This document shows positions 1-64,000 of a stretch of 64,000 bases of DNA, piece after piece. The DNA comes from Paracholeplasma morum (GTDB taxonomy: Bacteria > Bacillota_I > Bacilli_A > Acholeplasmatales > UBA5453), in the NCBI RefSeq assembly GCF_016907055.1, contig NZ_JAFBBG010000007.1, forward strand, positions 1 through 64,000, written 5' to 3'. Both the position numbers and the translations under genes were made by a program. The notes beneath the pieces are model-generated. The model did no database searches, had not been told where the DNA came from, and was given only the letters and a program-made list of their open reading frames with translations. Position 1 is the first letter of the stretch; the number at the start of each line of letters is the position of its first letter.

Positions 1-315
1 GGTTTAAATCTCATCGAGATGTCTCAAGATAATCCATATTACGCCAAACAGGTATCTAGATTTGGTTGGACTAGGTTTATAGCCTTCTTGAAGTATAAGT
101 TAGAAACACAGGGTAAAACACTGATGGTGATGGATAAGTGGTATCCATCATCTAAGAGATGTAGTTGTTGTGGGGAATTACATACTACCCTCAAACTCTC
201 TAATCGAGTGTTTGAGTGTCCAAGTTGTGAGTTACACTTAGATCGAGATCACAACGCAGCGATCAATATCAACAAAGAAGGATTAAGACAATATAAGTTA
301 GCATTTCAGTTATAA
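1..315 (+). CDS. tnpB: RNA-guided endonuclease TnpB, C-terminal part (partial)
   Basis: The open frame runs in from the left edge, so this is the last ~104 residues of a TnpB (OrfB) protein, normally 350-400 aa. It shows the C4 zinc ribbon, CSCC then CPSC about 18 residues later, and the final RuvC motif around DRDHNAAINI, whose Asp is catalytic in the family. TnpB is an RNA-guided DNA nuclease related to Cas12 that promotes retention of its transposon. The internal ATG at 19 is not the true start. All residues expected in this segment are present, so this part is not visibly decayed. The family assignment is secure; whether the whole protein is intact cannot be seen. Confidence 0.9.
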   Translation, partial: GLNLIEMSQDNPYYAKQVSRFGWTRFIAFLKYKLETQGKTLMVMDKWYPSSKRCSCCGELHTTLKLSNRVFECPSCELHLDRDHNAAININKEGLRQYKLAFQL

Positions 316-423
316 AAGGATTTTAGAACCGTAGGGACTACGGGGATAGCCTATTGAGTCACTGGCGGGTACGCTGGTTTGGATAGGAAGCCCCCACTTC
401 TATTTAAGTGGTGGGTAGTTCAC
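316..423 (+). ncRNA. Candidate omegaRNA (reRNA) scaffold at the right end of the element
   Basis: After the tnpB stop the sequence folds into successive helices. One is CCGTAG/CTACGG at 329-334/338-343. A second is CCTAT/ATAGG at 350-354/383-387, which encloses a short GCG/CGC hairpin. The last is the right-end hairpin at 391-415. In IS200/IS605 elements the omegaRNA covers the tnpB 3' end and the right end, and its guide is the flanking DNA. Here the guide would begin near 424. The 5' limit is unknown and probably lies inside tnpB. The call rests on position and drawn helices, not on a covariance model. Confidence 0.55.
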
Positions 424-869
424 GCAATGGTACACTTGATGTTCAAATGACTATATCTGACAGAGGAGCCTATGCTCAAATGATCACATACAGCACTAAA
501 GATATGTTAGGAGTAACAAGAACGTATGTCATTTGTTATAATGAACTTATTTTGGTGGAACCTATTGAAGAAACAAATGATGAAACCACATATAAATTCT
601 TAGCTTATATTGATAAAGACAACTTCATTAAGATTATGTATGAATCTGAAGAAGAAAAGATGATCGTCACAGTTATTCAAGATGAATTAACTGGAGAAAA
701 CCTATTCCGCTATGAAATTATGAACAAAAATGGCGATAAAGGGGATTTTACAGGTCATAAAAATCCGAATCGTGGTGGGGGAAATAATGACCATGATGAT
801 GACGAAAAATACAAGGGAAATCAAGATGACCCAGGTCACAAAAAAATGAATCGAATAGGCCTTCTATAG
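424..869 (+). pseudogene. C-terminal remnant of a gene interrupted by the IS element
   Basis: An open frame of about 148 codons continues from the element's end to a TAG at 867-869. It has no proper start: the first in-frame GTG (408) lies inside the IS hairpin, and no good ribosome site precedes it. The last ~45 residues are low complexity, rich in Gly, Asp, Asn, His and Lys (around RGGGNNDHDDDEKYKG), like the tail of a secreted or surface protein. The rest does not match a family I recognise. I infer that the 5' half lies left of the IS, outside the window. The alternative, a shortened gene restarting at an internal ATG such as 447, cannot be excluded. Confidence 0.6.
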
Positions 870-885
870 TGAAGGCTTTTCTTTT
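859..885 (+). terminator. Rho-independent terminator
   Basis: Stem GCCTTC (859-864) / GAAGGC (871-876) with a six-base loop, followed by TTTTCTTTT. It overlaps the stop codon of the interrupted gene and separates it from rsmE. Confidence 0.8.
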
Positions 886-935
886 GTTCCTTATTTAGGT
901 ATAATCTAGTCGTTAGCAAGAATGGATGTGTGTTT

Positions 936-1649
936 ATGCAACGTTATTTTATCACGGAAAAAACCAATGAACTTAAAGGCGAAACTGCATTTCATATTGG
1001 CAAAGTGATGCGTATGAGACCAAAAGAGCAAATCGAACTTTGTGTCGGTGGCGTCTGTTTTTTAGCAGAAATTGTTAGCATCGATAAAGATATGGTAGAG
1101 GTCCAATATCTAAAAGAATTAGCCTCTGTGCCAAACCATGTAAAGATAACTCTCATACAAGGTCTTGGAAAACAAGATAAACAAGAAATTGTATCCAAAT
1201 ACGCAACTGAATTTGGGGTATCAGAGATAATCTTTGTACCCATGAAAAGAAGCATCGTTTCTTATGATAGTAGTTCTATTGACAAAAAAATGGACCGTTT
1301 TCTAAAAATAGCTTATGAAGCTTCAAGGTTATCGCACAGAGATGCCGTTCCACAGATATCCTATAAGGAGTCACTTGATAAATTAGAGTATCGTTTTGAT
1401 CATTTATGGGTAGCGTATGAGAATGATAAAGATGTTTCTTTCTTAGATTGTGTTAAAAACATTCAAAAAGGAGATTCTGTAGCAATCTTAGTCGGCCCAG
1501 AAGGCGGTATTGACGAGAAAGAACTGGCGTTTTTAGCATCCAAAGGTTTTCAGAGAGTAGGATTAGGAAAAAGAATACTGCAGACGGAAATTGCCTGTCT
1601 ATACGCCTTGAGCGTCATTGACGCACATCTGGAAAGTCAATCAAATTAA
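936..1649 (+). CDS. rsmE: 16S rRNA (uracil1498-N3)-methyltransferase RsmE
   Basis: A 237-residue SPOUT-class methyltransferase that methylates N3 of U1498 in 16S rRNA using S-adenosylmethionine. It begins MQRYFITEK, the usual RsmE start, so I use ATG 936 rather than GTG 930. The N-terminal PUA-like part is followed by the C-terminal trefoil-knot motifs VGPEGGIDEKE and LGKRILQTEIA, which bind the cofactor. The length is normal. A -10-like TATAAT lies at 900-905, but no convincing -35. In Firmicutes rsmE often sits near rpsU, as it does here. Confidence 0.93.
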   Translation: MQRYFITEKTNELKGETAFHIGKVMRMRPKEQIELCVGGVCFLAEIVSIDKDMVEVQYLKELASVPNHVKITLIQGLGKQDKQEIVSKYATEFGVSEIIFVPMKRSIVSYDSSSIDKKMDRFLKIAYEASRLSHRDAVPQISYKESLDKLEYRFDHLWVAYENDKDVSFLDCVKNIQKGDSVAILVGPEGGIDEKELAFLASKGFQRVGLGKRILQTEIACLYALSVIDAHLESQSN

Positions 1650-1666
1650 AATCATTGATAAAAGGC

Positions 1667-1695
1667 TTTACAAACAGTATTAAATTCGATATAAT
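1667..1695 (+). promoter_or_regulatory. Promoter of rpsU
   Basis: TTTACA at 1667-1672 and TATAAT at 1690-1695 with a 17-base spacer: a near-consensus sigma-A promoter, placed between rsmE and rpsU. Confidence 0.8.
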
Positions 1696-1737
1696 GATAA
1701 CGGCTTAAGGATTTTTAAGTGCGGAAGGAGGGCAGAC

Positions 1738-1911
1738 ATGCCTAAAATCGTAGTACGTGAAACCGAATCTATAGAAGATGCATTGCGTCGTTTTAAACGT
1801 GACGTCTCTAGATCTGGCACCCTCGCAGAAGCACGTAAGCGCGAGTTTTACGTTAAACCTAGTGTTGATCGTAAATTAAAGCGCCAAGCAGCTCGAAGCA
1901 ATAAAAAATAA
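1738..1911 (+). CDS. rpsU: 30S ribosomal protein S21
   Basis: A 57-codon gene starting [19 protein letters not shown] and ending in a basic tail ([10 protein letters not shown]), the complete S21 pattern. S21 binds the small ribosomal subunit near the 3' end of 16S rRNA and helps initiation. The ribosome site GGAAGGAGG (1723-1731) is very strong, with 6 bases to the ATG. The gene has its own promoter upstream and a terminator at its stop codon, so it appears to be a single-gene unit. The length and conserved Arg/Lys residues are as in other Firmicutes. Confidence 0.97.
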
Positions 1912-1937
1912 GCACATGAATTTGTGCTTTTTTCTTT
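1910..1937 (+). terminator. Terminator of rpsU
   Basis: Stem AAGCACA (1910-1916) / TGTGCTT (1923-1929), six-base loop, then a T-rich run. It overlaps the rpsU stop. Confidence 0.85.
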
Positions 1938-1967
1938 TATTAAATGACTTATTTTTCACCTTTATTA

Positions 1968-1976
1968 TGATATAAT
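1968..1976 (+). promoter_or_regulatory. Extended -10 promoter of the phoH operon
   Basis: TG-A-TATAAT at 1968-1976, about 19 bases before the phoH ATG. No good -35 is visible, which fits an extended -10 promoter. Confidence 0.55.
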
Positions 1977-1994
1977 AAACCTAGGAGTGATTGA

Positions 1995-2939
1995 ATGAAG
2001 TTGAATGTAGTTCTAAAAGAGCCGGAATTGGCGTATAACATTGTCGGTGCATTCGATAAGAACTTAGAGGTCTTTAAGACCTATTTTAATGTTAATTTGG
2101 TTCTTACAAATACTGAGTTTCATACCGATTGTGTTGATCTAGCTGTTTGTTCCATAATGGAAAGCGTATTAGAAAAAATGATTTTGATTGCATCACAAGT
2201 ATCACTGTCTGAAAGAGATGTTCTTTATCTCATTAAATTAGCTGAAGCCAATGAACTAGAAGATGTTGAAAATCTTTTTTTACGTAGAAAGCACATTATT
2301 ATCAATCAGCAAGGCAAACCAATTTACCCGAAAACATTCACTCAAAAAGTCTACCATGAAGCATTGATCCAATCGGATATGGTCTTTGGAGTCGGCCCTG
2401 CAGGAACAGGTAAGACCTATCTTGCCGTTGCTCAAGCAGTTAGTTACTTAAAAGACAATAAAGTCAAAAAACTGATTTTAACTAGACCTGCGGTTGAAGC
2501 CGGTGAGTCCTTAGGATTCCTACCGGGGGATTTGAAGGAAAAAGTGGATCCGTATTTGATTCCACTATATGACGCCCTCTATGAGTTTTTAGGGTTTGAA
2601 CTAACCACTTCACTTATGGAAAAAGGAGTCATTGAAATTGCGCCACTTGCTTACATGCGTGGGCGTACGCTAGAAAATGCCTTCATCATTTTAGATGAAG
2701 CACAGAACACAACCCCAACGCAAATGAAGATGTTTCTTACAAGACTAGGGTTTTCATCCAAAATGGTTATTACTGGGGATCCGTCTCAAGCAGACTTACC
2801 CAGAGGTATCAGTTCTGGATTAACCGAAGCCATTAACTTGTTAGGAGATATTGAAGCGATTAAGGTCGTTCATTTCAAACGGTTGGATGTTGTTAGAAAT
2901 CCACTGGTTCAAAGAATACTAGAAAGGTATGAGTCCTAA
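1995..2939 (+). CDS. phoH: PhoH-like ATPase (YbeZ family)
   Basis: A 314-residue P-loop NTPase. Walker A is GPAGTGKT near residue 134 and Walker B is FIILDEAQN near residue 230; the family's RGRTLENAF and GDPSQADLP segments are present. PhoH/YbeZ proteins are RNA-associated ATPases that work with the neighbouring endonuclease YbeY in rRNA maturation; the reaction in this organism is inferred. The stop overlaps the ybeY start (TAATG), so the two are translationally coupled. It opens an operon that runs at least to recO. In B. subtilis pgpH and dgkA lie within this group; both are missing here. Confidence 0.92.
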
Positions 2940-3355
2940 TGGATATTACATTTTACAATCAAACAGAAGAAAACACAGAACAAGCCGAAGTATTAATCAA
3001 AAGAATATTCGAGCAAGTCGACACAAAAGAGGAAATGAGTGTCATCTTCCTAACATCTGATGCAATTAAAACAATGAATCGAGATTATAGAGGAATTGAC
3101 AAAGTGACGGATGTAATTAGTTTTCCAGATAAAGAAGACGATTATATCGGTGACATATTTATTTGCCTAGATAGAGCAAAAGAACAAGCTAGTGACTACA
3201 ATCACAGCATTGAAAGAGAAATTGGCTTCTTATCTGTACACGGCTATTTACATTTACTTGGGTATGACCATCATACCGAAGAAGATGAAAAAGTGATGTT
3301 CACAAAACAAGAAGAAATCTTAAAGAAAGCAAATTTAGAGAGGGTTATAAAATGA
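2939..3355 (+). CDS. ybeY: Endoribonuclease YbeY (rRNA maturation factor)
   Basis: A 138-residue zinc-dependent endoribonuclease for 16S rRNA 3'-end maturation and ribosome quality control. The signature HGYLHLLGYDHH near residues 101-112 gives the three zinc-binding histidines; the upstream MNRDYRGIDKVTDVISFP block is also typical. It overlaps phoH by one base and the next gene, cdd, by four (ATGA). The stop is TGA. If UGA meant Trp, ybeY would run on into cdd, so this is good evidence for the standard bacterial code. Confidence 0.95.
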   Translation: MDITFYNQTEENTEQAEVLIKRIFEQVDTKEEMSVIFLTSDAIKTMNRDYRGIDKVTDVISFPDKEDDYIGDIFICLDRAKEQASDYNHSIEREIGFLSVHGYLHLLGYDHHTEEDEKVMFTKQEEILKKANLERVIK

Positions 3356-3759
3356 CAAAGGAACAATTAGTTCAAGAAGCAATTAAAGCAAGACAAAAAA
3401 CTTACTCGCCGTATTCAAACTTTGGCGTTGGTGCAGCTTTATTAATGAAAGATGGCACCGTCATTCATGGCGCAAATATTGAAAATGCTTCATATGGTTT
3501 ATCCAATTGTGGGGAAAGAAGTGCACTATTCTCGGCTTATAGCCAAGGGTATCATAAAGAAGACATCGTGGCACTTGCTGTCACTGGTGGGACCGATCAA
3601 CCAATTAGTCCTTGTGGGGCATGCCGACAAGTGATGAATGAATTGATGCCAAAAAACACACCAATCTACTTATCTAACCTAAAAGGCGATATCAAACCTA
3701 CAAACATCAAAGAACTATTGCCTTATTCATTTGACGAAGTTGAGCATAATGAAGAGTAA
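3352..3759 (+). CDS. cdd: Cytidine deaminase
   Basis: A 135-residue homotetrameric-type cytidine deaminase, converting cytidine and deoxycytidine to (deoxy)uridine in pyrimidine salvage. Zinc-site motifs are CGERSALF, whose Glu is the proton shuttle, and PCGACRQV. The common CAE triplet reads CGE here, a mild change. YSPYSNFGVGAAL near the N-terminus is typical substrate-site sequence. It starts inside the ybeY stop and overlaps era by 11 bases. It fits with the pyrimidine phosphorylase, dCMP deaminase and thyA elsewhere in the window. Confidence 0.95.
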   Translation: MTKEQLVQEAIKARQKTYSPYSNFGVGAALLMKDGTVIHGANIENASYGLSNCGERSALFSAYSQGYHKEDIVALAVTGGTDQPISPCGACRQVMNELMPKNTPIYLSNLKGDIKPTNIKELLPYSFDEVEHNEE

Positions 3760-4642
3760 TTTTAAAAGTGGATTCGTAAGTATAGTAGGAAAGCCTAATG
3801 TCGGTAAATCTACTTTCTTAAACCAGGTAATTGGGTCAAAGATTGCGATCACGAGCCCAAAACCTCAAACAACTAGAAACCGAATATTGGGTATAAAGAC
3901 AACGGAGGATTATCAAATCGTCTTCGTTGATACACCGGGGATACATAAACCTAAGCACCAACTGGGTAGAATCCTTGATGAAACTGCCTACAGTTCCATT
4001 CAAGGCATGGATGCAGTCTTATTCATGGTAGACCAAGCAAAAGGATTTGGCGAAGACCAAATCATTAGATTGTTTAAAGACATCGACAGCCCGGTCTATT
4101 TAATCATTAACAAAATTGATGAACTTAAATCAAAGGCTGAGATCGATAAAATCATTATGTCTTATTTAGGAGCATTTCCATTTAAGGGGTTTTTCCCTAT
4201 ATCAGCGAAAGAAAACCTTAACATTGATAAACTAATTACAGCACTTCAAGAAGACCTACAAGAGGGCTATCCACTATTTGGAACTGACGAAATCACGAAT
4301 CAAACGGATTTCCAAATCATGGCTGAAATCATCCGTGAGAAAGTTCTTTATAAAACCCAAGAAGAAGTCCCTCACGCAGTAGCTGTAGTCATCGAACATA
4401 CAGAAATGGTAGATGAGACATATGAAGTACATGCAACCATTGTGGTTGAACGTAGTACACAAAAACAAATTCTAATTGGTAAAGGCGGCCAAATGCTCAA
4501 AGAAATTGGTACAGAAGCCCGCAAAGAAATCAATAAAATACTAGATACAAAGATTCATTTAGTCCTTTGGGTTAAAGTGAAAAAGGACTGGCGAAATCGA
4601 CCTTCAGATTTAAAGGCATTTGGCTATGACAAATCGGAATAA
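3749..4642 (+). CDS. era: GTPase Era
   Basis: A 297-residue GTPase that binds the 16S rRNA 3' end during 30S assembly. G1 GKPNVGKST is near residue 13, G3 DTPG near 62 and G4 NKID near 120. The C-terminal KH domain carries the ILIGKGGQMLKEIG loop that holds rRNA. I choose ATG 3749 (MKSNFKSGFVSI) over the in-frame TTG at 3731; it overlaps the cdd 3' end by 11 bases. Era follows ybeY and cdd in many Firmicutes, matching a shared ribosome-biogenesis role. All expected motifs are intact. Confidence 0.96.
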   Translation: MKSNFKSGFVSIVGKPNVGKSTFLNQVIGSKIAITSPKPQTTRNRILGIKTTEDYQIVFVDTPGIHKPKHQLGRILDETAYSSIQGMDAVLFMVDQAKGFGEDQIIRLFKDIDSPVYLIINKIDELKSKAEIDKIIMSYLGAFPFKGFFPISAKENLNIDKLITALQEDLQEGYPLFGTDEITNQTDFQIMAEIIREKVLYKTQEEVPHAVAVVIEHTEMVDETYEVHATIVVERSTQKQILIGKGGQMLKEIGTEARKEINKILDTKIHLVLWVKVKKDWRNRPSDLKAFGYDKSE

Positions 4643-5282
4643 AGGCTTAATCTATAAAACACTAGACTATAAAGAGTCATCAAAACTACTGTTTGTTTAT
4701 ACGCCAACAGGAAAAGTCACTTTGGTAGCCAATGGAATCAAGAGTTTAAAAAATGAACACAGACATCTTGCTCAATACCTAACACTAATAGAGTTTGATA
4801 TGAAAGATAAAGACATGTATAGTTTGTCTAAACCGCTTTTATTAAATGACTATAGACAGGTAAAAGTAAGTTATCAACAAACGAAACATATAGCCATCAT
4901 TTTAGAACTCATTGATCATCTAATCACAGAAGATCTGCCACATGATAAAGTTTATTCGCTTTTGGAGTACATAAATACTAATGTTGAGATGGCACATTTG
5001 ATTTTTGCAGTCAAATTGTTATTTCTATTGGGATATGGGTTAGATTTTGTTGGTAATGATCCTGTTGGTTTCTCGATTAAAGAAGCTAGAGTAGCAACCA
5101 AAACCAATAGACTTTATCCAGAAATCGGTTTAGAAGAAACCGTCTTGTTATCGAAAGTGTACTTTTATAAACAAGAGGACGAACTCACCTTAACGAGTGA
5201 TGAAATAATGAAAATAGAAACATTTATTAGAACCTTTTATCGATACCATCTAGAATATGATATTAAAGGTTTAAGAGAATAG
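4626..5282 (+). CDS. recO: DNA repair protein RecO
   Basis: A 218-residue RecO that helps load RecA on SSB-coated DNA in the RecF pathway. The N-terminal OB fold is recognisable from KGLIYKTLDYKESSKLLFVYT and the following strands; the middle is helical. I use ATG 4626 rather than TTG 4620. The gene overlaps era by 17 bases. Many Firmicute RecO proteins carry a four-cysteine zinc motif in the C-terminal half. Here the matching region (LGYGLDFVGNDPVGF) has no cysteine, so the zinc site appears lost. Confidence 0.88.
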   Translation: MTNRNKGLIYKTLDYKESSKLLFVYTPTGKVTLVANGIKSLKNEHRHLAQYLTLIEFDMKDKDMYSLSKPLLLNDYRQVKVSYQQTKHIAIILELIDHLITEDLPHDKVYSLLEYINTNVEMAHLIFAVKLLFLLGYGLDFVGNDPVGFSIKEARVATKTNRLYPEIGLEETVLLSKVYFYKQEDELTLTSDEIMKIETFIRTFYRYHLEYDIKGLRE

Positions 5283-5291
5283 AGGGATAAC

Positions 5292-6665
5292 ATGATTAGT
5301 CTAGAAAAATTAACGACCTATGCTAAGCAAACAGGTTTTATTTATCAAGGGTCAGAATTATACGGTGGTTTAGCAAATACTTGGGACTATGGTCCACTAG
5401 GTAGTTTGTTAAAAAACAATATTAAAAAAGCATGGTTAAAGAAATTCCATGATGAAAATAGATACAACGTCTTATTGGATTCATCGATTTTAATGAATTC
5501 ACAAGTTTGGGTAGCAAGTGGTCACGTCGGTGGCTTCTCAGACCCATTAACAGAGTGTAAATTTTGTAATACTCGCCATAGAGCCGATAAATTAATTGAG
5601 GAACATACAAACTTCACAGTAAATCCAAGTTCATGGACAAACGATGAATTACACAAATATTTAATGGATAATCAAGTAGGATGTCCAAATTGTGGTAAAG
5701 TAGGCTGGACTGAAATTAGAGCATTCAACCTAATGTTTAAAACTTCTCAAGGTGTCACTGAAAGTGCTGGTAATACAGTATATCTAAGACCGGAAACTGC
5801 ACAAGGAATTTTTATCAACTTTAAGAACATTCAAAGAACCACACGTCGTAAAGTCCCATTTGGGGTATGCCAAGTAGGTAAATCGTTCAGAAATGAAATT
5901 ACACCAGGTAACTTCATTTTCAGAACACGCGAATTTGAACAAATGGAACTTGAATTCTTCTGCAAACCAGGGACTGAAATCGAATGGTTCAACTACTGGA
6001 GAAATTATTGCATCAATTGGTTAAAAGATTTAGGGTTAAAACAAGAAAACCTTCAATTACATGACCATGATCCAAAAGAATTATCTCACTATTCAAATGC
6101 AACCACAGACATTTTATTTAACTTCCCATGGGGATTTGATGAATTATGGGGGATTGCATCGAGAACAAACTTCGACTTAAACGCCCATCAGACACAATCT
6201 AAAGAATCCTTAGAATACTTAGACCCAGAAACCAACGAACGTTACTTACCATATGTTGTAGAACCATCTGTTGGGGTTGAAAGACTATTAATGGCATTCT
6301 TAACTCAAGCGTATGAAGAAGAGACGCTGGCTGATGGACAAATAAGAGAAGTATTGAAAATACATCCAGCTTTAGCACCTTATCAAGTAGCGATTTTACC
6401 ATTAATCAAAAAACGCCATGAAGAAAAGTCATTGGAGTTATTAGAGATTGTTTCTAAGTTCACACAAACAACTTATGATGAAACTCAAAATATTGGTAAA
6501 CGTTACCGTAGACAAGATCAAATTGGGACACCGCTATGTATTACTGTAGACGATGAAACATTAGAACAAAATACGGTGACTGTTCGCTTTAGAGACACAA
6601 TGCTACAAGAAAAAGTAGCTGTTGCTGATTTACAAGCATTTATCCAAAAACACGTATCATTTTAA
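5292..6665 (+). CDS. glyQS: Glycyl-tRNA synthetase (single-chain, class II)
   Basis: A 457-residue alpha2-type GlyRS that charges tRNA-Gly. The N-terminal YQGSELYGGLANTWDYGPLG is the family mark, and zinc-type pairs CKFC and CPNC lie near residues 90-140. Class II motif 2 lies around FRTREFEQMELEFF and motif 3 around PSVGVERLLMAF, followed by an anticodon-binding domain. It starts 9 bases after recO with AGAGGG upstream. No T-box leader is seen in front of it, unlike ileS and hisS in this window. Confidence 0.97.
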   Translation: MISLEKLTTYAKQTGFIYQGSELYGGLANTWDYGPLGSLLKNNIKKAWLKKFHDENRYNVLLDSSILMNSQVWVASGHVGGFSDPLTECKFCNTRHRADKLIEEHTNFTVNPSSWTNDELHKYLMDNQVGCPNCGKVGWTEIRAFNLMFKTSQGVTESAGNTVYLRPETAQGIFINFKNIQRTTRRKVPFGVCQVGKSFRNEITPGNFIFRTREFEQMELEFFCKPGTEIEWFNYWRNYCINWLKDLGLKQENLQLHDHDPKELSHYSNATTDILFNFPWGFDELWGIASRTNFDLNAHQTQSKESLEYLDPETNERYLPYVVEPSVGVERLLMAFLTQAYEEETLADGQIREVLKIHPALAPYQVAILPLIKKRHEEKSLELLEIVSKFTQTTYDETQNIGKRYRRQDQIGTPLCITVDDETLEQNTVTVRFRDTMLQEKVAVADLQAFIQKHVSF

Positions 6666-6684
6666 TTGAGAAGGAGGTCTTTTT

Positions 6685-8442
6685 ATGGCAATTCCACGTA
6701 ACTTAATCGATGAAATTAATGAAAAGACCGATATCGTTGCCTTAGTTAGCCCGTATGTCAATCTCGTTAAAAAAGGCAAAAACTTTATGGGCCAATGTCC
6801 ATTTCACGACGACAAAAGTCCATCCTTCAGCGTTTCACCAGAAAAGCACTTGGCCAAATGTATGGCTTGTGGTGAAGGTGGAACCCCAATTGTGTTTTAC
6901 CAAAAAATCAAAAATGTAAGTTTCGAACAAGCCGCGCTAGCACTGGCAGAACCCCTAGGCATTAAACTTAATGTTGTAAAAAAGGGTGAACAAGACCAAG
7001 TCGAACATGCGATTATGAAGGAAGCCAATATATTTTATGAGTTTTACCTTCACAATTCAGAATCAGGTAAAATCGCAATTGAGTATTTAACGAAACGTGG
7101 TCTTTCAATTGATGAAATTAAACACTTTCAAATTGGGCTAGCACCAAAAGAGAAAGATGCATTATTTAATATTCTAAAAAACAAGAGCTTTAACCCAGAT
7201 CAGATGGAATCTGCAGGATTAGTGAAACGAAGAGAAGATGGTACTTATTATGACTTAATGAGTTACCGCATCACATTTCCTGTCCACGATCCACTTGGTA
7301 GAGTCGTTGGCTTCAGTGGTAGAACTTTAGATAATGATCAAGTTAAGTATCTCAACACACCGGAAACGGTCATATTCCATAAAGGCGAAACACTTTATCA
7401 TCTCTCATCTGTTTTAAGAGAAATACGAATGAGTAAGAAAGTGATTCTGCACGAAGGATTCTTTGATGTTATTGCATCTTATAGAGCTGGTATTCCTTAC
7501 GGGGTTGCAACCATGGGAACCGCACTGACTAAAAAACAAGCTGAGCTCATCAAACAGCACACTAACCATGTTATCGTCGCTTATGATGGCGATTCAGCCG
7601 GTCAAAATGCCACTATGAAAGCAATTCCGCTTTTACAAGAAGCTGGCTTAAGAGTCGATATTCTTCGCTTAAGAGACGGGCTAGATCCCGATGACTTCGT
7701 TAAGAAAAACGGTAAAGAGGCTTACCAAGCGTTGATATCTGAAAGCATTGATCCCGTTCAGTTTGGGTATGATTACTATAAAAATGGATTAGACCTAACC
7801 AACGCAAATGATATCAATGCATTTAAGAAAAATGTCATAAGTTTACTTCGTGGCAAGGATAACAGCATTAGAGAAATCTATTTAAAGAAATTATCCAATG
7901 ACTTAGGTGTAAGCTACGACGCAGTCAGACCAAAACCTGAGATTGAACGTATCCCACGAAATGATTCTAAGCCTCAACAAGCCAAGCGTGAATTGCCACT
8001 AAAGTATTTTCATGCTGAAAAACAGCTTGTGATTGCGATGATGAAAGACCCATCTGCATCAACCCGTATTGATCAGGCATTGGGTACTCAGCTTGTGGCT
8101 GATATGGATTTATTTAGATTAAGAACAACCTTGATGCATGGCTATTATAAATCTTACTCAACATTTGATTTAGAAACATTTAAGACCATGCTTGATGAAG
8201 ACCAAATAACAGTTCTTAATGATAAAGTGACCTCACAAATTGAATGGGGTGGACAGTTCATTTTTGATGAAGATGCCATTACACGCTTACTGGATGTGAT
8301 GTCAACAATCACAGATACAAAGGCATACAAAGCATTACTCGTTGAGATTAAACAAGAAAAAGAAGCATATACTCAGACAACAATGGTTGAAAAGCAAAAG
8401 GCACTGAAAAATAAAATCAGTAAAAGGCAGGTAAACACATGA
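6685..8442 (+). CDS. dnaG: DNA primase
   Basis: A 585-residue primase that makes RNA primers at the replication fork. The N-terminal CHC2 zinc motif has CPFHDDKSPSF followed by CMACGEGG. The Toprim core contains LHEGFFDVIASYRAG and AYDGDSAGQNA, which bind the metals. The C-terminal ~150 residues are the divergent helicase-interacting part. AAGGAGG at 6671-6677 lies 7 bases before the ATG. The last codons overlap the next sigma gene by four bases. This is the dnaG-sigA macromolecular-synthesis arrangement, except that a second sigma gene stands between them. Confidence 0.96.
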   Translation: MAIPRNLIDEINEKTDIVALVSPYVNLVKKGKNFMGQCPFHDDKSPSFSVSPEKHLAKCMACGEGGTPIVFYQKIKNVSFEQAALALAEPLGIKLNVVKKGEQDQVEHAIMKEANIFYEFYLHNSESGKIAIEYLTKRGLSIDEIKHFQIGLAPKEKDALFNILKNKSFNPDQMESAGLVKRREDGTYYDLMSYRITFPVHDPLGRVVGFSGRTLDNDQVKYLNTPETVIFHKGETLYHLSSVLREIRMSKKVILHEGFFDVIASYRAGIPYGVATMGTALTKKQAELIKQHTNHVIVAYDGDSAGQNATMKAIPLLQEAGLRVDILRLRDGLDPDDFVKKNGKEAYQALISESIDPVQFGYDYYKNGLDLTNANDINAFKKNVISLLRGKDNSIREIYLKKLSNDLGVSYDAVRPKPEIERIPRNDSKPQQAKRELPLKYFHAEKQLVIAMMKDPSASTRIDQALGTQLVADMDLFRLRTTLMHGYYKSYSTFDLETFKTMLDEDQITVLNDKVTSQIEWGGQFIFDEDAITRLLDVMSTITDTKAYKALLVEIKQEKEAYTQTTMVEKQKALKNKISKRQVNT

Positions 8443-9515
8443 AAGAGTCTATCAAAGGATTATTAGAACAATACAAAGATACTAAAAAAATCCCACTCGG
8501 AGACATATTAGATCTTACCGATATGGATGACGCTTTATTCGATTTATGTAAGAAAGAAATCGAAAGCTCTAATTATGAAATCATATATGAAGAAGAGTTA
8601 CCACCTATTATTGAAATACCGAAAGATAAACCGTTAGATAGCTATCACTTATTCTTAAAAGAGATGGGCGATATTAAGTTATTAACACTTGAAGAAGAAA
8701 AAGAAATCACAAAAACCATTTTTTTAGGTCATGAAGCCATGGCTAAAGGCATCCTAGATGATCCAATATTAGAGGAAGAACGCAAAAAAACCATTGAAAA
8801 CGCTGTTAATGCGAAAAATAAACTTGTGGTTTCAAATCTGCGATTGGTTTTATCTATTGCTCGTAAATACGATGGAAAAATGGATTTACTGGACATTGTT
8901 CAAGAAGGTTCAATGGGGTTAATGAAAGCGGCGGATAAGTTTGATTACCGTATGGGCAATAAGTTTTCCACTTATGCCACCTGGTGGATTAGACAAGCCA
9001 TTTCACGTGCGATTGCAAAACAATCTAAAACCATTAGAATACCTGTCCATTTGGTTGAGGATCTAAACCGAATGGTAAGAATCAAAAATGAATTAAGTAT
9101 GAGTTTGGATAGACATCCAACCGCAGAAGAGATTGCGGAAGCGTTAGGGGTATCAGTGTCAAAAGTGATGTATTATGAACAATTGACTCAAGAAGTTGTA
9201 TCTCTAGACAAAGTAGTCGGAAGTGAAGAAGACGCAACCTTATCAGATTTTATCGCTTCGGATGTATTAAATCCTGAACAAAACTACTTAATGGAAAAAG
9301 AAAAAGAACAAATAACAGAAATGTTAAAAGGTTTAGGACAGAGAGATGAGCAAGTCATTCGCTATCGCTTTGGTCTATACGACGGCAAGTATTATACTTT
9401 AGAGGAAATAGGCAATTTTATGGGGTTAACTCGTGAACGCATTCGCCAAATCATATCTAAGAGTTTAGCTACGCTCAGACAAGCTGGCATATTATTTATT
9501 AAAGAAGGAGAATAG
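8439..9515 (+). CDS. Sigma-70 family factor, second copy (group 2-like)
   Basis: A 358-residue RNA polymerase sigma factor. Region 1.2 begins near residue 66 ([13 protein letters not shown]), region 2 includes [12 protein letters not shown] and [15 protein letters not shown], regions 3 and 4 follow, and the region 4.2 helix-turn-helix is [19 protein letters not shown]. It resembles the next gene, sigA, closely in regions 2 and 4, but differs in the N-terminal ~65 residues and ends shortly after region 4.2 without the usual basic tail. It overlaps dnaG by four bases and sits head-to-tail with sigA. A paralog arising by tandem duplication is the simplest reading; its promoter class cannot be told. 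Confidence 0.9.
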
Positions 9516-9517
9516 TG

Positions 9518-10792
9518 ATGAACCTAGATAAAATTATCGCAGATTTAATCAAAAAAGGTGAAAAAAACGGTTATGTAAGTTTTGATGAAGTCATCAAAAT
9601 CGCCCCATTTGATTCAAAAAACTATAAAGAAATCGAACAAGCGTTGCTGGATAAAGACATTGACATTACCAATGATTCCGATGAGGAAGAAGAAATCGAT
9701 GTAGAGGTTGAACAAGCACCTGTTTTGTTAGATATTGAAGAAGAAGAGGAAGAAGATGACATTGAAGAAATGGATTTTGATCAATTGTCATTATCGTCAT
9801 TAGAAATCGAAGACATTAAAGAAGAAGAACTTTTAAATATCGAATCACTGCCATCAAGCATCAAGGTCGATGACCCAGTTAGAATGTATTTAAAAGAAAT
9901 CGGCCGTATCCCGCTTTTAAAAGGCGATGAAGAAGTGGATTATGCTATTCGTGTTAATAACGGTAGAATGGCTCAAGAACAACTCGAAGAAGCTAAAAGA
10001 GACGGATATGAAATTCCTGAAGCGGATAGACTTCAACTTGAAAACATGGTTGAAGATGCACAGTATGCTAAAAATCGTCTTGTTGAAGCGAATTATCGCT
10101 TGGTTGTATCGATTGCGAAACGTTACGTTGGAAGAGGCATGTTATTCTTAGACTTAATCCAAGAGGGTAACATGGGCTTAATGCGTGCAGTAGATAAGTT
10201 TGATCATGAAAAAGGATTTAAGTTCTCTACTTATGCAACTTGGTGGATTAGACAAGCCATCACAAGAGCTGTCGCAGACCAAGCTAGAACCATTCGTATC
10301 CCAGTTCACATGGTTGAAACGATTAACAAACTCGTTAGAATTCAACGTCAACTTGTACAAGAATTATCACGTGAACCTTCACCTGAAGAAATTGGTGAAC
10401 GTATGGGTATTACTGCTGAACGTGTGCAAGCAATTCAAAAAATTGCTCAAGAACCAATCTCTCTAGAAGCCCCAGTAGGTGAAGAAGAAGATTCATCTTT
10501 AGGAGATTTTATCTCTGACCCTACAGCGCTTAACCCTTATGAATATACCGTTCAAGAAATGGTTAAACGTACCTTAGATGAAGTATTAGAAACCTTAACT
10601 GACAGAGAAGAAAAAGTACTAAGATTAAGATATGGCTTATTAGATGGCAAAACTCATACACTAGAAGAAGTTGGTAAAGAGTTTGGTGTTACCCGCGAAC
10701 GTATTCGTCAAATTGAATCTAAGGCCTTAAGAAAACTTAGACAACCATCTCGTCAAAAGAAACTTAAAGACTTTAATTTAACGCGTAAATAA
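9518..10792 (+). CDS. sigA: Primary sigma factor (RpoD/SigA)
   Basis: A 424-residue primary sigma factor. An acidic Asp/Glu-rich N-terminal stretch (residues ~50-100) replaces or extends region 1.1. Region 1.2 follows ([17 protein letters not shown]), then region 2.4 [17 protein letters not shown], region 3 and region 4.2 [31 protein letters not shown] 9518 is preferred to GTG 9515, with AAGGAG at about 9504. It should read the TTTACA/TTGACA-17-TATAAT promoters seen throughout the window. It ends in TAATG overlapping trmK. Confidence 0.95.
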
Positions 10793-11454
10793 TGAAACGG
10801 ATTGAAGCTTTAAGTAAACTAACTGTAGGGATTGATACCTTACTAGATATCGGTACCGATCACGGCTATTTATTGATTGATGCACTTAGTAATCACCATA
10901 TCAAAAGAGGGATTGCTGCTGACATTAATGAACAGCCACTTAATAATGCTAAAAAGAACATAGAATCCTCTGGGCTATCTGATAAAGTGTCATTTGCACT
11001 TTCAAATGGTTTCTTAAACATCGAAGATAGCTTTGACGGTGTTGCAATCGCAGGTATGGGCATGCACCTTGTTAAAACGATTCTTATGCAGCCGCATAAA
11101 GTCCCCCACAAATACATCGTGTCTGTACATACTCATATTGATCAATTTAGAGAATTTCTAAGCGAAAATGGATTTCAGATAATCGATGAAGTTGTAGTCC
11201 ATGAGAGGTTTTACTATATATTATTTGTATTGGTAAAAAACTTTCAGGCATTAACTAAAGAAGATGCTTATTTAGGACCAATTCTAAAGAGAAAAGTCGA
11301 ATCCATTTCCTATTATGAACATTTACTCAAGTTAACAACAAACTTATATGCAAAAGTTCCAAATAAAAGACAAAAAATGCTTGAAGTACAGATAAATTGG
11401 CTTAAAAATGCTATAAATAGCCTTAAGTCATCTGTAGTGTTATCGGAAGAATGA
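10792..11454 (+). CDS. trmK: tRNA (adenine22-N1)-methyltransferase TrmK
   Basis: A 220-residue Rossmann-fold methyltransferase that makes m1A22 in tRNA. The cofactor motif is LLDIGTDHGYLLID near residues 16-30, and VAIAGMGMHLV matches the family's catalytic-site segment. The C-terminal ~60 residues are the helical extension used to bind tRNA. It is coupled to sigA by a one-base overlap, as in B. subtilis, where trmK follows sigA. The usual partner yqfO/nif3 is absent after it. No strong terminator follows; a dyad at 11462-11494 lies just downstream. Confidence 0.9.
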   Translation: MKRIEALSKLTVGIDTLLDIGTDHGYLLIDALSNHHIKRGIAADINEQPLNNAKKNIESSGLSDKVSFALSNGFLNIEDSFDGVAIAGMGMHLVKTILMQPHKVPHKYIVSVHTHIDQFREFLSENGFQIIDEVVVHERFYYILFVLVKNFQALTKEDAYLGPILKRKVESISYYEHLLKLTTNLYAKVPNKRQKMLEVQINWLKNAINSLKSSVVLSEE

Positions 11455-11461
11455 AACCGTT

Positions 11462-11494
11462 TTTTCACCTATAAAATATTAAAATATGTGAAAA
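11462..11494. promoter_or_regulatory. Inverted repeat upstream of the MarR gene (candidate operator)
   Basis: TTTTCAC (11462-11468) and GTGAAAA (11488-11494) form perfect 7-base arms around an AT-rich 19-base centre; the inner bases (CTATA/TAT) extend the symmetry partly. No T run follows, so it is not a normal terminator. It lies 33-65 bases before the -35 of the MarR gene. Confidence 0.4.
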
Positions 11495-11526
11495 TCCGAA
11501 TTTTCTTTACTTTTATTAACTTTTTC

Positions 11527-11556
11527 TTTACACTTTCTTAAAAAAAAAGATATAAT
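11527..11556 (+). promoter_or_regulatory. Promoter of the MarR-family gene
   Basis: TTTACA (11527-11532) and TATAAT (11551-11556), 18-base spacer, followed by AAGGGGGGAA as a strong ribosome site before ATG 11584. Confidence 0.75.
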
Positions 11557-11583
11557 GGTATATATAGTAAGGGGGGAATTACT

Positions 11584-12012
11584 ATGAATGAAAAATTAGT
11601 TTTTGCACAAGATTTCGAAAGAGCTTTGCAGGGCTTAAGAAAGAGTGGTATTTATCGTCACAAAAAGTATCAATTGAGCGATGCTGACATCACACTTTTA
11701 TTCTCGGTTGCGTTTGGGGATCCAGAAGGAATTAAACCAAGTGCTATCGCCAAGAGATTGAAGGTTACATTACCAGCCATTACGCACAAGATGAATAAAC
11801 TTGTTGAAGATGGGTACCTAACACGTAGAGATTCAAAATCGGATCACCGTGTTACATATGTGCTGCTAACTGAAAAAGGACGCACATTTGTTGAAAGTGT
11901 ACAAGACGTTTACTATGCTAGAATTACTAAGTTAATGAAGCATTTAGGCGAACAAGACACTAAAACTCTGTACAGAATTTTAAACAAAATAAATTCAGCA
12001 GGCAAATTATAG
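11584..12012 (+). CDS. MarR-family transcriptional regulator
   Basis: A 142-residue winged-helix regulator. The DNA-binding part reads AIAKRLKVTLPAITHKMNKLVEDGYLTRRDSKSDHR, the standard MarR recognition helix and wing with the conserved D-x-R. Helices on either side would form the dimer. It is a monocistronic unit with its own promoter and terminator. MarR proteins usually repress their own gene and one or more exporters or stress genes. The nearest candidate target, a three-gene ABC exporter, lies 0.8 kb downstream, past a tRNA and phnA. Ligand and targets are unknown. Confidence 0.88.
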   Translation: MNEKLVFAQDFERALQGLRKSGIYRHKKYQLSDADITLLFSVAFGDPEGIKPSAIAKRLKVTLPAITHKMNKLVEDGYLTRRDSKSDHRVTYVLLTEKGRTFVESVQDVYYARITKLMKHLGEQDTKTLYRILNKINSAGKL

Positions 12013-12016
12013 AGGC

Positions 12017-12041
12017 GAGGGACTTAGTCCCTTTTCTTTTT
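12017..12041 (+). terminator. Terminator of the MarR gene
   Basis: AGGGAC (12018-12023) / GTCCCT (12027-12032) with a three-base loop, then TTTCTTTT. Confidence 0.8.
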
Positions 12042-12074
12042 ATATAATTATCCGAATTTTTATTATTTAATCTC

Positions 12075-12103
12075 TTTACATCCACGTCGATATGGGTTAT
12101 AAT
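12075..12103 (+). promoter_or_regulatory. Promoter of tRNA-Arg(TCT)
   Basis: TTTACA (12075-12080) and TATAAT (12098-12103) with a 17-base spacer, 18 bases before the mature tRNA 5' end. Confidence 0.8.
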
Positions 12104-12121
12104 ATCTTTGCTGTCAAAAAT

Positions 12122-12198
<77 letters not shown>

Positions 12199-12213
12199 TT
12201 TTGAAATTAATTA

Positions 12214-12241
12214 ATGCTACACGTTGGTGTGGCATTTTTTT
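12214..12241 (+). terminator. Terminator of tRNA-Arg(TCT)
   Basis: TGCTACAC / GTGTGGCA stem (12215-12222 / 12227-12234) with one U-G pair and a GTTG loop, followed by a run of seven T. Confidence 0.85.
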
Positions 12242-12259
12242 ATAGTAATTTTTCTATTT

Positions 12260-12313
12260 TTGCTTGTTAATGGTATTGATGTTATAATTCTAACCATGAC
12301 TAGGGAACCTAGT
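12260..12313 (+). promoter_or_regulatory. Promoter and leader hairpin of the phnA-like gene
   Basis: TTGCTT (12260-12265), 17 bases, TATAAT (12283-12288) with a TG extension. At the expected transcript 5' end lies a perfect small hairpin ACTAGG-GAA-CCTAGT (12299-12313) without a T run, which may protect the 5' end of the mRNA. Confidence 0.6.
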
Positions 12314-12341
12314 AATTAATAAAAAAGAAAGGTGATTAATA

Positions 12342-12650
12342 GTGAACTGTCCAAGTTGTGGATTTGAATACACGTATGAAGAAAATGATATGCTCGTGTG
12401 TTCTGCATGCCAATATCAATGGGAGAAGAACCCGGAAGTTTTTATTTTAGATTCCAATAACAACAAATTGTTTGATGGAGATAGCGTCATCATTATCAAA
12501 GACTTAAAGGTATCAGGGGCTTCTAATAACCTCAAACAAGGAACGAAAGTGGATAACATTAAAATTCAAGAAGGCGATCATAATATTGCTTGCCGTATTC
12601 CAGGTTTTGGCAATATGAACCTAAAGAGTGCGTTTGTCAAAAAAGCCTAA
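12342..12650 (+). CDS. PhnA-like zinc-ribbon protein
   Basis: A 102-residue PhnA/YjdM-type protein. The N-terminal zinc ribbon has CPSC and CSAC pairs (residues ~3-25). The C-terminal beta-barrel domain contains [26 protein letters not shown], characteristic of the family, and ends in the usual [16 protein letters not shown]-type tail. Despite the name, the family has no proven role in phosphonate use. Translation starts at GTG 12342, supported by AAAGGTG 8 bases upstream. It is a single-gene unit with its own promoter and terminator. Confidence 0.85.
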
Positions 12651-12692
12651 TGACCTAAATGGGCATTTAAACTTCTAATGATTCATTCAACA

Positions 12693-12718
12693 GAAACTCA
12701 ATTGAGTTTCTTTTTTTT
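12693..12718 (+). terminator. Terminator of the phnA-like gene
   Basis: Perfect palindrome GAAACTCAATTGAGTTTC (12693-12710), forming a 7-bp stem with an AATT loop, followed by eight T. Confidence 0.85.
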
Positions 12719-12807
12719 GCCTAAAGCCAAAACAAAGTCTTCAATGGAGACGATAAAAAAACTGAAATTATGAAAACGTTTACGCTATAGGTCTTTTTCC
12801 ATTCAAT

Positions 12808-12827
12808 TGCTATAATTTAGGTATAAT
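12808..12827 (+). promoter_or_regulatory. Candidate extended -10 promoters of the ABC exporter operon
   Basis: TG-C-TATAAT (12808-12816) and a second TATAAT at 12822-12827 lie just upstream of the first ABC gene. Neither has a clear -35. Confidence 0.4.
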
Positions 12828-12845
12828 AAATCGAGGTAAAAAACT

Positions 12846-13847
12846 ATGGCAATTATTGAATTAAAGGATGTAAGAAAAGAGTTTAAGAAGCCTGTTAGAA
12901 AACCGGGAATCGTGGGGATGTTTAAGACACTTTTTAGTATGAAATACACGGTAACTGAGGCAGTAAAGGGCATCTCCTTTAGCTTAGACGAAGGTGAGAT
13001 TGTTGGGTATATCGGTGCGAATGGTGCTGGTAAGTCTACCACCATTAAAATGATGTGTGGAATCCTAACGCCAACCAAAGGGGAAATCTATGTGGATGGG
13101 TATTTACCATACCATCCAAAGCAAAGAAGCAACGTCTTAGGTAAAATAGGCGTTGTTTTTGGGCAAAGAACACAACTATGGTGGGATTTACCGTTAATAG
13201 AATCGTTGACGATTTTGAAGCAAATTTATGACATCAAGGAGTCTGATTACAAAGAAAGATTTGAATTCATCAAAGATGTACTAGAACTAGATCCGTTTCT
13301 TAACCAACCAGTTAGAACCTTATCCCTTGGTCAAAGAATGAGAGCGGATTTAGCAGCAAGCCTCATTCATAATCCAAAAATCTTATTCTTAGATGAACCA
13401 ACGATTGGATTAGATGTCCTTGTTAAAGACAGAATGATCAAAGCCATTAAAGAGATTCATAAACGCTATAATACAACAATCGTATTAACCACACATAATA
13501 TGGATGACATCACAGACTTGTGTCAAAGAGTCATTATATTGGATGAAGGCGTTATTCTTTATGATGGGCCATTAAGCATGATTAAGAAGAAGTTTGGCGA
13601 CATCAGACATATTACCTTCTCATCTTCAGAAGGTTTTGACCAATCCCGCATTACGGATAAATTTGATGGTTTGTGTGAAGTGGTTCAAACCGATAACACC
13701 TATAATATCTCATTTGATATTTCGAAGTTGAGCATTAATCAAGTGTTGAGCGTCATACTTGAAAATGCATCAGTATCAGACATTCATATCACAGAGAACT
13801 CTCTAGAAAGCATTGTGAAACATATCTATGAAACCAAGAAATATTAA
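12846..13847 (+). CDS. ABC-2 type exporter, ATP-binding protein
   Basis: A 333-residue ABC ATPase. Walker A GANGAGKST is near residue 59, the signature LSLGQRMRADL near 160 and Walker B ILFLDEPTIGLD near 180, followed by the switch His (TTHNM). The ~100-residue C-terminal extension is typical of drug/antibiotic-type exporters that pair with ABC-2 permeases. The next two genes encode two different permeases, giving a complete 1+1+1 exporter. The gene overlaps the first permease by 20 bases. The exported substrate is unknown; related systems have been linked to export of toxic cations or lipophilic drugs, but this is only a family analogy. Confidence 0.92.
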   Translation: MAIIELKDVRKEFKKPVRKPGIVGMFKTLFSMKYTVTEAVKGISFSLDEGEIVGYIGANGAGKSTTIKMMCGILTPTKGEIYVDGYLPYHPKQRSNVLGKIGVVFGQRTQLWWDLPLIESLTILKQIYDIKESDYKERFEFIKDVLELDPFLNQPVRTLSLGQRMRADLAASLIHNPKILFLDEPTIGLDVLVKDRMIKAIKEIHKRYNTTIVLTTHNMDDITDLCQRVIILDEGVILYDGPLSMIKKKFGDIRHITFSSSEGFDQSRITDKFDGLCEVVQTDNTYNISFDISKLSINQVLSVILENASVSDIHITENSLESIVKHIYETKKY

Positions 13848-14652
13848 GAAATACATGGCCTTTAGCAAGGCAGGTATCTTAAGTGGTTTCGCCTATAAGT
13901 TTAGTGCTTTTGGGTGGTTACTTGGAGATATTATTTCCTTGTTAATACTCTATTTTCTATGGAGTGCAATCTATCAAAACGCAAGTGGTGACGTTATTAA
14001 TGGTATGACTTTCAAACAAATGGTCTCATACCTTATATACGCTAGGGTTGCGACCTCATTGGTATTTGCCTCAGCTTCATTTTGGATAATTGGTGAAGAT
14101 ATTTACGAAGGAAACATCGCAATTAGTCTGATTAGGCCAATTAATTATCGATACCGCTTGCTGGCAGAGGGGTTTGGAAACTTTCTTTCCTCTTTAATAT
14201 TGATGTTTATTCCGCTTATGACTGCCTCTATCATCTTGTTGACAATCACAATAGGCGCACCAATACCAGGCGTACTTGATTTCGTATTCTTTTTCATCAG
14301 TGCGATTTTGTCATTTATGATTGCTGACTCACTCAATTTCTTAATTGGTGAAGTCGCGTTATTCACAAATGCACTTTTCGGACTAATGATAATAAAAAAT
14401 ATCACGATGTCATTTTTCTCGGGAAGTTTACTACCTTCTTCATTTTTCCCTGTTTGGCTTCAAAACATATTGAACTTTTTACCATTTCAAAGTATGGTTG
14501 AAAAACCAATTATGATTTTGATGGGTAGCTTAAATGGCACAGAGTTGCTCAAAGCCTTTGTCATTCAACTTATTTGGGTTCTTGTATTAAACATGTTATG
14601 CACATTGACGTTTAATGGGATTAAAAAACGTGTGGTTAGCGTAGGAGGATAG
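13828..14652 (+). CDS. ABC-2 type exporter, permease subunit 1
   Basis: A 274-residue membrane protein with about six hydrophobic segments and a short cytoplasmic N-terminus. It follows the ATPase with a 20-base overlap and is followed 3 bases later by the second permease. Residues such as GNIAISLIRPINYRYRLL after the second membrane segment are typical of the ABC-2 permease group (ABC2_membrane_6-like). Its position makes it half of a heterodimeric channel. The start at ATG 13828 falls inside the ATPase gene; the in-frame ATG at 13855 is a less likely alternative. Confidence 0.85.
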   Translation: MKPRNIKKYMAFSKAGILSGFAYKFSAFGWLLGDIISLLILYFLWSAIYQNASGDVINGMTFKQMVSYLIYARVATSLVFASASFWIIGEDIYEGNIAISLIRPINYRYRLLAEGFGNFLSSLILMFIPLMTASIILLTITIGAPIPGVLDFVFFFISAILSFMIADSLNFLIGEVALFTNALFGLMIIKNITMSFFSGSLLPSSFFPVWLQNILNFLPFQSMVEKPIMILMGSLNGTELLKAFVIQLIWVLVLNMLCTLTFNGIKKRVVSVGG

Positions 14653-14655
14653 TCT

Positions 14656-15447
14656 ATGATGAAATATTTGAAATTATATCCTTACTATGTCTCTAGAAGC
14701 ATCAAGGCCAGACTGGCGTATAGATTTGATGCGTTCATAGGCATATTTGGATTTTTACTTGAAAACACCATAATATTTTCGACACTATACTTAACCATCT
14801 CTGCGATACCAGCACTAAACGGATGGGACTTAAACATGATGGGGTTTTTGTATGGGTATTATTTGATTCCAAAAGCAATAGACCATATATTTTCAGACCA
14901 AATTTGGCAACTAGCCAACGGGGGGATTACAAGAGGGATTTTGGACAAGTATTTGATAAAACCCCTAAACCCACTGTTTCAACTGGTTGCAGAAATGATT
15001 CAACTAGAGGGATTTGGTGAACTGATACTTGGCATCATCTTCTTAAGCGTATTTGGGCTTAAGTTATCGATTAACTGGACAGTATCAAGCGCCATCGCTT
15101 TAATCATATGTGGATTTTTCGCAATGTGGTTTTTCTTTTCAATCAAATTGATATTTGGATCGTTATCATTTTGGACCAAACGTAGCATTGAAGTCATGAC
15201 ATTAATATATGATTTTTCAAACTTTGCTAAGTATCCAATTGATATCTTTAGCCGCTCTATTCAATTTCTATTAACATTCATTCTGCCTTTCTCTGTTGTT
15301 ATATTTTTCCCGATAAGGGCTTTATTGTTTGATCAATCTATGTGGTTACCAACATTGTATGTGGCAATCGCAAGTACTTTAATGTTATTTGTTGCCTATT
15401 TTATTTGGAAAAAAGGTCTAAAACGTTATGAAAGTGCCGGAAGTTAG
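14656..15447 (+). CDS. ABC-2 type exporter, permease subunit 2
   Basis: A 263-residue membrane protein with six predicted membrane helices. The motif GGITRGILDKYLIKPLNPLF after helix 2 mirrors the same position in permease 1 and is characteristic of the DUF990/ABC2_membrane_6 family. AGGAGG (14644-14649) precedes the paired ATG ATG. As the third gene of the operon it would form the heterodimeric pore with subunit 1. No strong terminator follows; an A-rich/T-rich weak dyad occurs near 15449-15474 before the tRNA gene. Confidence 0.87.
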   Translation: MMKYLKLYPYYVSRSIKARLAYRFDAFIGIFGFLLENTIIFSTLYLTISAIPALNGWDLNMMGFLYGYYLIPKAIDHIFSDQIWQLANGGITRGILDKYLIKPLNPLFQLVAEMIQLEGFGELILGIIFLSVFGLKLSINWTVSSAIALIICGFFAMWFFFSIKLIFGSLSFWTKRSIEVMTLIYDFSNFAKYPIDIFSRSIQFLLTFILPFSVVIFFPIRALLFDQSMWLPTLYVAIASTLMLFVAYFIWKKGLKRYESAGS

Positions 15448-15497
15448 GAAAAACACTTATTTAGAGGTTTTTTAAGGTTTATTTCATATAGACTTCG

Positions 15498-15506
15498 TGA
15501 TATTAT
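15498..15506 (+). promoter_or_regulatory. Candidate promoter of tRNA-Arg(CCT)
   Basis: TG-A-TATTAT at 15498-15506, eleven bases before the tRNA 5' end. It has an extended -10 form and only a weak -35. Confidence 0.4.
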
Positions 15507-15516
15507 AGATACTAGT

Positions 15517-15592
15517 GGTCCGGTAGCTCAATGGATAGAGCAGTACCGTCCTAAGGTAACGGTTGAAGGTTCGAGTCCTTTTCGGATCGCCA
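15517..15592 (+). tRNA. tRNA-Arg (anticodon CCT)
   Basis: A 76-base cloverleaf with encoded CCA. Acceptor GGTCCGG pairs with TCGGATC using two G-U pairs; D arm GCTC/GAGC; anticodon stem GTACC/GGTAA with the outermost pair G-A mismatched; loop GTCCTAA; T arm GAAGG-TTCGAGT-CCTTT. The anticodon CCT reads AGG. No clear terminator follows, so transcription may continue into the nuclease gene 25 bases downstream. Confidence 0.92.
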
Positions 15593-15617
15593 TTTTTACA
15601 TAATAAGGGAGTAAAAT

Positions 15618-16931
15618 ATGAAAAAATTAGTATTATTAAGCCTATCATTGGTTATGGCATTATTATTGGTGGCATGTGTTAGTAAGACATACACGGTTAA
15701 GATTGACCCAATGAATGGTGAAGAAGCAATCACTTTAAAAGTTGAATCTGGAAAAGTTGCAAATTTTCCTCAAAATATAACTAAAGAAGGTTATGTTTTT
15801 GCAGGATGGTTTGAAGGTGATCAAGAGTTCAACACCGGAATAGCAATTACGGACAATCATAACGTGTATGGTAAATGGATTATAAATAAATACACAGTTA
15901 CTTTTATCAATGCGGGTACTCAAATCGCACCAGTTGAAGTAGAACATGGATCACTGCTTACAGAACCAATTGCTCCAACTCGTGAACACTATGTGTTTAG
16001 AGAGTGGACAGATGGAAATGACACATATGATTTTTCAAAACCAGTTACGAGTAATCTTTATTTATATGGAGAATTCAATTTAGATTCTTATCAAGTTGTA
16101 TTTGATACATTAGGTGGTACTCAAGTTAGTGCACAAACAGTTCCTGCAAAAGGCTATGCAAGCATTCCTGCTAGTCCAACTAAAGAAGGGTCACAGTTCG
16201 ATGGTTGGTATATTGCGGATAAACCGTTTAATTTCTCGGATCCAATCCTAAAGGATACAATTGTTACTGCTAAATGGCGTAGTTTCGCTCATGAAGCTTA
16301 CTATGATGGTATGGAAGGATTAACGGGTGCTAACTTAATTATTTTCTTAAATAACTTGTTAGAACAAATGCAAGGTAAGAACTATGACTATGCAAAAAAT
16401 GCACTTCAAGTTTCTGATAGAGATCCAAACAACAGTAGCAATCTAATAGAATTCTATACAGGACAATCAAGAAGAGCACAATGGGATGCAGGTAATACAT
16501 GGAACAGAGAACACGTATGGCCACAATCCTTATTAGGTGAAGACGCTGGAAGTACGATCAACTCAGCTTCTGATTTACATAACCTAAAACCTTCTGATAA
16601 ATCTATCAATACCTCAAGAAGTAACAAGTGGTTTGGACCTTCTACAACACCTTATTCATATGCACCAAATAGACAAGAAATCAAAGGCGATATCGCAAGA
16701 ATTCTTTTCTATATGGATATCAGATATGATCGTTTATCACTTGTGAACTTAACTGGTGTTGTTACACCTTACACTTATCAAATGGGTGACTTAGCTACGT
16801 TATTATTATGGCATGCTGAAGACCCAGTAGATGATTTTGAAAGAAACAGAAATAATGTTATTTACGGTTATCAAGGCAACCGTAATCCATTTGTAGATTA
16901 CCCAGAACTTGTTGGACATATCTATAACTAA
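15618..16931 (+). CDS. Lipoprotein with InlB-type repeats and endonuclease I domain
   Basis: A 437-residue surface nuclease. The N-terminus MKKLVLLSLSLVMALLLVAC is a lipoprotein signal with the modified Cys at residue 20. Three InlB B-type repeats follow (about residues 24-90, 91-155 and 156-222), each with a GW or EW motif and a final W or F after a YG/AK turn. Residues ~226-437 are an EndA/NucM-like endonuclease I domain with the NREHVWPQS active-site motif and the SDLHNL segment. It would degrade extracellular DNA at the cell surface and feed the salvage genes in this window. AAGGGAG precedes the ATG. The repeat-nuclease combination is the notable feature. Confidence 0.9.
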   Translation: MKKLVLLSLSLVMALLLVACVSKTYTVKIDPMNGEEAITLKVESGKVANFPQNITKEGYVFAGWFEGDQEFNTGIAITDNHNVYGKWIINKYTVTFINAGTQIAPVEVEHGSLLTEPIAPTREHYVFREWTDGNDTYDFSKPVTSNLYLYGEFNLDSYQVVFDTLGGTQVSAQTVPAKGYASIPASPTKEGSQFDGWYIADKPFNFSDPILKDTIVTAKWRSFAHEAYYDGMEGLTGANLIIFLNNLLEQMQGKNYDYAKNALQVSDRDPNNSSNLIEFYTGQSRRAQWDAGNTWNREHVWPQSLLGEDAGSTINSASDLHNLKPSDKSINTSRSNKWFGPSTTPYSYAPNRQEIKGDIARILFYMDIRYDRLSLVNLTGVVTPYTYQMGDLATLLLWHAEDPVDDFERNRNNVIYGYQGNRNPFVDYPELVGHIYN

Positions 16932-16937
16932 AAACTA

Positions 16938-16967
16938 ACCGTGAGACGATGAATCTCACGGTTTTTA
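16938..16967 (+). terminator. Terminator of the lipoprotein nuclease gene
   Basis: Nine-pair stem ACCGTGAGA / TCTCACGGT (16938-16946 / 16954-16962), seven-base loop, then TTTTA. Confidence 0.88.
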
Positions 16968-16995
16968 TTTACATAAAGGCTCAAAGGAGTATAAT
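16968..16995 (+). promoter_or_regulatory. Promoter of pepC
   Basis: TTTACA (16968-16973) and TATAAT (16990-16995), 16-base spacer, starting directly after the preceding terminator. Confidence 0.75.
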
Positions 16996-17019
16996 AGTCA
17001 ATAATAGGGGGGATTTTTT

Positions 17020-18342
17020 ATGAAAGCAGTTAGTATAAACAAGATTGCGTCTTTGGAAAAAGACTATCAAGCAAATGACATTCATAAAGTTGTAAGAAGG
17101 GTTCTATCAAAAACGAGTTTGGACAGTGTAGCCTATGTTAATGAGGCACAAGCAGACACCCAGTTTAAATTCTCCATTGATATTGATACACTGCCTGTTA
17201 CAAACCAAAAAGCTTCTGGGCGTTGTTGGTTATTTGCAGGATTGAACGTATTAAGAGAATTGATTGCAAAAAAACATCAACTTAAAGACTTTGAACTTTC
17301 TCAAAACTATCAAGCATTTTGGGATAAATTCGAAAAGATTAATTATTTTTTAGAATCGGTGGAAGATTTTCTAACCGTCGATGCGGATGATCGCACGCTA
17401 AAGCATTTATTACAACAAGGTATTCAAGATGGTGGCCAATGGGATATGTTTGTTTCATTGGTACTGAAGTATGGGGTTGTTCCTAAAGAAGCAATGCCTG
17501 AAACACATCAATCTAGTAATACCGCTTTAATGAACCGAATCATCAATATTAAGTTAAGAAAATATGCAGCAGAAGCACGTGAATGCGTCAAGTTTGGCAA
17601 ACATGAGCTTAAAGAACAGCTTAAAGCATCCGTTTTGAAAGAGTTATATGCGTTTTTATGTGACTCATTTGGACTACCTCCAAAAGCATTCACTTTTGAA
17701 ACGGTAAACAAAGACAACGTTTATGAGCGTGTAGAAAATGTCACACCTGTTGAGTTTTATCATCAAATTGGGATTGATTTAGAAGACTATGTATCCGTCA
17801 TACATGCGCCAACTGAAGATAAACCTTATATGAAGAGTTATACGATTGATTATCTGGGCAATGTCGTTGGTGGAAAAGAAATCAAACACTTAAACTTAGA
17901 GATGAACAGACTGGTAGAACTATCGATTAATCAACTTAAAGACAGAGAAATTGTTTGGTTTGGTGCGGACGTCGCTAGAGATGGTGACCGCGAAAAAGGC
18001 ATTTGGGATGACCAAGCCTATGATTTTGAATCCATATTGCAAATGCCACTAAAAATGACTAAAGCTCAAAGACTAGATTACTTACAAGGTGCGATGAACC
18101 ATGCAATGGTTATCACAGGCGTTAATTTAGTAGAAGGCAAACCAACGAAATGGAAGATCGAAAACAGTTGGGGTAGCGATAAAGGCAATAAGGGATATTA
18201 TTTAATGAGTCATACTTGGTTTATGGAGCATACTTATCAAGCAGTGGTTCATAAGAAGTATTTATCTAAAGCAGAACTAGCTGCTTATAATCAGTCCCCA
18301 GTTCGATTAAAACCATGGGATCCAATGGGAGCTTTAGCATAA
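17020..18342 (+). CDS. pepC: Aminopeptidase C (bleomycin hydrolase family, C1B)
   Basis: A 440-residue cytoplasmic cysteine aminopeptidase that trims peptides taken up by the cell. The active-site Cys69 lies in NQKASGRCWLFAG, with the oxyanion Gln just before it; the catalytic His is in NHAMVITGVN and Asn in ENSWG. The length is normal and the family's C-terminal arm, which reaches into the active site, is present. AGGGGGGA gives a strong ribosome site. The stop overlaps the ATG of a small unknown gene (TAATG), so the two are probably coupled. It joins PepV and the M16 pair as peptide-use functions in the window. Confidence 0.95.
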   Translation: MKAVSINKIASLEKDYQANDIHKVVRRVLSKTSLDSVAYVNEAQADTQFKFSIDIDTLPVTNQKASGRCWLFAGLNVLRELIAKKHQLKDFELSQNYQAFWDKFEKINYFLESVEDFLTVDADDRTLKHLLQQGIQDGGQWDMFVSLVLKYGVVPKEAMPETHQSSNTALMNRIINIKLRKYAAEARECVKFGKHELKEQLKASVLKELYAFLCDSFGLPPKAFTFETVNKDNVYERVENVTPVEFYHQIGIDLEDYVSVIHAPTEDKPYMKSYTIDYLGNVVGGKEIKHLNLEMNRLVELSINQLKDREIVWFGADVARDGDREKGIWDDQAYDFESILQMPLKMTKAQRLDYLQGAMNHAMVITGVNLVEGKPTKWKIENSWGSDKGNKGYYLMSHTWFMEHTYQAVVHKKYLSKAELAAYNQSPVRLKPWDPMGALA

Positions 18343-18677
18343 TGGAATTCTGTCGTAAAGATGGTTACTGCCTATCACTCGATATGGATTCTTCAAAGAG
18401 GCTTATCTTTACTTATTATGACTTAGGGATCACTATTGATAAAACACTCTATGTATCTAGTAGAAATAAGTATGAGGAAAGCATCATATTAGATAAAGTG
18501 AATAAAGAAAAACTGTTCTTTACATTAACTAAACATCATAACTACTCGGATACCTTGATGATTGAATATATCACAAGAAACTTTGATCAAGTATCCGGCT
18601 TAAATGAGATTAAATCATTTCTAAATGAACATGATATCGCATTTGAACCTTATACATGGGTAGAGTTTTACGATTAA
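18342..18677 (+). CDS. Hypothetical protein coupled to pepC
   Basis: A 111-residue soluble protein, starting MEFCRKDGYCLSLDMDSS, that I do not recognise. It has mixed beta/alpha character, no membrane segment and no zinc-type cysteine pairs beyond C4 and C10. The ATG overlaps the pepC stop by one base (TAATG), which favours this start over an in-frame ATG at 18315 inside pepC. Gene-end coupling suggests co-expression with the peptidase; no function can be inferred beyond that. It is followed directly by a bidirectional terminator. Confidence 0.7.
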   Translation: MEFCRKDGYCLSLDMDSSKRLIFTYYDLGITIDKTLYVSSRNKYEESIILDKVNKEKLFFTLTKHHNYSDTLMIEYITRNFDQVSGLNEIKSFLNEHDIAFEPYTWVEFYD

Positions 18678-18683
18678 TAGAAA

Positions 18684-18714
18684 AAAAAGTCAACTCGCTA
18701 GAGATGACTTTTTT
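18684..18714. terminator. Bidirectional terminator
   Basis: AAAAAGTCA / TGACTTTTT arms (18684-18692 / 18706-18714) with an inner CTC/GAG pairing. It serves the gene on the left and the converging nitroreductase gene on the right. Confidence 0.85.
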
Positions 18715-18716
18715 GA

Positions 18717-19334
18717 TTATTCGATTGATCCAACTGCATCAAATCCTAGACGTAATGAAGGGTATCCTTCATCATCTTTAACGCCAAAGGACAACGCCAT
18801 AACGGCTTCATGGTCAGGAAGATTAAATGCTATTGGTGCATTTGCTTTATCAAAACCACCAATTGGGCATGTATCAAGGCCAAATGCTCTAGCATTTAAC
18901 ATTAAGTTCATTGCGACAAATCCTGCGTCTAAGTAAGCTGTTTTAATGACATCGAGTTCGTTGACTTGAGCTTCTTCGAAAGCTTTTAAATGACGGTCTC
19001 TGACATCAGCAGCCATGGTGCCTCTTTCAACTTGTTGATTGTAAATCATTTCAGCTCTTGAAGCATATTTCTTATCGGCTAAGATTACGACCATGAAGGA
19101 AGATGTTTCATATTGGTTTCTATTCCATGGAAATAGATGTGAATATTTTGCCTTAGCTTCTAGAGTTTTGATTACCTTGAATGTCCAAGGTTGAAGGTTA
19201 TTTGCGGATGGTGCTCTTAAAGCCTCATCGAATAGTGTCTTAATGGTTTCATCCGTAATCACTACATCTGTTTTGTACTTACGTACAGATCTTCTGTTAA
19301 GAAGAATATCTTTAAAATCATTATTTGTTTTCAT
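18717..19334 (-). CDS. Nitroreductase-family protein
   Basis: A 205-residue flavin-dependent oxidoreductase of the nitroreductase family. RRSVRKYK near the N-terminus binds FMN phosphate, APSANNLQPW is the second FMN motif and CPIGGFD lies in the C-terminal half. Such enzymes reduce nitro compounds or quinones with NAD(P)H; the true substrate is not known. ATG 19334 is preferred over TTG 19340 because GAGG lies 8 bases upstream of it. It is a single gene, converging on pepC and divergent from the next phosphatase gene. An extended -10 (TGT-TATAAT) lies about 30 bases upstream on the minus strand. Confidence 0.9.
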   Translation of the reverse strand: MKTNNDFKDILLNRRSVRKYKTDVVITDETIKTLFDEALRAPSANNLQPWTFKVIKTLEAKAKYSHLFPWNRNQYETSSFMVVILADKKYASRAEMIYNQQVERGTMAADVRDRHLKAFEEAQVNELDVIKTAYLDAGFVAMNLMLNARAFGLDTCPIGGFDKANAPIAFNLPDHEAVMALSFGVKDDEGYPSLRLGFDAVGSIE

Positions 19335-19419
19335 ATACAATACCTCGTTCCTAAAAGATTATAACATGAGTGATTTGTTCGGTTTCGTAATATGCTCATA
19401 ATTACGTCAATTCTATAAA

Positions 19420-19440
19420 ACCATATAAATATGGTATACT
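19420..19440 (+). promoter_or_regulatory. Palindrome and -10 box before the phosphatase-mutY pair
   Basis: ACCATATAAATATGGT (19420-19435) is an imperfect dyad (ACCATA/TATGGT) that runs into a TATACT -10 box (19435-19440). It could be an operator, but no clear -35 is seen. Confidence 0.35.
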
Positions 19441-19457
19441 ATTTAGGAGGTGTTAAA

Positions 19458-19997
19458 ATGACAAAATTTATATTCATTCGACATGGTGAACCACGATATG
19501 ATGAAGTAGTAGCACGTGGTTTTAAGAATCAAGGATACGATTTAGGGAAACTAACTGATCGTGGCGTTTTACAGGCTCATGAGGTATCCAAAGACCTGCG
19601 ATTAGAAGGTGCAGACATTATAGTAAGCTCACCTTATACAAGAGCACTCCAAACCGCTGCAATCGTTTCAAAGAATACACAAATCAATTTAACCGTTGAG
19701 ACCGATTTGCATGAATGGATGCCAGATGTAACATTTTCAGACCGTGATGATGTTTCATTAGCATATCCAGAGTTTATTGGTAACAACGGTATTAGAAACG
19801 ATGAAACCAAATACAATTGGGAATCTATGGAAGAGGTACAAAAACGCTCTAGAATTGCCCTTAAACCCTATTTAAAATATGATAAAGTGATTGTCGTATG
19901 TCATGGTATTGTGATGTCATCCTTCACTCATATTAATGATATGATTGAACATTGTGGCATTAGGGAGTTAGATTTAGATGAGTCATTTTTCAAGTAA
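19458..19997 (+). CDS. Histidine phosphatase family protein
   Basis: A 179-residue phosphoglycerate-mutase-like phosphatase. The catalytic RHGE motif lies at residues ~8-11 (FIFIRHGEPRYD) and the second His in VVCHGIVMSSF near residue 150. TAGGAGG at 19443-19449 fixes ATG 19458 as the start. It overlaps mutY by 20 bases. Substrate is unknown; a role in nucleotide or sugar-phosphate cleaning is possible given the mutY neighbour, but that is inference. A second member of the family lies at 42370-42960. Confidence 0.88.
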   Translation: MTKFIFIRHGEPRYDEVVARGFKNQGYDLGKLTDRGVLQAHEVSKDLRLEGADIIVSSPYTRALQTAAIVSKNTQINLTVETDLHEWMPDVTFSDRDDVSLAYPEFIGNNGIRNDETKYNWESMEEVQKRSRIALKPYLKYDKVIVVCHGIVMSSFTHINDMIEHCGIRELDLDESFFK

Positions 19998-21000
19998 ACT
20001 CTTAACTTGGTATGATGAGTCTAAAAGAGATTTGCCTTGGAGACATACCAAAGATCCTTATAAAATATGGGTATCAGAGATTATGCTGCAGCAAACTCAA
20101 GCAGTCACGGTTATGCCTTATTATGAAAGGTTCATCAATACGTTATCAGATATAAGAGCCCTTGCAGAAGCGGATGAGGCTCTTTTGTTAAAACTATGGG
20201 AAGGGCTGGGCTATTATTCTCGTGTTCGAAATATGCAAGCTACTGCTAGAGTAATTATGGAAAAGTATGATGGCATCATGCCTAATACGAAAGCCTCATT
20301 AATGAAGTTGAAAGGAATCGGTCCTTATACGGCTGGTGCGATTGCATCTATTGCGTTTGACCAGAAAGCATCGGCAATTGACGGCAACGTAAGTAGAGTA
20401 TTGGCTCGGTATGCGTTAATCGAGGATTCAATCGACTCAAATGAGGTCAAAAAAAAACTTGAGGAAATCAACTTACCACTCATTGACGACGATAGACCAG
20501 CCGATTATACACAAGCGATGATTGAACTGGGGGCTACTGTATGCAGAAAATCCCAACCGCTATGTGATATATGTCCCATTAATCAGGATTGTAAGGCTTA
20601 TAAGGCACAAAAACAGTCCATGATTCCAGTCAAGGATAAGAAAAATGCGAAGAAAAACTTTCAGTATATCACTTTCGTTTTAGAAGATGAAGATGGTAAT
20701 CTAATACTATTAAAACAAGAAAATAGACTCTTAAATGGATTATTCTTATTGCCTCAAATCGAGGCTGAGTCTATTCATTATGCGATTACTAGCCTTGAGG
20801 AATATGGGTATGTTGTCAATAATTATGAACCATTAGGACATTACAGACATGTATTCACTCATATGATTTGGGAGATGGACGTTTATTACGTGAAAGTAAT
20901 CAAACCAAGTGGAATACTATCATTCAAAGACTATAAAGAAGTCGCGATTGCAACTGCCCATAAACAAGTACTGGACAAAATAAATCGTTCACGTAAATAA
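19978..21000 (+). CDS. mutY: A/G-specific adenine DNA glycosylase MutY
   Basis: A 340-residue glycosylase that removes A mispaired with 8-oxoguanine. The helix-hairpin-helix LKGIGPYTAGAIASIAF is followed by the catalytic Asp in AIDGNVSRV. The [4Fe-4S] cluster cysteines are spaced C-x6-C-x2-C-x5-C in CRKSQPLCDICPINQDC. The C-terminal Nudix-like domain for 8-oxoG recognition is present (LEDEDGNLILLKQENRLLNG). It overlaps the phosphatase gene by 20 bases and is likely co-translated with it. Confidence 0.95.
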   Translation: MSHFSSKLLTWYDESKRDLPWRHTKDPYKIWVSEIMLQQTQAVTVMPYYERFINTLSDIRALAEADEALLLKLWEGLGYYSRVRNMQATARVIMEKYDGIMPNTKASLMKLKGIGPYTAGAIASIAFDQKASAIDGNVSRVLARYALIEDSIDSNEVKKKLEEINLPLIDDDRPADYTQAMIELGATVCRKSQPLCDICPINQDCKAYKAQKQSMIPVKDKKNAKKNFQYITFVLEDEDGNLILLKQENRLLNGLFLLPQIEAESIHYAITSLEEYGYVVNNYEPLGHYRHVFTHMIWEMDVYYVKVIKPSGILSFKDYKEVAIATAHKQVLDKINRSRK

Positions 21001-21002
21001 AA

Positions 21003-21021
21003 AGACACCGAATGGGTGTCT
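21003..21021 (-). terminator. Terminator of queT (minus strand)
   Basis: AGACACC/GGTGTCT stem with a five-base loop. On the minus strand it is followed by TTTTTATTT; on the plus strand the T run is short. It overlaps the queT stop and lies 2 bases past mutY. Confidence 0.7.
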
Positions 21022-21508
21022 ATTCTTCAAATAATGATCTAAATCCTGCATTGTGGTTAAGCACTTTATATAGAGGTAGTCCAATAATGTAGGTTACTAC
21101 AAGCTCACCTGCAAATACAGAAGGTATTCCGACAATGAGTGGCGTATCTAAAGCTAGGTAAAGTGATAATCCAACAAGTAGTCCATTGAAGATACTTGGT
21201 GCTAACAAAGAAACATACTTATTTTTAATCAAAATCATTGATGAAAGTGACAAGAATGTTGCTAACACACCAAGGGTTAAATCATAGGGTAACATCGGGC
21301 TAGCTGGTGTAAATAAATTAGCCACGAATGTGCCGACTGTGATCCCGACAATCATTTTCTTATCGAAAAATATGAAGATTAATAGAATCTCTGCGACTCT
21401 AAACTGAATCTCTCCAAAACTAATTGGGATGAATGATAAAACCAAAGTCACATAAAGTGCGGCAATTGTAGATTGTTTTATCCAATCTTTTAAAGTAAAA
21501 TGAAACAT
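21020..21508 (-). CDS. queT: QueT, ECF transporter S component for a queuosine precursor
   Basis: A 162-residue integral membrane protein with about five or six helices and the family segments FRVAEILLIFIFF and FVANLFTPASPMLPYD. QueT is the substrate-binding subunit of an energy-coupling-factor transporter and works with the shared EcfA/EcfT module, which is not in this window. Assignment is supported by the preQ1-I riboswitch in its leader and by divergent tgt. The likely substrate is preQ1 or a related base. The AAGGAG ribosome site lies inside the riboswitch 3' end, so translation should fall when the ligand is plentiful. Confidence 0.9.
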   Translation of the reverse strand: MFHFTLKDWIKQSTIAALYVTLVLSFIPISFGEIQFRVAEILLIFIFFDKKMIVGITVGTFVANLFTPASPMLPYDLTLGVLATFLSLSSMILIKNKYVSLLAPSIFNGLLVGLSLYLALDTPLIVGIPSVFAGELVVTYIIGLPLYKVLNHNAGFRSLFEE

Positions 21509-21516
21509 AGTATTTT

Positions 21517-21552
21517 CTCCTTGTTTTGTTTTCGCAGGTAACTAGTACTGCG
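21517..21552 (-). promoter_or_regulatory. preQ1-I riboswitch controlling queT translation
   Basis: On the minus strand the leader reads P1 CGCAG, a 10-base loop TACTAGTTAC, P1' CTGCG, then AAAACAAAACAAGGAG. This matches the architecture of the Thermoanaerobacter tengcongensis preQ1-I aptamer (5-bp P1, 10-base L1, AACAAAACAAGG tail). The ribosome site is part of the tail, so ligand-stabilised pseudoknot formation should hide it. The aptamer is 36 bases and sits 8 bases from the queT ATG. Confidence 0.85.
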
Positions 21553-21570
21553 GGCAAATAAGCCAATACA

Positions 21571-21599
21571 ACTATAACACCATTATGTTATAATTTCAA
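21571..21599 (-). promoter_or_regulatory. Promoter of queT
   Basis: Minus strand TTGAAA (complement of 21594-21599), 17-base spacer, TATAGT (complement of 21571-21576), with a TG extension. It overlaps the divergent tgt -10. Confidence 0.7.
21586..21594 (+). promoter_or_regulatory. Extended -10 promoter of tgt
   Basis: TG-T-TATAAT at 21586-21594, 24 bases before the tgt ATG. It shares bases with the opposite-strand queT promoter, so the two may exclude each other. Confidence 0.55.
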
Positions 21600-21617
21600 T
21601 GAAAAGAGGTATTTTTT

Positions 21618-22727
21618 ATGGCAATACGTTTTGAACTTATCCATACTTGCAAGCAATCTGGCGCAAGATATGGTAAATTACATACACCTCATGGGGTTTT
21701 TGAAACACCGATTTTTATGCCAGTCGGTACTTTAGCAACCGTTAAAACACTTACGCCTGAAGAGATTAAAGAAGTCTCCGATGGGCTTATTTTAGGTAAT
21801 ACTTACCATCTTTGGTTACAACCAGGCGAGGATATTGTTGCTGCGCACGGTGGAATTAGAGGCTTCATGAAATGGGATGGAGCACTCCTTACGGATAGTG
21901 GTGGATTCCAAGTGTTCTCACTAACGGATATGAGAAAAATCAAAGAAGAGGGCGTTTATTTTAGACACCATAAGAGTGGTGAATCTTTATTCCTATCTCC
22001 TGAAAAAGCGATAGAAATTCAAGAAAAACTTGGTGCTGACATCATCATGAGCTTTGATGAATGTCCACCATCAGATGCCTCCTATCAGTATACGAAAGAC
22101 TCACTGATGCGTACATTAAGATGGGCCAAAAGAGGCAAAGATGCTTTAAAGTCTGATCAAGCGCTGTTTGGGATTGTTCAAGGTGGATTATACGAAGATT
22201 TAAGAACTTATAGTGCTGAAAAGCTTGTAGAAATGGATTTCCCTGGCTATTCAATTGGGGGATTATCTGTTGGTGAATCTAAGGAAGACATGTACCGTAT
22301 TCTTGATCACGTAAACCCGATACTACCTAAAGATAAACCAAGATACTTAATGGGTGTTGGGTCACCTGATGATATCGTAGAAGGCGTTATTCGTGGGGTA
22401 GATATGTTTGACTGCGTCCTACCAACCCGTAATGCAAGACATGGCACTGCTTTTACAACAGAAGGTAGAATTCAAATTAGAAATAAAAAATTCGAATTGG
22501 ACTTCTCACCATTAGATCCAAACTTAGAAACGCCAATTTCCAAATACTCAAAATCTTATATTAGACATTTGTTTAAGGCAGAAGAGATATTGGGAATGCG
22601 CATCATGACTTATCAAAACTTAGCATTCTTGAAGCAACTCATGAAGGAAATTAGACAAGCCATTTTAGAAGACCGTTTATTAGATTATAAAAAAGAATTT
22701 TTTAATCGATACGGTTATACAAAATAA
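21618..22727 (+). CDS. tgt: tRNA-guanine transglycosylase, zinc-site-less variant
   Basis: A 369-residue Tgt that exchanges G34 for a queuosine precursor in t[13 protein letters not shown] (residues ~93-102) carries the catalytic Asp; SFDECPPSD and IGGLSVGES match the preQ1-type base pocket; [17 protein letters not shown] holds the nucleophile Asp and tRNA contacts. The usual C-terminal zinc site (CxCxxC plus a His in HNL) is gone: residues ~300-315 read [15 protein letters not shown], and the His is Gln333 in TYQNL. The rest is well conserved and full length, so it is unlikely to be decaying. It is divergent from queT, which supports its role in Q synthesis. Confidence 0.93.
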
Positions 22728-22820
22728 AGATAACAAGTTTTAACTTTATATGCCTTTTATTTAAATCCGTTTTAGTGTAAAATGGATAATAGGTATCAAT
22801 CATTTTTTAGGAGGGTTATT

Positions 22821-23945
22821 ATGGTATTTGGAGAAAACGACAGCTTCAATCAAAAACCGGTCATCAAAGTAATTGGTGTAGGTGGTGGTGGCGGTAATGC
22901 CGTCAATAGAATGATTGAAAATGATGTCAAAGGTGTAGACTTTGTAGCTGTAAATACCGATGCCCAAGTGTTACGAGTATCGCGTGCAGAGACAAGGCTT
23001 CAAATTGGTAAACACTTAACACGAGGACTTGGTGCAGGCGCAAAACCAGAAGTTGGGAAACGCGCAGCGCTAGAATCTGAGGATGAAATACGTGCAGTAT
23101 TAAGCAATGCTGACATGGTTTTTATTACTGCCGGCATGGGTGGTGGCACAGGAACAGGTGCAGCCCCAATTATCGCTAGACTAGCCAAAGAAATGGGTTG
23201 CTTAACCATTGGTATCGTTACAAAACCATTTGCTTTTGAAGGCCCAGCTAGAACACATGCAGCGATTGCAGGACTTGAAGAATTAAAACAATTTGTAGAC
23301 ACATTAATTGTAATTCCAAATGAACGTTTATTATCGATTATCGAACCAAATACTCAAATGCTTGATGCATTTAGAGAGGCTGACAACGTTTTAAGACAAG
23401 GGGTTCAAGGGATTGCAGAAATCATTGCTGTTCCTGGGCTAATCAACGTTGACTTTGCCGATGTTAGAACCGTTATGGAAAATAAAGGGACTGCGTTGAT
23501 GGGAATCGGTATTGCATCAGGTGAAAATAGAGCGATTGAAGCGGCAAGAAAAGCCATTCACTCCAAACTGCTTGAAGTATCCATTGATGGTGCAACAGAT
23601 GCCATTGTAAATATTACATCAGGAACAAGCATTACGTTGTTTGAAGTATCACAAGCTTTAGATGAAATCAGAAATGCAACTGATTTTGAACTTAATGTTA
23701 TTTATGGTACAACCTTAAACGAAGACTTAAGAGATGAAATGATTGTTACAGTCATTGCAACAGGTTATGAACTTAAAGCAAAAGAATCAACCATTGATGA
23801 TTTTGCAACTCAAATCTTCAAGAAAACAACTAACGAACAAGTAAAAATCACGCCAACAGGTTTCGAAAAACAGTCTGATTTCCGTGAACCAGTCGAAGAG
23901 AAGAAAACAAATAAATTGCCATCATGGCTTCAAAGTAAAAAATAA
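22821..23945 (+). CDS. ftsZ: Cell division GTPase FtsZ
   Basis: A 374-residue tubulin-like GTPase that polymerises into the division ring. The nucleotide motif [12 protein letters not shown] is near residue 107, the N-terminal [16 protein letters not shown] is typical, and the short C-terminal tail ends LPSWLQSKK, a variant of the peptide that binds membrane tethers. TAGGAGG (22809-22815) fixes ATG 22821; an in-frame ATG at 22782 has no ribosome site. No ftsA is adjacent. sepF lies 1.8 kb downstream and is the likely anchor. A short terminator follows. Confidence 0.96.
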
Positions 23946-23947
23946 AG

Positions 23948-23966
23948 AGGCTATTAAGCCTTTTTT
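23948..23966 (+). terminator. Small terminator after ftsZ
   Basis: AGGCT/AGCCT five-pair stem with an ATTA loop, then five or six T. It is short and may allow read-through to ychF. Confidence 0.6.
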
Positions 23967-23984
23967 AATGAAGGGACTAAAAAT

Positions 23985-25085
23985 ATGTTAAAAGCAGGAA
24001 TAGTAGGGCTACCAAATGTTGGAAAATCTACTTTATTTAATGCAATCACCAAAAGTGCTGCATTAGCAGCGAACTATCCGTTCGCAACCATAGATCCAAA
24101 CGTGGGCGTTGTAACCCTAAAAGACAAACGTCTTGATGTTTTGGCTTCAATGTATAAATCAGGGAAAATTGTCCCAACTACAGTAGAATTTACGGATATT
24201 GCTGGGTTAGTCAAAGGTGCATCCAAAGGTGAAGGGTTAGGAAACCAATTCTTAAGCCACATCCGAGAAGTCGATACCATTTGCCAAGTTGTCCGTCTGT
24301 TTAAAGATGAAAATATCATTCACGTTGAAGGGTCAGTCGATCCACTTAGAGACATTGATATCATTCAACTTGAGCTGAATATTGCAGACTATGACACAGT
24401 TGTGAAACGTATTCCAAGAATTGAGAAAAAAGCCAAAACTGGCGGAAACTCAGATGAAAAAGCAGAGTATGAGGTTTTAGTGAAAATCAAAGATGCTTTA
24501 GAAGAAAATACGCCAATTCGATTGATGGGTCTTTCTGAAGAAGAAGAGTCAATCATCAAAGGGTATAATTTCTTATCATCTAAGGCAATGGTTTATATTG
24601 CAAACGTTTCAGAAACTGAAATACTAACACTAGATTCCAATCCAGTGTATCAAAAACTATTAGAAAAAGGTTTATCCGAAGATGCAGATGTCGTTGCAAT
24701 CTCAGCACAAATAGAAGCTGAACTCGCACAGTTATCTGATGAAGACCGTTCTTTATTTATGGAAGAACTAGGGTTAGAAGAATCTGGATTAGATCAATTA
24801 ATCAGAACAACTTATCACCGACTTGGATTAGAAACGTATTTCACTGCAGGTCCAATGGAAGCTAGAGCTTGGACATTCAAAAAAGGCATGACTGCGCCTC
24901 AATGTGCAGGCATTATTCATACCGATTTCGAACGTGGATTCATTCGTGCCGAAACCGTAGCATATGATGATTTGGTTAAATATGGCTCCTATCTTGGTGC
25001 TAAGGAAGCCGGAAGGGTTAGACAGGAAGGCAAAGAGTATCTTGTAAAAGATGGCGATGTCATGCTGTTTAAGTTCAATGTCTAA
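23985..25085 (+). CDS. ychF: Obg-family GTPase/ATPase YchF
   Basis: A 366-residue P-loop protein of the YchF/EngD group. MLKAGIVGLPNVGKSTLFNAIT starts the G domain, and NYPFATIDPNVGVV follows as usual. The NKxD motif is replaced by a YIANVSE-type motif, which gives YchF its ATP preference. A coiled-coil insert lies near residues 135-200 and the C-terminal TGS domain ends in VKDGDVMLFKFNV. It associates with ribosomes and stress responses in other bacteria. The 3' end overlaps yggS by 8 bases. Confidence 0.95.
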   Translation: MLKAGIVGLPNVGKSTLFNAITKSAALAANYPFATIDPNVGVVTLKDKRLDVLASMYKSGKIVPTTVEFTDIAGLVKGASKGEGLGNQFLSHIREVDTICQVVRLFKDENIIHVEGSVDPLRDIDIIQLELNIADYDTVVKRIPRIEKKAKTGGNSDEKAEYEVLVKIKDALEENTPIRLMGLSEEEESIIKGYNFLSSKAMVYIANVSETEILTLDSNPVYQKLLEKGLSEDADVVAISAQIEAELAQLSDEDRSLFMEELGLEESGLDQLIRTTYHRLGLETYFTAGPMEARAWTFKKGMTAPQCAGIIHTDFERGFIRAETVAYDDLVKYGSYLGAKEAGRVRQEGKEYLVKDGDVMLFKFNV

Positions 25086-25701
25086 TCTAACGATTAACAC
25101 TCGAACGCTCTTAAAAGAGCTCACTAATTATCCAAAAGCAACCTTGATTTGTGCCTCGAAATACTTAGATGCACCAATGATTGAAGAGGTTTACAACGCG
25201 GGGGTTACACATTTTGGAGAGAATCATGCTCAAGCATTGCTAAGTAAACAAAGAGCGTTAAACGACTTAAATATTACTTGGCATTTTATAGGTCACCTTC
25301 AAACCAATAAGGTGAAAGAGATAATTAACAATATCGATTACCTACACTCATTAGATAGAATTAAATTAGCAGAAATGATTCAAAAACATAGGGAAACACC
25401 ACTTAATTGCTTTATTGAAGTAAATCTCTCAAGAGAAACCTCCAAAACTGGGATTTTTAAGGAAGATTTAAAGGATTTTTTAAACTTATTAAAAGAGTAT
25501 GATAAAATTAAAGTAGTTGGATTGATGACAATGGGTGTTCAAGATGATTTAGATCAGACTAAATTAATCTTTGATGAACTTAAAGCCTTAAAAACGTCAT
25601 TCAATCTCGCCCATTTATCCATGGGAATGACTGATGATTATATGCTAGCATTAGAGTCTAGTAGTGATTTTATCAGAGTAGGTAGAAAATTCATCATTTG
25701 A
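25078..25701 (+). CDS. yggS: PLP homeostasis protein YggS (YlmE)
   Basis: A 207-residue fold-type III pyridoxal-phosphate protein that buffers free PLP and affects amino-acid balance. The PLP Lys is in LICASKYLDA near residue 23-30, and HFGENHAQ, WHFIGHLQTNKVK, GLMTMG and LSMGMTDD follow in the family's order. I use ATG 25078, which overlaps the ychF stop (ATGTCTAA). In Firmicutes this gene precedes sepF, as here, within the cell-division cluster. Confidence 0.93.
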   Translation: MSNLTINTRTLLKELTNYPKATLICASKYLDAPMIEEVYNAGVTHFGENHAQALLSKQRALNDLNITWHFIGHLQTNKVKEIINNIDYLHSLDRIKLAEMIQKHRETPLNCFIEVNLSRETSKTGIFKEDLKDFLNLLKEYDKIKVVGLMTMGVQDDLDQTKLIFDELKALKTSFNLAHLSMGMTDDYMLALESSSDFIRVGRKFII

Positions 25702-25709
25702 GGTGACAT

Positions 25710-26054
25710 ATGGCTATTTTTAGTAAATCGAAGAAAGAACAAAAACTTCCAACTTATCAAGGTGAGTCTGTAGCAAACAGTTATGATCGTATTATATTTG
25801 AATCATTAGAAACAGATGATGATGCTTATATAACAATGTTGGCTAGAGATTTAATAGACGGATCCCCGCTTGTGCTTAATTTTGAAGATTTAGCACCAGA
25901 TCCAGCGAATAAAATCATGGCATTCTTGTCAGGGGTTATTTTCACTTTGGAAGGACAAATTGTCCAAATTAACAAAAAAGTATTCTTGTTTGCACGCGAA
26001 CAGGATTTTAAAGATGGCACATTGAAACAATTTATCGACGATGTCAAAGAATGA
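25710..26054 (+). CDS. sepF: Cell division protein SepF
   Basis: A 114-residue SepF. The C-terminal domain (residues ~25-105) with ARDLIDGSPLVLNFEDL and IMAFLSGVIFTLEGQIVQI is the FtsZ-binding ring-forming fold. The N-terminal MAIFSKSKK could be a short amphipathic membrane anchor, though it is shorter than usual. AGGTGA precedes the ATG. It sits between yggS and ylmH as in B. subtilis, but ylmG and divIVA are missing. With no ftsA near ftsZ, SepF is the best visible candidate for tethering the ring to the membrane. Confidence 0.92.
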   Translation: MAIFSKSKKEQKLPTYQGESVANSYDRIIFESLETDDDAYITMLARDLIDGSPLVLNFEDLAPDPANKIMAFLSGVIFTLEGQIVQINKKVFLFAREQDFKDGTLKQFIDDVKE

Positions 26055-26742
26055 TTTTCTAACGATTCTTAAAAATCAAGCAAACAGTTATCATAAACCC
26101 ATTTTATATAGATTCTTGAATCCTCAAGAACAAAAATGGGTTCATTCTATTTTTAAAGGCTATTTCATTTATGAAAGTAATGAAGCCTCTGAATATCGAA
26201 GAATGCTTGTTTCAGATTATGAACTAATCCCTGATTTTGAGATTTCGGTTTTAAAGACTTCATTTAGAGATAAATCCATTTCACACCGTGATGTATTAGG
26301 GTCACTAATGGCATTAGGTTTGAAAAGAGATATCTTTGGAGACATTACAATCACAGAAGATGAGATTTATGTTGAAGTCATTTCTGTCATGGTGCCATAT
26401 GTTAAGGAATTGACTGAGATTAAGCGAGACACTGTGTTATTTGAACTTGCCGATAACATTCCGGTTGTAGAAGAAAAGAAAGAAGAAATCGTCCTTAGTT
26501 TAGATAGTTTGAGAGTGGATGCGATTATTGCTAAAGCGTTTTTGATTAATCGAGAAGATGTAAAGATACTCGTAAATCAAGATAGGGTCAAAATCAACTT
26601 CATTTTGATTCAAAAACATACCATTATTTGTAAACCTTATGATATAATATCAGTTAGAGGATTTGGACGGATTAGATTGATTGAAGTATTAGGACAATCT
26701 AAGAAACAGAAGACTCGAATAAAATGTGAATTATTACGATGA
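26041..26742 (+). CDS. ylmH: S4-domain RNA-binding protein YlmH
   Basis: A 233-residue YlmH-type protein. The N-terminal ~170 residues form the YlmH domain (SHRDVLGSLMALGLKRDIFGDI is the family signature), and a C-terminal S4 RNA-binding domain covers ~170-225. YlmH associates with ribosomes in B. subtilis and has been linked to rescue of stalled peptidyl-tRNA. It overlaps sepF by 14 bases. The ileS T-box begins immediately after its stop, so its 3' end may contain the leader promoter; none is obvious. Confidence 0.9.
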   Translation: MSKNDFLTILKNQANSYHKPILYRFLNPQEQKWVHSIFKGYFIYESNEASEYRRMLVSDYELIPDFEISVLKTSFRDKSISHRDVLGSLMALGLKRDIFGDITITEDEIYVEVISVMVPYVKELTEIKRDTVLFELADNIPVVEEKKEEIVLSLDSLRVDAIIAKAFLINREDVKILVNQDRVKINFILIQKHTIICKPYDIISVRGFGRIRLIEVLGQSKKQKTRIKCELLR

Positions 26743-26932
26743 TTTGGACAATGCCGTAGTAGGCAAGATAAAGCGACTTAGGGATGGTGGAAGCCTAAGC
26801 AACAAACTACTACAGGATATCACCAATGAGTAACATGCAAACGCTGCTATAAAGCGAAGAGGGCTAGATTATTTCTAGAACTAAGGTGGTACCGCGATTA
26901 TTCGTCCTTAGATTTTCTAAGGGCGTTTTTTA
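26743..26932 (+). promoter_or_regulatory. T-box riboswitch (tRNA-Ile) of ileS
   Basis: The T-box motif AAGGTGGTACCGCG lies at 26883-26896, followed by a 10-pair terminator CGTCCTTAGA/TCTAAGGGCG (26903-26912 / 26916-26925) and a T run. Stem I contains GTAGTAG/CTACTAC (26755-26761 / 26807-26813), AGCGA, and an apical hairpin CTTAGG-GATGGTGGAAG-CCTAAG. Aligning it with the hisS leader, the specifier falls two bases after TACAGG: ATC at 26819-26821, an Ile codon. Uncharged tRNA-Ile should favour the antiterminator and ileS expression. Confidence 0.93.
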
Positions 26933-26952
26933 TTTATTAGGAGGTTATACTT

Positions 26953-29667
26953 ATGGAACTTAAAGACACGCTGTTGTTACCAAAAACCAGCTTTGAGATG
27001 AGAGGAAACTTAGGGGTAAGAGAACTTGAATTTCAAAAAAAATGGGCTGAACTCAATGTATACAATCGAGTTTTAGAACAAAACAAAGATGGAAAACCAT
27101 TCATTTTACATGATGGGCCACCATATGCAAATGGTGCTATTCATATCGGGCACTCACTTAACAAAATATTAAAAGACTTTGTACTGAGATTTAAGACAAT
27201 GCAAGGTTTTTATGCGCCATACATTCCAGGATGGGATACTCATGGTCTACCTATCGAGCAAGCTCTAACAAAAAAAGGAATTAAACGTAAGGAAATGAGT
27301 GTTAGTGACTTCAGAAGATTATGTCACGACTATGCACTAGAGCAAATCTCTATGCAAAAAACTCAGTTTAAACGTCTAGGGATTTTAGGCGAATGGGATA
27401 ACCCTTACATTACATTAAACCCTGAATTTGAAGCAGATCAACTGAGAGTATTCGCTGAAATGGCAAATAAAGGGCTAATCTATAAAGGCTTAAAACCAGT
27501 ATATTGGTCACCAAGTTCGGAATCTGCGCTTGCAGAAGCTGAAATTGAATACCAAGATGTTGAAAGTCCATCTATCTATGTAGCCTTTGAAGTTGTTTCA
27601 GAAAAGTTTAATGGCAAGAAACTCATCATTTGGACAACTACCCCATGGACACTGCCAGCTAACCTTGCAATTTCAGCAAACCCACTATTAGATTACGTTG
27701 TTTTTAAAGCCAATAATGACTCATACATCGTCGCTAAAACACTTCTTGAGAAAGTCACTCAAGTCTTAGGGTTTGAATCCTTTGAGGTCACAGAAACTGT
27801 CAAAGGTTCAGAGTTAGAATTTGTACAATATACACACCCACTTAACGGAAAAGTGTGTCCAGTAATTTTAGGTGAACACGTCACTGATTCAGACGGTACT
27901 GGTTTAGTCCATACGGCGCCAGGACACGGCGAAGATGACTATAATGTTGGGAAGAAATATGGATTAGACATTTTAGTCCCAGTGGATGAGAAAGGGTTTT
28001 TCACAAGTGAAGCCAATGAATTCGAAGGCTTATACTATGAGAAAGCCAATCCGCTCATCATTGAAACACTTAAAACAAGTGGACACATGCTTCATGTTAA
28101 TTACTTTAAACACAGCTATCCACACGATTGGCGTACCAAAAAACCAATCATTTTTAGAGCAACCCCACAATGGTTTGCTTCTATTGACCAATTAAAAACA
28201 GCGCTATTATCAGAAATTAAAGAAACGAATTGGGTCCAAAAATGGGGCGAACTTCGTATTCATAATATGATTAAAGATCGTAATGACTGGTGTATCTCTA
28301 GACAACGTGCTTGGGGCGTACCAATTCCAGTGTTCTATGCTGAAAACGGTGATCCAATTTTAGATAAAGAAGTCATTTTACATGTTGCATCGATTGTTGA
28401 AAAAGAAGGCACAAATGCTTGGTTGGATAAAGATGCTACGGAATTACTTCCAGAAGGATTCACGTATCCAGGTAGTCCAAATGGCATCTTCAAGAAAGAA
28501 ACAGACATTATGGACGTTTGGTTTGATTCAGGTTCTAGCCACAAACTGCTTCAAAGACGTGGATTATCTTATCCGGCTGATTTATACTTAGAAGGTTCTG
28601 ACCAATACCGTGGATGGTTTAACTCATCCTTAATCACTGGTGTTGCAATCTATGGAAAAGCACCATATAAAGCGGTAGTTTCACACGGGTTCGTCTTGGA
28701 TAAAGATGGTCGTGCAATGAGTAAGTCTCTTGGAAATACGACAGACCCACTGAAGATTACAAATGAAATGGGTGCGGATATCTTACGATTATGGGTATCA
28801 AGTGTTGAATACTCAAGCGACGTTAGAATCGGAGATAATTTAATGAAACAAGTTTCTGAATCTTATAGAAAGATCAGAAACACACTCAAATTCTTATTAT
28901 CAAACCTATTTGATTTTAATCCTAAAACAGATAGAGTAGCTTACGATAAGTTAGGTTCTTTAGATAAAGTAATGCTTCATAAATTAGAAAGTTTAAGAAA
29001 AACAGTGATTGATTCATACGATTCATACAAGTTTGACACGGTATACCGTAGTGTCACAAACTATATGATTAATGACTTATCGGCTTTCTATTTGGATTAT
29101 ACTAAAGACATTTTATATGTTGAAACAAAGAATGGCGTTCTTAGACGTTCTGTACAAACTGTACTTTACGATCAACTTATGACCCTTCTAAAATTACTAA
29201 ACCCAATCATTCCACACACAACCAGTGAGGCTTATTGGTCATTAGAGACTGAAAGACTTGATGATATCTATCTTGAACGTATGCCTGAGGAAATTCTCTA
29301 TAAAGACCACGAACTAGATGAAGCATTCGATGTCTTTATGACAGTCCGTGAAGCAATCTTACTCCAATTAGAATTAATGCGTAAAGATAAGACTATTGGT
29401 AAGTCACTTGAGGCTGATGTTGTAGTTCGCCTAACTGAATCAGATTTGAAGGCTATTGAATCCTTGAATATCTCATTTACTCAAGTGTTAATGGTTTCAT
29501 CCATCAAGTTTGAAGTATCAGATGAACTTAGCGTAACAACAACCGTAGCAGAAGGCGAAAAATGTGAAAGATGCTGGAATATTGTTAAGTCCGTTAACAA
29601 ACACCATGTATGTGAAAGATGTGCGTCAGTACTAGAGGAAGATTACAATGAACATTTTACTCGTTAA
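26953..29667 (+). CDS. ileS: Isoleucyl-tRNA synthetase
   Basis: A 904-residue class I synthetase. PPYANGAIHIGHS (HIGH) is near residue 56-68 and AMSKSLGN (KMSKS) near 588. The editing domain has the WTTTPWTLPAN signature, and the C-terminal zinc finger has CERCWN and CERC. The bacterial-type length is complete. TAGGAGG precedes ATG 26953. Expression is controlled by the upstream T-box. The 3' end overlaps surE by 20 bases, so surE is under the same control unless it has an internal promoter. Confidence 0.97.
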   Translation: MELKDTLLLPKTSFEMRGNLGVRELEFQKKWAELNVYNRVLEQNKDGKPFILHDGPPYANGAIHIGHSLNKILKDFVLRFKTMQGFYAPYIPGWDTHGLPIEQALTKKGIKRKEMSVSDFRRLCHDYALEQISMQKTQFKRLGILGEWDNPYITLNPEFEADQLRVFAEMANKGLIYKGLKPVYWSPSSESALAEAEIEYQDVESPSIYVAFEVVSEKFNGKKLIIWTTTPWTLPANLAISANPLLDYVVFKANNDSYIVAKTLLEKVTQVLGFESFEVTETVKGSELEFVQYTHPLNGKVCPVILGEHVTDSDGTGLVHTAPGHGEDDYNVGKKYGLDILVPVDEKGFFTSEANEFEGLYYEKANPLIIETLKTSGHMLHVNYFKHSYPHDWRTKKPIIFRATPQWFASIDQLKTALLSEIKETNWVQKWGELRIHNMIKDRNDWCISRQRAWGVPIPVFYAENGDPILDKEVILHVASIVEKEGTNAWLDKDATELLPEGFTYPGSPNGIFKKETDIMDVWFDSGSSHKLLQRRGLSYPADLYLEGSDQYRGWFNSSLITGVAIYGKAPYKAVVSHGFVLDKDGRAMSKSLGNTTDPLKITNEMGADILRLWVSSVEYSSDVRIGDNLMKQVSESYRKIRNTLKFLLSNLFDFNPKTDRVAYDKLGSLDKVMLHKLESLRKTVIDSYDSYKFDTVYRSVTNYMINDLSAFYLDYTKDILYVETKNGVLRRSVQTVLYDQLMTLLKLLNPIIPHTTSEAYWSLETERLDDIYLERMPEEILYKDHELDEAFDVFMTVREAILLQLELMRKDKTIGKSLEADVVVRLTESDLKAIESLNISFTQVLMVSSIKFEVSDELSVTTTVAEGEKCERCWNIVKSVNKHHVCERCASVLEEDYNEHFTR

Positions 29668-30418
29668 TGATGATGGCATATTAGAGCCAGGTATAAAGGT
29701 GCTAGCTGAAAAGCTGGCACCTCTTGGCGATATTTATGTAGTAGCACCTGAAACACACCAAAGTGGGCAAGGTCACGGAATTACGATCAATGAACCGCTT
29801 ATCGTGAAGGATTACGGACATTTATATGGCGCAAAAAAGGCATTATCCGTCTTAGGCAAACCTGCTGACTGCACACGTATTGCGGTAGGTCTTTTGGATG
29901 TGAAATTTGATTTGTGTGTGTCTGGAGTGAATTCCGGAATGAATATTGGCTCTGACGTTCTTTATTCAGGTACGGTTGCTGCAGCTACAGAAGCTTTAAT
30001 TCTAGGTATTCCAGCGATTGCAGTAAGTGGGCCAAAAAACAGCCTACATATGGCTGAAAAAAGCATCTATAAACTTGTGAAATATCTACTAGATAATCAA
30101 GCCCTAAGTTTAGACTATATATTGAACATTAACTATCCAAGTTCGAAATTTGATAACTTTATTGGCGTCAAATGGACCGTTCAAGGATTACACCACCATG
30201 GTGCAGTTTTCAAAAAAGTCGGCGAAAATGCTTATGAGACAGTCTATGACTTGCTTTCAAGGGAAGAACATCCAAATTCTGATGTGATGGCTTATCGTAG
30301 TGGTTATGTCTCCATTACACCTTTATTCGAAAACAGAACACATGAGGATATACTTCAAAATTTAGAGAATCAAAAGCAATTGAATCAAACCCTGATTTAT
30401 GATAATATAATTAAGTAA
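29648..30418 (+). CDS. surE: 5'-nucleotidase SurE
   Basis: A 256-residue SurE phosphatase that removes phosphate from nucleoside 5'- and 3'-monophosphates. The metal site LLVNDDG is at residues 4-10, with SGQGHGIT and SGVNSGMNIGSDVLYSGTVAAATEA completing the active site. It overlaps ileS by 20 bases. In this genome its products could enter the DeoD/pyrimidine phosphorylase salvage route encoded nearby. The length and motifs are normal. Confidence 0.94.
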   Translation: MNILLVNDDGILEPGIKVLAEKLAPLGDIYVVAPETHQSGQGHGITINEPLIVKDYGHLYGAKKALSVLGKPADCTRIAVGLLDVKFDLCVSGVNSGMNIGSDVLYSGTVAAATEALILGIPAIAVSGPKNSLHMAEKSIYKLVKYLLDNQALSLDYILNINYPSSKFDNFIGVKWTVQGLHHHGAVFKKVGENAYETVYDLLSREEHPNSDVMAYRSGYVSITPLFENRTHEDILQNLENQKQLNQTLIYDNIIK

Positions 30419-30430
30419 GGTGGTGGCTTT

Positions 30431-31297
30431 ATGAGCATGTTTCAGCTGCATTTTTTTAAAGAGAAAAGTCGCTTGTTCGATTATGAACGTCTTTTATCAT
30501 TTTTTGATGAAATATCAGAAGCGAAGATGGCTGATGTCTCCGAAACTTCAAATGAAGTTCGAATTGAGTACCGTCATCCAGTTTTAAGAACCAAAGCAGA
30601 CTTTGTGATCTCAAGAAAATCAACTGTAACTGATATCTATAAGTTGGATCCTCAATATTTAGACGTTAATTTTAGGTTGGAAATGCCTTTAATGACCCCT
30701 TTATATAGCGCAAAGAAAGTGTTTGAGATTGTAGACAAAATGTGCAAAGAGTTTAGTTTTTCAATCTACCACAATTTGTTTGAAGATGTGTTAAGGTTTA
30801 AATATGAAGTGGTTGAAAAAGTTTTTGATATTGACAGAAAGAAGTATCGAGAAAAATACGGGTATCAATTGTCGAATATTTACTATTACCCAGACCACAA
30901 ATTAAATGATTGCTTAAAATACGTTGATGAACAATATGATCTTCATCGTTATTATAAAGAGTTAGATGTTTACGTTCCAAATTACTTTGTCGTTATAGAT
31001 GAGCAAGATAAAGTTCATTTCACAATGGAATGGCGCGAAAACACGCTTACTCTATTCCCTCCTCATATCGACTATATTTATTATCGACAAGGGTTAGATA
31101 ACCGAATCTTACCATTTGACGAGGTTATGGCAAAAATTGAAAAAATGACAACCAGTGTTCCTGGTTTCCTCCAAAACACAAAAGTTGTCGAACATAAATC
31201 ATTAAAGAAAATAATGAAAGTGCTCAAAAAAACCAAGTTTACACCAGTTAATGGGTCATTGGTACACATTGAGCTAGATCAAGTAATGGACATTTAG
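30431..31297 (+). CDS. Hypothetical protein downstream of surE
   Basis: A 288-residue soluble protein, rich in aromatic and charged residues, which I do not recognise. It has no membrane segment, signal peptide or P-loop. The middle contains many Tyr/Asp pairs (NIYYYPDHKLNDCLKYVDEQYDLHRYY) and the end a Lys-rich helix. TAAGGTGGTGG precedes ATG 30431. It is 12 bases after surE and ends at a weak terminator, so it belongs to the ileS-surE unit. It looks like a full, well-kept gene with normal codon use, perhaps restricted to this lineage. Confidence 0.75.
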   Translation: MSMFQLHFFKEKSRLFDYERLLSFFDEISEAKMADVSETSNEVRIEYRHPVLRTKADFVISRKSTVTDIYKLDPQYLDVNFRLEMPLMTPLYSAKKVFEIVDKMCKEFSFSIYHNLFEDVLRFKYEVVEKVFDIDRKKYREKYGYQLSNIYYYPDHKLNDCLKYVDEQYDLHRYYKELDVYVPNYFVVIDEQDKVHFTMEWRENTLTLFPPHIDYIYYRQGLDNRILPFDEVMAKIEKMTTSVPGFLQNTKVVEHKSLKKIMKVLKKTKFTPVNGSLVHIELDQVMDI

Positions 31298-31314
31298 GGT
31301 CAATGACCCTTTTT
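31296..31314 (+). terminator. Weak terminator
   Basis: AGGGT/ACCCT stem (31296-31300 / 31306-31310) and five-base loop, followed by TTTT. The GGGTCA/TGACCC symmetry strengthens it slightly. Confidence 0.55.
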
Positions 31315-31336
31315 AATATCAAGAAGGAGGTATCAA

Positions 31337-31555
31337 ATGGATCCAGTTGTTATTGAGTTAATCGGGATTACAGCGAGCGCATTAGTATTAATTTCTTTTC
31401 TAATGAAAGGCGAACGTAAAATCCGTTTAGTAAACATCGTTGGTGCAATCATTTTTATTGCTTACGGAATCATGTTAAAATCAGTTTCTGTCACTGTAAT
31501 GAATGTTGGATTAGTAATTGTACATATTTATTATTTAACTAAGAAAAAGAAATAG
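31337..31555 (+). CDS. Small membrane protein, YgjV-like
   Basis: A 72-residue protein with three hydrophobic segments (about residues 7-24, 32-46 and 50-67) and a Lys-rich C-terminus (YLTKKKK). The pattern [33 protein letters not shown] resembles one repeat of YgjV-type inner-membrane proteins or PQ-loop-like half units; its function is unknown. AAGGAGG is strong and close to ATG 31337. It stands 10 bases before deoC and may be co-transcribed with it. Confidence 0.7.
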
Positions 31556-31565
31556 GGGGAATAAT

Positions 31566-32243
31566 ATGTTACTAAACAAGTATATCGACCATACTAAATT
31601 AGGTCCTGCAGTTTTAGAAAAAGACATTATCAAACTTTGTGAAGAAGCAAAAGCTTATGATTTCATGAGCGTTTGTGTCAATCCAAATTATGTAAAAACT
31701 GCAAAAGAAGCATTAAAAGGTTCAAGTGTATTAGTATGCACAGTAGTAGGCTTCCCAAGTGGAGCTCATTCGACGGCAGCTAAAGCATTTGAAACAAAAC
31801 AAGCAGTATCAGATGGTGCTGATGAAATCGACATGGTTATTTCTGTAGGCAATTTAAAAGATAAAAAGTACGACTTAGTACTTGAAGACATCAAAGCTGT
31901 TGTAAAAGCTGCAGATGGTAAATTAGTCAAAGTGATTTTAGAAACATGCTTACTAACCAAAGAAGAAATTGTTAAGGCATGCGAATTAACCGTTGAAGCG
32001 AAAGCTGATTTCGTTAAGACTTCCACTGGTTTTTCAACCGGCGGCGCAACAGAAGAAGACATTCGTTTAATGCGTCAAACGGTTGGACCAAACTTCGGAG
32101 TTAAAGCTTCAGGTGGCGTAAGAAACTATGAAGATGCGATGACGATGATTAACGCTGGAGCAACCAGAATTGGGGCATCATCCGGAATTAAAATAATGGA
32201 AAATAAAGGAGATAAATCAAATGATTCCAACACCTCATATTAA
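31566..32243 (+). CDS. deoC: Deoxyribose-phosphate aldolase
   Basis: A 225-residue class I aldolase that splits 2-deoxyribose 5-phosphate into glyceraldehyde 3-phosphate and acetaldehyde. YIDHTKLGP opens the protein; the Schiff-base Lys is in [15 protein letters not shown], and the second Lys in [11 protein letters not shown]. It overlaps deoD by 23 bases, an unusually long coupling; the last ~8 residues of DeoC are encoded over the deoD start. With DeoD, the phosphorylase at 43064 and the secreted nuclease it allows DNA to serve as a carbon source. Confidence 0.96.
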
Positions 32244-32943
32244 TATAAAGGACAAAAACTTAGTTGCAAAAACTGTTTTAATGCCTGGAGATCCACTAAG
32301 AGCAAAAATGATTGCTGAAACATTCTTAACAGATGTTGTTCAAATCAACGATGTTAGAAATATGTTAGGATTTACCGGTAAATACAAAGGGGTTCCAGTA
32401 ACTGTTATGGGCTCAGGCATGGGGATGCCTTCAATTGGCATCTACTCATATGAATTATTCAACTTCTATGGAGTTGAAAACATCATTAGAGTGGGCTCAT
32501 GTGGTGCATACACAGCTGATTTAAATTTATATGATGTCATCTTAGTAGACGATGCATATTCAGAATCAAGTTATGCTAAAACAATGGGTTTAACAAGTTC
32601 TAAAACATTAAAAGCTGACCGTAGACTTAACACAAGAGCGAAAAAAGCTGCTGAAAAGTTAGAAATTCCTCTACATGTTGGCCGCATTCATTCATCAGAC
32701 GTATTTTACAACTTAAAAGGTTCTGTGCACGAAGAACGTTTTAATAAACAAGGTTGCATTGCTGTGGAAATGGAATCATTTGCACTATTTGCAAACGCAA
32801 AAGCATTAGGTAAGAAAGCGACATGTTTATTAACGGTTTCAGACTCCTTAGTAACACACGAAGCAACTACAGCTGAAGAAAGACAAAAATCTTTCACACG
32901 CATGATGGAAATTGCTTTGGAAGTTGCTAGAAAATCTAAGTAA
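32221..32943 (+). CDS. deoD: Purine-nucleoside phosphorylase (DeoD type)
   Basis: A 240-residue hexameric PNP that cleaves purine (deoxy)nucleosides to base and (deoxy)ribose 1-phosphate. [13 protein letters not shown] binds phosphate, and [33 protein letters not shown] and the catalytic Asp of TVSDSL are all present. AAAGGAG within the deoC coding end serves as ribosome site. It is followed by a one-base overlap with an M16-like peptidase gene, which is probably co-transcribed though unrelated in function. Confidence 0.95.
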
Positions 32944-34151
32944 TGATTTTAGTCGACCAAACCAAAAAATTCAAAACCGTTTTAATAACATTAAAGTTCA
33001 AGGCAAAGGCATCTAAAGATTCCTTTGCCTTTAGAACATTATTACCTAGTGTACTACGTGCGAAAACTGATAAATATAAGAATAGAATGGCATTTAATGA
33101 AAAACTTGAATCAATGTATGGTGCAAGTTTGACATCCAATACAGGGAAACTTGGAACACTTTCTGTGATTCATGTTCAGTTGAAAATAGCCAATCCTTCA
33201 CTAACAGAACCACAACTATTTGAAGAGGGATTAGAGTTCTTAAAAGAATATGTCTATGGACACAAGTCCTTTAATGAGACTGACTTCGAATTAGAAAAAA
33301 GACTATTATTAGAAGAAGTAATTGCTAAAGAAAACGATAAAACACGTTATGCTTTGACACGTTTATTTGAAATAATGTGTAAAGACGAACTCTACGGTTA
33401 TAGAGCAAGTGGTACTAAAGAAGACATTGAAGGCTTAACATTCAATAGTTTCAAAAAAATGTATAAAGAGTTTCTCAAAAACGACGAACTTCAAATCATC
33501 CTATCTGGGGATATAAAACCTGAATATCAAACGATAACTGAGACATACTTCCCGAATGCTTCATTTACACAAGTGGATTTTCTAGATTATGAAACGAAGT
33601 CTTTTGAAGAAGTAACCGAAGTAATAGAACATGACAAAATAAGTCAAACTAAGTTAAATATCGGCTACCGTCTACCTGTTAGACAAGGCGAACAACTTCA
33701 CACGGCAGCAGTATTGTTTAACGCAGCTCTTGGAGGATATGTCCATTCAAGACTATTTTTGAATGTTCGTGAGAAACATAGTTTATGTTACTATATCTCA
33801 AGTGTTTATGATGCATATAAAGGCATTATGTTCATCTACTCTGGGGTGGATGCTAAGAGACTGGAATTAGCGAGACAAGTCATTGATGAAGAAGTCAACA
33901 AGCTAACCACTAAGTTAATTTGTGAAAAAGAGCTTAATTTATCGAAACAAGCGATGATTAATGATCTAAAAGAATCCGAAGATTCTCAAGGCGCTCGTCA
34001 AAACGTACTATACGTTCAAACATTACTTAACAAGAAAACCTCATTGGAGGATAGAATTGCCAAAATTAATGCTGTAACGCCTGAACAAATATTAGAAGTT
34101 GCCAAACTACTTAGAAAAGATACCGTTTATCTTTTGGATGTGGAGAGATAA
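32943..34151 (+). CDS. M16-family peptidase-like protein, non-catalytic (YmfF type)
   Basis: A 402-residue insulinase-family protein without the HxxEH zinc motif; the matching N-terminal region reads FRTLLPSVLRAKT. The C-terminal half keeps the NAALGGYVHSRLFLNVREKHSLCYYISS segment that binds substrate in M16 enzymes. Like the B. subtilis YmfF/YmfH pair, it stands directly before a gene with an intact zinc site, so the two products probably form a heterodimer. TAATG joins it to deoD. The peptide substrate is unknown. Confidence 0.88.
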   Translation: MILVDQTKKFKTVLITLKFKAKASKDSFAFRTLLPSVLRAKTDKYKNRMAFNEKLESMYGASLTSNTGKLGTLSVIHVQLKIANPSLTEPQLFEEGLEFLKEYVYGHKSFNETDFELEKRLLLEEVIAKENDKTRYALTRLFEIMCKDELYGYRASGTKEDIEGLTFNSFKKMYKEFLKNDELQIILSGDIKPEYQTITETYFPNASFTQVDFLDYETKSFEEVTEVIEHDKISQTKLNIGYRLPVRQGEQLHTAAVLFNAALGGYVHSRLFLNVREKHSLCYYISSVYDAYKGIMFIYSGVDAKRLELARQVIDEEVNKLTTKLICEKELNLSKQAMINDLKESEDSQGARQNVLYVQTLLNKKTSLEDRIAKINAVTPEQILEVAKLLRKDTVYLLDVER

Positions 34152-34152
34152 T

Positions 34153-35436
34153 ATGGAAAAAACTAACTATCAAAATTTTAACGAAACCATTTTTCATGAA
34201 GTTTTAGATAATGGACTAAACGTTTATATGATTCCTAAACAGGAATATCACAAAGTATTCGCTACATTCACGACTAATTATGGATCATTCGATCAAAGTT
34301 TCATTGATCCTGTGTCAAACCGTAAGGTAAACCAACCTGCTGGAATTGCACATTTCTTGGAACATAAAATGTTCTCAATGCCTGATAAAACGGATGCCTT
34401 TGAAACATTGTCCAAACTGGGCGTTAATGCCAATGCATATACTTCATTTGACCGTACAAGTTACTTGTTCTCTGGTACAAACAATACTAAAGAGGCACTA
34501 GAGTACTTGCTTCATTACGTTCAAACGCCTTACTTCACACCTTCAAGTGTTAAAAAAGAACAAGGCATCATTGATGAAGAGTTACGTATGTATCAAGATT
34601 ATCCAAGTCAACGCTTATTCTATGGGTTACTACAAAATATGTATCAAAAGCATCCGGTTAATACGGAAATTGGTGGAACTACGCTTTCGATTAAGAAAAT
34701 CACAGCTAAAAAGCTCTATCAAGCTTATAATGCATTCTATCATCCATCGAATATGGTACTTTTATTGGTGGGTAACATCAACGCAGAGGAAATGATGTCG
34801 TTAATTCGCGATAATCAAGCAAAAAAAGGGTATCAAAAACAAGATCCAATCAAACGTTTTATGCCTAAAGAACCAAAGAAGATCGTCACAAGACACTCAG
34901 AAGTATTGATGTCTGTAACCATGCCGAAAGTTGGTTTGGGCTTTAAACTTACACCAAAGAGTGGGCTTGAAGCACTTAAACAAGATTTTGCATTATCGAT
35001 TTTGCTAGACATGTATTTTTCTAGTTCATCAAAATACTACAATGACCTTTTAAAAGAAGGCCTTGTTAATGAATCCTTTGAGTACTCAACCATTCAAGAG
35101 ACTGATATGCTTTCGATTGCGTTTACAAGTGATACGGCAGAACCTGAAGCATTAGAAGAAAGACTTATCAAAATGGTACTCTCACTTAAACGTAAAAAAC
35201 TCGATGAAGAAACTTTCCAAAGACTCAAAAAAGGGATGAAGGGACAGTTCATCATGAGTTTAAACAGTTTAGAGTCTATTTCCATGAGTTTCACTAAATA
35301 CCATTCTCATGGAATATCTATTTTTGATGTGCCTAGTTTAATTGAATCCATTACAATAGAAGATTTAAGAGAGGTAACCTCACTTATCAAGAAAAACTGC
35401 ATTTCATCACTTTATATTAGACCTTCAAAAGCCTAA
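34153..35436 (+). CDS. M16-family zinc peptidase (YmfH type)
   Basis: A 427-residue M16 peptidase. The inverted zinc motif is HFLEH (residues 67-71) in GIAHFLEHKMF, with the distal Glu in the EQGIIDEELRMYQD segment about 75 residues later. The C-terminal half carries the second, inactive M16 domain. I use ATG 34153, one base after the partner gene's stop; an ORF extension upstream lies inside that gene. With the preceding non-catalytic partner it would form an active heterodimer, probably cytoplasmic since no signal peptide is seen. Confidence 0.9.
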   Translation: MEKTNYQNFNETIFHEVLDNGLNVYMIPKQEYHKVFATFTTNYGSFDQSFIDPVSNRKVNQPAGIAHFLEHKMFSMPDKTDAFETLSKLGVNANAYTSFDRTSYLFSGTNNTKEALEYLLHYVQTPYFTPSSVKKEQGIIDEELRMYQDYPSQRLFYGLLQNMYQKHPVNTEIGGTTLSIKKITAKKLYQAYNAFYHPSNMVLLLVGNINAEEMMSLIRDNQAKKGYQKQDPIKRFMPKEPKKIVTRHSEVLMSVTMPKVGLGFKLTPKSGLEALKQDFALSILLDMYFSSSSKYYNDLLKEGLVNESFEYSTIQETDMLSIAFTSDTAEPEALEERLIKMVLSLKRKKLDEETFQRLKKGMKGQFIMSLNSLESISMSFTKYHSHGISIFDVPSLIESITIEDLREVTSLIKKNCISSLYIRPSKA

Positions 35437-35483
35437 TTTGAGCTGTTTTGAATAAAAGAAGTAATAAAGTTATCCAAAATACT

Positions 35484-35510
35484 AAAAGCACACGTTAAAG
35501 TGTGCTTTTT
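35484..35510 (+). terminator. Terminator of the deoC-M16 unit
   Basis: AAAAGCACAC (35484-35493) / GTGTGCTTTT (35500-35509), six-base loop and T run. Confidence 0.88.
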
Positions 35511-35558
35511 ATCTAAAAAAAGTTAAATATTTATCATTAGTAGTTCATTATTGCGTTT

Positions 35559-35586
35559 TTGTTATTAAGACTTTGAAGTGTATAAT
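35559..35586 (+). promoter_or_regulatory. Promoter of ssb
   Basis: TTGTTA (35559-35564), 16-base spacer, TATAAT (35581-35586), 20 bases before the ssb ATG. Confidence 0.65.
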
Positions 35587-35605
35587 CTCAGTGAAGGAGG
35601 TTAAC

Positions 35606-35962
35606 ATGCTAAATCAAGTCACACTAATTGGGAGATTAACTCATGATCCTGTCGTAAAAACAATCGATGAAGGAAAGAAGGTTTCCGATATTCAAATTGC
35701 AGTTCAAAGAGCATTTAAGAATATGGAAGGCTTATATGAAACAGACTTCATTTCATGTAGTTTATGGCAGGGTTCAGCTGAAATCATTGAGAATTATTGT
35801 AAAAAAGGATCAATGATTGCAATTCGCGGCAGATTGCAGACAAAAAAAGTTGAACTCTCTAATGAAAAAACCGTATCATTTCTTGAACTTGTGGGTGAAA
35901 GAGTCATTCACTTATCAAGCACATTCAAAAATGCTCCATCATGTCCGGAAGAAGACGCTTAA
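35606..35962 (+). CDS. ssb: Short single-stranded DNA-binding protein
   Basis: A 118-residue OB-fold SSB. MLNQVTLIGRLTHDPVVK is the normal SSB start, and ETDFISCSLWQGSAE and GSMIAIRGRLQTKK complete the fold. GAAGGAGG supports ATG 35606; a longer frame from 35573 has no site. It ends ...NAPSCPEEDA and lacks both the long disordered linker and the DDDLPF-type tip of the main replicative SSB. This suggests a second, SsbB-like copy, with the main ssb normally near rpsF/rpsR outside the window. Confidence 0.88.
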   Translation: MLNQVTLIGRLTHDPVVKTIDEGKKVSDIQIAVQRAFKNMEGLYETDFISCSLWQGSAEIIENYCKKGSMIAIRGRLQTKKVELSNEKTVSFLELVGERVIHLSSTFKNAPSCPEEDA

Positions 35963-35974
35963 GGCGTCTTTTTC
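35952..35974 (+). terminator. Terminator of ssb
   Basis: AAGACGC / GCGTCTT (35952-35958 / 35964-35970) with a TTAAG loop and T run. It overlaps the stop. Confidence 0.85.
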
Positions 35975-35998
35975 ATTGGTTTTAAAGACACAGAAATG

Positions 35999-36027
35999 TT
36001 GTTTAAAGTTACATTAATTGGTATAAT
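35999..36027 (+). promoter_or_regulatory. Promoter of the pepV-plsC operon
   Basis: TTGTTT (35999-36004), 17 bases, TATAAT (36022-36027) with a TG extension (TGG before the -10). Confidence 0.7.
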
Positions 36028-36047
36028 AAAAAAAGGAGTTGATTAAA

Positions 36048-37424
36048 ATGAATATAGATTTTACAAAAGAAGTAGAAATTAGAAAACAAGAAATACTCGA
36101 TGACTTGAAAGGTTTAATTCAAATTAATTCAGAATTAACAACATTTGACCCAAAACGTACCGAAGCACCGTTTGGTGAAGGTATTGATGAAGCATTAACT
36201 TATATGCTCAATCTGGGAAAACGTGATGGATTCCAAACACTCAATGCGGACCATTATGCGGGACATATCGAATATGGGACACAAGATGAATACGTAGGTA
36301 TGGTTGGACACCTTGACGTTGTTCCAGCTGGATCAGGATGGTCTTTCCCTCCATATGGAGCGGTCATTCATGATGGCAAAATGTATGGTCGTGGCACTGA
36401 AGACGACAAAGGACCTACACTTGCAGCTTATTACGCAATGAAGATTCTTAAAGACTTAAATGTACCACTATCTAAGAGAATCAAACTTGTATTGGGAACA
36501 GATGAAGAGACTCAATGGAGATGTGTTAAACACTATTTTACACAGTTTCCTGAACAACCAGTTGCCGGTTTCATTCCAGACTCTGAGTTTCCACTTACTT
36601 ATGGTGAAAAAGGAATCCTAAAAGTAACAGTAAGAGGTAATGTCAAAAAAACACAATTAGTGTCATTTAACGCTGGCCTTAGAGATAACATGGTTCCAGA
36701 TAATGCGGTTGCTGTAGTAACTGATATATCACTTAAGTCACACTTTGAAAACTTTTTAGCCAAAAACAACTATCAAGGAAATGCTTCGGTTGATAACAAT
36801 CTATTAAAGCTTTCGATTGATGGTAAAAGCGCACACGGATCTACACCTGAAGAAGGTGTCAATGCTGCTTACTTAATGGTTCATTTCTTCAATGAAGTGG
36901 GAATTACCAATGCATTCGTAGATGCGATCAATACTTATTTACTCGATGATCCAAAGGGTGTAAAGATTGGCATTGATTACCATGACGAAGAAATGGGTCC
37001 AGTTACACTAAATGCAGGGGTATTCATTTTAGAAAAAGAAGCTTTTGAGATTATTCTTAATCCAAGATATCCTAATGGTGTAGATAGTGATGAATTCGTT
37101 CGTAAAATAAAACTAGCATTCGAATCTCTAGGATTATCTGTAGAATTAGGAAAGCATCAAAAACTCCTTTATGTAGATCCAAAATCAGAAATGATTGAAA
37201 AACTTATGAATGTGTATATTAAGTATTCAAAAGATGTTGATGCTAAGCCACAAACTACTGGTGGTGGAACATTTGCTCGTGCTATGAAAAACTCTGTCGC
37301 TTTTGGTCCACACTTTCCTGGGAAACCAAGTTATATTCATCAAAAAGACGAATATATCATCTTGGATGACTTCTTCATGAGCATTGCTATTTATGCAGAT
37401 GCCTTGTATCAATTAGCTAAGTAA
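36048..37424 (+). CDS. pepV: Dipeptidase PepV (M20 family)
   Basis: A 458-residue zinc dipeptidase acting on peptides in the cytoplasm. [11 protein letters not shown] and [13 protein letters not shown] supply metal ligands, and [10 protein letters not shown] contains the catalytic Glu pair; a lid domain follows, with a His in [17 protein letters not shown] lies 8 bases before ATG 36048, preferred over the TTG at 36039. Its stop overlaps thyA (TAATG). The link with thyA-dfrA-plsC is by operon only, not by pathway. Confidence 0.94.
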
Positions 37425-38290
37425 TGAGACAGTATCTAGACCTTTGTAGGCATATTCTTACGCAAGGATCTTTAAAGACAGACAGAACTAATACCGGCAC
37501 GAAAAGTGTTTTCGGATATCAAATGCGTTTTGACCTTGAAGAAGGTTTTCCTTTGTTAACTACAAAAAAGGTATTTATGAAGGCAATCATTCATGAACTA
37601 CTTTGGTTTATTAGTGGTGATACCAACATAAAATACTTAGTGGATAAGGGTGTTAAAATATGGAATGAATGGCCATATGAAGCCTATAAAAAGCATAAAG
37701 ACTATCAAAACGAATCATTAGAAGAGTTTGTAGATAAAATAAAATCAAACCCAGAATTTGCACGTGTTCACGGAAATTTAGGCCCAGTCTATGGTGCACA
37801 GTGGCGCAATTTTAATGGCGTGGATCAGCTTCAAACTGTGATTGATCAAATCAAGAACAATCCAGACTCCAGAAGAATAATCCTATCTGCATGGAATCCT
37901 GCTGATTTAGACAAGATGGCATTGCCGCCCTGTCATGCATTTTTACAGTTTTACGTGAATAACGATGAGTTATCACTACAACTATATCAAAGAAGTGGAG
38001 ATGTGTTTTTAGGAGTGCCATTCAATATTGCCTCCTATAGTCTTTTACTCATGATGGTCGCTCAGGTGACAAACTTAAGACCAAAAACGTTTGTTCATAC
38101 AATTGGGGATGCTCACATTTATAGCAATCACTTCGACCAAATCGAAACACAGTTATCTAGAACGCCTAGACAACTTCCAAAAATGATTATTAATTCTCAA
38201 GTTAAGAGCATTTTTGATTTCAAATATGAAGATTTTAAACTCGAGGATTATAATCCATATCCTGCAATCAAAGGTGTGGTTGCAGTATGA
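37424..38290 (+). CDS. thyA: Thymidylate synthase
   Basis: A 288-residue ThyA that methylates dUMP to dTMP using methylene-tetrahydrofolate. The nucleophile Cys lies in [13 protein letters not shown] near residue 169; [29 protein letters not shown] and THIGDAHIY-type segments are present. It is somewhat longer than the 264-residue E. coli form, because of the insert around residues 85-110. It overlaps the DHFR gene by four bases (ATGA). The pair supplies dTMP and regenerates the folate oxidised in the reaction. Confidence 0.97.
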
Positions 38291-38763
38291 TTAGTTTAAT
38301 TTGGGCTATGGATAAAGACTGGTTAATTGGTAAAGACAATTTACTTCCATGGCACTATAAAAAGGATTTAGAGTACTTCAAGCGCATGACCATGAATCAA
38401 ACTGTACTAATGGGTGATATGACTTATGATTCATTGAAATCCTACTATAAAACAAAACCATTTCCTTATAAAAATGTGTTTGTAGCTACGCTTACTGACC
38501 GCGATTTTGAAGGTGCTCAAGTAGTAAAAGACATTGATGCTTTTTTAAAAGAGTATAAGGATGGCGAACTATTTGTGATTGGTGGAAGAACCATTTATAA
38601 ATTAGCTTTACCTTATGCAGATAGACTTTATATTACATTTATTGACAAAAGTCATGAGGGGAATGTCTATTTTCCAAAGTTTGATTTAGAATCGTTTCAA
38701 TTAGTTAAGGAAACAGTGGATGAACCACTAAGGTTTACACTCTATGAGAAGGTAATAAAATGA
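38287..38763 (+). CDS. folA: Dihydrofolate reductase
   Basis: A 158-residue DHFR that reduces dihydrofolate with [36 protein letters not shown] holds the substrate-binding Trp and Asp region, [10 protein letters not shown] the NADPH helix and [22 protein letters not shown] the second cofactor loop. It is coupled to thyA upstream and plsC downstream by ATGA overlaps on both sides, so the three genes are likely translated together. This is the normal target of trimethoprim-type inhibitors. Confidence 0.95.
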
Positions 38764-39557
38764 TTTCATTAATTTTCATCATAATTTGGTTTGGTCTAGC
38801 TGGAATACTATCCGGTTTTACAGGTTTGTCATTGTGGTTTATCCCACTTTGGCTTATTATAGGGTATATTGTGGCATGGATTTCAATGGTATTGTTGCTA
38901 GTCATCATGATTCCTATCGGAAAAATGATGAAGGTAGATAACAAGTTCAAACACTATTTCATTAGAAGTATTGCCAGATTTATTTCGATATTTGTACTTA
39001 GACTGAATATAAAAATCACAGGAAAAAACAAACTTCCAAAAAAAGGTGGTTATGTGATTTATGCCAATCATAAGTCATATGCAGACCCATTCATTTTATA
39101 TCAGATTGTGAATAGACCAACAGGCATGGCTGCCAAAAAAGGCATATATAAATTGCCTATTGTTAGAAGTTGGATGCCTCTATTTGGTTGTATTCAAATA
39201 GATAGAGAAAATAATCGTGAAGCTGCTAAAGCAATTCTAAAAGGAATTGAGCAAATCAAACAAGGCATGATTATGGGTATTTTCCCTGAAGGTGGTATCA
39301 AAGACCGCGATGATGAGAAAATGGTCTCTATTAAAGCCGGAGCCTATAAATTAGCTACAAAAGCAGAAGCTCCTATTGTTCCTGTCACTATGATTGGGGC
39401 AACTGAAGTAAAACATCGCGCACCTTTTAGATCCACAAAAATAAAAGTCATCATTCATGACCCAATTACGAAAGAGGATTATGAGGGATTATCAACAGTT
39501 GAAGTTGGAGAAAAAGTAGCTGAACTTATTAATCAAACCGTGAAAAATGGTAAATAA
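38760..39557 (+). CDS. plsC: 1-acyl-glycerol-3-phosphate acyltransferase (PlsC)
   Basis: A 265-residue membrane acyltransferase that makes phosphatidic acid. Two membrane helices fill residues 1-60, and the catalytic HxxxxD motif is NHKSYAD near residue 105. IQIDREN and FPEGGIKDRD form the acceptor site (EGTR is EGGI here). The C-terminal part holds GVPIVPV-like APIVPVTMIGA. Phospholipid synthesis is essential for a wall-less cell. It overlaps folA by four bases and ends the operon at a strong terminator. Confidence 0.93.
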   Translation: MISLIFIIIWFGLAGILSGFTGLSLWFIPLWLIIGYIVAWISMVLLLVIMIPIGKMMKVDNKFKHYFIRSIARFISIFVLRLNIKITGKNKLPKKGGYVIYANHKSYADPFILYQIVNRPTGMAAKKGIYKLPIVRSWMPLFGCIQIDRENNREAAKAILKGIEQIKQGMIMGIFPEGGIKDRDDEKMVSIKAGAYKLATKAEAPIVPVTMIGATEVKHRAPFRSTKIKVIIHDPITKEDYEGLSTVEVGEKVAELINQTVKNGK

Positions 39558-39580
39558 AAAGGAGATTATCTCCTTTTTTT
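39556..39580. terminator. Bidirectional terminator
   Basis: AAAAAGGAGA / TCTCCTTTTT (39556-39565 / 39569-39578) with a TTA loop. Both strands end in T runs; it stands between convergent plsC and the GGDEF gene. Confidence 0.88.
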
Positions 39581-40502
39581 ATTCTTTATGAAGAGTGATT
39601 TGGCCTTTACCACGATTCTTAGACAAGTACATCGTTTGATCCCCGATGTTTAGTAGTCGATGATAGCCATGTGTATTTTGAGTAATCTTGACGATACCAA
39701 TTGAGACGCTGATAGTTAGAGTTTTTGCTATATCGTTTAAGTTCTCAATATCATGGATAAGTTGTTTGGCTCTTGATAGTATTTCATCTTCGCTATGGTC
39801 GTAACAATATAGGAAAAACTCATCTCCACCCAAGCGATAATAAAGAACGTTATGTTCCCATTTACTAATAAAATGGTTTGCGATATCGATTAAAAATTGA
39901 TCGCCTACTTGGTGACCCAGTTGATCATTGATTTGTTTAAAACCATCAATATCTAGGTACATAATGTAAGAGTTCCCAATATTGGTCAAGTTATCCATGT
40001 GCATTTTAAGGGTTTCACGGGTAAATAGTTTGGTCATCGGATCCTGATAAGTCTTTTGATAATATACGATTTCTGGCGGTGTTTCTCGATAAACACGTAT
40101 TACGTTAGCAATAACATAGGCTTTATCATCTAGATGGTATTTCTTCAAAGTAGTATTAAGCCAGATTTGGCCATCTTTAGATTTTATTGGTATGTATAAA
40201 AACAATTCATCTATAAATGTATTAAATTTGAACTTAATCATCTCAATGAAGTTGTTTTTACCCTCAACTTCGGCTAAAAGGTTGTCTGGCTCAATTTGAT
40301 TGAGCACTTCCTGTTCATTATAACTATCTTGCTTATTTAGACCTATCAAAGTGATATCTCCGATAACGACATGAAACATCAAAGGACGTTGTTGTAGGTC
40401 AACAAAAAAAGAGACTCTACTCGGGTCACTGAACATCATGTCTTCGAAAAAATCGATCCCATATCGATCTCTAATAAATTCTAATTTGTTTTTATCGATC
40501 AT
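39579..40502 (-). CDS. Diguanylate cyclase with PAS-like N-terminus
   Basis: A 307-residue cytoplasmic protein. The C-terminal ~160 residues are a GGDEF domain with the intact motif RLGGDEFF, preceded by DPMTKLFTRETL and DIDGFKQINDQLGHQVGDQFL (metal- and nucleotide-binding), so it should make cyclic di-GMP from two GTP. No RxxD inhibitory site precedes the motif. The N-terminal ~140 residues look like a PAS-type sensor domain, with no membrane segment. GGAGCG lies upstream of the ATG at 40502. No EAL, HD-GYP or PilZ protein is visible in the window, so the signal's receiver is unknown. Confidence 0.88.
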   Translation of the reverse strand: MIDKNKLEFIRDRYGIDFFEDMMFSDPSRVSFFVDLQQRPLMFHVVIGDITLIGLNKQDSYNEQEVLNQIEPDNLLAEVEGKNNFIEMIKFKFNTFIDELFLYIPIKSKDGQIWLNTTLKKYHLDDKAYVIANVIRVYRETPPEIVYYQKTYQDPMTKLFTRETLKMHMDNLTNIGNSYIMYLDIDGFKQINDQLGHQVGDQFLIDIANHFISKWEHNVLYYRLGGDEFFLYCYDHSEDEILSRAKQLIHDIENLNDIAKTLTISVSIGIVKITQNTHGYHRLLNIGDQTMYLSKNRGKGQITLHKE

Positions 40503-40529
40503 GACTACGCTCCATTGCTCATTTAGCCC

Positions 40530-40558
40530 ATTTTATCACAAATGTAAGCGATTTTAAA
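40530..40558 (-). promoter_or_regulatory. Promoter of the GGDEF gene
   Basis: Minus strand TTTAAA (complement of 40553-40558), 17 bases, TAAAAT (complement of 40530-40535). Confidence 0.55.
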
Positions 40559-40571
40559 TGATGAAAACTAG

Positions 40572-40621
40572 GATTACTGTAATTGATGAAAGTTGAAACC
40601 GATTACAGTTATTAATGGAAG
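40572..40621. repeat. Two 21-bp direct repeats between divergent promoters
   Basis: Copies at 40572-40592 and 40601-40621, 29 bases apart, both starting GATTAC and ending AAG, with 17 of 21 bases identical. They lie between the minus-strand GGDEF promoter and the plus-strand promoter of the CoA-disulfide reductase gene. They look like a doubled regulator-binding site; the regulator is unknown. Confidence 0.5.
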
Positions 40622-40653
40622 AGATAATCATAAATTGGTAGATTGCCTTCTTT

Positions 40654-40682
40654 TTGACATAGTATTATAAAAAAGGTATATT
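40654..40682 (+). promoter_or_regulatory. Promoter of the CoA-disulfide reductase gene
   Basis: Consensus TTGACA (40654-40659), 17 bases, TATATT (40677-40682). Confidence 0.75.
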
Positions 40683-40701
40683 CTTTTTGGAGGCCTTCTT
40701 T

Positions 40702-42357
40702 ATGAACAAAAAAATACTAATCATTGGTGGTGTCGCAGGCGGCGCTACTACAGCAGCACGACTTCGAAGACTCGATGAGTTTTCTGAAATCATTTTATTT
40801 GAAAAAGGAGAGTTTATATCGTTCGCCAATTGTGGGCTACCCTATCATATTGGTGGTATTATCGAAGACAGAGATTCCTTAATAGTTGAATCGGTCGATA
40901 ATATGAGAAGTAAATTCAATATTGACATCAGGGTATTTTCTGAGGTTACAGAAATTGATCCAGAAGCGAAGAACGTAACCGTAAAAAACTTAATCACAAA
41001 TGAAACATACAAAGAGGCCTATGATAAAATCGTTATTTCCACAGGATCTTTGCCGGTTAAACCGAGGATTCCTGGCATAGAAGAGGCCAAGAACCTGTTC
41101 ACTTTGAGAAACATTCCTGATATGGATAACATCATTGAGTTCATTAAAACTGAAAAACCAAGAAATGCGATAGTAATAGGCGGTGGTTTTATAGGCATCG
41201 AAATGATGGAAAACTTAGTTCATTTAGGAATGTCTGTTACACTAATCGAAATGGCACCTCAGGTAATGGGGATGTTTGACAGTGAGATGTCAGAAATGAT
41301 CCATCAAATAATCACAGATCAGGGCGTTCAGTTAATATTAAACGATGGGGTTAGCGAGTTTAAGCTACAAGGAAATGAAATCGTTTTAAAGAGTGGGGCC
41401 GTAGTTAAAGCGGATTTAATCATTTTTGCCATTGGTGTAAGACCTGATAATGGATTAGCAAAATCTGCAAACCTCGATTTAACAGATAAAGGCGCCATTA
41501 AAGTCGATAACCATATGAAAACGTCCAATCCCGATATTTATGCAATCGGAGATGTTGTCGAAGTAATGCATAGTGTATCTAACGAATCCATGATGGCTGC
41601 TTTAGCTGGTCCAGCGAATAGACAAGGCAGAATTGCAGCGAATAACATATGTGGGGTTGAAGATATCTATACAGGTACACTCGCGACTAGCGTCGCAAAA
41701 GTCTTTAATCAAGTTGTTGGATCAACAGGTTTATCCGAGAAACACTTAAAGAGATTGGGATACGAATTTGATAGTATATACATTCATCCTAACTCTCACG
41801 CAAGTTATTATCCTGGGTATTCACCTGTTTCATTAAAAGTCCTTTATAATCCAAATACCGAAGAAATATATGGTGCACAAGCGATTGGATCTGATGGAGT
41901 AGACAAAAGAATAGATGTCCTTTCAATGGCAATTTATTCAAAAACGAAAGTTACAGATCTTAAGAATATTGATTTTGCATATGCTCCACCATTTTCATCT
42001 GCAAAAGATCCAATCAATATGGTTGGTTATGTCGCAGAAAATAAGATTAAAGGCATATCAACCAGTATTAATGTTAAGCAATTTGTTGAGATATTTGATG
42101 AAAGAACCTATATTTTGGACATAAGGGAACATAAGGAACTGACTCCTTCATTTGACAATATGATTAAGGAATCAAAACATATTCCTTTATCAGAACTGAG
42201 AAATCGTCTAAATGAACTTCCAAGGAATCAAAAAATATATGTTTACTGTCAATTAGGAACAAGAGGGTATTTGGCAGAACGTATTTTGAAACAACATGGC
42301 TTTGATGCTGTAAACATCGAAGGCGGATACAAATCATTTTTATACCAAAAAAAATAA
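40702..42357 (+). CDS. CoA-disulfide reductase with C-terminal rhodanese domain
   Basis: A 551-residue FAD/NAD(P)H oxidoreductase. IIGGVAGGATTAARLRR binds FAD; the active-site Cys44 lies in FANCGLPYHIGG, typical of CoA-disulfide and NADH oxidase/persulfide reductases; the second Rossmann motif is VIGGGFIGIEMMENL. Residues ~460-551 are a rhodanese domain with active Cys516 in YCQLGTRGY. Such CoADR-RHD fusions reduce CoA persulfide or polysulfide, linking redox and sulfur metabolism. GGAGG and ATG 40702 fit best. It stands divergent from the GGDEF gene and alone in its unit. Confidence 0.9.
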   Translation: MNKKILIIGGVAGGATTAARLRRLDEFSEIILFEKGEFISFANCGLPYHIGGIIEDRDSLIVESVDNMRSKFNIDIRVFSEVTEIDPEAKNVTVKNLITNETYKEAYDKIVISTGSLPVKPRIPGIEEAKNLFTLRNIPDMDNIIEFIKTEKPRNAIVIGGGFIGIEMMENLVHLGMSVTLIEMAPQVMGMFDSEMSEMIHQIITDQGVQLILNDGVSEFKLQGNEIVLKSGAVVKADLIIFAIGVRPDNGLAKSANLDLTDKGAIKVDNHMKTSNPDIYAIGDVVEVMHSVSNESMMAALAGPANRQGRIAANNICGVEDIYTGTLATSVAKVFNQVVGSTGLSEKHLKRLGYEFDSIYIHPNSHASYYPGYSPVSLKVLYNPNTEEIYGAQAIGSDGVDKRIDVLSMAIYSKTKVTDLKNIDFAYAPPFSSAKDPINMVGYVAENKIKGISTSINVKQFVEIFDERTYILDIREHKELTPSFDNMIKESKHIPLSELRNRLNELPRNQKIYVYCQLGTRGYLAERILKQHGFDAVNIEGGYKSFLYQKK

Positions 42358-42377
42358 GACCCAGTGGTCTTATTTTT
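42351..42377. terminator. Bidirectional terminator
   Basis: AAAATAAGACC / GGTCTTATTTT (42351-42361 / 42366-42376), CAGT loop. It lies between convergent genes. Confidence 0.88.
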
Positions 42378-42960
42378 CATTTGCTCCAAGCATTTCGATA
42401 TTGTAATAATCAACTTTTAGTGTTATCCCATCGTAATCAAATACACACATGCTTGCATTGTTTAAATAGGTTAAAAAATGGTATTGGGTCGGGTCTGAAA
42501 GAACTAGTAAAGCTTTAATGGTGTGAGAATGGCAGACCAAGCAGATGCTATTATCTTTATGGGTTTGATACAGATTATTAAGCGCATCCTCGATTCTTTT
42601 TAACATGGCATCATTGTCTTCATAACCGTCATGCGAGAAGCCATCTACAGAAATGATTTTGATCGTTTCATCCACTTTTTTGCCTTCAAAAGGTCCAAAA
42701 TCGCGCTCGATGAACCCGTCGTGTATCAGAACATTGTTTGGATGATTTAAAGAAGTTTTGATAATATTTGCTGTATCATAAGCTCTTGAAAGTGATGTTG
42801 AGTATAAGTGATCAAAATGATAATGGTTTCGATTGAGATATGAGCCAACCATTAATGCTTGATTTTTTCCTGTTTCATTTAAGGGATTATTCATAAGCCC
42901 TTGAACAAGTCTTATTTTATTGTAGTCGGTTTCACCGTGTCTAATTGCATATAATTTCAT
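42370..42960 (-). CDS. Histidine phosphatase family protein
   Basis: A 196-residue phosphoglycerate-mutase-like phosphatase. The catalytic RHGE is in YAIRHGETDYNKIRLVQG, with FGPFEGKKVDE and CLVCHSHTIKALL completing the site. It is closer to the cofactor-dependent mutase/CobC-like group than the protein at 19458. The physiological substrate is unknown. AAAAGGAGT precedes the ATG on the minus strand, and an extended -10 (TGT-TATAAT, complement of 42980-42985) lies further up, facing away from the pdp promoter. Confidence 0.88.
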   Translation of the reverse strand: MKLYAIRHGETDYNKIRLVQGLMNNPLNETGKNQALMVGSYLNRNHYHFDHLYSTSLSRAYDTANIIKTSLNHPNNVLIHDGFIERDFGPFEGKKVDETIKIISVDGFSHDGYEDNDAMLKRIEDALNNLYQTHKDNSICLVCHSHTIKALLVLSDPTQYHFLTYLNNASMCVFDYDGITLKVDYYNIEMLGANEK

Positions 42961-43034
42961 AGTTTCAACTCCTTTTTGTATTATAACATGGTTTAAGGAT
43001 CATATTATCATAATAGCAAAAATCAAACTGAATA

Positions 43035-43043
43035 TGTTATAAT
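43035..43043 (+). promoter_or_regulatory. Extended -10 promoter of the pyrimidine phosphorylase gene
   Basis: TG-T-TATAAT at 43035-43043, 20 bases before ATG 43064, without a strong -35. Confidence 0.5.
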
Positions 43044-43063
43044 AATACCCGAGGTGTAATACG

Positions 43064-44359
43064 ATGAGAATGTTAGATTTAATTGCAAAAAAAAGAGATA
43101 ACCACGTGTTATCAAAAGAAGAAATTGAGTTCATTGTAAAAGGGTATACTGATGGACGTATTCCTGACTATCAAATGAGCGCTTTTTTAATGGCTGTGTA
43201 TTTCAATGGAATGACAGACCAAGAATCAACAGATTTAGCACTATGCATGATGGACAGTGGGGATACTTTTGACCTTACAGACATCAGGGGAATCAAAGTG
43301 GATAAGCACTCAACAGGTGGTGTTGGTGACAAAGTCACACTAGTATTAGGGCCATTGGTTGCTGCATGTGGAGCGAAGTTTGCTAAAATGAGTGGCCGTG
43401 GTTTAGGTCATACAGGTGGGACATTGGATAAACTTGAAGCAATTCCAGGCTATAATATCGTCTTAGAAGAACAAGCGTTTAAAGACCAAGTAAATAGAAT
43501 TGGTATTGCTGTTATTGGACAATCCAAAAACATTACCCCAGCCGACAAAAAAATGTATGCACTACGTGATGTTACAGCAACTGTACCTTCAATTCCGCTA
43601 ATTGCATCATCCATTATGTCAAAGAAATTAGCTTCAGGTGCTGATGCGATTTGTCTAGATGTAAAAGTTGGTAATGGCGCATTTATGACCGATATTGAAG
43701 AAGCTAAGAAACTTGCGACACTAATGGTTCAAATTGGAAAACTTGCTGGTAGAAGCGTCAAAGCTATTCTTACCAATATGGATGAACCACTTGGGTTTGG
43801 CGTGGGTAACAGCATCGAAGTCATTGAAGCGATTGAAACCTTAAAAGGCAAAGGTCCAAAAGACTTAGAGTCTGTTGTACTGGAAATTGGCGCATTCCTA
43901 CTTGAAGATGCGGGAATTGCATCTAAAGAAGAAGCTAAAAAACTATTAATTGAAAAAATTGAAAATGGAGAAGCTTTCAACAAATTAGTTGAACTTGTCG
44001 AAGCACAAGGTGGAGACACTTCTTACATTCAAAACCCTGATAAATTCGAGAAAGCAAAAAATATAGTGCCATTAAAAGCTAAAACAAGTGGATATATTGA
44101 ATCAATGACAACAATCGATATCGGAATCGCTGCTGCTTATTTAGGCGCAGGTAGAGAAACAGTCGATGGTATTATTGATCCAGCGGTTGGGTTAGTATTC
44201 GAAAAGAAAATCGGAGATTATGTGTCTGAAGGGGATGTAATTGCCTATATTCACGCGAATGAAAAAGGCCTTAAAGAAGCTACAAGAACCCTTGAAAATG
44301 CAATTGTGATTGGACCTAAGAAGAACGATGTTGTTCTAATTGAAGGCGTCATTTTATGA
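43064..44359 (+). CDS. pdp: Pyrimidine-nucleoside phosphorylase
   Basis: A 431-residue phosphorylase of the thymidine/pyrimidine family that releases the base and (deoxy)ribose 1-phosphate. KVDKHSTGGVGDKVTL binds phosphate; GRGLGHTGGTLDKLEAIPG is the family signature; the C-terminal domain is complete. GAGGTG precedes the ATG. Together with DeoD and DeoC it closes the deoxyribonucleoside degradation route. It overlaps an SDR gene by four bases (ATGA). Confidence 0.95.
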   Translation: MRMLDLIAKKRDNHVLSKEEIEFIVKGYTDGRIPDYQMSAFLMAVYFNGMTDQESTDLALCMMDSGDTFDLTDIRGIKVDKHSTGGVGDKVTLVLGPLVAACGAKFAKMSGRGLGHTGGTLDKLEAIPGYNIVLEEQAFKDQVNRIGIAVIGQSKNITPADKKMYALRDVTATVPSIPLIASSIMSKKLASGADAICLDVKVGNGAFMTDIEEAKKLATLMVQIGKLAGRSVKAILTNMDEPLGFGVGNSIEVIEAIETLKGKGPKDLESVVLEIGAFLLEDAGIASKEEAKKLLIEKIENGEAFNKLVELVEAQGGDTSYIQNPDKFEKAKNIVPLKAKTSGYIESMTTIDIGIAAAYLGAGRETVDGIIDPAVGLVFEKKIGDYVSEGDVIAYIHANEKGLKEATRTLENAIVIGPKKNDVVLIEGVIL

Positions 44360-45117
44360 GTTATGCCATCATAACTGGTGGTGCAAAAGGAATTGGTCGT
44401 TCGTTTTCCAATTTGTTAGCCGATAAAGGTTATGATTTGGTTTTGGTATCTAGACATCTAGAGGATTTAGCTGAAGCACAAAAAGAGATACAAGCTAAAT
44501 ATAAAGTCAAAGTACATATTTATGTTGGTGATTTATCACAAGCATCATTTATCGACAAATTTATCGCTTTTGCTGAACCTTATAACGCTGAAATACTGGT
44601 AAATAATGCTGGATTTGGTCACAACGACCTTTTTATAGACGCACCTTTAGATAAAGAACTACAAATGATAGAGTTAAACATCAAAGCCGTTCATATACTA
44701 ACAAAATGGTTTTATAAAAAATCTGTTACGAATAACAAAGGACGAATTATCAATATAAGTTCATTGGCTGGTTTTGTTCCTGGTCCATACGCATCAACCT
44801 ATTATGCTACAAAGGCCTATGTGACGAGCTTAACTCGTGCACTAGCCTATGAAGCAAAGAAATCAAAAACCAATGTTTTGGTGCAAGTTGTATGCCCAGG
44901 ACCAATCAAATCGGAATTCTACAAAGAAGCTGGAACCAATCCAAGGTTCTATAAGAGAAGTCCGAATTATGTGGCTAGCTTAGCGTTAAACTCTAGAAAA
45001 ACTGTTATTGTGCCCGGATTCAAAGAGAAGTTTGCTCATGTGGTGTTGAAAATAATCCCAACTTCAATTAGTTTAAAACTTGCTGGAATCGGCCAAAAAA
45101 AGAAAAAGATAAAATAA
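44356..45117 (+). CDS. Short-chain dehydrogenase/reductase
   Basis: A 253-residue classical SDR. The NAD(P) motif is TGGAKGIGRS, NNAGFG follows near residue 83, and the catalytic Ser and YxxxK are in ISSLAGF and YYATKAYV. The basic C-terminus ends in a Lys tail (GQKKKKIK) after a hydrophobic stretch, perhaps a peripheral membrane contact. The substrate is unknown. It is coupled by ATGA to pdp, but no shared pathway is evident. A strong terminator ends the unit. Confidence 0.88.
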   Translation: MSYAIITGGAKGIGRSFSNLLADKGYDLVLVSRHLEDLAEAQKEIQAKYKVKVHIYVGDLSQASFIDKFIAFAEPYNAEILVNNAGFGHNDLFIDAPLDKELQMIELNIKAVHILTKWFYKKSVTNNKGRIINISSLAGFVPGPYASTYYATKAYVTSLTRALAYEAKKSKTNVLVQVVCPGPIKSEFYKEAGTNPRFYKRSPNYVASLALNSRKTVIVPGFKEKFAHVVLKIIPTSISLKLAGIGQKKKKIK

Positions 45118-45120
45118 CTC

Positions 45121-45149
45121 AAAAAACTCGTAGAATTACGAGTTTTTTT
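45121..45149 (+). terminator. Terminator of the pdp-SDR unit
   Basis: AAAAAACTCGTA / TACGAGTTTTTT (45121-45132 / 45137-45148) with a GAAT loop. Confidence 0.9.
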
Positions 45150-45177
45150 CTATTATTAGTTTATGAATACGATAAAA

Positions 45178-45206
45178 TTGAGTTTTTAGCGAAAATATAG
45201 TACACT
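45178..45206 (+). promoter_or_regulatory. Promoter of the acidic membrane protein gene
   Basis: TTGAGT (45178-45183), 17 bases, TACACT (45201-45206); a TATAGT at 45196 is an alternative -10. Confidence 0.55.
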
Positions 45207-45229
45207 ATGAGTAGACTAGAGGTGATAAC

Positions 45230-45865
45230 ATGGATGAAAAGAAAGTAGTTCCGCAAAAAGAACTTGATAAGGCAAAAGAAAAACAACTTGAACAGCAGTT
45301 GTCTAAATTTAAAGAAGCCGATAAAGAAGTCAATAAAATCAAATATGAAGAATACGATGAAGATGAAGAGTACGCTGTCATCGATTTAGAATTATCTGGA
45401 GAGCAAGATATTTATCAAAAGTTCTCTATGTTATCGAGAAAACGTATCAGCCAAGAAATCATGAATCACATTGAAGAAAATGCTAAATACGTTCCACTGT
45501 ATAAACCCTTATTAATTAATGTAAAGTTTCCAAACCAGTTAGTGGAAGCAGAACTCTTAAAGACCATCGAACTTTTAGTTGAGCGTAGTTTGATAAAGCG
45601 TATTAACGATTTGTCCATTCAAATTAAGCAAACAAGGATCATTTCTACGTTTATGGTTTTATTTGGATTATTAACCATGACAATATCTATTTTTCTTTCA
45701 GAAGACTACTTAAACGTATTCATGCTACAAGAAATATTTACGATTGCCAGTTGGGTCTTTATTTGGAAGAGTGTCGAAGGTTTTGCATTCGAACAACGAC
45801 GTGCTAGCCTTCAAAAGTATAAATTACTTCAAATCTATTCTGCAGACTATCAAAGTAAACTCTAA
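45230..45865 (+). CDS. Hypothetical two-helix membrane protein with charged N-terminus
   Basis: A 211-residue protein I cannot assign. Residues 1-60 are highly charged (Lys/Glu helix, then EEYDEDEEY), residues 60-135 look soluble and helical, and two membrane helices follow at about 139-157 and 163-182, then a short basic tail. No catalytic motif is visible. AGAGGTGA precedes the ATG, and the gene has its own promoter and terminator. A membrane-anchored cytoplasmic adaptor is possible, but nothing more can be said. Confidence 0.75.
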   Translation: MDEKKVVPQKELDKAKEKQLEQQLSKFKEADKEVNKIKYEEYDEDEEYAVIDLELSGEQDIYQKFSMLSRKRISQEIMNHIEENAKYVPLYKPLLINVKFPNQLVEAELLKTIELLVERSLIKRINDLSIQIKQTRIISTFMVLFGLLTMTISIFLSEDYLNVFMLQEIFTIASWVFIWKSVEGFAFEQRRASLQKYKLLQIYSADYQSKL

Positions 45866-45880
45866 AAAGTTTACTTTTTT
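45852..45880 (+). terminator. Terminator overlapping the stop codon
   Basis: AAAGTAAACT / AGTTTACTTT (45852-45861 / 45868-45877), six-base loop, T run. Confidence 0.8.
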
Positions 45881-45913
45881 AATGAAAAACCCTATTGATA
45901 TGTTCAATGGGAA

Positions 45914-46522
45914 TTATTTAGTGAAACACATATTAGATTCTTTTAGAGCGGGGATCACATATGAATCGATTACTTTTAGATAGTCTACTCGAGGATTATA
46001 ACCAAATTTGATTGGGTAAGCCTCTTTTTGAAACGTTTCATAAGCAATGGATTTTCTACCATCTTTTAGACTATCCATGTAATGGTCATATAACACATCA
46101 AATGGTAAGTAGTAGTACTCGTTATATGCTTGGAAATATACAATTAAGAACCCTATGCCACCTTGATCTGTAATGCGCTTAAGATGTTCGATTTGGTGAA
46201 CATGAATGTTCTTAAGTGGAATCGATGTTTTGGATTTTGTTTCCTTTGCATCAAAATCAATGTAATAGCCTTTGTATATGCCATTAAAGTCAGTCGTAGA
46301 AGGTGTTTTATAATATGCTTCAACGATCTTAGCTTTGTTTCTAGCGGGATAGCTTACTGACACAACCTGCACTGGTGTTGGTTTCTTGTATATAGTTGCA
46401 ATATTCTTATCTAGGTAGTACTGATTTGTTTGTTCAATATCAGTTTCTAAAGTCATGCCTAAATTAGCTCGATTAACTGTTTTTTGGACTGCTTTTTTAG
46501 CATTTGGATAGTTTAATGCCAT
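45914..46522 (-). CDS. recU: Holliday junction resolvase RecU
   Basis: A 202-residue RecU that cuts four-way DNA junctions and modulates RecA. The catalytic core YYIDFDAKETKSKTS supplies Asp, Glu and Lys, preceded by the conserved YKKPTPVQVV segment and followed by GGIGFLIVYF. ATG 46522 (MALNYPNAKKA) is chosen since GGTG lies just upstream; the GTG at 46531 overlaps that site. In Firmicutes recU is usually next to ponA. No penicillin-binding protein gene is present here, as expected for a wall-less cell. Confidence 0.93.
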   Translation of the reverse strand: MALNYPNAKKAVQKTVNRANLGMTLETDIEQTNQYYLDKNIATIYKKPTPVQVVSVSYPARNKAKIVEAYYKTPSTTDFNGIYKGYYIDFDAKETKSKTSIPLKNIHVHQIEHLKRITDQGGIGFLIVYFQAYNEYYYLPFDVLYDHYMDSLKDGRKSIAYETFQKEAYPIKFGYNPRVDYLKVIDSYVIPALKESNMCFTK

Positions 46523-46538
46523 GATTATCACCAGATTA

Positions 46539-46569
46539 ATGATAACATAGATTTACTCCAATTTGTCAA
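46539..46569 (-). promoter_or_regulatory. Candidate promoter of recU
   Basis: Minus strand TTGACA (complement of 46564-46569), 19-base spacer, TATCAT (complement of 46539-46544) with a TG extension. The spacing is long. Confidence 0.4.
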
Positions 46570-46582
46570 AATAGTAATATTC

Positions 46583-46611
46583 TTGATAAAGATATATAAT
46601 GATGTTAAAAT
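46583..46611 (+). promoter_or_regulatory. Promoter of the thiT leader
   Basis: TTGATA (46583-46588), 17 bases, TAAAAT (46606-46611) with a TG extension. The start of transcription should fall just before the TPP aptamer. Confidence 0.6.
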
Positions 46612-46620
46612 GTTAATGAT

Positions 46621-46700
46621 CACTACGGGGAGCCATGTGCTGAGAGGACTTAATCGTCGACCCGCGAACCTGATCTGGATTGTGCCAGCGGAGGGATAGT
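46621..46700 (+). promoter_or_regulatory. TPP riboswitch (THI element)
   Basis: All conserved THI blocks are present in order: GGGGAGCC, GCTGAGAG, GACCC, GAACCTGATCTGGAT and GCCAGCGGAGGGA. ACTA (46622-46625) and TAGT (46697-46700) close P1. Thiamine pyrophosphate binding should switch off the downstream thiT. GATAGT at 46695-46700 can also pair with ACTATC at 46717-46722, which would compete with P1. Confidence 0.95.
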
Positions 46701-46722
46701 ATATAATCTTTTTATCACTATC

Positions 46723-46757
46723 AATTTCTTAGGACATCCGTAGAAATTTTTTTATTT
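46723..46757 (+). terminator. Expression-platform terminator of the TPP riboswitch
   Basis: AATTTCT / AGAAATT arms (46723-46729 / 46742-46748) with an inner GGA/TCC pairing, then a long T run. It ends just before the AAGGAGG ribosome site of thiT. Confidence 0.65.
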
Positions 46758-46772
46758 TCTAAGGAGGACAAA

Positions 46773-47462
46773 ATGAAATTAAAAAAAGATGCAGTAAAAA
46801 TGCTACTAGCAGTGAATCTGTTAGCATTAGCGATTGTGCTGGATGTGATTACATCCGCCATTCCTGGTTTAAACTTGAGCATGCCTTTTGGCGGAAAATT
46901 CTTCGGAATCTCAATGTTGCCACTTGTCATGATTGGTCTATTTGCAGGACTCAAATATGGCCTAATTTCGGGATTCTTATATGCTTTATACAACTTTGGG
47001 ATAGACTATCTCGTCTACATCGATGCATTAAGAGCAACCCTCGAAAGCTGGACTGGTGAATCATGGACATTTGGGATGATTGTAATGCTTGTGTTATTCG
47101 ACTATATTATTCCATTTACAGCCTATGGCTTATCTGGACTATTTAAAGACGGATTTACCAAATTAAGTAAGATGATCATTGCGATAATTACAGTGAGTGT
47201 TGTTAGACTAGTTTCTAGTACATTATCGGGTGTTATATTATGGAGTAGCAGCATTAAGTATGCGTCAGAAGAGTATCAAAATGGTACTGGAAGCGATAAT
47301 ATAGCCGTAAGAATCTTTGCAGGGGTTGGCGAAAATCTATGGGTATATAGTCTAACGTATAACTTCATATACATATTTACGACGACTTTGGTTGTAATTC
47401 TATTGAGTGTTTTATCATTTAAACGCCTCAAAGACTTAAGTATTCAATTCCTATATCAATAG
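46773..47462 (+). CDS. thiT: ThiT, ECF transporter S component for thiamine
   Basis: A 229-residue membrane protein with six helices. The ThiT motifs are in the expected places: an acidic/aromatic stretch ESWTGESWTFGM in loop 3-4, and GVGENLWVYSLTYNFIY near the end, which holds the thiamine-contacting Glu, Trp and Tyr/Asn residues. It binds thiamine and works with the shared EcfAAT module. AAGGAGG lies 7 bases upstream. The TPP riboswitch in its leader confirms the substrate. The insert TGESW is typical; no thiamine synthesis gene is nearby, so thiamine is probably imported. Confidence 0.94.
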   Translation: MKLKKDAVKMLLAVNLLALAIVLDVITSAIPGLNLSMPFGGKFFGISMLPLVMIGLFAGLKYGLISGFLYALYNFGIDYLVYIDALRATLESWTGESWTFGMIVMLVLFDYIIPFTAYGLSGLFKDGFTKLSKMIIAIITVSVVRLVSSTLSGVILWSSSIKYASEEYQNGTGSDNIAVRIFAGVGENLWVYSLTYNFIYIFTTTLVVILLSVLSFKRLKDLSIQFLYQ

Positions 47463-47485
47463 TTCACTCAATCCTTTTATATATG

Positions 47486-47541
47486 AGCCTGTTTTAATGA
47501 GGGTGATAATTATTACCACTCATAATAAAACAGGCTTTTAT
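47486..47541 (+). terminator. Long hairpin terminator after thiT
   Basis: Outer arms AGCCTGTTTTA (47486-47496) / TAAAACAGGCT (47526-47536) enclose ATGAG/CTCAT and an inner palindrome GGTGATAATTATTACC, giving a ~51-base, nearly continuous hairpin followed by TTTAT. It is much longer than the other terminators in the window. Confidence 0.7.
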
Positions 47542-47574
47542 TATTGGAATGAATTAGTTTTTGGAGTAATAAAC

Positions 47575-47604
47575 TTGTTATAAAAACGGTTTACATGTTA
47601 TAAT
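47575..47604 (+). promoter_or_regulatory. Promoter of rnj
   Basis: TTGTTA (47575-47580), 18 bases, TATAAT (47599-47604) with a TG extension (TGT). Confidence 0.65.
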
Positions 47605-47647
47605 AAGCCATAATATACTGCGATTCAGATATAAAGGAGTGTCGAAT

Positions 47648-49321
47648 ATGAGTCAAATTAAAATTTTTGCACTAGGCGGACTAGGTGAAAACGGAAAAAA
47701 TATGTACTGTGTGGATGTAGATAATCAAATATTCATTCTAGATGCAGGGATTAAGTACCCAACTTCAGAACTATTTGGAGTGGACGAAATCGTTCCAGAC
47801 TACAAAATGCTATTAGAACATTTACCTAAGGTCAAAGGTTTTTTCATGACACATGCTCATGAAGACCATATTGGCGCTTTACCTCATATCTTAAGAGATA
47901 TCAATGTGCCTGTGTACGCCACCAACTTCACCATGGAACTAATTAAAGACAATCTTAAAGAAGAAGGTTTTGATTTAGAGAAGATGAAACTTCACGTGAT
48001 TGATCAAAACTCTATCATTAAGTTCAATAATGTTAAAGTGAACTTCTTTACGACAACGCACTCTATTCCTGAATCCGTGGGAGTCGCGATTAATACCCAA
48101 GACGGCTCAATCATTTATACATCTGATTATACATTTGACCAAAGTGCTGATCCTAGATATCAAACAGACTTTAGAAAAATTAATGAACTGAGTGAGAAGA
48201 AAGTACTTTGTCTACTGACAGAATCACTTGGATCAGGACTTGTTTTAAACGGGTCTATAAACAAAGCGCTCGATTATGATCTAAATGAAGCTATCTCAAA
48301 TGCAAAAGGTCGAGTGGTTGCTTCATTATTCTCATCTGACTTACTAAAAATACAACGTGTTATCGACATTGCCTTAAAACATAAAAAACGCATCGCTATC
48401 ATCGGTAGAAGAGCTCAAAGAATCGTGGATATCGCGATTGAGATGAACTATTTGAGCATTCCAAAGGAATCTTTAATCTCACTTAGATATATTGATGAAA
48501 AAAATAAAAATGACGATAGCGATATTGTTGCGCTAGTTACCGGAAACAGGCATGAACCATTCTACATGCTTCAAAGAATGTGTAAGAAAGCGGATAGGTT
48601 GATTCATATTGATGACAAGGATACCGTAATCGTTGTTGCCTCTCCAATTCCAGGTACCGAAAAAATGGCTGCTAAAACTCTGGACATTTTATACCGTACT
48701 GATGCGAAAATACACGTAATCGATAAAAAACTACTAACCGCGTCTCATGCGACTTCTGATGAAATCAAAATGATGATGAATATGCTAAAACCTGAATATA
48801 TTATGCCTGTAATTGGTGAATACCGCATGCAATACGCTGTGATGAAACTTGCAAAAGACATGGGTTATTCCCAAGAACAAGTTTTCTTAATGGACAATGG
48901 CGACGGGTTATTCTTCAATGATGGTGTACCAACACTTCATAAATCAAAGTTTAGAAGCGGAGATATCTTAATCGACGGATCAGCAGTAGGAGATGTTAAT
49001 GACATCGTTATCCATGACCGCGAATTATTAAGTGAAGATGGTGTATTACTGATAATTGCCAATATCAACCCTAGATCTAAACGTATTTTGGGTGAGATTG
49101 AAATTGTTACAAAAGGATTCGTGTATGTAAAAGAATCCGAACAGTTATTGAAAGATGTCAAAGAAGTATTCATCAAAGCTACAGATAAACACCTGAAAGG
49201 TAAATATATTAACTGGAATGAACTTAAAACAAGTGTAAGAGAAGACGTAAACAAGTTCTTGTATAAAGAAACGAGAAGAAGTCCAATTACCATTCCAATT
49301 ATTATTGCTACAGAAGTATAA
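47648..49321 (+). CDS. rnj: Ribonuclease J
   Basis: A 557-residue metallo-beta-lactamase/beta-CASP ribonuclease. The zinc site is THAHEDHIGAL near residue 75; TTTHSIPESVGVAI and YTSDYTFDQ contain further ligands, and the beta-CASP domain covers ~200-400. It acts as endo- and 5'-exonuclease in mRNA decay and rRNA maturation in bacteria that lack RNase E. AAAGGAG lies 9 bases before ATG 47648; GTG 47639 overlaps it. It is followed 2 bases later by a small membrane-protein gene, which is probably co-transcribed. Confidence 0.95.
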   Translation: MSQIKIFALGGLGENGKNMYCVDVDNQIFILDAGIKYPTSELFGVDEIVPDYKMLLEHLPKVKGFFMTHAHEDHIGALPHILRDINVPVYATNFTMELIKDNLKEEGFDLEKMKLHVIDQNSIIKFNNVKVNFFTTTHSIPESVGVAINTQDGSIIYTSDYTFDQSADPRYQTDFRKINELSEKKVLCLLTESLGSGLVLNGSINKALDYDLNEAISNAKGRVVASLFSSDLLKIQRVIDIALKHKKRIAIIGRRAQRIVDIAIEMNYLSIPKESLISLRYIDEKNKNDDSDIVALVTGNRHEPFYMLQRMCKKADRLIHIDDKDTVIVVASPIPGTEKMAAKTLDILYRTDAKIHVIDKKLLTASHATSDEIKMMMNMLKPEYIMPVIGEYRMQYAVMKLAKDMGYSQEQVFLMDNGDGLFFNDGVPTLHKSKFRSGDILIDGSAVGDVNDIVIHDRELLSEDGVLLIIANINPRSKRILGEIEIVTKGFVYVKESEQLLKDVKEVFIKATDKHLKGKYINWNELKTSVREDVNKFLYKETRRSPITIPIIIATEV

Positions 49322-49323
49322 CT

Positions 49324-50070
49324 ATGGCAAAGAAAATCATCTTTCTAGTTGTTTCACTGCTCATTCTTGCAATCGTATACATGATCACACTTTCAAGCAT
49401 CATTCTTGAAAGAAAGAATGAACTATTGCTTGATGCAATCACAGAGGGTGTAACCAAAGAAGATTACACAGAATACGTAAAGTTCTCTACTGAACTATAT
49501 GAAGAAATTGACCTCTCTTCAGCTACAATAGATACAAATTATCATTATCAAATGTTTCATACAGTAGAATCTAACTCAAAGGGACTATTCCAAGGATTTA
49601 TTCTGTTTATCGGTTCGAAAAACAATGTTAGCATGGCTGATAAAAAGACGGATTCCAATGATAAAACCCGTCTCTTAATTGAATCGACAGAAGTGGTTTA
49701 TGATTCTAATTTAGATTCAGTATATGAAGATTACGCTATTAGTTATGGGCTTAAGGAACGTCAAGTTTATTACTACTATGTGAAAATCGAATCCTTTGGT
49801 TCAAGATCAATTACTGCATATGACTATCATGGAAATGAAATTCTGAATATTGAAGTTAGTTTTGCGGATTTACCAATTGACCCGGAAACAGATAAAAAAG
49901 AATCACTAGACATGATAAAACTGTTGGGTTACTCACAAAGTTTTACATTAGATGAAATCAATCGAAAAGTGAATATTAATAGTAGATTATGGCAAGTGTA
50001 TCTTATCACAGGTGCATTCTTAATCATGGATATTATGATTGGTAAGTTTTTGATTTTTAGAAAAAAATAA
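49324..50070 (+). CDS. Hypothetical protein anchored at both ends in the membrane
   Basis: A 248-residue protein with a membrane helix at each end (about 4-24 and 225-243) and a ~200-residue hydrophilic part between them, so the middle is probably outside the cell. It has no cysteine lipobox and no motif that I recognise; the central region is rich in Tyr, Ser, Asp and Glu. It starts 2 bases after the rnj stop and is likely co-transcribed. It could sense or shield something at the surface, but that is a guess from topology. Confidence 0.75.
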   Translation: MAKKIIFLVVSLLILAIVYMITLSSIILERKNELLLDAITEGVTKEDYTEYVKFSTELYEEIDLSSATIDTNYHYQMFHTVESNSKGLFQGFILFIGSKNNVSMADKKTDSNDKTRLLIESTEVVYDSNLDSVYEDYAISYGLKERQVYYYYVKIESFGSRSITAYDYHGNEILNIEVSFADLPIDPETDKKESLDMIKLLGYSQSFTLDEINRKVNINSRLWQVYLITGAFLIMDIMIGKFLIFRKK

Positions 50071-50094
50071 AGCACTCGGTTGAGTGCTTTTTTG
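50070..50094. terminator. Bidirectional terminator
   Basis: AAGCACTC / GAGTGCTT (50070-50077 / 50082-50089), GGTT loop and T run. It is shared with the converging cyclophilin gene. Confidence 0.85.
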
Positions 50095-50095
50095 A

Positions 50096-50611
50096 TTAGT
50101 ATAAGTATACTGGTTTTGGATAACTCTTGCCTTTTAAGTCGATTGAGCAAGACTCAATGATAATTGGTTCTATTGGCCGATCTGAGAAGTCTCTTCTAGT
50201 AGTGGCAATCGCATCAATGACATCAAATCCGCTAATGGTCATCCCAAATGCTGCATATTGGCCATCTAGATGAGGGCTGTTCTTATGCATGATGAAGAAT
50301 TGGGTTGTGGCCGAGTTAGGGTCTGAAGTTCTCGCCATGGAGATAACACCACGTTCATGGAGGATTGGATTAGCGACACCATTTGACTTAAAATCCCCTT
50401 TAATTGGTTTTGATGGCATACCTTGGCCACCTTGAATCATGAATCCTGGGATGATTCTATGAAATATTAGACCGGCGTAATAGTTCTTTGAGACCAAATC
50501 AATGAAGTTATATGCGGTGTTGGGAGCAACATCGACAAACAATTCAATTTTGATTTCACCTTTGTCTTTAATTTTTAGTGTAACAATTGGGTTTGATTCG
50601 TTTTGGTACAT
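50096..50611 (-). CDS. ppiB: Peptidyl-prolyl isomerase, cyclophilin type
   Basis: A 171-residue cytoplasmic cyclophilin. FHRIIPGFMIQGG is the signature with the catalytic Arg, followed by GVISMART, SATTQFFIMHKNSPHLDGQYAAFG. It speeds cis-trans proline isomerisation during folding. No signal peptide is seen. It follows rarA by one base on the same strand and is probably co-transcribed with it. The length is at the short end but complete. Confidence 0.94.
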   Translation of the reverse strand: MYQNESNPIVTLKIKDKGEIKIELFVDVAPNTAYNFIDLVSKNYYAGLIFHRIIPGFMIQGGQGMPSKPIKGDFKSNGVANPILHERGVISMARTSDPNSATTQFFIMHKNSPHLDGQYAAFGMTISGFDVIDAIATTRRDFSDRPIEPIIIESCSIDLKGKSYPKPVYLY

Positions 50612-50612
50612 A

Positions 50613-51860
50613 TTATTTATTCTCCTTTTTGAGTAATTCCTTTTTTTGCTTAATCCAGATTAGACGTTCTTTAAGTGCTTTTTCATAAGTAGATTCTTCT
50701 TTAGGATTGTAATAAGTATCATTGATATTTGACTCTGGCAAGTAGGTCTGATCCACAAGTGCTTTCGGATAGTTGTGCGGAAACTTATATAATGCCGGAT
50801 TGGCCTTTATTTCACGGTTTAGAATGTGAGAAGGTATTGGGCCAACCTTACCCGTTTGATACGTTTCTAAGGCTAAATCAATGGCAGATATTGCAGTGTT
50901 TGACTTTGGAGATATTGCCATGTCGATGACTGCAACGGATAACGGAATTCTGGCTTCTGGAAAGCCCACTTTTAAAGCAGCATCGCAGGCAGCAACCACT
51001 TTTGGACCGATATTAGGGTTAGCTAACCCGATATCTTCATAAGCGATTACAAGCATTCTTCGTACGATTGAACCTAAATCTTCTAATGTTATTAAACGTG
51101 CCAAATAGTGAAGTGAGGCATCTACATCTGAGCCTCTAATAGATTTTTGAAAGGCAGAGAGGATATCAAAATAATTATCTTGTTGATCATCTAGTTTCAA
51201 TATAGGCTTACCAATAGCTTGTTTACAGATTTCTTTGGTAATGATTTCATCGGTCTCAATAAGCATAGTTGCTTCAAGCATATTTAGCGCCGTTCTAACT
51301 TCGCCACCCGCGGATTGTGCAATATACTCCAAAGCACCTTTAGTGTATCGATAATCTGTGTCCACATAATCCGATTTTAAAGCCAGCTCCAGTACTTTAA
51401 CAATGTCACTTTCAGTAATATCATTCAAACGATAGATATGACATCTTGAACGTATCGCGGGATTAACGGACATGTAAGGATTTTGTGTGGTTAAGCCAAT
51501 AATCGTTACTTTGCCTTCTTCAACGAACGGCAATAAATAGTCTTGTATATCGGTTTTCATTCTATGAATTTCATCGATGATAACCAAAATATCGTGATAA
51601 GCAGTAGTAGCAATGATTTCCTTTAGTCTAGCTTTAGAATCCGTAGCTGCAGAGAAATTAAAGGATTCCATTCCAGCTTTTTTGGCAACCAGTTGAGCAA
51701 TTGTGGTTTTCCCGGTTCCTGGATTACCATAAAGAATAAACGAGATGATTTTATTCTGCTTAATCATGGATGTAATGATGCCTTTTTCTCCAATAAGATG
51801 ATCTTGTCCGACTACTTGGTCAAACTCGGTTGGTCTTAATCTGTGAGCGAGTGGTTTCAT
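50613..51860 (-). CDS. rarA: Replication-associated recombination protein RarA (MgsA)
   Basis: A 415-residue AAA+ ATPase that acts at stalled forks. RPTEFDQVVGQDHLIG, Walker A YGNPGTGKTT, Walker B LVIIDEIHRM, sensor LIGLTTQNPY and the Arg finger in IRSRCHIYRL are all present. The C-terminal tetramerisation domain contains ALHYLARLI and ANPNIGPKVVAACDA. An extended -10 (TGT-TATAAT, complement of 51890-51895) lies upstream on the minus strand. It forms a two-gene unit with ppiB. Confidence 0.95.
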   Translation of the reverse strand: MKPLAHRLRPTEFDQVVGQDHLIGEKGIITSMIKQNKIISFILYGNPGTGKTTIAQLVAKKAGMESFNFSAATDSKARLKEIIATTAYHDILVIIDEIHRMKTDIQDYLLPFVEEGKVTIIGLTTQNPYMSVNPAIRSRCHIYRLNDITESDIVKVLELALKSDYVDTDYRYTKGALEYIAQSAGGEVRTALNMLEATMLIETDEIITKEICKQAIGKPILKLDDQQDNYFDILSAFQKSIRGSDVDASLHYLARLITLEDLGSIVRRMLVIAYEDIGLANPNIGPKVVAACDAALKVGFPEARIPLSVAVIDMAISPKSNTAISAIDLALETYQTGKVGPIPSHILNREIKANPALYKFPHNYPKALVDQTYLPESNINDTYYNPKEESTYEKALKERLIWIKQKKELLKKENK

Positions 51861-51906
51861 AGGTTAACCTCATTTCTTAATCATTTATGATTATAACATA
51901 TATTAC

Positions 51907-51936
51907 TTGCATAATGTGGCTATTAACCGTTAAAAT
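51907..51936 (+). promoter_or_regulatory. Promoter of the NadC-like gene
   Basis: TTGCAT (51907-51912), 18 bases, TAAAAT (51931-51936), followed by GAAGGAGG before the ATG. It is divergent from rarA. Confidence 0.6.
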
Positions 51937-51958
51937 AAGAGTATGAAGGAGGCTTACT

Positions 51959-52738
51959 ATGAATCCAGTAACCTATTTTGAAAATATTATCAAAGATTTA
52001 AACAGCAAGCCCTATCATGTATTAGAGAAAAGTCCTGCTGTTTTTTATTTAATCGCTAAAGAAGAAGGCATTGTCTCTGGTATCAATGAAGTTGAGATGT
52101 TTTTGAATTTATACGATATTGAATTATCTTTTAGAAAACATAAAGAAAGCGGCCAAGTTATGAAACGTGGCGATATTGTTTGTTCGATATCAGGGCCAAA
52201 ATCAAGTTTGTATCATGCTCTTGATACTGTGTCATTTATTTTAGGAAAAATGTCTGGCATCGCTAGCATTGCTTCATTTTACCGAAAAAAACTAACGCAT
52301 TCATCATTGATTAATATGGGCGAATCCAGAGCCGTTGAGTCTATTTTTTACAAAGAAGCGCTAAAAGATGGTGGGGCAGTAGAATTACCTTTTACGCTTG
52401 TTGATGAGACAATAATTGATTTATATGGCAGTTACGAAGATGCAATTGCTAAAACACGAATTAGTTTTAACAATCCAATAGCACTTGAAGTGAATGATAT
52501 ATCAAAATTTTACGATGCACAAAAGACAGATGCTGATATTCTTGTTCTGAAGTATTTTAATGATGAAGCGATTAGAAGAGCGATTATTGATAATAAGGGC
52601 CAGAAGAGACTTATGGTCGGAGGGTTGATTTTACCGAACAGATTGGATATTATTGGGTCTTATCAATTTGATTATTTAACAACAAGTTTGATTTACACTG
52701 CAGCAAGAATCTATGAATTCGCTGTAAAAGTTGGATAA
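51959..52738 (+). CDS. Divergent quinolinate phosphoribosyltransferase (NadC)-like protein
   Basis: A 259-residue protein of the QPRTase fold. The N-terminal region KRGDIVCSISGPKSSLYHALDTVSFILGKMSGIASIASFY follows the NadC plan, in which a glycine-bounded loop precedes a helix ending in SGIAT. The C-terminal barrel follows the pattern (ALEVNDISKFYDAQ, TDADILVLKYF, RLMVGGLILPNRLDIIG). NadC catalytic marks are changed: the TRKT loop reads GESR, the HR pair is EL, KDNH is missing, and LDN reads LKY. It is thus probably not a normal NadC. The ModD-like subgroup is another relative. The substrate cannot be inferred. Confidence 0.65.
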   Translation: MNPVTYFENIIKDLNSKPYHVLEKSPAVFYLIAKEEGIVSGINEVEMFLNLYDIELSFRKHKESGQVMKRGDIVCSISGPKSSLYHALDTVSFILGKMSGIASIASFYRKKLTHSSLINMGESRAVESIFYKEALKDGGAVELPFTLVDETIIDLYGSYEDAIAKTRISFNNPIALEVNDISKFYDAQKTDADILVLKYFNDEAIRRAIIDNKGQKRLMVGGLILPNRLDIIGSYQFDYLTTSLIYTAARIYEFAVKVG

Positions 52739-52796
52739 TTACTAGTAAAAATTGCGTTTTTATAGTACAATTATACTGTTATACGGAGGTTTATTT

Positions 52797-53309
52797 ATGA
52801 ACTTAAAAGATTACATTGCATCAATTGAAGATTTTCCACAAAAAGGCATCTTATTTAGAGATATTACACCACTTATGTTAAATGGTGAAGCTTATAAACT
52901 AGCTTGCGATCAAATGGTCGAATTTGCTAAGAAACAAGGCGCTACTTTAATAGTAGGGCCAGAAGCAAGAGGGTTTATCTTTGGCTGTCCTGTAGCCTAT
53001 GCACTAGGTGTTGGATTTGCACCAGTAAGAAAACCTGGTAAACTTCCAAGAGAAACAGTCACAGTCAAGTATGACTTAGAATATGGTTCGAACGAACTAT
53101 CTTTACACGCTGATTCAATCAAACCTGGCGATAAAGTTTTAATCGTTGATGATTTACTTGCAACAGGTGGTACCGTAGATGCAACCATTCAATTGGTTGA
53201 ACGACTAGGTGGCACAGTAGTTGGGTTATCATTCTTTATTGAATTAGAAGCCCTTGAAGGCAGAACTAAACTTAGAAACTACCCTATTTTCGCATCTTTA
53301 AAATACTAA
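52797..53309 (+). CDS. apt: Adenine phosphoribosyltransferase
   Basis: A 170-residue APRT that salvages adenine to AMP with PRPP. The PRPP-binding motif [13 protein letters not shown] is near residue 118-130; [26 protein letters not shown] and [11 protein letters not shown] are family marks. CGGAGG fixes ATG 52797 rather than the upstream ATG 52752. It lies 12 bases before the RSH gene. Purine salvage joins here with alarmone metabolism, since both depend on nucleotide pools. Confidence 0.96.
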
Positions 53310-53321
53310 AGGAGGATTAAT

Positions 53322-55505
53322 TTGGAATCCTTAATGACGTTCGATAAGTTGATCACTAATGTGAAAACTTACATTAAAAAAGAATCAGATCTCGAACGAA
53401 TCAAGGCGGCATATGAAATGGCGTCTTTTAAACATGGTTCACAACTTCGAAAAAGCGGTGCGCCATACATTTCTCATCCTTTGGCTGTTGCCTATATATT
53501 AAGTGAACTTAATGCTGGACCAAATACACTGATTGCAGCAATTCTTCATGATGTGCTTGAAGACACTCAAACCACCTATGAAGATTTAAAGACTAATTTT
53601 GGCGATGAAGTTGCACAAATGGTCGATGGTGTTACGAAGATTGGTAAGATCTCTTTTAATCAAGAAGTATCACAAGCTGATAATCATCAGAAGATGCTGA
53701 TTGCGATGTCGAAAGACATTCGAGTGGTATTGATTAAAATAGCTGACCGTTTGCATAATATGCGTACAATACATTATCAATCAAGTGATAAACAACTAAA
53801 AATTGCTTCAGAAACGTTAGATATATATGCGCCTCTAGCGCATAGACTCGGTCTATTCCAAATTAAAGCAGAACTCGAAGACACCTCTTTAAAGATTGTC
53901 AATGCGCCATTTTATCACCGAATAAAAAACATGATCGATAATCAAAAACAAGTGAAAAACTTGTCTATCGAACATATGATTGATACCATAAAAAAACATC
54001 TATCTGAAAACCATATGTCAAATTATTTGATATCTGGAAGAACTAAAAATATCTATTCAATTTTTAAGAAAATGACACGCCAAAATAAAGAATTTGAAGA
54101 TATTTATGATATTTTGGCCATTAGAGTCATTGTTGATAGAATCGAGGATTGTTATCAAGTTTTAGGCATCATTCATGCCCATTTTATCCCGATTCCAAAA
54201 CGATTTAAGGATTATATAGCTGTACCTAAACCAAACATGTATCAATCCTTACATACGACGATTTTATCGGATGATGGTTCCGTATATGAAATCCAAATTA
54301 GAACCCATGAAATGGACCGTATTGCTGAATACGGTATTGCCGCTCACTGGGCATACAAAGAAAATAAAGAATACTCTAAAGAGAAAGAGCAATTTGAAAT
54401 TGCTCAAAAACTTAAATGGTATGCTGAATTCTTGAAGATGACTGAAGACGATGACGATAAGAAAGAAGGCGCAGACGAGTTTGTCGAAACGGTTAAGTCT
54501 GATATTCTTGAAGCAAACGTCTACGTATTCACTCCAAAAGGACAGGTTGTTGAGTTAACCAAAGGTTGTACACCTATTGATTTTGCATACCGAATTCACT
54601 CTGATGTTGGAAATTCGATGATTGGCGCGACGGTTAATAGTAGGATTGTACCACTGGATTATGAATTAGAGACAGGCGATATTGTCGCCATCCGAACATC
54701 CAAAAATACTGGTGGGCCTTCTGAAGACTGGTTAAAACTTGCTAAAAGTTCACATGCGAAACATAAAATTAAAGGATACCTCAATAAGCAAAATCGTGAC
54801 AGCATATTCCAAATGGGAAAAGACATGATTGAACGTGAGGCACAAGGCAATAAAGTAGACTTAGGATCCATGAATGATGAGTTTGCAAAGAAACATTTTT
54901 CAAAAAACATGATTAATTCTATAGAGGATCTTTATGTTGAAGTCGGTAAAGGCATTGTTAGTCCTAAAACCGTGGTTGCAAAACTTCTTGGCAAAGAAGT
55001 CGATAAAGAAACGCTGTTACAAAGACAGTTAGAAAAAGCAAAACGCATACTGACAACCACCCACGAAACAGGATTGATTGTCGAAGGGTTAACGACACCA
55101 CAAATTAAGATTGCAAACTGTTGTTTACCAATCCCTGGAGATTCGATTGTTGGTTATGTAACAAAAGGCTCTGGCATAGCGGTTCACCATGAAAATTGTC
55201 CTAATGTCACCAATTTGACGGAAATGCGATTCGTGGATGTATATTGGGCAACTAACCTCACTAGAAAGTACCCTACTCGTATCCAAATCGTGGGACAAAA
55301 CCGAAATAATATTCTATCCGATATCATTTCAACGGTTAACGCGACGTCGATTACAATTGCTGAGATTAATGCAGTTTCAAATCAAAAACTTGAAAGCATC
55401 ATTACGCTTAAAGTATTGGCAAGCAACAAAAGTGAAATTGAGAATTTAATGGTCAACCTGCTAAAGATTCAAAGTATCTATAATATTGAAAGAAGATTTA
55501 AATAA
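53322..55505 (+). CDS. relA: Bifunctional (p)ppGpp synthase/hydrolase (RSH)
   Basis: A 727-residue long RSH. The N-terminal HD domain (HGSQLRKSGAPYISHP and AAILHDVLEDT) hydrolyses alarmones; the synthetase domain has RFKDYIAVPKPNMYQSLHTTI; TGS starts at VYVFTPKGQVVEL, and the C-terminal ACT domain closes the protein. Both catalytic halves are intact. TTG 53322 is the likely start: GGAGG lies 7 bases before it, but 18 bases before the next candidate, ATG 53334. It follows apt and overlaps dtd by one base. Confidence 0.95.
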   Translation: MESLMTFDKLITNVKTYIKKESDLERIKAAYEMASFKHGSQLRKSGAPYISHPLAVAYILSELNAGPNTLIAAILHDVLEDTQTTYEDLKTNFGDEVAQMVDGVTKIGKISFNQEVSQADNHQKMLIAMSKDIRVVLIKIADRLHNMRTIHYQSSDKQLKIASETLDIYAPLAHRLGLFQIKAELEDTSLKIVNAPFYHRIKNMIDNQKQVKNLSIEHMIDTIKKHLSENHMSNYLISGRTKNIYSIFKKMTRQNKEFEDIYDILAIRVIVDRIEDCYQVLGIIHAHFIPIPKRFKDYIAVPKPNMYQSLHTTILSDDGSVYEIQIRTHEMDRIAEYGIAAHWAYKENKEYSKEKEQFEIAQKLKWYAEFLKMTEDDDDKKEGADEFVETVKSDILEANVYVFTPKGQVVELTKGCTPIDFAYRIHSDVGNSMIGATVNSRIVPLDYELETGDIVAIRTSKNTGGPSEDWLKLAKSSHAKHKIKGYLNKQNRDSIFQMGKDMIEREAQGNKVDLGSMNDEFAKKHFSKNMINSIEDLYVEVGKGIVSPKTVVAKLLGKEVDKETLLQRQLEKAKRILTTTHETGLIVEGLTTPQIKIANCCLPIPGDSIVGYVTKGSGIAVHHENCPNVTNLTEMRFVDVYWATNLTRKYPTRIQIVGQNRNNILSDIISTVNATSITIAEINAVSNQKLESIITLKVLASNKSEIENLMVNLLKIQSIYNIERRFK

Positions 55506-55942
55506 TGAGAGCAGTCATTCAAAGAGTATCTGAAGCGAGTGTTTCAACTTCAGATTATCATCAGTCCATCGAAAAAGGGTATTTAGTTTTACTTGGCGTT
55601 CATGTAGATGATACAGATGATGATTATCAGTACACGCTTAAAAAAATCATCAACTTAAGGGTTTTTGAAGATGATAATCAAAAGATGAACCTTTCAATCA
55701 AGCAAGTTAATGGAGAAATATTGTTAATCTCACAGTTTACGTTGCTCGGTAATGTAAAAGGTAACAATAGACCTTCATTTACGACAAGTGCTAAATCTGA
55801 GTTTGCAAACCAGTATTATGAAAGACTCTATCACGATCTTAACCTAGAAGTACCAACCAAAAAAGGTGTATTTGGAGCGGATATGCAAGTTAAACTTGTG
55901 AATTCTGGTCCTGTAACAATCATCATTGACACGAAGGAGTGA
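55505..55942 (+). CDS. dtd: D-aminoacyl-tRNA deacylase
   Basis: A 145-residue DTD that removes D-amino acids from mischarged tRNA. The motifs SQFTLLGN and NSGPVTIIID form the active site at the dimer interface, with GNNRPSFTTSA between them. TAATG couples it to the RSH gene, the same order as in B. subtilis (relA-dtd). The length is normal. The ribosome site of the next gene lies within its 3' end. Confidence 0.96.
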   Translation: MRAVIQRVSEASVSTSDYHQSIEKGYLVLLGVHVDDTDDDYQYTLKKIINLRVFEDDNQKMNLSIKQVNGEILLISQFTLLGNVKGNNRPSFTTSAKSEFANQYYERLYHDLNLEVPTKKGVFGADMQVKLVNSGPVTIIIDTKE

Positions 55943-55946
55943 AACA

Positions 55947-57029
55947 ATGAAAAGCAAGATTAATTGGAAGTACTTTAACATCTTAATATTACTTTTGATT
56001 ATTTACATGGTTTATGTCTTATCGCCATTATGGGGGAACCTCGCAAATAAAATCATCTGGGCATTCCTGCCAATTATGTTGGCTTTTGTGGTTGCTTTCG
56101 TATTTAATCCCATCGTAACTTGGCTAGAGAAAAATGCTAAGATACCACGTGTCATCGCGATATTACTTATTTATTTTTCGATTATTGCATTGGTTCTTTT
56201 CATCGTGTTTGTGTTGGTTAAACCATATATTGACGATTTGGGTAATTTGTCTGTAGGGGTAGTAAATCTCTTAGATCAAATTGGAAGGCTCTTTAACATT
56301 GATACAACAAGCATCCAAGAACAGTCTGTAACAGTCGTTGAATCCATGTATGCCAGTATCGCAGCTTTCTTCACCGCAACAGGTGGCGGGGCAGAACAGG
56401 TCTTTAATATAGTATTAAGTGGCATTGTAGTCGTTATTGTAGGGATCATTTTCTTAATTAACTTTGAAAATATCATCCAAAAAACAAAAGAGTATCTAGC
56501 TATAAGAGAAACAGATCAAATGTATCGATACGTTTCAACACTCTATCATGACTTGACAAACTATTTGGTTGCAGAAATCATCATTGCCGTTATCCAGTTC
56601 ATTGAGTATGCGGGATTATTCCTATTAATCGGTATATTCAACCGAGCTTATATGAATTATGCCCTTGTACTAGGGGTTTGTGTCGCTGTATTCTCTTTAA
56701 TTCCATATTTTGGGGGATATTTATCATCGTTCTTCATGATATTGATTGCATTAAGTTTACCGCATGCGCTTTATACAGCGATACCGCTTGGATTATTTAT
56801 CATGATATTCCCTAACTTAGATGCGTATGTGATCAACCCACATATTTATAAGAAACAACTACGGCTCAATCCGATATTCTCGATTTCAGCTATGCTTTTA
56901 GGACAGGCGTTTTTCGGCGTAATAGGTGTTGTTGTTGCTATTCCATTTATTTTGATTTTGACGATAACTTATAATTTCTACAAAGTTCAAATAAGGGAAA
57001 AGTTCAAACAGTTTAAAGAATCACTATAG
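55947..57029 (+). CDS. AI-2E family transporter (PerM-like)
   Basis: A 360-residue membrane protein with about seven or eight helices. The arrangement of two short hydrophobic pairs near the N-terminus, a soluble loop (residues ~95-150), then the GVIGVVVAIPFILILTITYNFY end with a basic tail is typical of the family. Members export small molecules or ions (AI-2, Na+/H+ and others), so the substrate is unknown. AAGGAG (55935-55940) supports ATG 55947 over TTG 55926. Confidence 0.88.
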   Translation: MKSKINWKYFNILILLLIIYMVYVLSPLWGNLANKIIWAFLPIMLAFVVAFVFNPIVTWLEKNAKIPRVIAILLIYFSIIALVLFIVFVLVKPYIDDLGNLSVGVVNLLDQIGRLFNIDTTSIQEQSVTVVESMYASIAAFFTATGGGAEQVFNIVLSGIVVVIVGIIFLINFENIIQKTKEYLAIRETDQMYRYVSTLYHDLTNYLVAEIIIAVIQFIEYAGLFLLIGIFNRAYMNYALVLGVCVAVFSLIPYFGGYLSSFFMILIALSLPHALYTAIPLGLFIMIFPNLDAYVINPHIYKKQLRLNPIFSISAMLLGQAFFGVIGVVVAIPFILILTITYNFYKVQIREKFKQFKESL

Positions 57030-57030
57030 A

Positions 57031-57059
57031 TTGACAATATACTGTATTTGATGTATGAT
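57031..57059 (+). promoter_or_regulatory. Promoter of the GNAT-hisS-aspS operon
   Basis: Consensus TTGACA (57031-57036), 17 bases, TATGAT (57054-57059), with a TG extension. It begins 2 bases after the permease stop. Confidence 0.75.
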
Positions 57060-57065
57060 TTTAAT

Positions 57066-57260
57066 ATGAATTGAATCATCTGTTGACTGAAAAGAATGTA
57101 AAAGATATTAATTATAGCGAGGATGAATGGTGAAAGCATCTATTAATGGTTTACAGGGACACTTCACGAGGATAGTCTATTTTGAGTGCTAGGGTAACCT
57201 AGAACTAAGGTGGTACCGCGCAATTATAGCGTCCTTAGATTAAGGACGCTTTTATTTTTT
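57066..57260 (+). promoter_or_regulatory. T-box riboswitch (tRNA-His) of the GNAT-hisS-aspS operon
   Basis: The T-box motif AAGGTGGTACCGCG lies at 57207-57220, and the terminator AGCGTCCTTA/TAAGGACGCT (57228-57237 / 57241-57250) is followed by a T run. Stem I has AGCGA, and the apical hairpin GATG-AATGGTGAAAG-CATC is nearly the same as in the ileS leader. The specifier, at the same offset after TACAGG, is CAC (57160-57162), a His codon; GAC (Asp) overlaps it at 57158-57160. It should respond to uncharged tRNA-His. Confidence 0.9.
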
Positions 57261-57269
57261 GGTGATAAT

Positions 57270-57833
57270 ATGAGAAATTATAGTCAAATGCCTACAGTAG
57301 AATTTAGAAATTTTCAATTAAGGACACTTTTGAAGAAGGATTATCATGATCTATTTTCCTTTGGACAAGATGAAGTGACCACAGAGTTTTTGACTTGGGG
57401 CCCACTAAAAAATCTCAAAGAAGCAAAAAACATGATTAAGTATACCTATTATAGAAGGCTTTCACGCAAAGAACCGATAGGTTACGCGATTGTTGATATG
57501 ACGAGCAATAAGATGGTTGGGACGATTGAGTTTCACTCATTTAATCACAAACAAAATAGTTGTGAAATTGGGTATGTCTTATCTAGGAACTACTGGAACC
57601 AAGGCATCATGACAGACGCATTAAAAGAAATGACCAAGATTGGGTTTGAGGTTTTGGACATGGATTTGATTATTATCAAACACATAAAAGAGAACATTGC
57701 TAGCCAAAGGGTTATTCTCAAAGCTGGTTATGATAGAAAAGAATTACTGAAAAATAGCTTTTTTCATCCGAAAACACAACGTTTTCACGATGTGTATGTG
57801 TATGAAAAAACAAGGAGGACTTATGATAAGTAA
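57270..57833 (+). CDS. GNAT-family N-acetyltransferase (RimJ/RimL type)
   Basis: A 187-residue acetyltransferase. FQLRTLLKKDYHDLFSFGQDE and GYAIVDMTSNKMVGTIEFHSFNHKQNSCEIGYVLSRNYWNQGIMTDALKEM carry the acetyl-CoA fold; the pyrophosphate loop R/QxxGxA reads NQGIMTDA. Its substrate could be a protein N-terminus or small molecule. GGTGAT and ATG 57270 lie just past the T-box terminator, so it is the first gene under the T-box. The stop overlaps hisS by 11 bases. Confidence 0.88.
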   Translation: MRNYSQMPTVEFRNFQLRTLLKKDYHDLFSFGQDEVTTEFLTWGPLKNLKEAKNMIKYTYYRRLSRKEPIGYAIVDMTSNKMVGTIEFHSFNHKQNSCEIGYVLSRNYWNQGIMTDALKEMTKIGFEVLDMDLIIIKHIKENIASQRVILKAGYDRKELLKNSFFHPKTQRFHDVYVYEKTRRTYDK

Positions 57834-59088
57834 AGCTAAAGGCACCTATGATGTTTTGCCAAATGAATCATTTAAATGGGCTCAATTAGAAGATAAAGCC
57901 AGAAAGATGCTCACTTTGTTTGGGTATAAAGAAATCAGAACACCAATATTTGAGTATTCTGAAGTTTTTCACCGCGTAAATGAGCAATCTGATATGGTTA
58001 CCAAAGAAACCTATGATTTTCTCGATAAAGGAAATAGACAACTGACGCTGAGACCAGAAGGCACCGCTGGTGTCATTCGTAGTTTTGTTGAGAACAAAAT
58101 GCATGTTCAAAACAACCTATGCAAGCTTTATTATATCGGACCAAACTTTAGATATGAACGACCACAAAAAGGACGTTTTAGACAGTTTATGCAGTTCGGG
58201 GTTGAAGCCATTGGATCTAACGATTCCGCACTTGATGCAGAAGTTATCGGATTGGCTTATTCCTTTATCAAAGAACTTGGATTAAAAGGTGTTAAAGTTC
58301 GCATTAATTCATTAGGAGATAATGAATCAAGACAAAACTTTAAAGAAGCGCTGACTGCGCATTTTATGCCACATAGTGAGACGCTTTGCCAAGACTGTAA
58401 GAACCGCCTTGATAAAAATCCACTTAGAATACTTGACTGCAAAATCGATAATGAACATGAAGCTGTTTTAAGTGCACCAACACCACAGGATCATTTAAAT
58501 GCAGCATCTCGTGAGTATTTTAAATCGGTGCTTTCTTACTTAGATAGCGCGGACATTACCTATGAAATCGCGCCGAAACTAGTTAGAGGATTAGATTATT
58601 ATACTCACACCGTATTTGAAATAGAAGCCGATATCGAAGGATTCGGAGCTCAAAACGTCTTAGGTGGTGGTGGAAGATACCAATCATTAGTTAAAGAGTT
58701 AGGCGGGCCAGATTTACCAGGAATCGGTTTTGCATTTGGAATGGAGCGTCTGTTACTGGCAATGGAAGCTGAATTGCTATCCTTTAGTTCTGAACCTACG
58801 CCAGATATCTTCTTGGTTGCAACTAGCCATGAAGCAAGACTAGAAGCCATAAAAATATTGTTTGAAGCCAGAAATAAAGGTTTAATTGCCGATATGGATT
58901 ATACTGGTACAAACTTTAAATCACAATTCAAAGCAGCTTTGAAATCCAATTCTAAATACATATTTATCATTGGAGAAGATGAGTTAGCTAATCTCACTGT
59001 TGCAATCAAAAATACGGAAACACAAGAACAGGAACAAGTGCCAATGAAGATTGCAGTAAGAACAGTTATAAGCGCACTAGGAAAATAA
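57823..59088 (+). CDS. hisS: Histidyl-tRNA synthetase
   Basis: A 421-residue class II HisRS. Motif 2 is in FRYERPQKGRFRQFMQFGVEAIG, the His-specific loop is LVRGLDYYTHTVFE and motif 3 is GIGFAFGMERLLLAM; the C-terminal domain binds the anticodon. CAAGGAGG lies 6 bases before ATG 57823 and inside the GNAT gene's 3' end. It is the expected target of the CAC-specifier T-box. An 8-kb-scale operon is not needed: the unit ends after aspS. Confidence 0.97.
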   Translation: MISKAKGTYDVLPNESFKWAQLEDKARKMLTLFGYKEIRTPIFEYSEVFHRVNEQSDMVTKETYDFLDKGNRQLTLRPEGTAGVIRSFVENKMHVQNNLCKLYYIGPNFRYERPQKGRFRQFMQFGVEAIGSNDSALDAEVIGLAYSFIKELGLKGVKVRINSLGDNESRQNFKEALTAHFMPHSETLCQDCKNRLDKNPLRILDCKIDNEHEAVLSAPTPQDHLNAASREYFKSVLSYLDSADITYEIAPKLVRGLDYYTHTVFEIEADIEGFGAQNVLGGGGRYQSLVKELGGPDLPGIGFAFGMERLLLAMEAELLSFSSEPTPDIFLVATSHEARLEAIKILFEARNKGLIADMDYTGTNFKSQFKAALKSNSKYIFIIGEDELANLTVAIKNTETQEQEQVPMKIAVRTVISALGK

Positions 59089-59089
59089 C

Positions 59090-60808
59090 ATGAAATACAC
59101 ACATAACAATGGCGAACTTAATAGTTCAAATATCAATGAAACCGTTCGTTTAAAAGGATGGGTTTCAAAAAAAAGAAACCTTGGAGGACTTGTGTTTGTT
59201 GACCTAAGAGACCGATTTGGTATCACACAATTAGTCATTCAACCAGAAAACCCTAACTACGAATTGGCTTCCTCATTAAAGAGCGAATATGTCATTGAAG
59301 CAACTGGGGTAGTTGTAAAACGTGAGAGTGTCAATAATACAATACCAACTGGAGATATAGAAGTAGTCGTGAATTCATTAACACTGCTTAACGTTGCAGA
59401 AACACCACCAATTGGCATTAATAATGAGGATACTTCCCTAGAAGATACAAGACTTAAATATCGTTATTTGGACTTAAGACGTCCTGTAATGCAAAATTAC
59501 TTAATCAAAAGAAGCCAAATCACTCAAGCGATTAGAGAAGCATTACTTATGGAAGGATTCAATGAATTTGAAACACCTATTTTAGGTAAATCAACCCCAG
59601 AAGGTGCCAGAGATTTCTTAGTACCTTCAAGAATCTACCCAGGTGAGTTTTATGCACTTCCACAATCCCCACAAATCTATAAACAGCTCTATATGGTCGC
59701 GGGATTTGAAAAATACTTCCAAATCGCACGTTGTTTCCGTGATGAAGACTTAAGAGCAGACAGACAATTAGAGTTCACACAAGTGGATATTGAAACATCA
59801 TTTTTGTCTGAACAAGAAATTCAAGAAACCATCGAAAGAGTGCTTTTTCATACATTTAAGAAAGTCCTGAATTATGAGATTAAACTTCCTATCGAGAAAC
59901 TACCTTATTCAGTAGCTATGGATAAATATGGCTCGGATAAGCCTGACTTAAGATTTGGCTTAGAACTGGCTTCCTATAATGATGTTTTTGATCATTATGA
60001 GATTCCATTCTTCAAAGAAAAAGTCGTAAGAGGCTTTGTTTCTAAAGCAAATCTTACTCGTAAAGAGCTAGATGAACTTACTTTGTTAGTTAAGAAGAAC
60101 CACGGTGAAGCACTAGCTTATCTAAAGATTACTGAGGGTAAATTAAGTGGCTCAATAGCTAAATTTATGGACGAAAGTAGCATTTCAAAACTTGGATTGA
60201 CTGAGGGCGATTTATTATTACTCGTTGTTGGTAAAAACTACTTATCTACCTCAAACGCAGCTGGCGTCTTAAGAAAAGAACTTGGTGAAAGACTTGGTTT
60301 AGTAAGTGATACGGATTATCGCTTTGTGTGGATTGTTGACTGGCCTCTATTTGACGAGAATGAAGATGGTTCGTTAACTGCTGCACATCACCCTTTCACA
60401 TCACCTAAGGAATCTGACAAACACTTATTAAGAACTAATCCAAAATTATGTATGGCTCAAGCTTATGACATTGTCTTAAATGGGTATGAGCTTGGTGGTG
60501 GATCCGTGAGAATTCATGAATCAGACGTTCAACAAGCGATGTTTGAAGCGATTGGATTAGAAAAATCTGTAATTGAAGATCGTTTTGGGTTCTTAGTTGG
60601 CGCGCTTAAATATGGTACACCTCCACACGGTGGATTGGCATTAGGCTTAGATAGAATGGTCATGTTAATGACAGGAACTAAGAACATCAAAGACGTTATT
60701 GCATTCCCTAAAACACAAAGTGCACGTGATCTTATGATGCAAGCACCATCTTCAGTTGCTGAAACACAACTAGATGAATTAGAAATATCATTTAAAAAAC
60801 ATAACTAG
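59090..60808 (+). CDS. aspS: Aspartyl-tRNA synthetase
   Basis: A 572-residue bacterial AspRS. The N-terminal OB anticodon domain ends near residue 110; class II motif 1 lies around TPILGKSTPEGARDFLVP, motif 2 is FRDEDLRADRQLEFTQVDIE, the GAD insertion follows, and motif 3 is GGLALGLDRMVMLM. It starts 1 base after hisS, the same pair as in Bacillus. The operon T-box is of the His type, so AspRS levels follow tRNA-His charging unless the overlapping GAC also contributes. Confidence 0.97.
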   Translation: MKYTHNNGELNSSNINETVRLKGWVSKKRNLGGLVFVDLRDRFGITQLVIQPENPNYELASSLKSEYVIEATGVVVKRESVNNTIPTGDIEVVVNSLTLLNVAETPPIGINNEDTSLEDTRLKYRYLDLRRPVMQNYLIKRSQITQAIREALLMEGFNEFETPILGKSTPEGARDFLVPSRIYPGEFYALPQSPQIYKQLYMVAGFEKYFQIARCFRDEDLRADRQLEFTQVDIETSFLSEQEIQETIERVLFHTFKKVLNYEIKLPIEKLPYSVAMDKYGSDKPDLRFGLELASYNDVFDHYEIPFFKEKVVRGFVSKANLTRKELDELTLLVKKNHGEALAYLKITEGKLSGSIAKFMDESSISKLGLTEGDLLLLVVGKNYLSTSNAAGVLRKELGERLGLVSDTDYRFVWIVDWPLFDENEDGSLTAAHHPFTSPKESDKHLLRTNPKLCMAQAYDIVLNGYELGGGSVRIHESDVQQAMFEAIGLEKSVIEDRFGFLVGALKYGTPPHGGLALGLDRMVMLMTGTKNIKDVIAFPKTQSARDLMMQAPSSVAETQLDELEISFKKHN

Positions 60809-60812
60809 CATT

Positions 60813-60840
60813 AAGGACTTCTTTTGAAGTCCTTTTTTTA
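60813..60840 (+). terminator. Terminator of the hisS-aspS operon
   Basis: AAGGACTTC / GAAGTCCTT (60813-60821 / 60826-60834), TTTT loop, T run. Confidence 0.9.
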
Positions 60841-60880
60841 AAATTATGTGATGTCGGTTAGAATGTGATTATAGGATGTA

Positions 60881-60896
60881 TTATTACTAGTAATAA
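60881..60896. promoter_or_regulatory. 16-bp palindrome upstream of msrA (candidate operator)
   Basis: A perfect palindrome TTATTACTAGTAATAA. It lies 57 bases before the msrA ATG and just ahead of a TAAAAT box (60901-60906). No T run follows, so a protein-binding site is more likely than a terminator. Confidence 0.45.
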
Positions 60897-60952
60897 AGGG
60901 TAAAATATTGTAAGATATTTCTATAAGATAAAAGTTACCATAGGAGGTTTCT

Positions 60953-61459
60953 ATGAAAAAAATTGTTGTAGCAGGGGGATGTTTTTGGGGTGTAGAAGCC
61001 TATTTCCGTGATGTTAGAGGCGTATTAAGAACAGAGGTAGGCTACGCCAATGGCAATAAAGCCAATCCAACCTATCAAGAAGTATGCAATGGTATTGCTA
61101 ACCATGCTGAAGCTACTTTAATTGAATATGACGAAAACAAGGTGGATTTAAAAACCCTTTTTGAGCATTTATTTAGAGTGATTAACCCACATTCATTAAA
61201 CCGTCAAGGCAATGACATTGGCGTACAGTATCGAACAGGTATCTATTATGAATCCAACGAAGACTATGAAGTGGCTAAAAGATTTTTAGATGAGAAACAA
61301 ACTCACCTTGAACGCAAAATAACCGTTGAGTTAAAACCACTTACGAACTACTATAGAGCAGAAGAATACCATCAGGACTACTTGATAAAAAACCCAAATG
61401 GCTATTGCCACATAAACTTAGGCTTACTTAAGGATGATGAGAAAAATGAAAAGAACTAA
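60953..61459 (+). CDS. msrA: Peptide-methionine (S)-S-oxide reductase MsrA
   Basis: A 168-residue MsrA that repairs oxidised methionine. The active-site GCFWG is at residues 9-13, with VGYANG and EVCNGIANHAEATLIEYD next. The conserved HQDYLIKNPNGYCHINL at the end carries a possible resolving Cys. TAGGAGG precedes the ATG. The gene overlaps the deaminase gene by 14 bases. No msrB domain is fused. A palindrome upstream may be a stress-regulator site. Confidence 0.95.
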   Translation: MKKIVVAGGCFWGVEAYFRDVRGVLRTEVGYANGNKANPTYQEVCNGIANHAEATLIEYDENKVDLKTLFEHLFRVINPHSLNRQGNDIGVQYRTGIYYESNEDYEVAKRFLDEKQTHLERKITVELKPLTNYYRAEEYHQDYLIKNPNGYCHINLGLLKDDEKNEKN

Positions 61460-61928
61460 TTATATCTCGTGGGATCAATACTTTATGGGAGTGGCTGAAT
61501 TATCTAAACTTAGATCAAAAGACCCTAACACTCAAGTCGGCGCTTGTTTAGTTAATACAGATAAAAGAATCATCGGAATCGGGTACAATGGATTGCCGCA
61601 AATGCTTTCAGATGATGAATTTCCTTGGACAAATAATGGAGACTTTCAAGAGACAAAATACCCTTATGTTGTTCACGCAGAAGCCAATGCAATTTTAAAC
61701 GCAACACAATCGCTAAAAGGGGCAACTTGTTATGTGACCCTGTTTCCTTGCCATGAATGCACTAAACTTTTAATTCAAAGTGGTGTGAGAGAACTCGTAT
61801 ACATGGAAAATAAGTATTCCGATACACCTTCACATCAAGCCGCGATTAGAATGCTTGAAAAATCAGGTGTTAAGATTAGACAGTTTAGTCTTAATTCCCT
61901 TCGTATCAAACATGATGAAGATCGTTAA
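61446..61928 (+). CDS. dCMP deaminase
   Basis: A 160-residue deoxycytidylate deaminase that makes dUMP for thymidylate synthase. The zinc site is HAEANAIL (catalytic Glu) and PCHECTKLLIQSG, and the N-terminal ISWDQYFMGVAELSKLRSKDPNTQVGA is the usual ComEB/dCMP deaminase start. ATG 61446 matches the usual N-terminus; ATGs at 61434 and 61437 are alternatives. It overlaps msrA by 14 bases and the Lon-like protease by 17. It links with ThyA and Cdd. Confidence 0.92.
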   Translation: MKRTNYISWDQYFMGVAELSKLRSKDPNTQVGACLVNTDKRIIGIGYNGLPQMLSDDEFPWTNNGDFQETKYPYVVHAEANAILNATQSLKGATCYVTLFPCHECTKLLIQSGVRELVYMENKYSDTPSHQAAIRMLEKSGVKIRQFSLNSLRIKHDEDR

Positions 61929-62922
61929 GAATATAAGAATAGCCTTAATCATAGGCTTTTTCTACTTATTGATGATTCTGTTTTTAGTCATCCGTATTCC
62001 TGGAAAGGAACTAGTACTAAAGGGCGACTTAACCCCAGTAGCGAACGGTATTGAGATTGATGGTGCAACCTCGCAAAATGGGTTTTATTCGATTTATGTG
62101 ATGTCATTTGAAAAACCGACACTTTTTCAACTGTTTATCAGTCAGTTTAACAAAAATATCACGGTTAATGAAGTCCGAAAGAATCAAAGCTTTAGTTTGA
62201 AAGAACAGTATGAAATGGGCCAAATTGATGAACGTATTAGTTATCAAAATGCAGTTATTTCAGCTTATGAAAAAGCGCATGAAACGAATCCTTCCATCCT
62301 TATTGACAAACTATTAACAGGCTATGTTATAAGTTATGTTGACAAGAAACAACCTTCGCTTGAGATTGGTGATTTAATTCAAAGTGTAAATGGCCTCTCG
62401 ATTCATGATATTGATGTAAATGGTTTTTATAACGTGTTCCACGAGAATACTAGCGTTTCACTAGATATTATCAGGGATAACAAGGCCATAACTGTTATAA
62501 TGAATCACGTGATTGGCCAAACCTATTTTGGTGTCATGCTCGAACCAGTTTACAGTATTAAAACCACGCCCTCTTATAAAGAGTTGTATGCTGATGATGT
62601 CATTGGGGGTCCATCGGGAGGATTACTTCAAACATTAGAAATCTATACACAACTGCTTAATATAGATATTAAAGGGTTGAAAGTATCTGGAACAGGTACG
62701 ATCACCCGAGATAATGGGGTGGGTGCTATTGGTGGTGTTAAGCAAAAAGTACTTACTGCCAGTGATCATGACATCGATCTATTCTTCGTTCCCGAAGCAA
62801 ACTACAAAGAAGCATTGGCGACGTACAATGACTTAAATAATCCGGGATTTGATTTAGTTAAGGTAGGTGATTTTGATGAAGCTGTTGAGAAACTTTTATC
62901 ATACATACAAAGTAGACCATGA
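61912..62922 (+). CDS. Membrane-anchored PDZ/Lon-like serine protease (YlbL type)
   Basis: A 336-residue protease. Residues ~7-27 are a membrane anchor; a PDZ domain covers about 135-205 (LEIGDLIQSVNGLSIHDI), and a Lon (S16) proteolytic domain the rest. The catalytic dyad is Ser235 in GGPSGGLLQTLE and Lys277 in GAIGGVKQKVL. The active part faces outward. Family members cut secreted or membrane peptides. ATG 61912 overlaps the deaminase gene; the gene then overlaps the next small membrane-protein gene by 47 bases. Confidence 0.9.
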   Translation: MMKIVKNIRIALIIGFFYLLMILFLVIRIPGKELVLKGDLTPVANGIEIDGATSQNGFYSIYVMSFEKPTLFQLFISQFNKNITVNEVRKNQSFSLKEQYEMGQIDERISYQNAVISAYEKAHETNPSILIDKLLTGYVISYVDKKQPSLEIGDLIQSVNGLSIHDIDVNGFYNVFHENTSVSLDIIRDNKAITVIMNHVIGQTYFGVMLEPVYSIKTTPSYKELYADDVIGGPSGGLLQTLEIYTQLLNIDIKGLKVSGTGTITRDNGVGAIGGVKQKVLTASDHDIDLFFVPEANYKEALATYNDLNNPGFDLVKVGDFDEAVEKLLSYIQSRP

Positions 62923-63271
62923 GAAATTCTCACTAATTGAGCAAACACTAACCTCCAAACAGTGGGCATATTACAGTCTGATTCCGCTCTTTAACTTGCT
63001 TGTGATAGTGACTCCAATCGTATTAATTGGTGTTAATTTGAGTATTTTCATCGAGTTACAAAAACCCCTCGTCGTTTTATTGGCGGGATTTATGGTCTTT
63101 GTTCCTTATTTGTACTATTACTTTAAATATAATTTAATTAGACACTATCAAAATTCGTTGAGATTTGTTAAAATTAATCGACTAGTTTTGATGAAGGGGA
63201 CATTTATAGCCTTTATAGTGTTTCTGTTGTTAGTATTAGTTTTAAGTAGATATTGGAGGTTTTTACCATGA
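62876..63271 (+). CDS. Hypothetical membrane protein
   Basis: A 131-residue protein with three hydrophobic segments at about 32-52, 61-80 and 107-125; the N-terminus and the loop between the last two are basic (KYNLIRHYQNSLRFVKINR). I do not recognise a family. It starts inside the protease gene (ATG 62876, 47-base overlap) and ends in an ATGA overlap with lspA, so it is translated with both. The tight packing supports a real gene. Its place between a surface protease and lipoprotein signal peptidase suggests a membrane role. Confidence 0.7.
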   Translation: MKLLRNFYHTYKVDHEKFSLIEQTLTSKQWAYYSLIPLFNLLVIVTPIVLIGVNLSIFIELQKPLVVLLAGFMVFVPYLYYYFKYNLIRHYQNSLRFVKINRLVLMKGTFIAFIVFLLLVLVLSRYWRFLP

Positions 63272-63726
63272 TATATGGCGGACTTATTATTTTAATAACG
63301 ATTATACTCGACCAACTTTCTAAATGGATGATTGTTAGTTTTTTAAAAGATGGAACGATTACAGTGATTGATAATTTCTTTGAGATTATTCAAGCGCATA
63401 ACTACGGTGCAGGATGGTCTATGTTTGAAGGGCAATACACATTCTTATATGCTATCACTGCAGTATCACTTATCTTTTTTGGTTACTTATTCAAATCCGC
63501 TGAAATGTCAAAGAAAAAGTGGGTTTACACAGTGGGTGTCTCACTGATGATTGGTGGAACGATTGGAAACTTTATCGATAGAATCTCCCAGGGATATGTT
63601 GTCGATTTCTTACAGTTCATCTTTGGCTCGTATTATTTCCCTACATTCAATGTTGCAGATATGGCATTAACCGTTGGTGTAGTCTTATTTGCAATTGATT
63701 TATTATTTTTGGAGCACAAACGATGA
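63268..63726 (+). CDS. lspA: Lipoprotein signal peptidase II
   Basis: A 152-residue aspartic peptidase that removes lipoprotein signal peptides. Four membrane helices are visible. The catalytic Asp residues lie in GTIGNFIDRISQGYVVDFL and FNVADMALTVG. It starts in the preceding stop (ATGA), with TTGGAGG upstream. It would process lipoproteins such as the nuclease at 15618. It overlaps rluD by four bases, the lspA-rluD order of Firmicutes. Confidence 0.95.
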   Translation: MIYGGLIILITIILDQLSKWMIVSFLKDGTITVIDNFFEIIQAHNYGAGWSMFEGQYTFLYAITAVSLIFFGYLFKSAEMSKKKWVYTVGVSLMIGGTIGNFIDRISQGYVVDFLQFIFGSYYFPTFNVADMALTVGVVLFAIDLLFLEHKR

Positions 63727-64000
63727 AAAAATATATATTAAACGTAACCGAGCATGAAATTGGATTAAGAGCAGATGTTTTTGTTGCTAAACTCTTAGAT
63801 TCAATCACTAGGAGTCAAATTAAGAAAGTATTCGACAAAAAAGAGGTGTTGATGGATGGTATACCACTAAAACCCTCTTATTTAGTCAAATTTGATGATG
63901 AAATAAGCATTAGTATTGAAACAGATGCTAAAATTGAGATTACCCCTGTTAATTTGAACTTAGAGTTTCTCTACGAAGATGATGATGTGGCTGTAGTATA
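63723..64000 (+). CDS. rluD: RluA/RluD-family pseudouridine synthase (partial, N-terminal)
   Basis: The frame runs off the right edge after about 92 codons. Residues 14-75 form the S4 domain (GLRADVFVAKLLDSITRSQIKK...KKEVLMDG), followed by the start of the catalytic domain at ITPVNLNLEFLYEDDDVAVV, where the family has EDDxxxxxNKP. It makes pseudouridine in 23S rRNA or tRNA; the exact target cannot be told from this part. ATG 63723 overlaps the lspA stop. Confidence 0.9.
   Translation, partial: MKKYILNVTEHEIGLRADVFVAKLLDSITRSQIKKVFDKKEVLMDGIPLKPSYLVKFDDEISISIETDAKIEITPVNLNLEFLYEDDDVAVV

Follow-up and report, generated by a model that had tools for sequence, protein, structure and literature searches.

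The open reading frame at positions 51,959 to 52,738 of the window, i.e. the whole stretch of 64,000 nucleotides analysed here, encodes a member of the quinolinate (nicotinate-nucleotide) phosphoribosyltransferase superfamily (QPRTase, NadC; PF02749 plus PF01729) in which 10 of 12 tracked catalytic signature positions are changed. It is probably a NadC descendant that was kept after loss of the pathway and that acts without QPRTase chemistry. To our knowledge, NadC is generally regarded as a single-purpose enzyme; the stripped protein suggests an unrecognised second job. Intact (0-1 signature change), half-stripped and fully stripped NadCs (5-11 changes for the stripped class) form a series at one locus that is split by the presence or absence of NadA. 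With this series, cultured strains allow a second role of NadC to be tested directly. In the literature searched, mostly journals outside subscription, no stripped NadC was found. The frame and its neighbours are the following.

50613..51860, minus strand: rarA/mgsA-type AAA+ ATPase (MgsA_C 5.2e-49), the divergent upstream neighbour
51946..51952, plus strand: Shine-Dalgarno sequence AAGGAGG, read in the sequence, 6 nt 5' of the ATG of the next feature
51959..52738, plus strand: protein of 259 aa with the NadC fold but lacking the catalytic signature of QPRTases, ATG start
52797..53309, plus strand: apt, adenine phosphoribosyltransferase (Pfam Pribosyltran 2.8e-14), ATG at 52797, 58 bp downstream of the stripped nadC
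53322..55505, plus strand: rel-type (p)ppGpp synthetase/hydrolase, part of a conserved apt-rel-dtd block
55505..55942, plus strand: dtd-type D-aminoacyl-tRNA deacylase, part of the same block

The names rel and dtd were assigned from the sequence and are presumptive. The strong ribosome site and the apt neighbour described in the initial annotation are borne out by the AAGGAGG sequence and the Pribosyltran match, respectively. The frame's own promoter, proposed at the same time, was rejected, as the region 51800-53420 holds 3 promoter-like sites versus 7.7 +/- 2.7 in shuffled sequences, a count not above chance.

Fold and catalytic signature

Both Pfam domains of the superfamily match above their cut-offs, QRPTase_N with 37.2 bits (cut-off 27; E 3.5e-9) and QRPTase_C, barely, with 23.5 bits (cut-off 23.1; E 5.2e-5), and the protein is thus a member of this superfamily. 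Against the NCBIfam nadC equivalog (TIGR00078) it scores 84.6 bits, below the curated cut-off of 198.4. The best sequence match in the PDB is the NadC of S. pyogenes (5hup, E 1.5e-13). An AlphaFold model built from a six-row alignment of the protein, three close homologs and two canonical NadCs reached a pLDDT of 89.0 and a pTM of 0.85; with four rows the pLDDT was 54. The two canonical rows push the model towards a NadC-like answer; the Pfam, NCBIfam and PDB sequence matches are independent of them. When the model was compared with the PDB, QPRTases filled the first 48 rows in Foldseek (best E 3.0e-22) and the first 23 rows in VIA (Z at least 22.7), where 1x1o gave Z 28.3 (rmsd 2.6, 259 aligned). 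Beyond the QPRTases, no VIA match listed exceeds Z 19.5, the value for 2i14; nicotinate phosphoribosyltransferases (17.5-18.4) and NAMPT (about 15.5) follow. Sequence matches and predicted model together support a QPRTase fold. The NadC-type fold and the MSGIAS motif (residues 98-103) noted at the outset thus hold, and neither a different fold nor a nicotinate phosphoribosyltransferase emerged: QPRTases lead the structural matches, and the latter enzyme has a gene of its own at another locus, an intact pncB (L132:4682-6154, minus strand, 491 aa) whose product scores 706 bits (cut-off 469).

PncB (TIGR01513) has a related type II phosphoribosyltransferase fold, but it is that separate gene, and the stripped protein matches QPRTases far better. 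TIGR01513 gave no match to it at E values up to 1, and the nicotinate phosphoribosyltransferase identity was rejected, the only match being NF006415 with 14.4 bits against 243. ModD is a NadC paralog outside NAD synthesis, which makes it comparable; however, its model (TIGR01334) matches only residues 22-104 and scores 26 bits where 178.85 are required, and this identity was rejected as well. A basic nucleic-acid-binding protein was also dropped, since the pI of 5.9 and the net charge of -3 are like those of canonical NadC.

The comparison for the signature was made with canonical NadCs of the same order, one tracked column being that which we take to be Arg105. The replacement of the NadC motifs proved to be real. 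The TRKT columns read MGES (LDTRKTT is aligned with INMGESR), NHR falls into an alignment gap in which the loop with His160-Arg161 is deleted, KDNH has become DETI and LDN has become LKY. The only signature positions that remain are E177, equivalent to Glu201, and the phosphate-loop glycine G222. Nine or ten of the signature columns are changed in all nine family members, and all nine keep Glu177. According to published work, QPRTase holds the carboxylate by Arg138, His160, Arg161 and Lys171, the ribose by Glu201 and Asp222, and the phosphate by Lys139, Asn223, Gln274 and glycines 249, 250 and 270 (PMC3633916). When these roles were mapped onto the alignment columns by motif, the pocket set (Arg138, His160, Arg161, Lys171, Lys139, Glu201/Asp222 and the phosphate glycines) was found to be incomplete; the equivalents of Arg138, His160, Arg161, Lys171, Asp222 and Lys139 are gone.

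Overall, the protein resembles NadC in its full-length fold, N-terminal domain, KEEGIVSG, MSGIAS and GG motifs, Glu201-equivalent and ancestral gene place, but differs from it in the signature changes, the deleted NHR loop, the score below cut-off and a genome that lacks NadA. That the protein still works as a quinolinate phosphoribosyltransferase, through an atypical active site, would explain why the fold and both domains are kept, yet this is hardly credible, as the basic carboxylate pocket and the ribose- and phosphate-binding Asp222 and Lys139 equivalents have all disappeared and no NadA is present to make quinolinate.

Conservation among homologs, a check suggested initially, is higher on the pocket side. 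In a comparison of six distinct members of the genus, barrel strands score 0.646 at their pocket ends versus 0.448 at the opposite ends (p 0.005 in a permutation that treats positions as independent). The stretches LKYFND (0.91), VGGLIL (0.74) and EVNDIS (0.67) stand against the old TRKT stretch at 121-130, the lowest at 0.21. A conserved pocket half with new residues suggests a ribose- or phosphate-bearing ligand, and the retained Glu201-equivalent together with the conserved pocket side favours binding. We therefore regard it as a possibility, held tentatively, that stripped NadC still binds a ligand in the old pocket.

The same residues could also belong to a barrel refitted for another base or substrate. 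The protein would then be an enzyme, perhaps again a phosphoribosyltransferase, that has acquired different catalytic residues; candidates are Asp149, Glu150, Glu177, Asp180, Lys198 and Asn201; Glu177 is invariant in the family, the new polar pocket-side residues are fixed in 6-7 of 7 representative members, and the neighbour apt itself encodes a phosphoribosyltransferase. We nevertheless consider this explanation unlikely, because several of the new residues vary in sister genus g4 (Lys198 to Thr, Asp149 to Ser) and the equivalents of Lys139, Asn223, Asp222 and Gly270, phosphate or ribose holders in QPRTase (PMC3633916), are lost.

Distribution and NAD supply

Within the family (f1), 9 of 13 genomes carry the stripped gene: all seven of genus g1, which was taken to be Paracholeplasma and includes Paracholeplasma vituli, itself a carrier, and both of the sister genus g4. 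It is absent from all four genomes of g2 and g3 (G007, G008, G010, G011). A profile of the nine family proteins was searched against 160 genomes of the order, 41 of which had a NadC-like match, and against 395 genomes of the class, 80 of which had one; overall, 106 genomes had a NadC-like match. The family clade scores at least 361 bits and the next match 137. Proteins were recovered from 105 of these genomes (G336, matched at 19 bits, yielded no protein and was excluded) and comprise 85 intact, 18 stripped and 2 cut by contig ends. Besides the nine of the family itself, two further families of the class contain nine stripped NadCs, also near apt: six in f9 (G163, G408, G414, G420, G238, G444) and three in f16 (G170, G181, G203). 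Among 35 viral loci scanned there were two distinct full-length NadCs; stripped relatives were not found in the viral contigs searched.

NadA is present in 79 of the 85 genomes with intact NadC and in both with a NadC cut by contig ends, but in none of the 18 with a stripped one. The six exceptions, intact NadC without NadA, are G271, G294, G353, G362, G397 and G457, several of them fragmentary. The split even runs within genera. In g39, G227 and G406 have intact NadC and NadA whereas G170 and G203 have stripped NadC and no NadA; in g47, G306 and G181 differ in the same way. In the genome of P. morum (G000) we found neither NadA nor a second NadC, there being no further QRPTase_C match. With pncB present and NadA absent, the earlier suggestion that nicotinate salvage takes the place of NadC is supported at the level of gene content.

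In the NadC of G170 (L129:6315-7133), changes affect 5 of the 12 signature positions, and the genome lacks NadA, yet the protein scores 265 bits against the NCBIfam nadC cut-off of 198.4. It would therefore be named as an active enzyme, an example of how automatic NadC names can mislead. This protein keeps the Arg138, His160, Arg161 and Lys171 positions and has lost Glu201, whereas the clade of the P. morum protein shows the reverse. If reversion is excluded, these opposite patterns imply at least two strippings. The case is drawn from the residues kept, not from the tree: with 17 stripped rows (L103, an extreme branch, left out) long branches meet and a single clade is neither shown nor rejected. 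A rapidly built tree with 104 rows places the gene of G170 inside the intact f16 genes.

Two further features of the NadC set were seen. At L020 (G057), as in open frames of about 785 aa in other genomes of f3 genus g6, a single long frame encodes an FAD-binding (NadB-like) protein followed by NadC, and nadA lies close by in these genomes. The NadC matches G457:C130, G247:C27 and G400:C153 contain one in-frame stop (TAG or TAA), which is probably the terminal stop; the recovered frames are of normal length (274-277 aa).

Selection on the stripped gene

All nine family homologs are in frame, without frameshift or stop, and of near-constant length. Nei-Gojobori counts gave 10 synonymous versus 1 nonsynonymous differences for the G001/G006 pair (dN/dS 0.025) and 51 versus 17 for G009/G012 (0.072). 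For the same two pairs, the values were 0 and 0.041 for apt, 0.017 and 0.023 for rel, and 0.030 and 0.056 for dtd. Wider family pairs are near saturation, with 0.09-0.15 where computable. In f9, G238/G414 shows 49 versus 13 differences (0.057), pairs with G420 give about 0.12 and G408/G444 gives 0.37; in f16, values are 0.16 for G170/G306 and 0.40 for G181/G306, a stripped-intact comparison. Purifying selection on stripped nadC is thus evident in f1 and in some of the f9 pairs; in the remaining cases the constraint is weaker or hard to judge.

A functionless relic in slow decay, its frame still open because little time has passed since pathway loss, would be in keeping with the low identity of stripped NadC within the genus (42-62%, beside 81-88% for apt), with the four family genomes that lack the gene, and with the f16 cases, which are single genomes under weaker constraint. 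Neutral decay would, however, give dN/dS values of about 1 and broken frames, and the two close family pairs and the f9 pair lie far below 1. A neutral relic was rejected for f1 and for some of the f9 pairs; as a general explanation we hold it to be improbable. Some observations count against a kept NadC descendant: the fast stripped pairs (0.37, 0.40) are what weaker constraint would give, and G007, G008, G010 and G011 live without the gene.

The apt locus and a possible second role

All nine family carriers share the order rarA (minus strand), stripped nadC, apt, rel, dtd, with a same-strand gap of 51-60 bp between nadC and apt. The rarA gene keeps its place whether or not a family genome carries stripped nadC, and it adjoins apt directly in G007, G010 and G011; in G008 the contig starts too near apt to tell. 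Beyond the family, apt was located in 79 genomes, 78 of them paired with nadC. Taking 12 kb as the limit of linkage, nadC is linked to apt in 25 of 68 intact, 9 of 9 stripped and the single contig-cut case, and in 18 of 18 stripped cases once the nine family genomes are added. Linkage was thus assessed in these 78 and nine genomes of the 105, the other 18 being members of the order.

In f9, G214 and G279 have the order SPFH protein, zinc-ribbon protein, nadA, nadB, intact nadC, further genes, apt, rel, dtd (nadA and nadB were identified directly in L206 and by position in L207). G163, G420, G238 and G414 show this order without nadA and nadB, and with nadC stripped but in place, while in G408 and G444 the stripped nadC directly adjoins apt. 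G397 has nadB, intact nadC, apt, rel and dtd. In f16, the order Fic-like gene, nadC, argS, recJ, apt, rel is common to intact and stripped genomes; the names argS, recJ and rel, like dtd elsewhere, are presumptive, and nadC of G227 was placed by profile match. Since the same gene orders occur with intact nadC, the link to apt is older than the catalytic loss. The apt neighbour is therefore weak evidence of a functional tie, and cooperation with Apt is not proven by an ancestral linkage.

This bears on the idea that stripped NadC was retained for Apt, as a non-catalytic subunit that would tune it in the manner of pseudoenzyme partners elsewhere in phosphoribosyl metabolism. Such pseudoenzymes reportedly include PRPP synthetase relatives and an inactive APRT isoform of T. 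brucei (PMC13252144, PMC8836349). They offer an analogy only, in that a genome retains an inactive homolog of a phosphoribosyl enzyme; they belong to other families and reportedly coexist with an active paralog, whereas P. morum has no active NadC. The close same-strand spacing in the nine family genomes and the adjacency in G408 and G444 would suit such a subunit. On the other hand, apt exists in family genomes without stripped nadC, two or three genes separate the two in other lineages, and in G397 adjacency predates the catalytic loss, so that we give a dedicated Apt subunit little credence.

We favour a NadC descendant kept after pathway loss, for which the following course may be envisaged. 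The ancestor would have been a true nadC near apt-rel-dtd. nadA and nadB would then have been lost, NAD being supplied from nicotinate via PncB and quinolinate no longer made. QPRTase chemistry could decay, with loss of base-facing and most phosphate-facing residues, while purifying selection retained the protein. The half of the former pocket that faced ribose and phosphate might still bind a ligand, and the protein might act as a sensor or assist another protein without catalysis of its own; Apt or purine/PRPP metabolism would be a guess at its client. More broadly, it is conceivable, and we put it forward with reserve, that in these lineages of Bacilli NadC also performs a non-catalytic job, one predating the loss of quinolinate chemistry, and that after nadA/nadB loss selection for this job alone keeps the protein, so that stripped NadCs arise repeatedly at one locus.

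Other genes accompany nadC at these loci. In f9, two zinc-ribbon proteins, one of them of the SPFH/Band 7 type, are encoded ahead of nadA-nadB-nadC (L206) and are retained before stripped nadC (L123:7807-9943, G163). In f16 and f24, the gene directly before nadC encodes about 356 aa and matches Fic/DOC weakly (24.7 bits versus 24), at L129:5236-6303 and in the same place in L202, L203, L204, L208 and L209.
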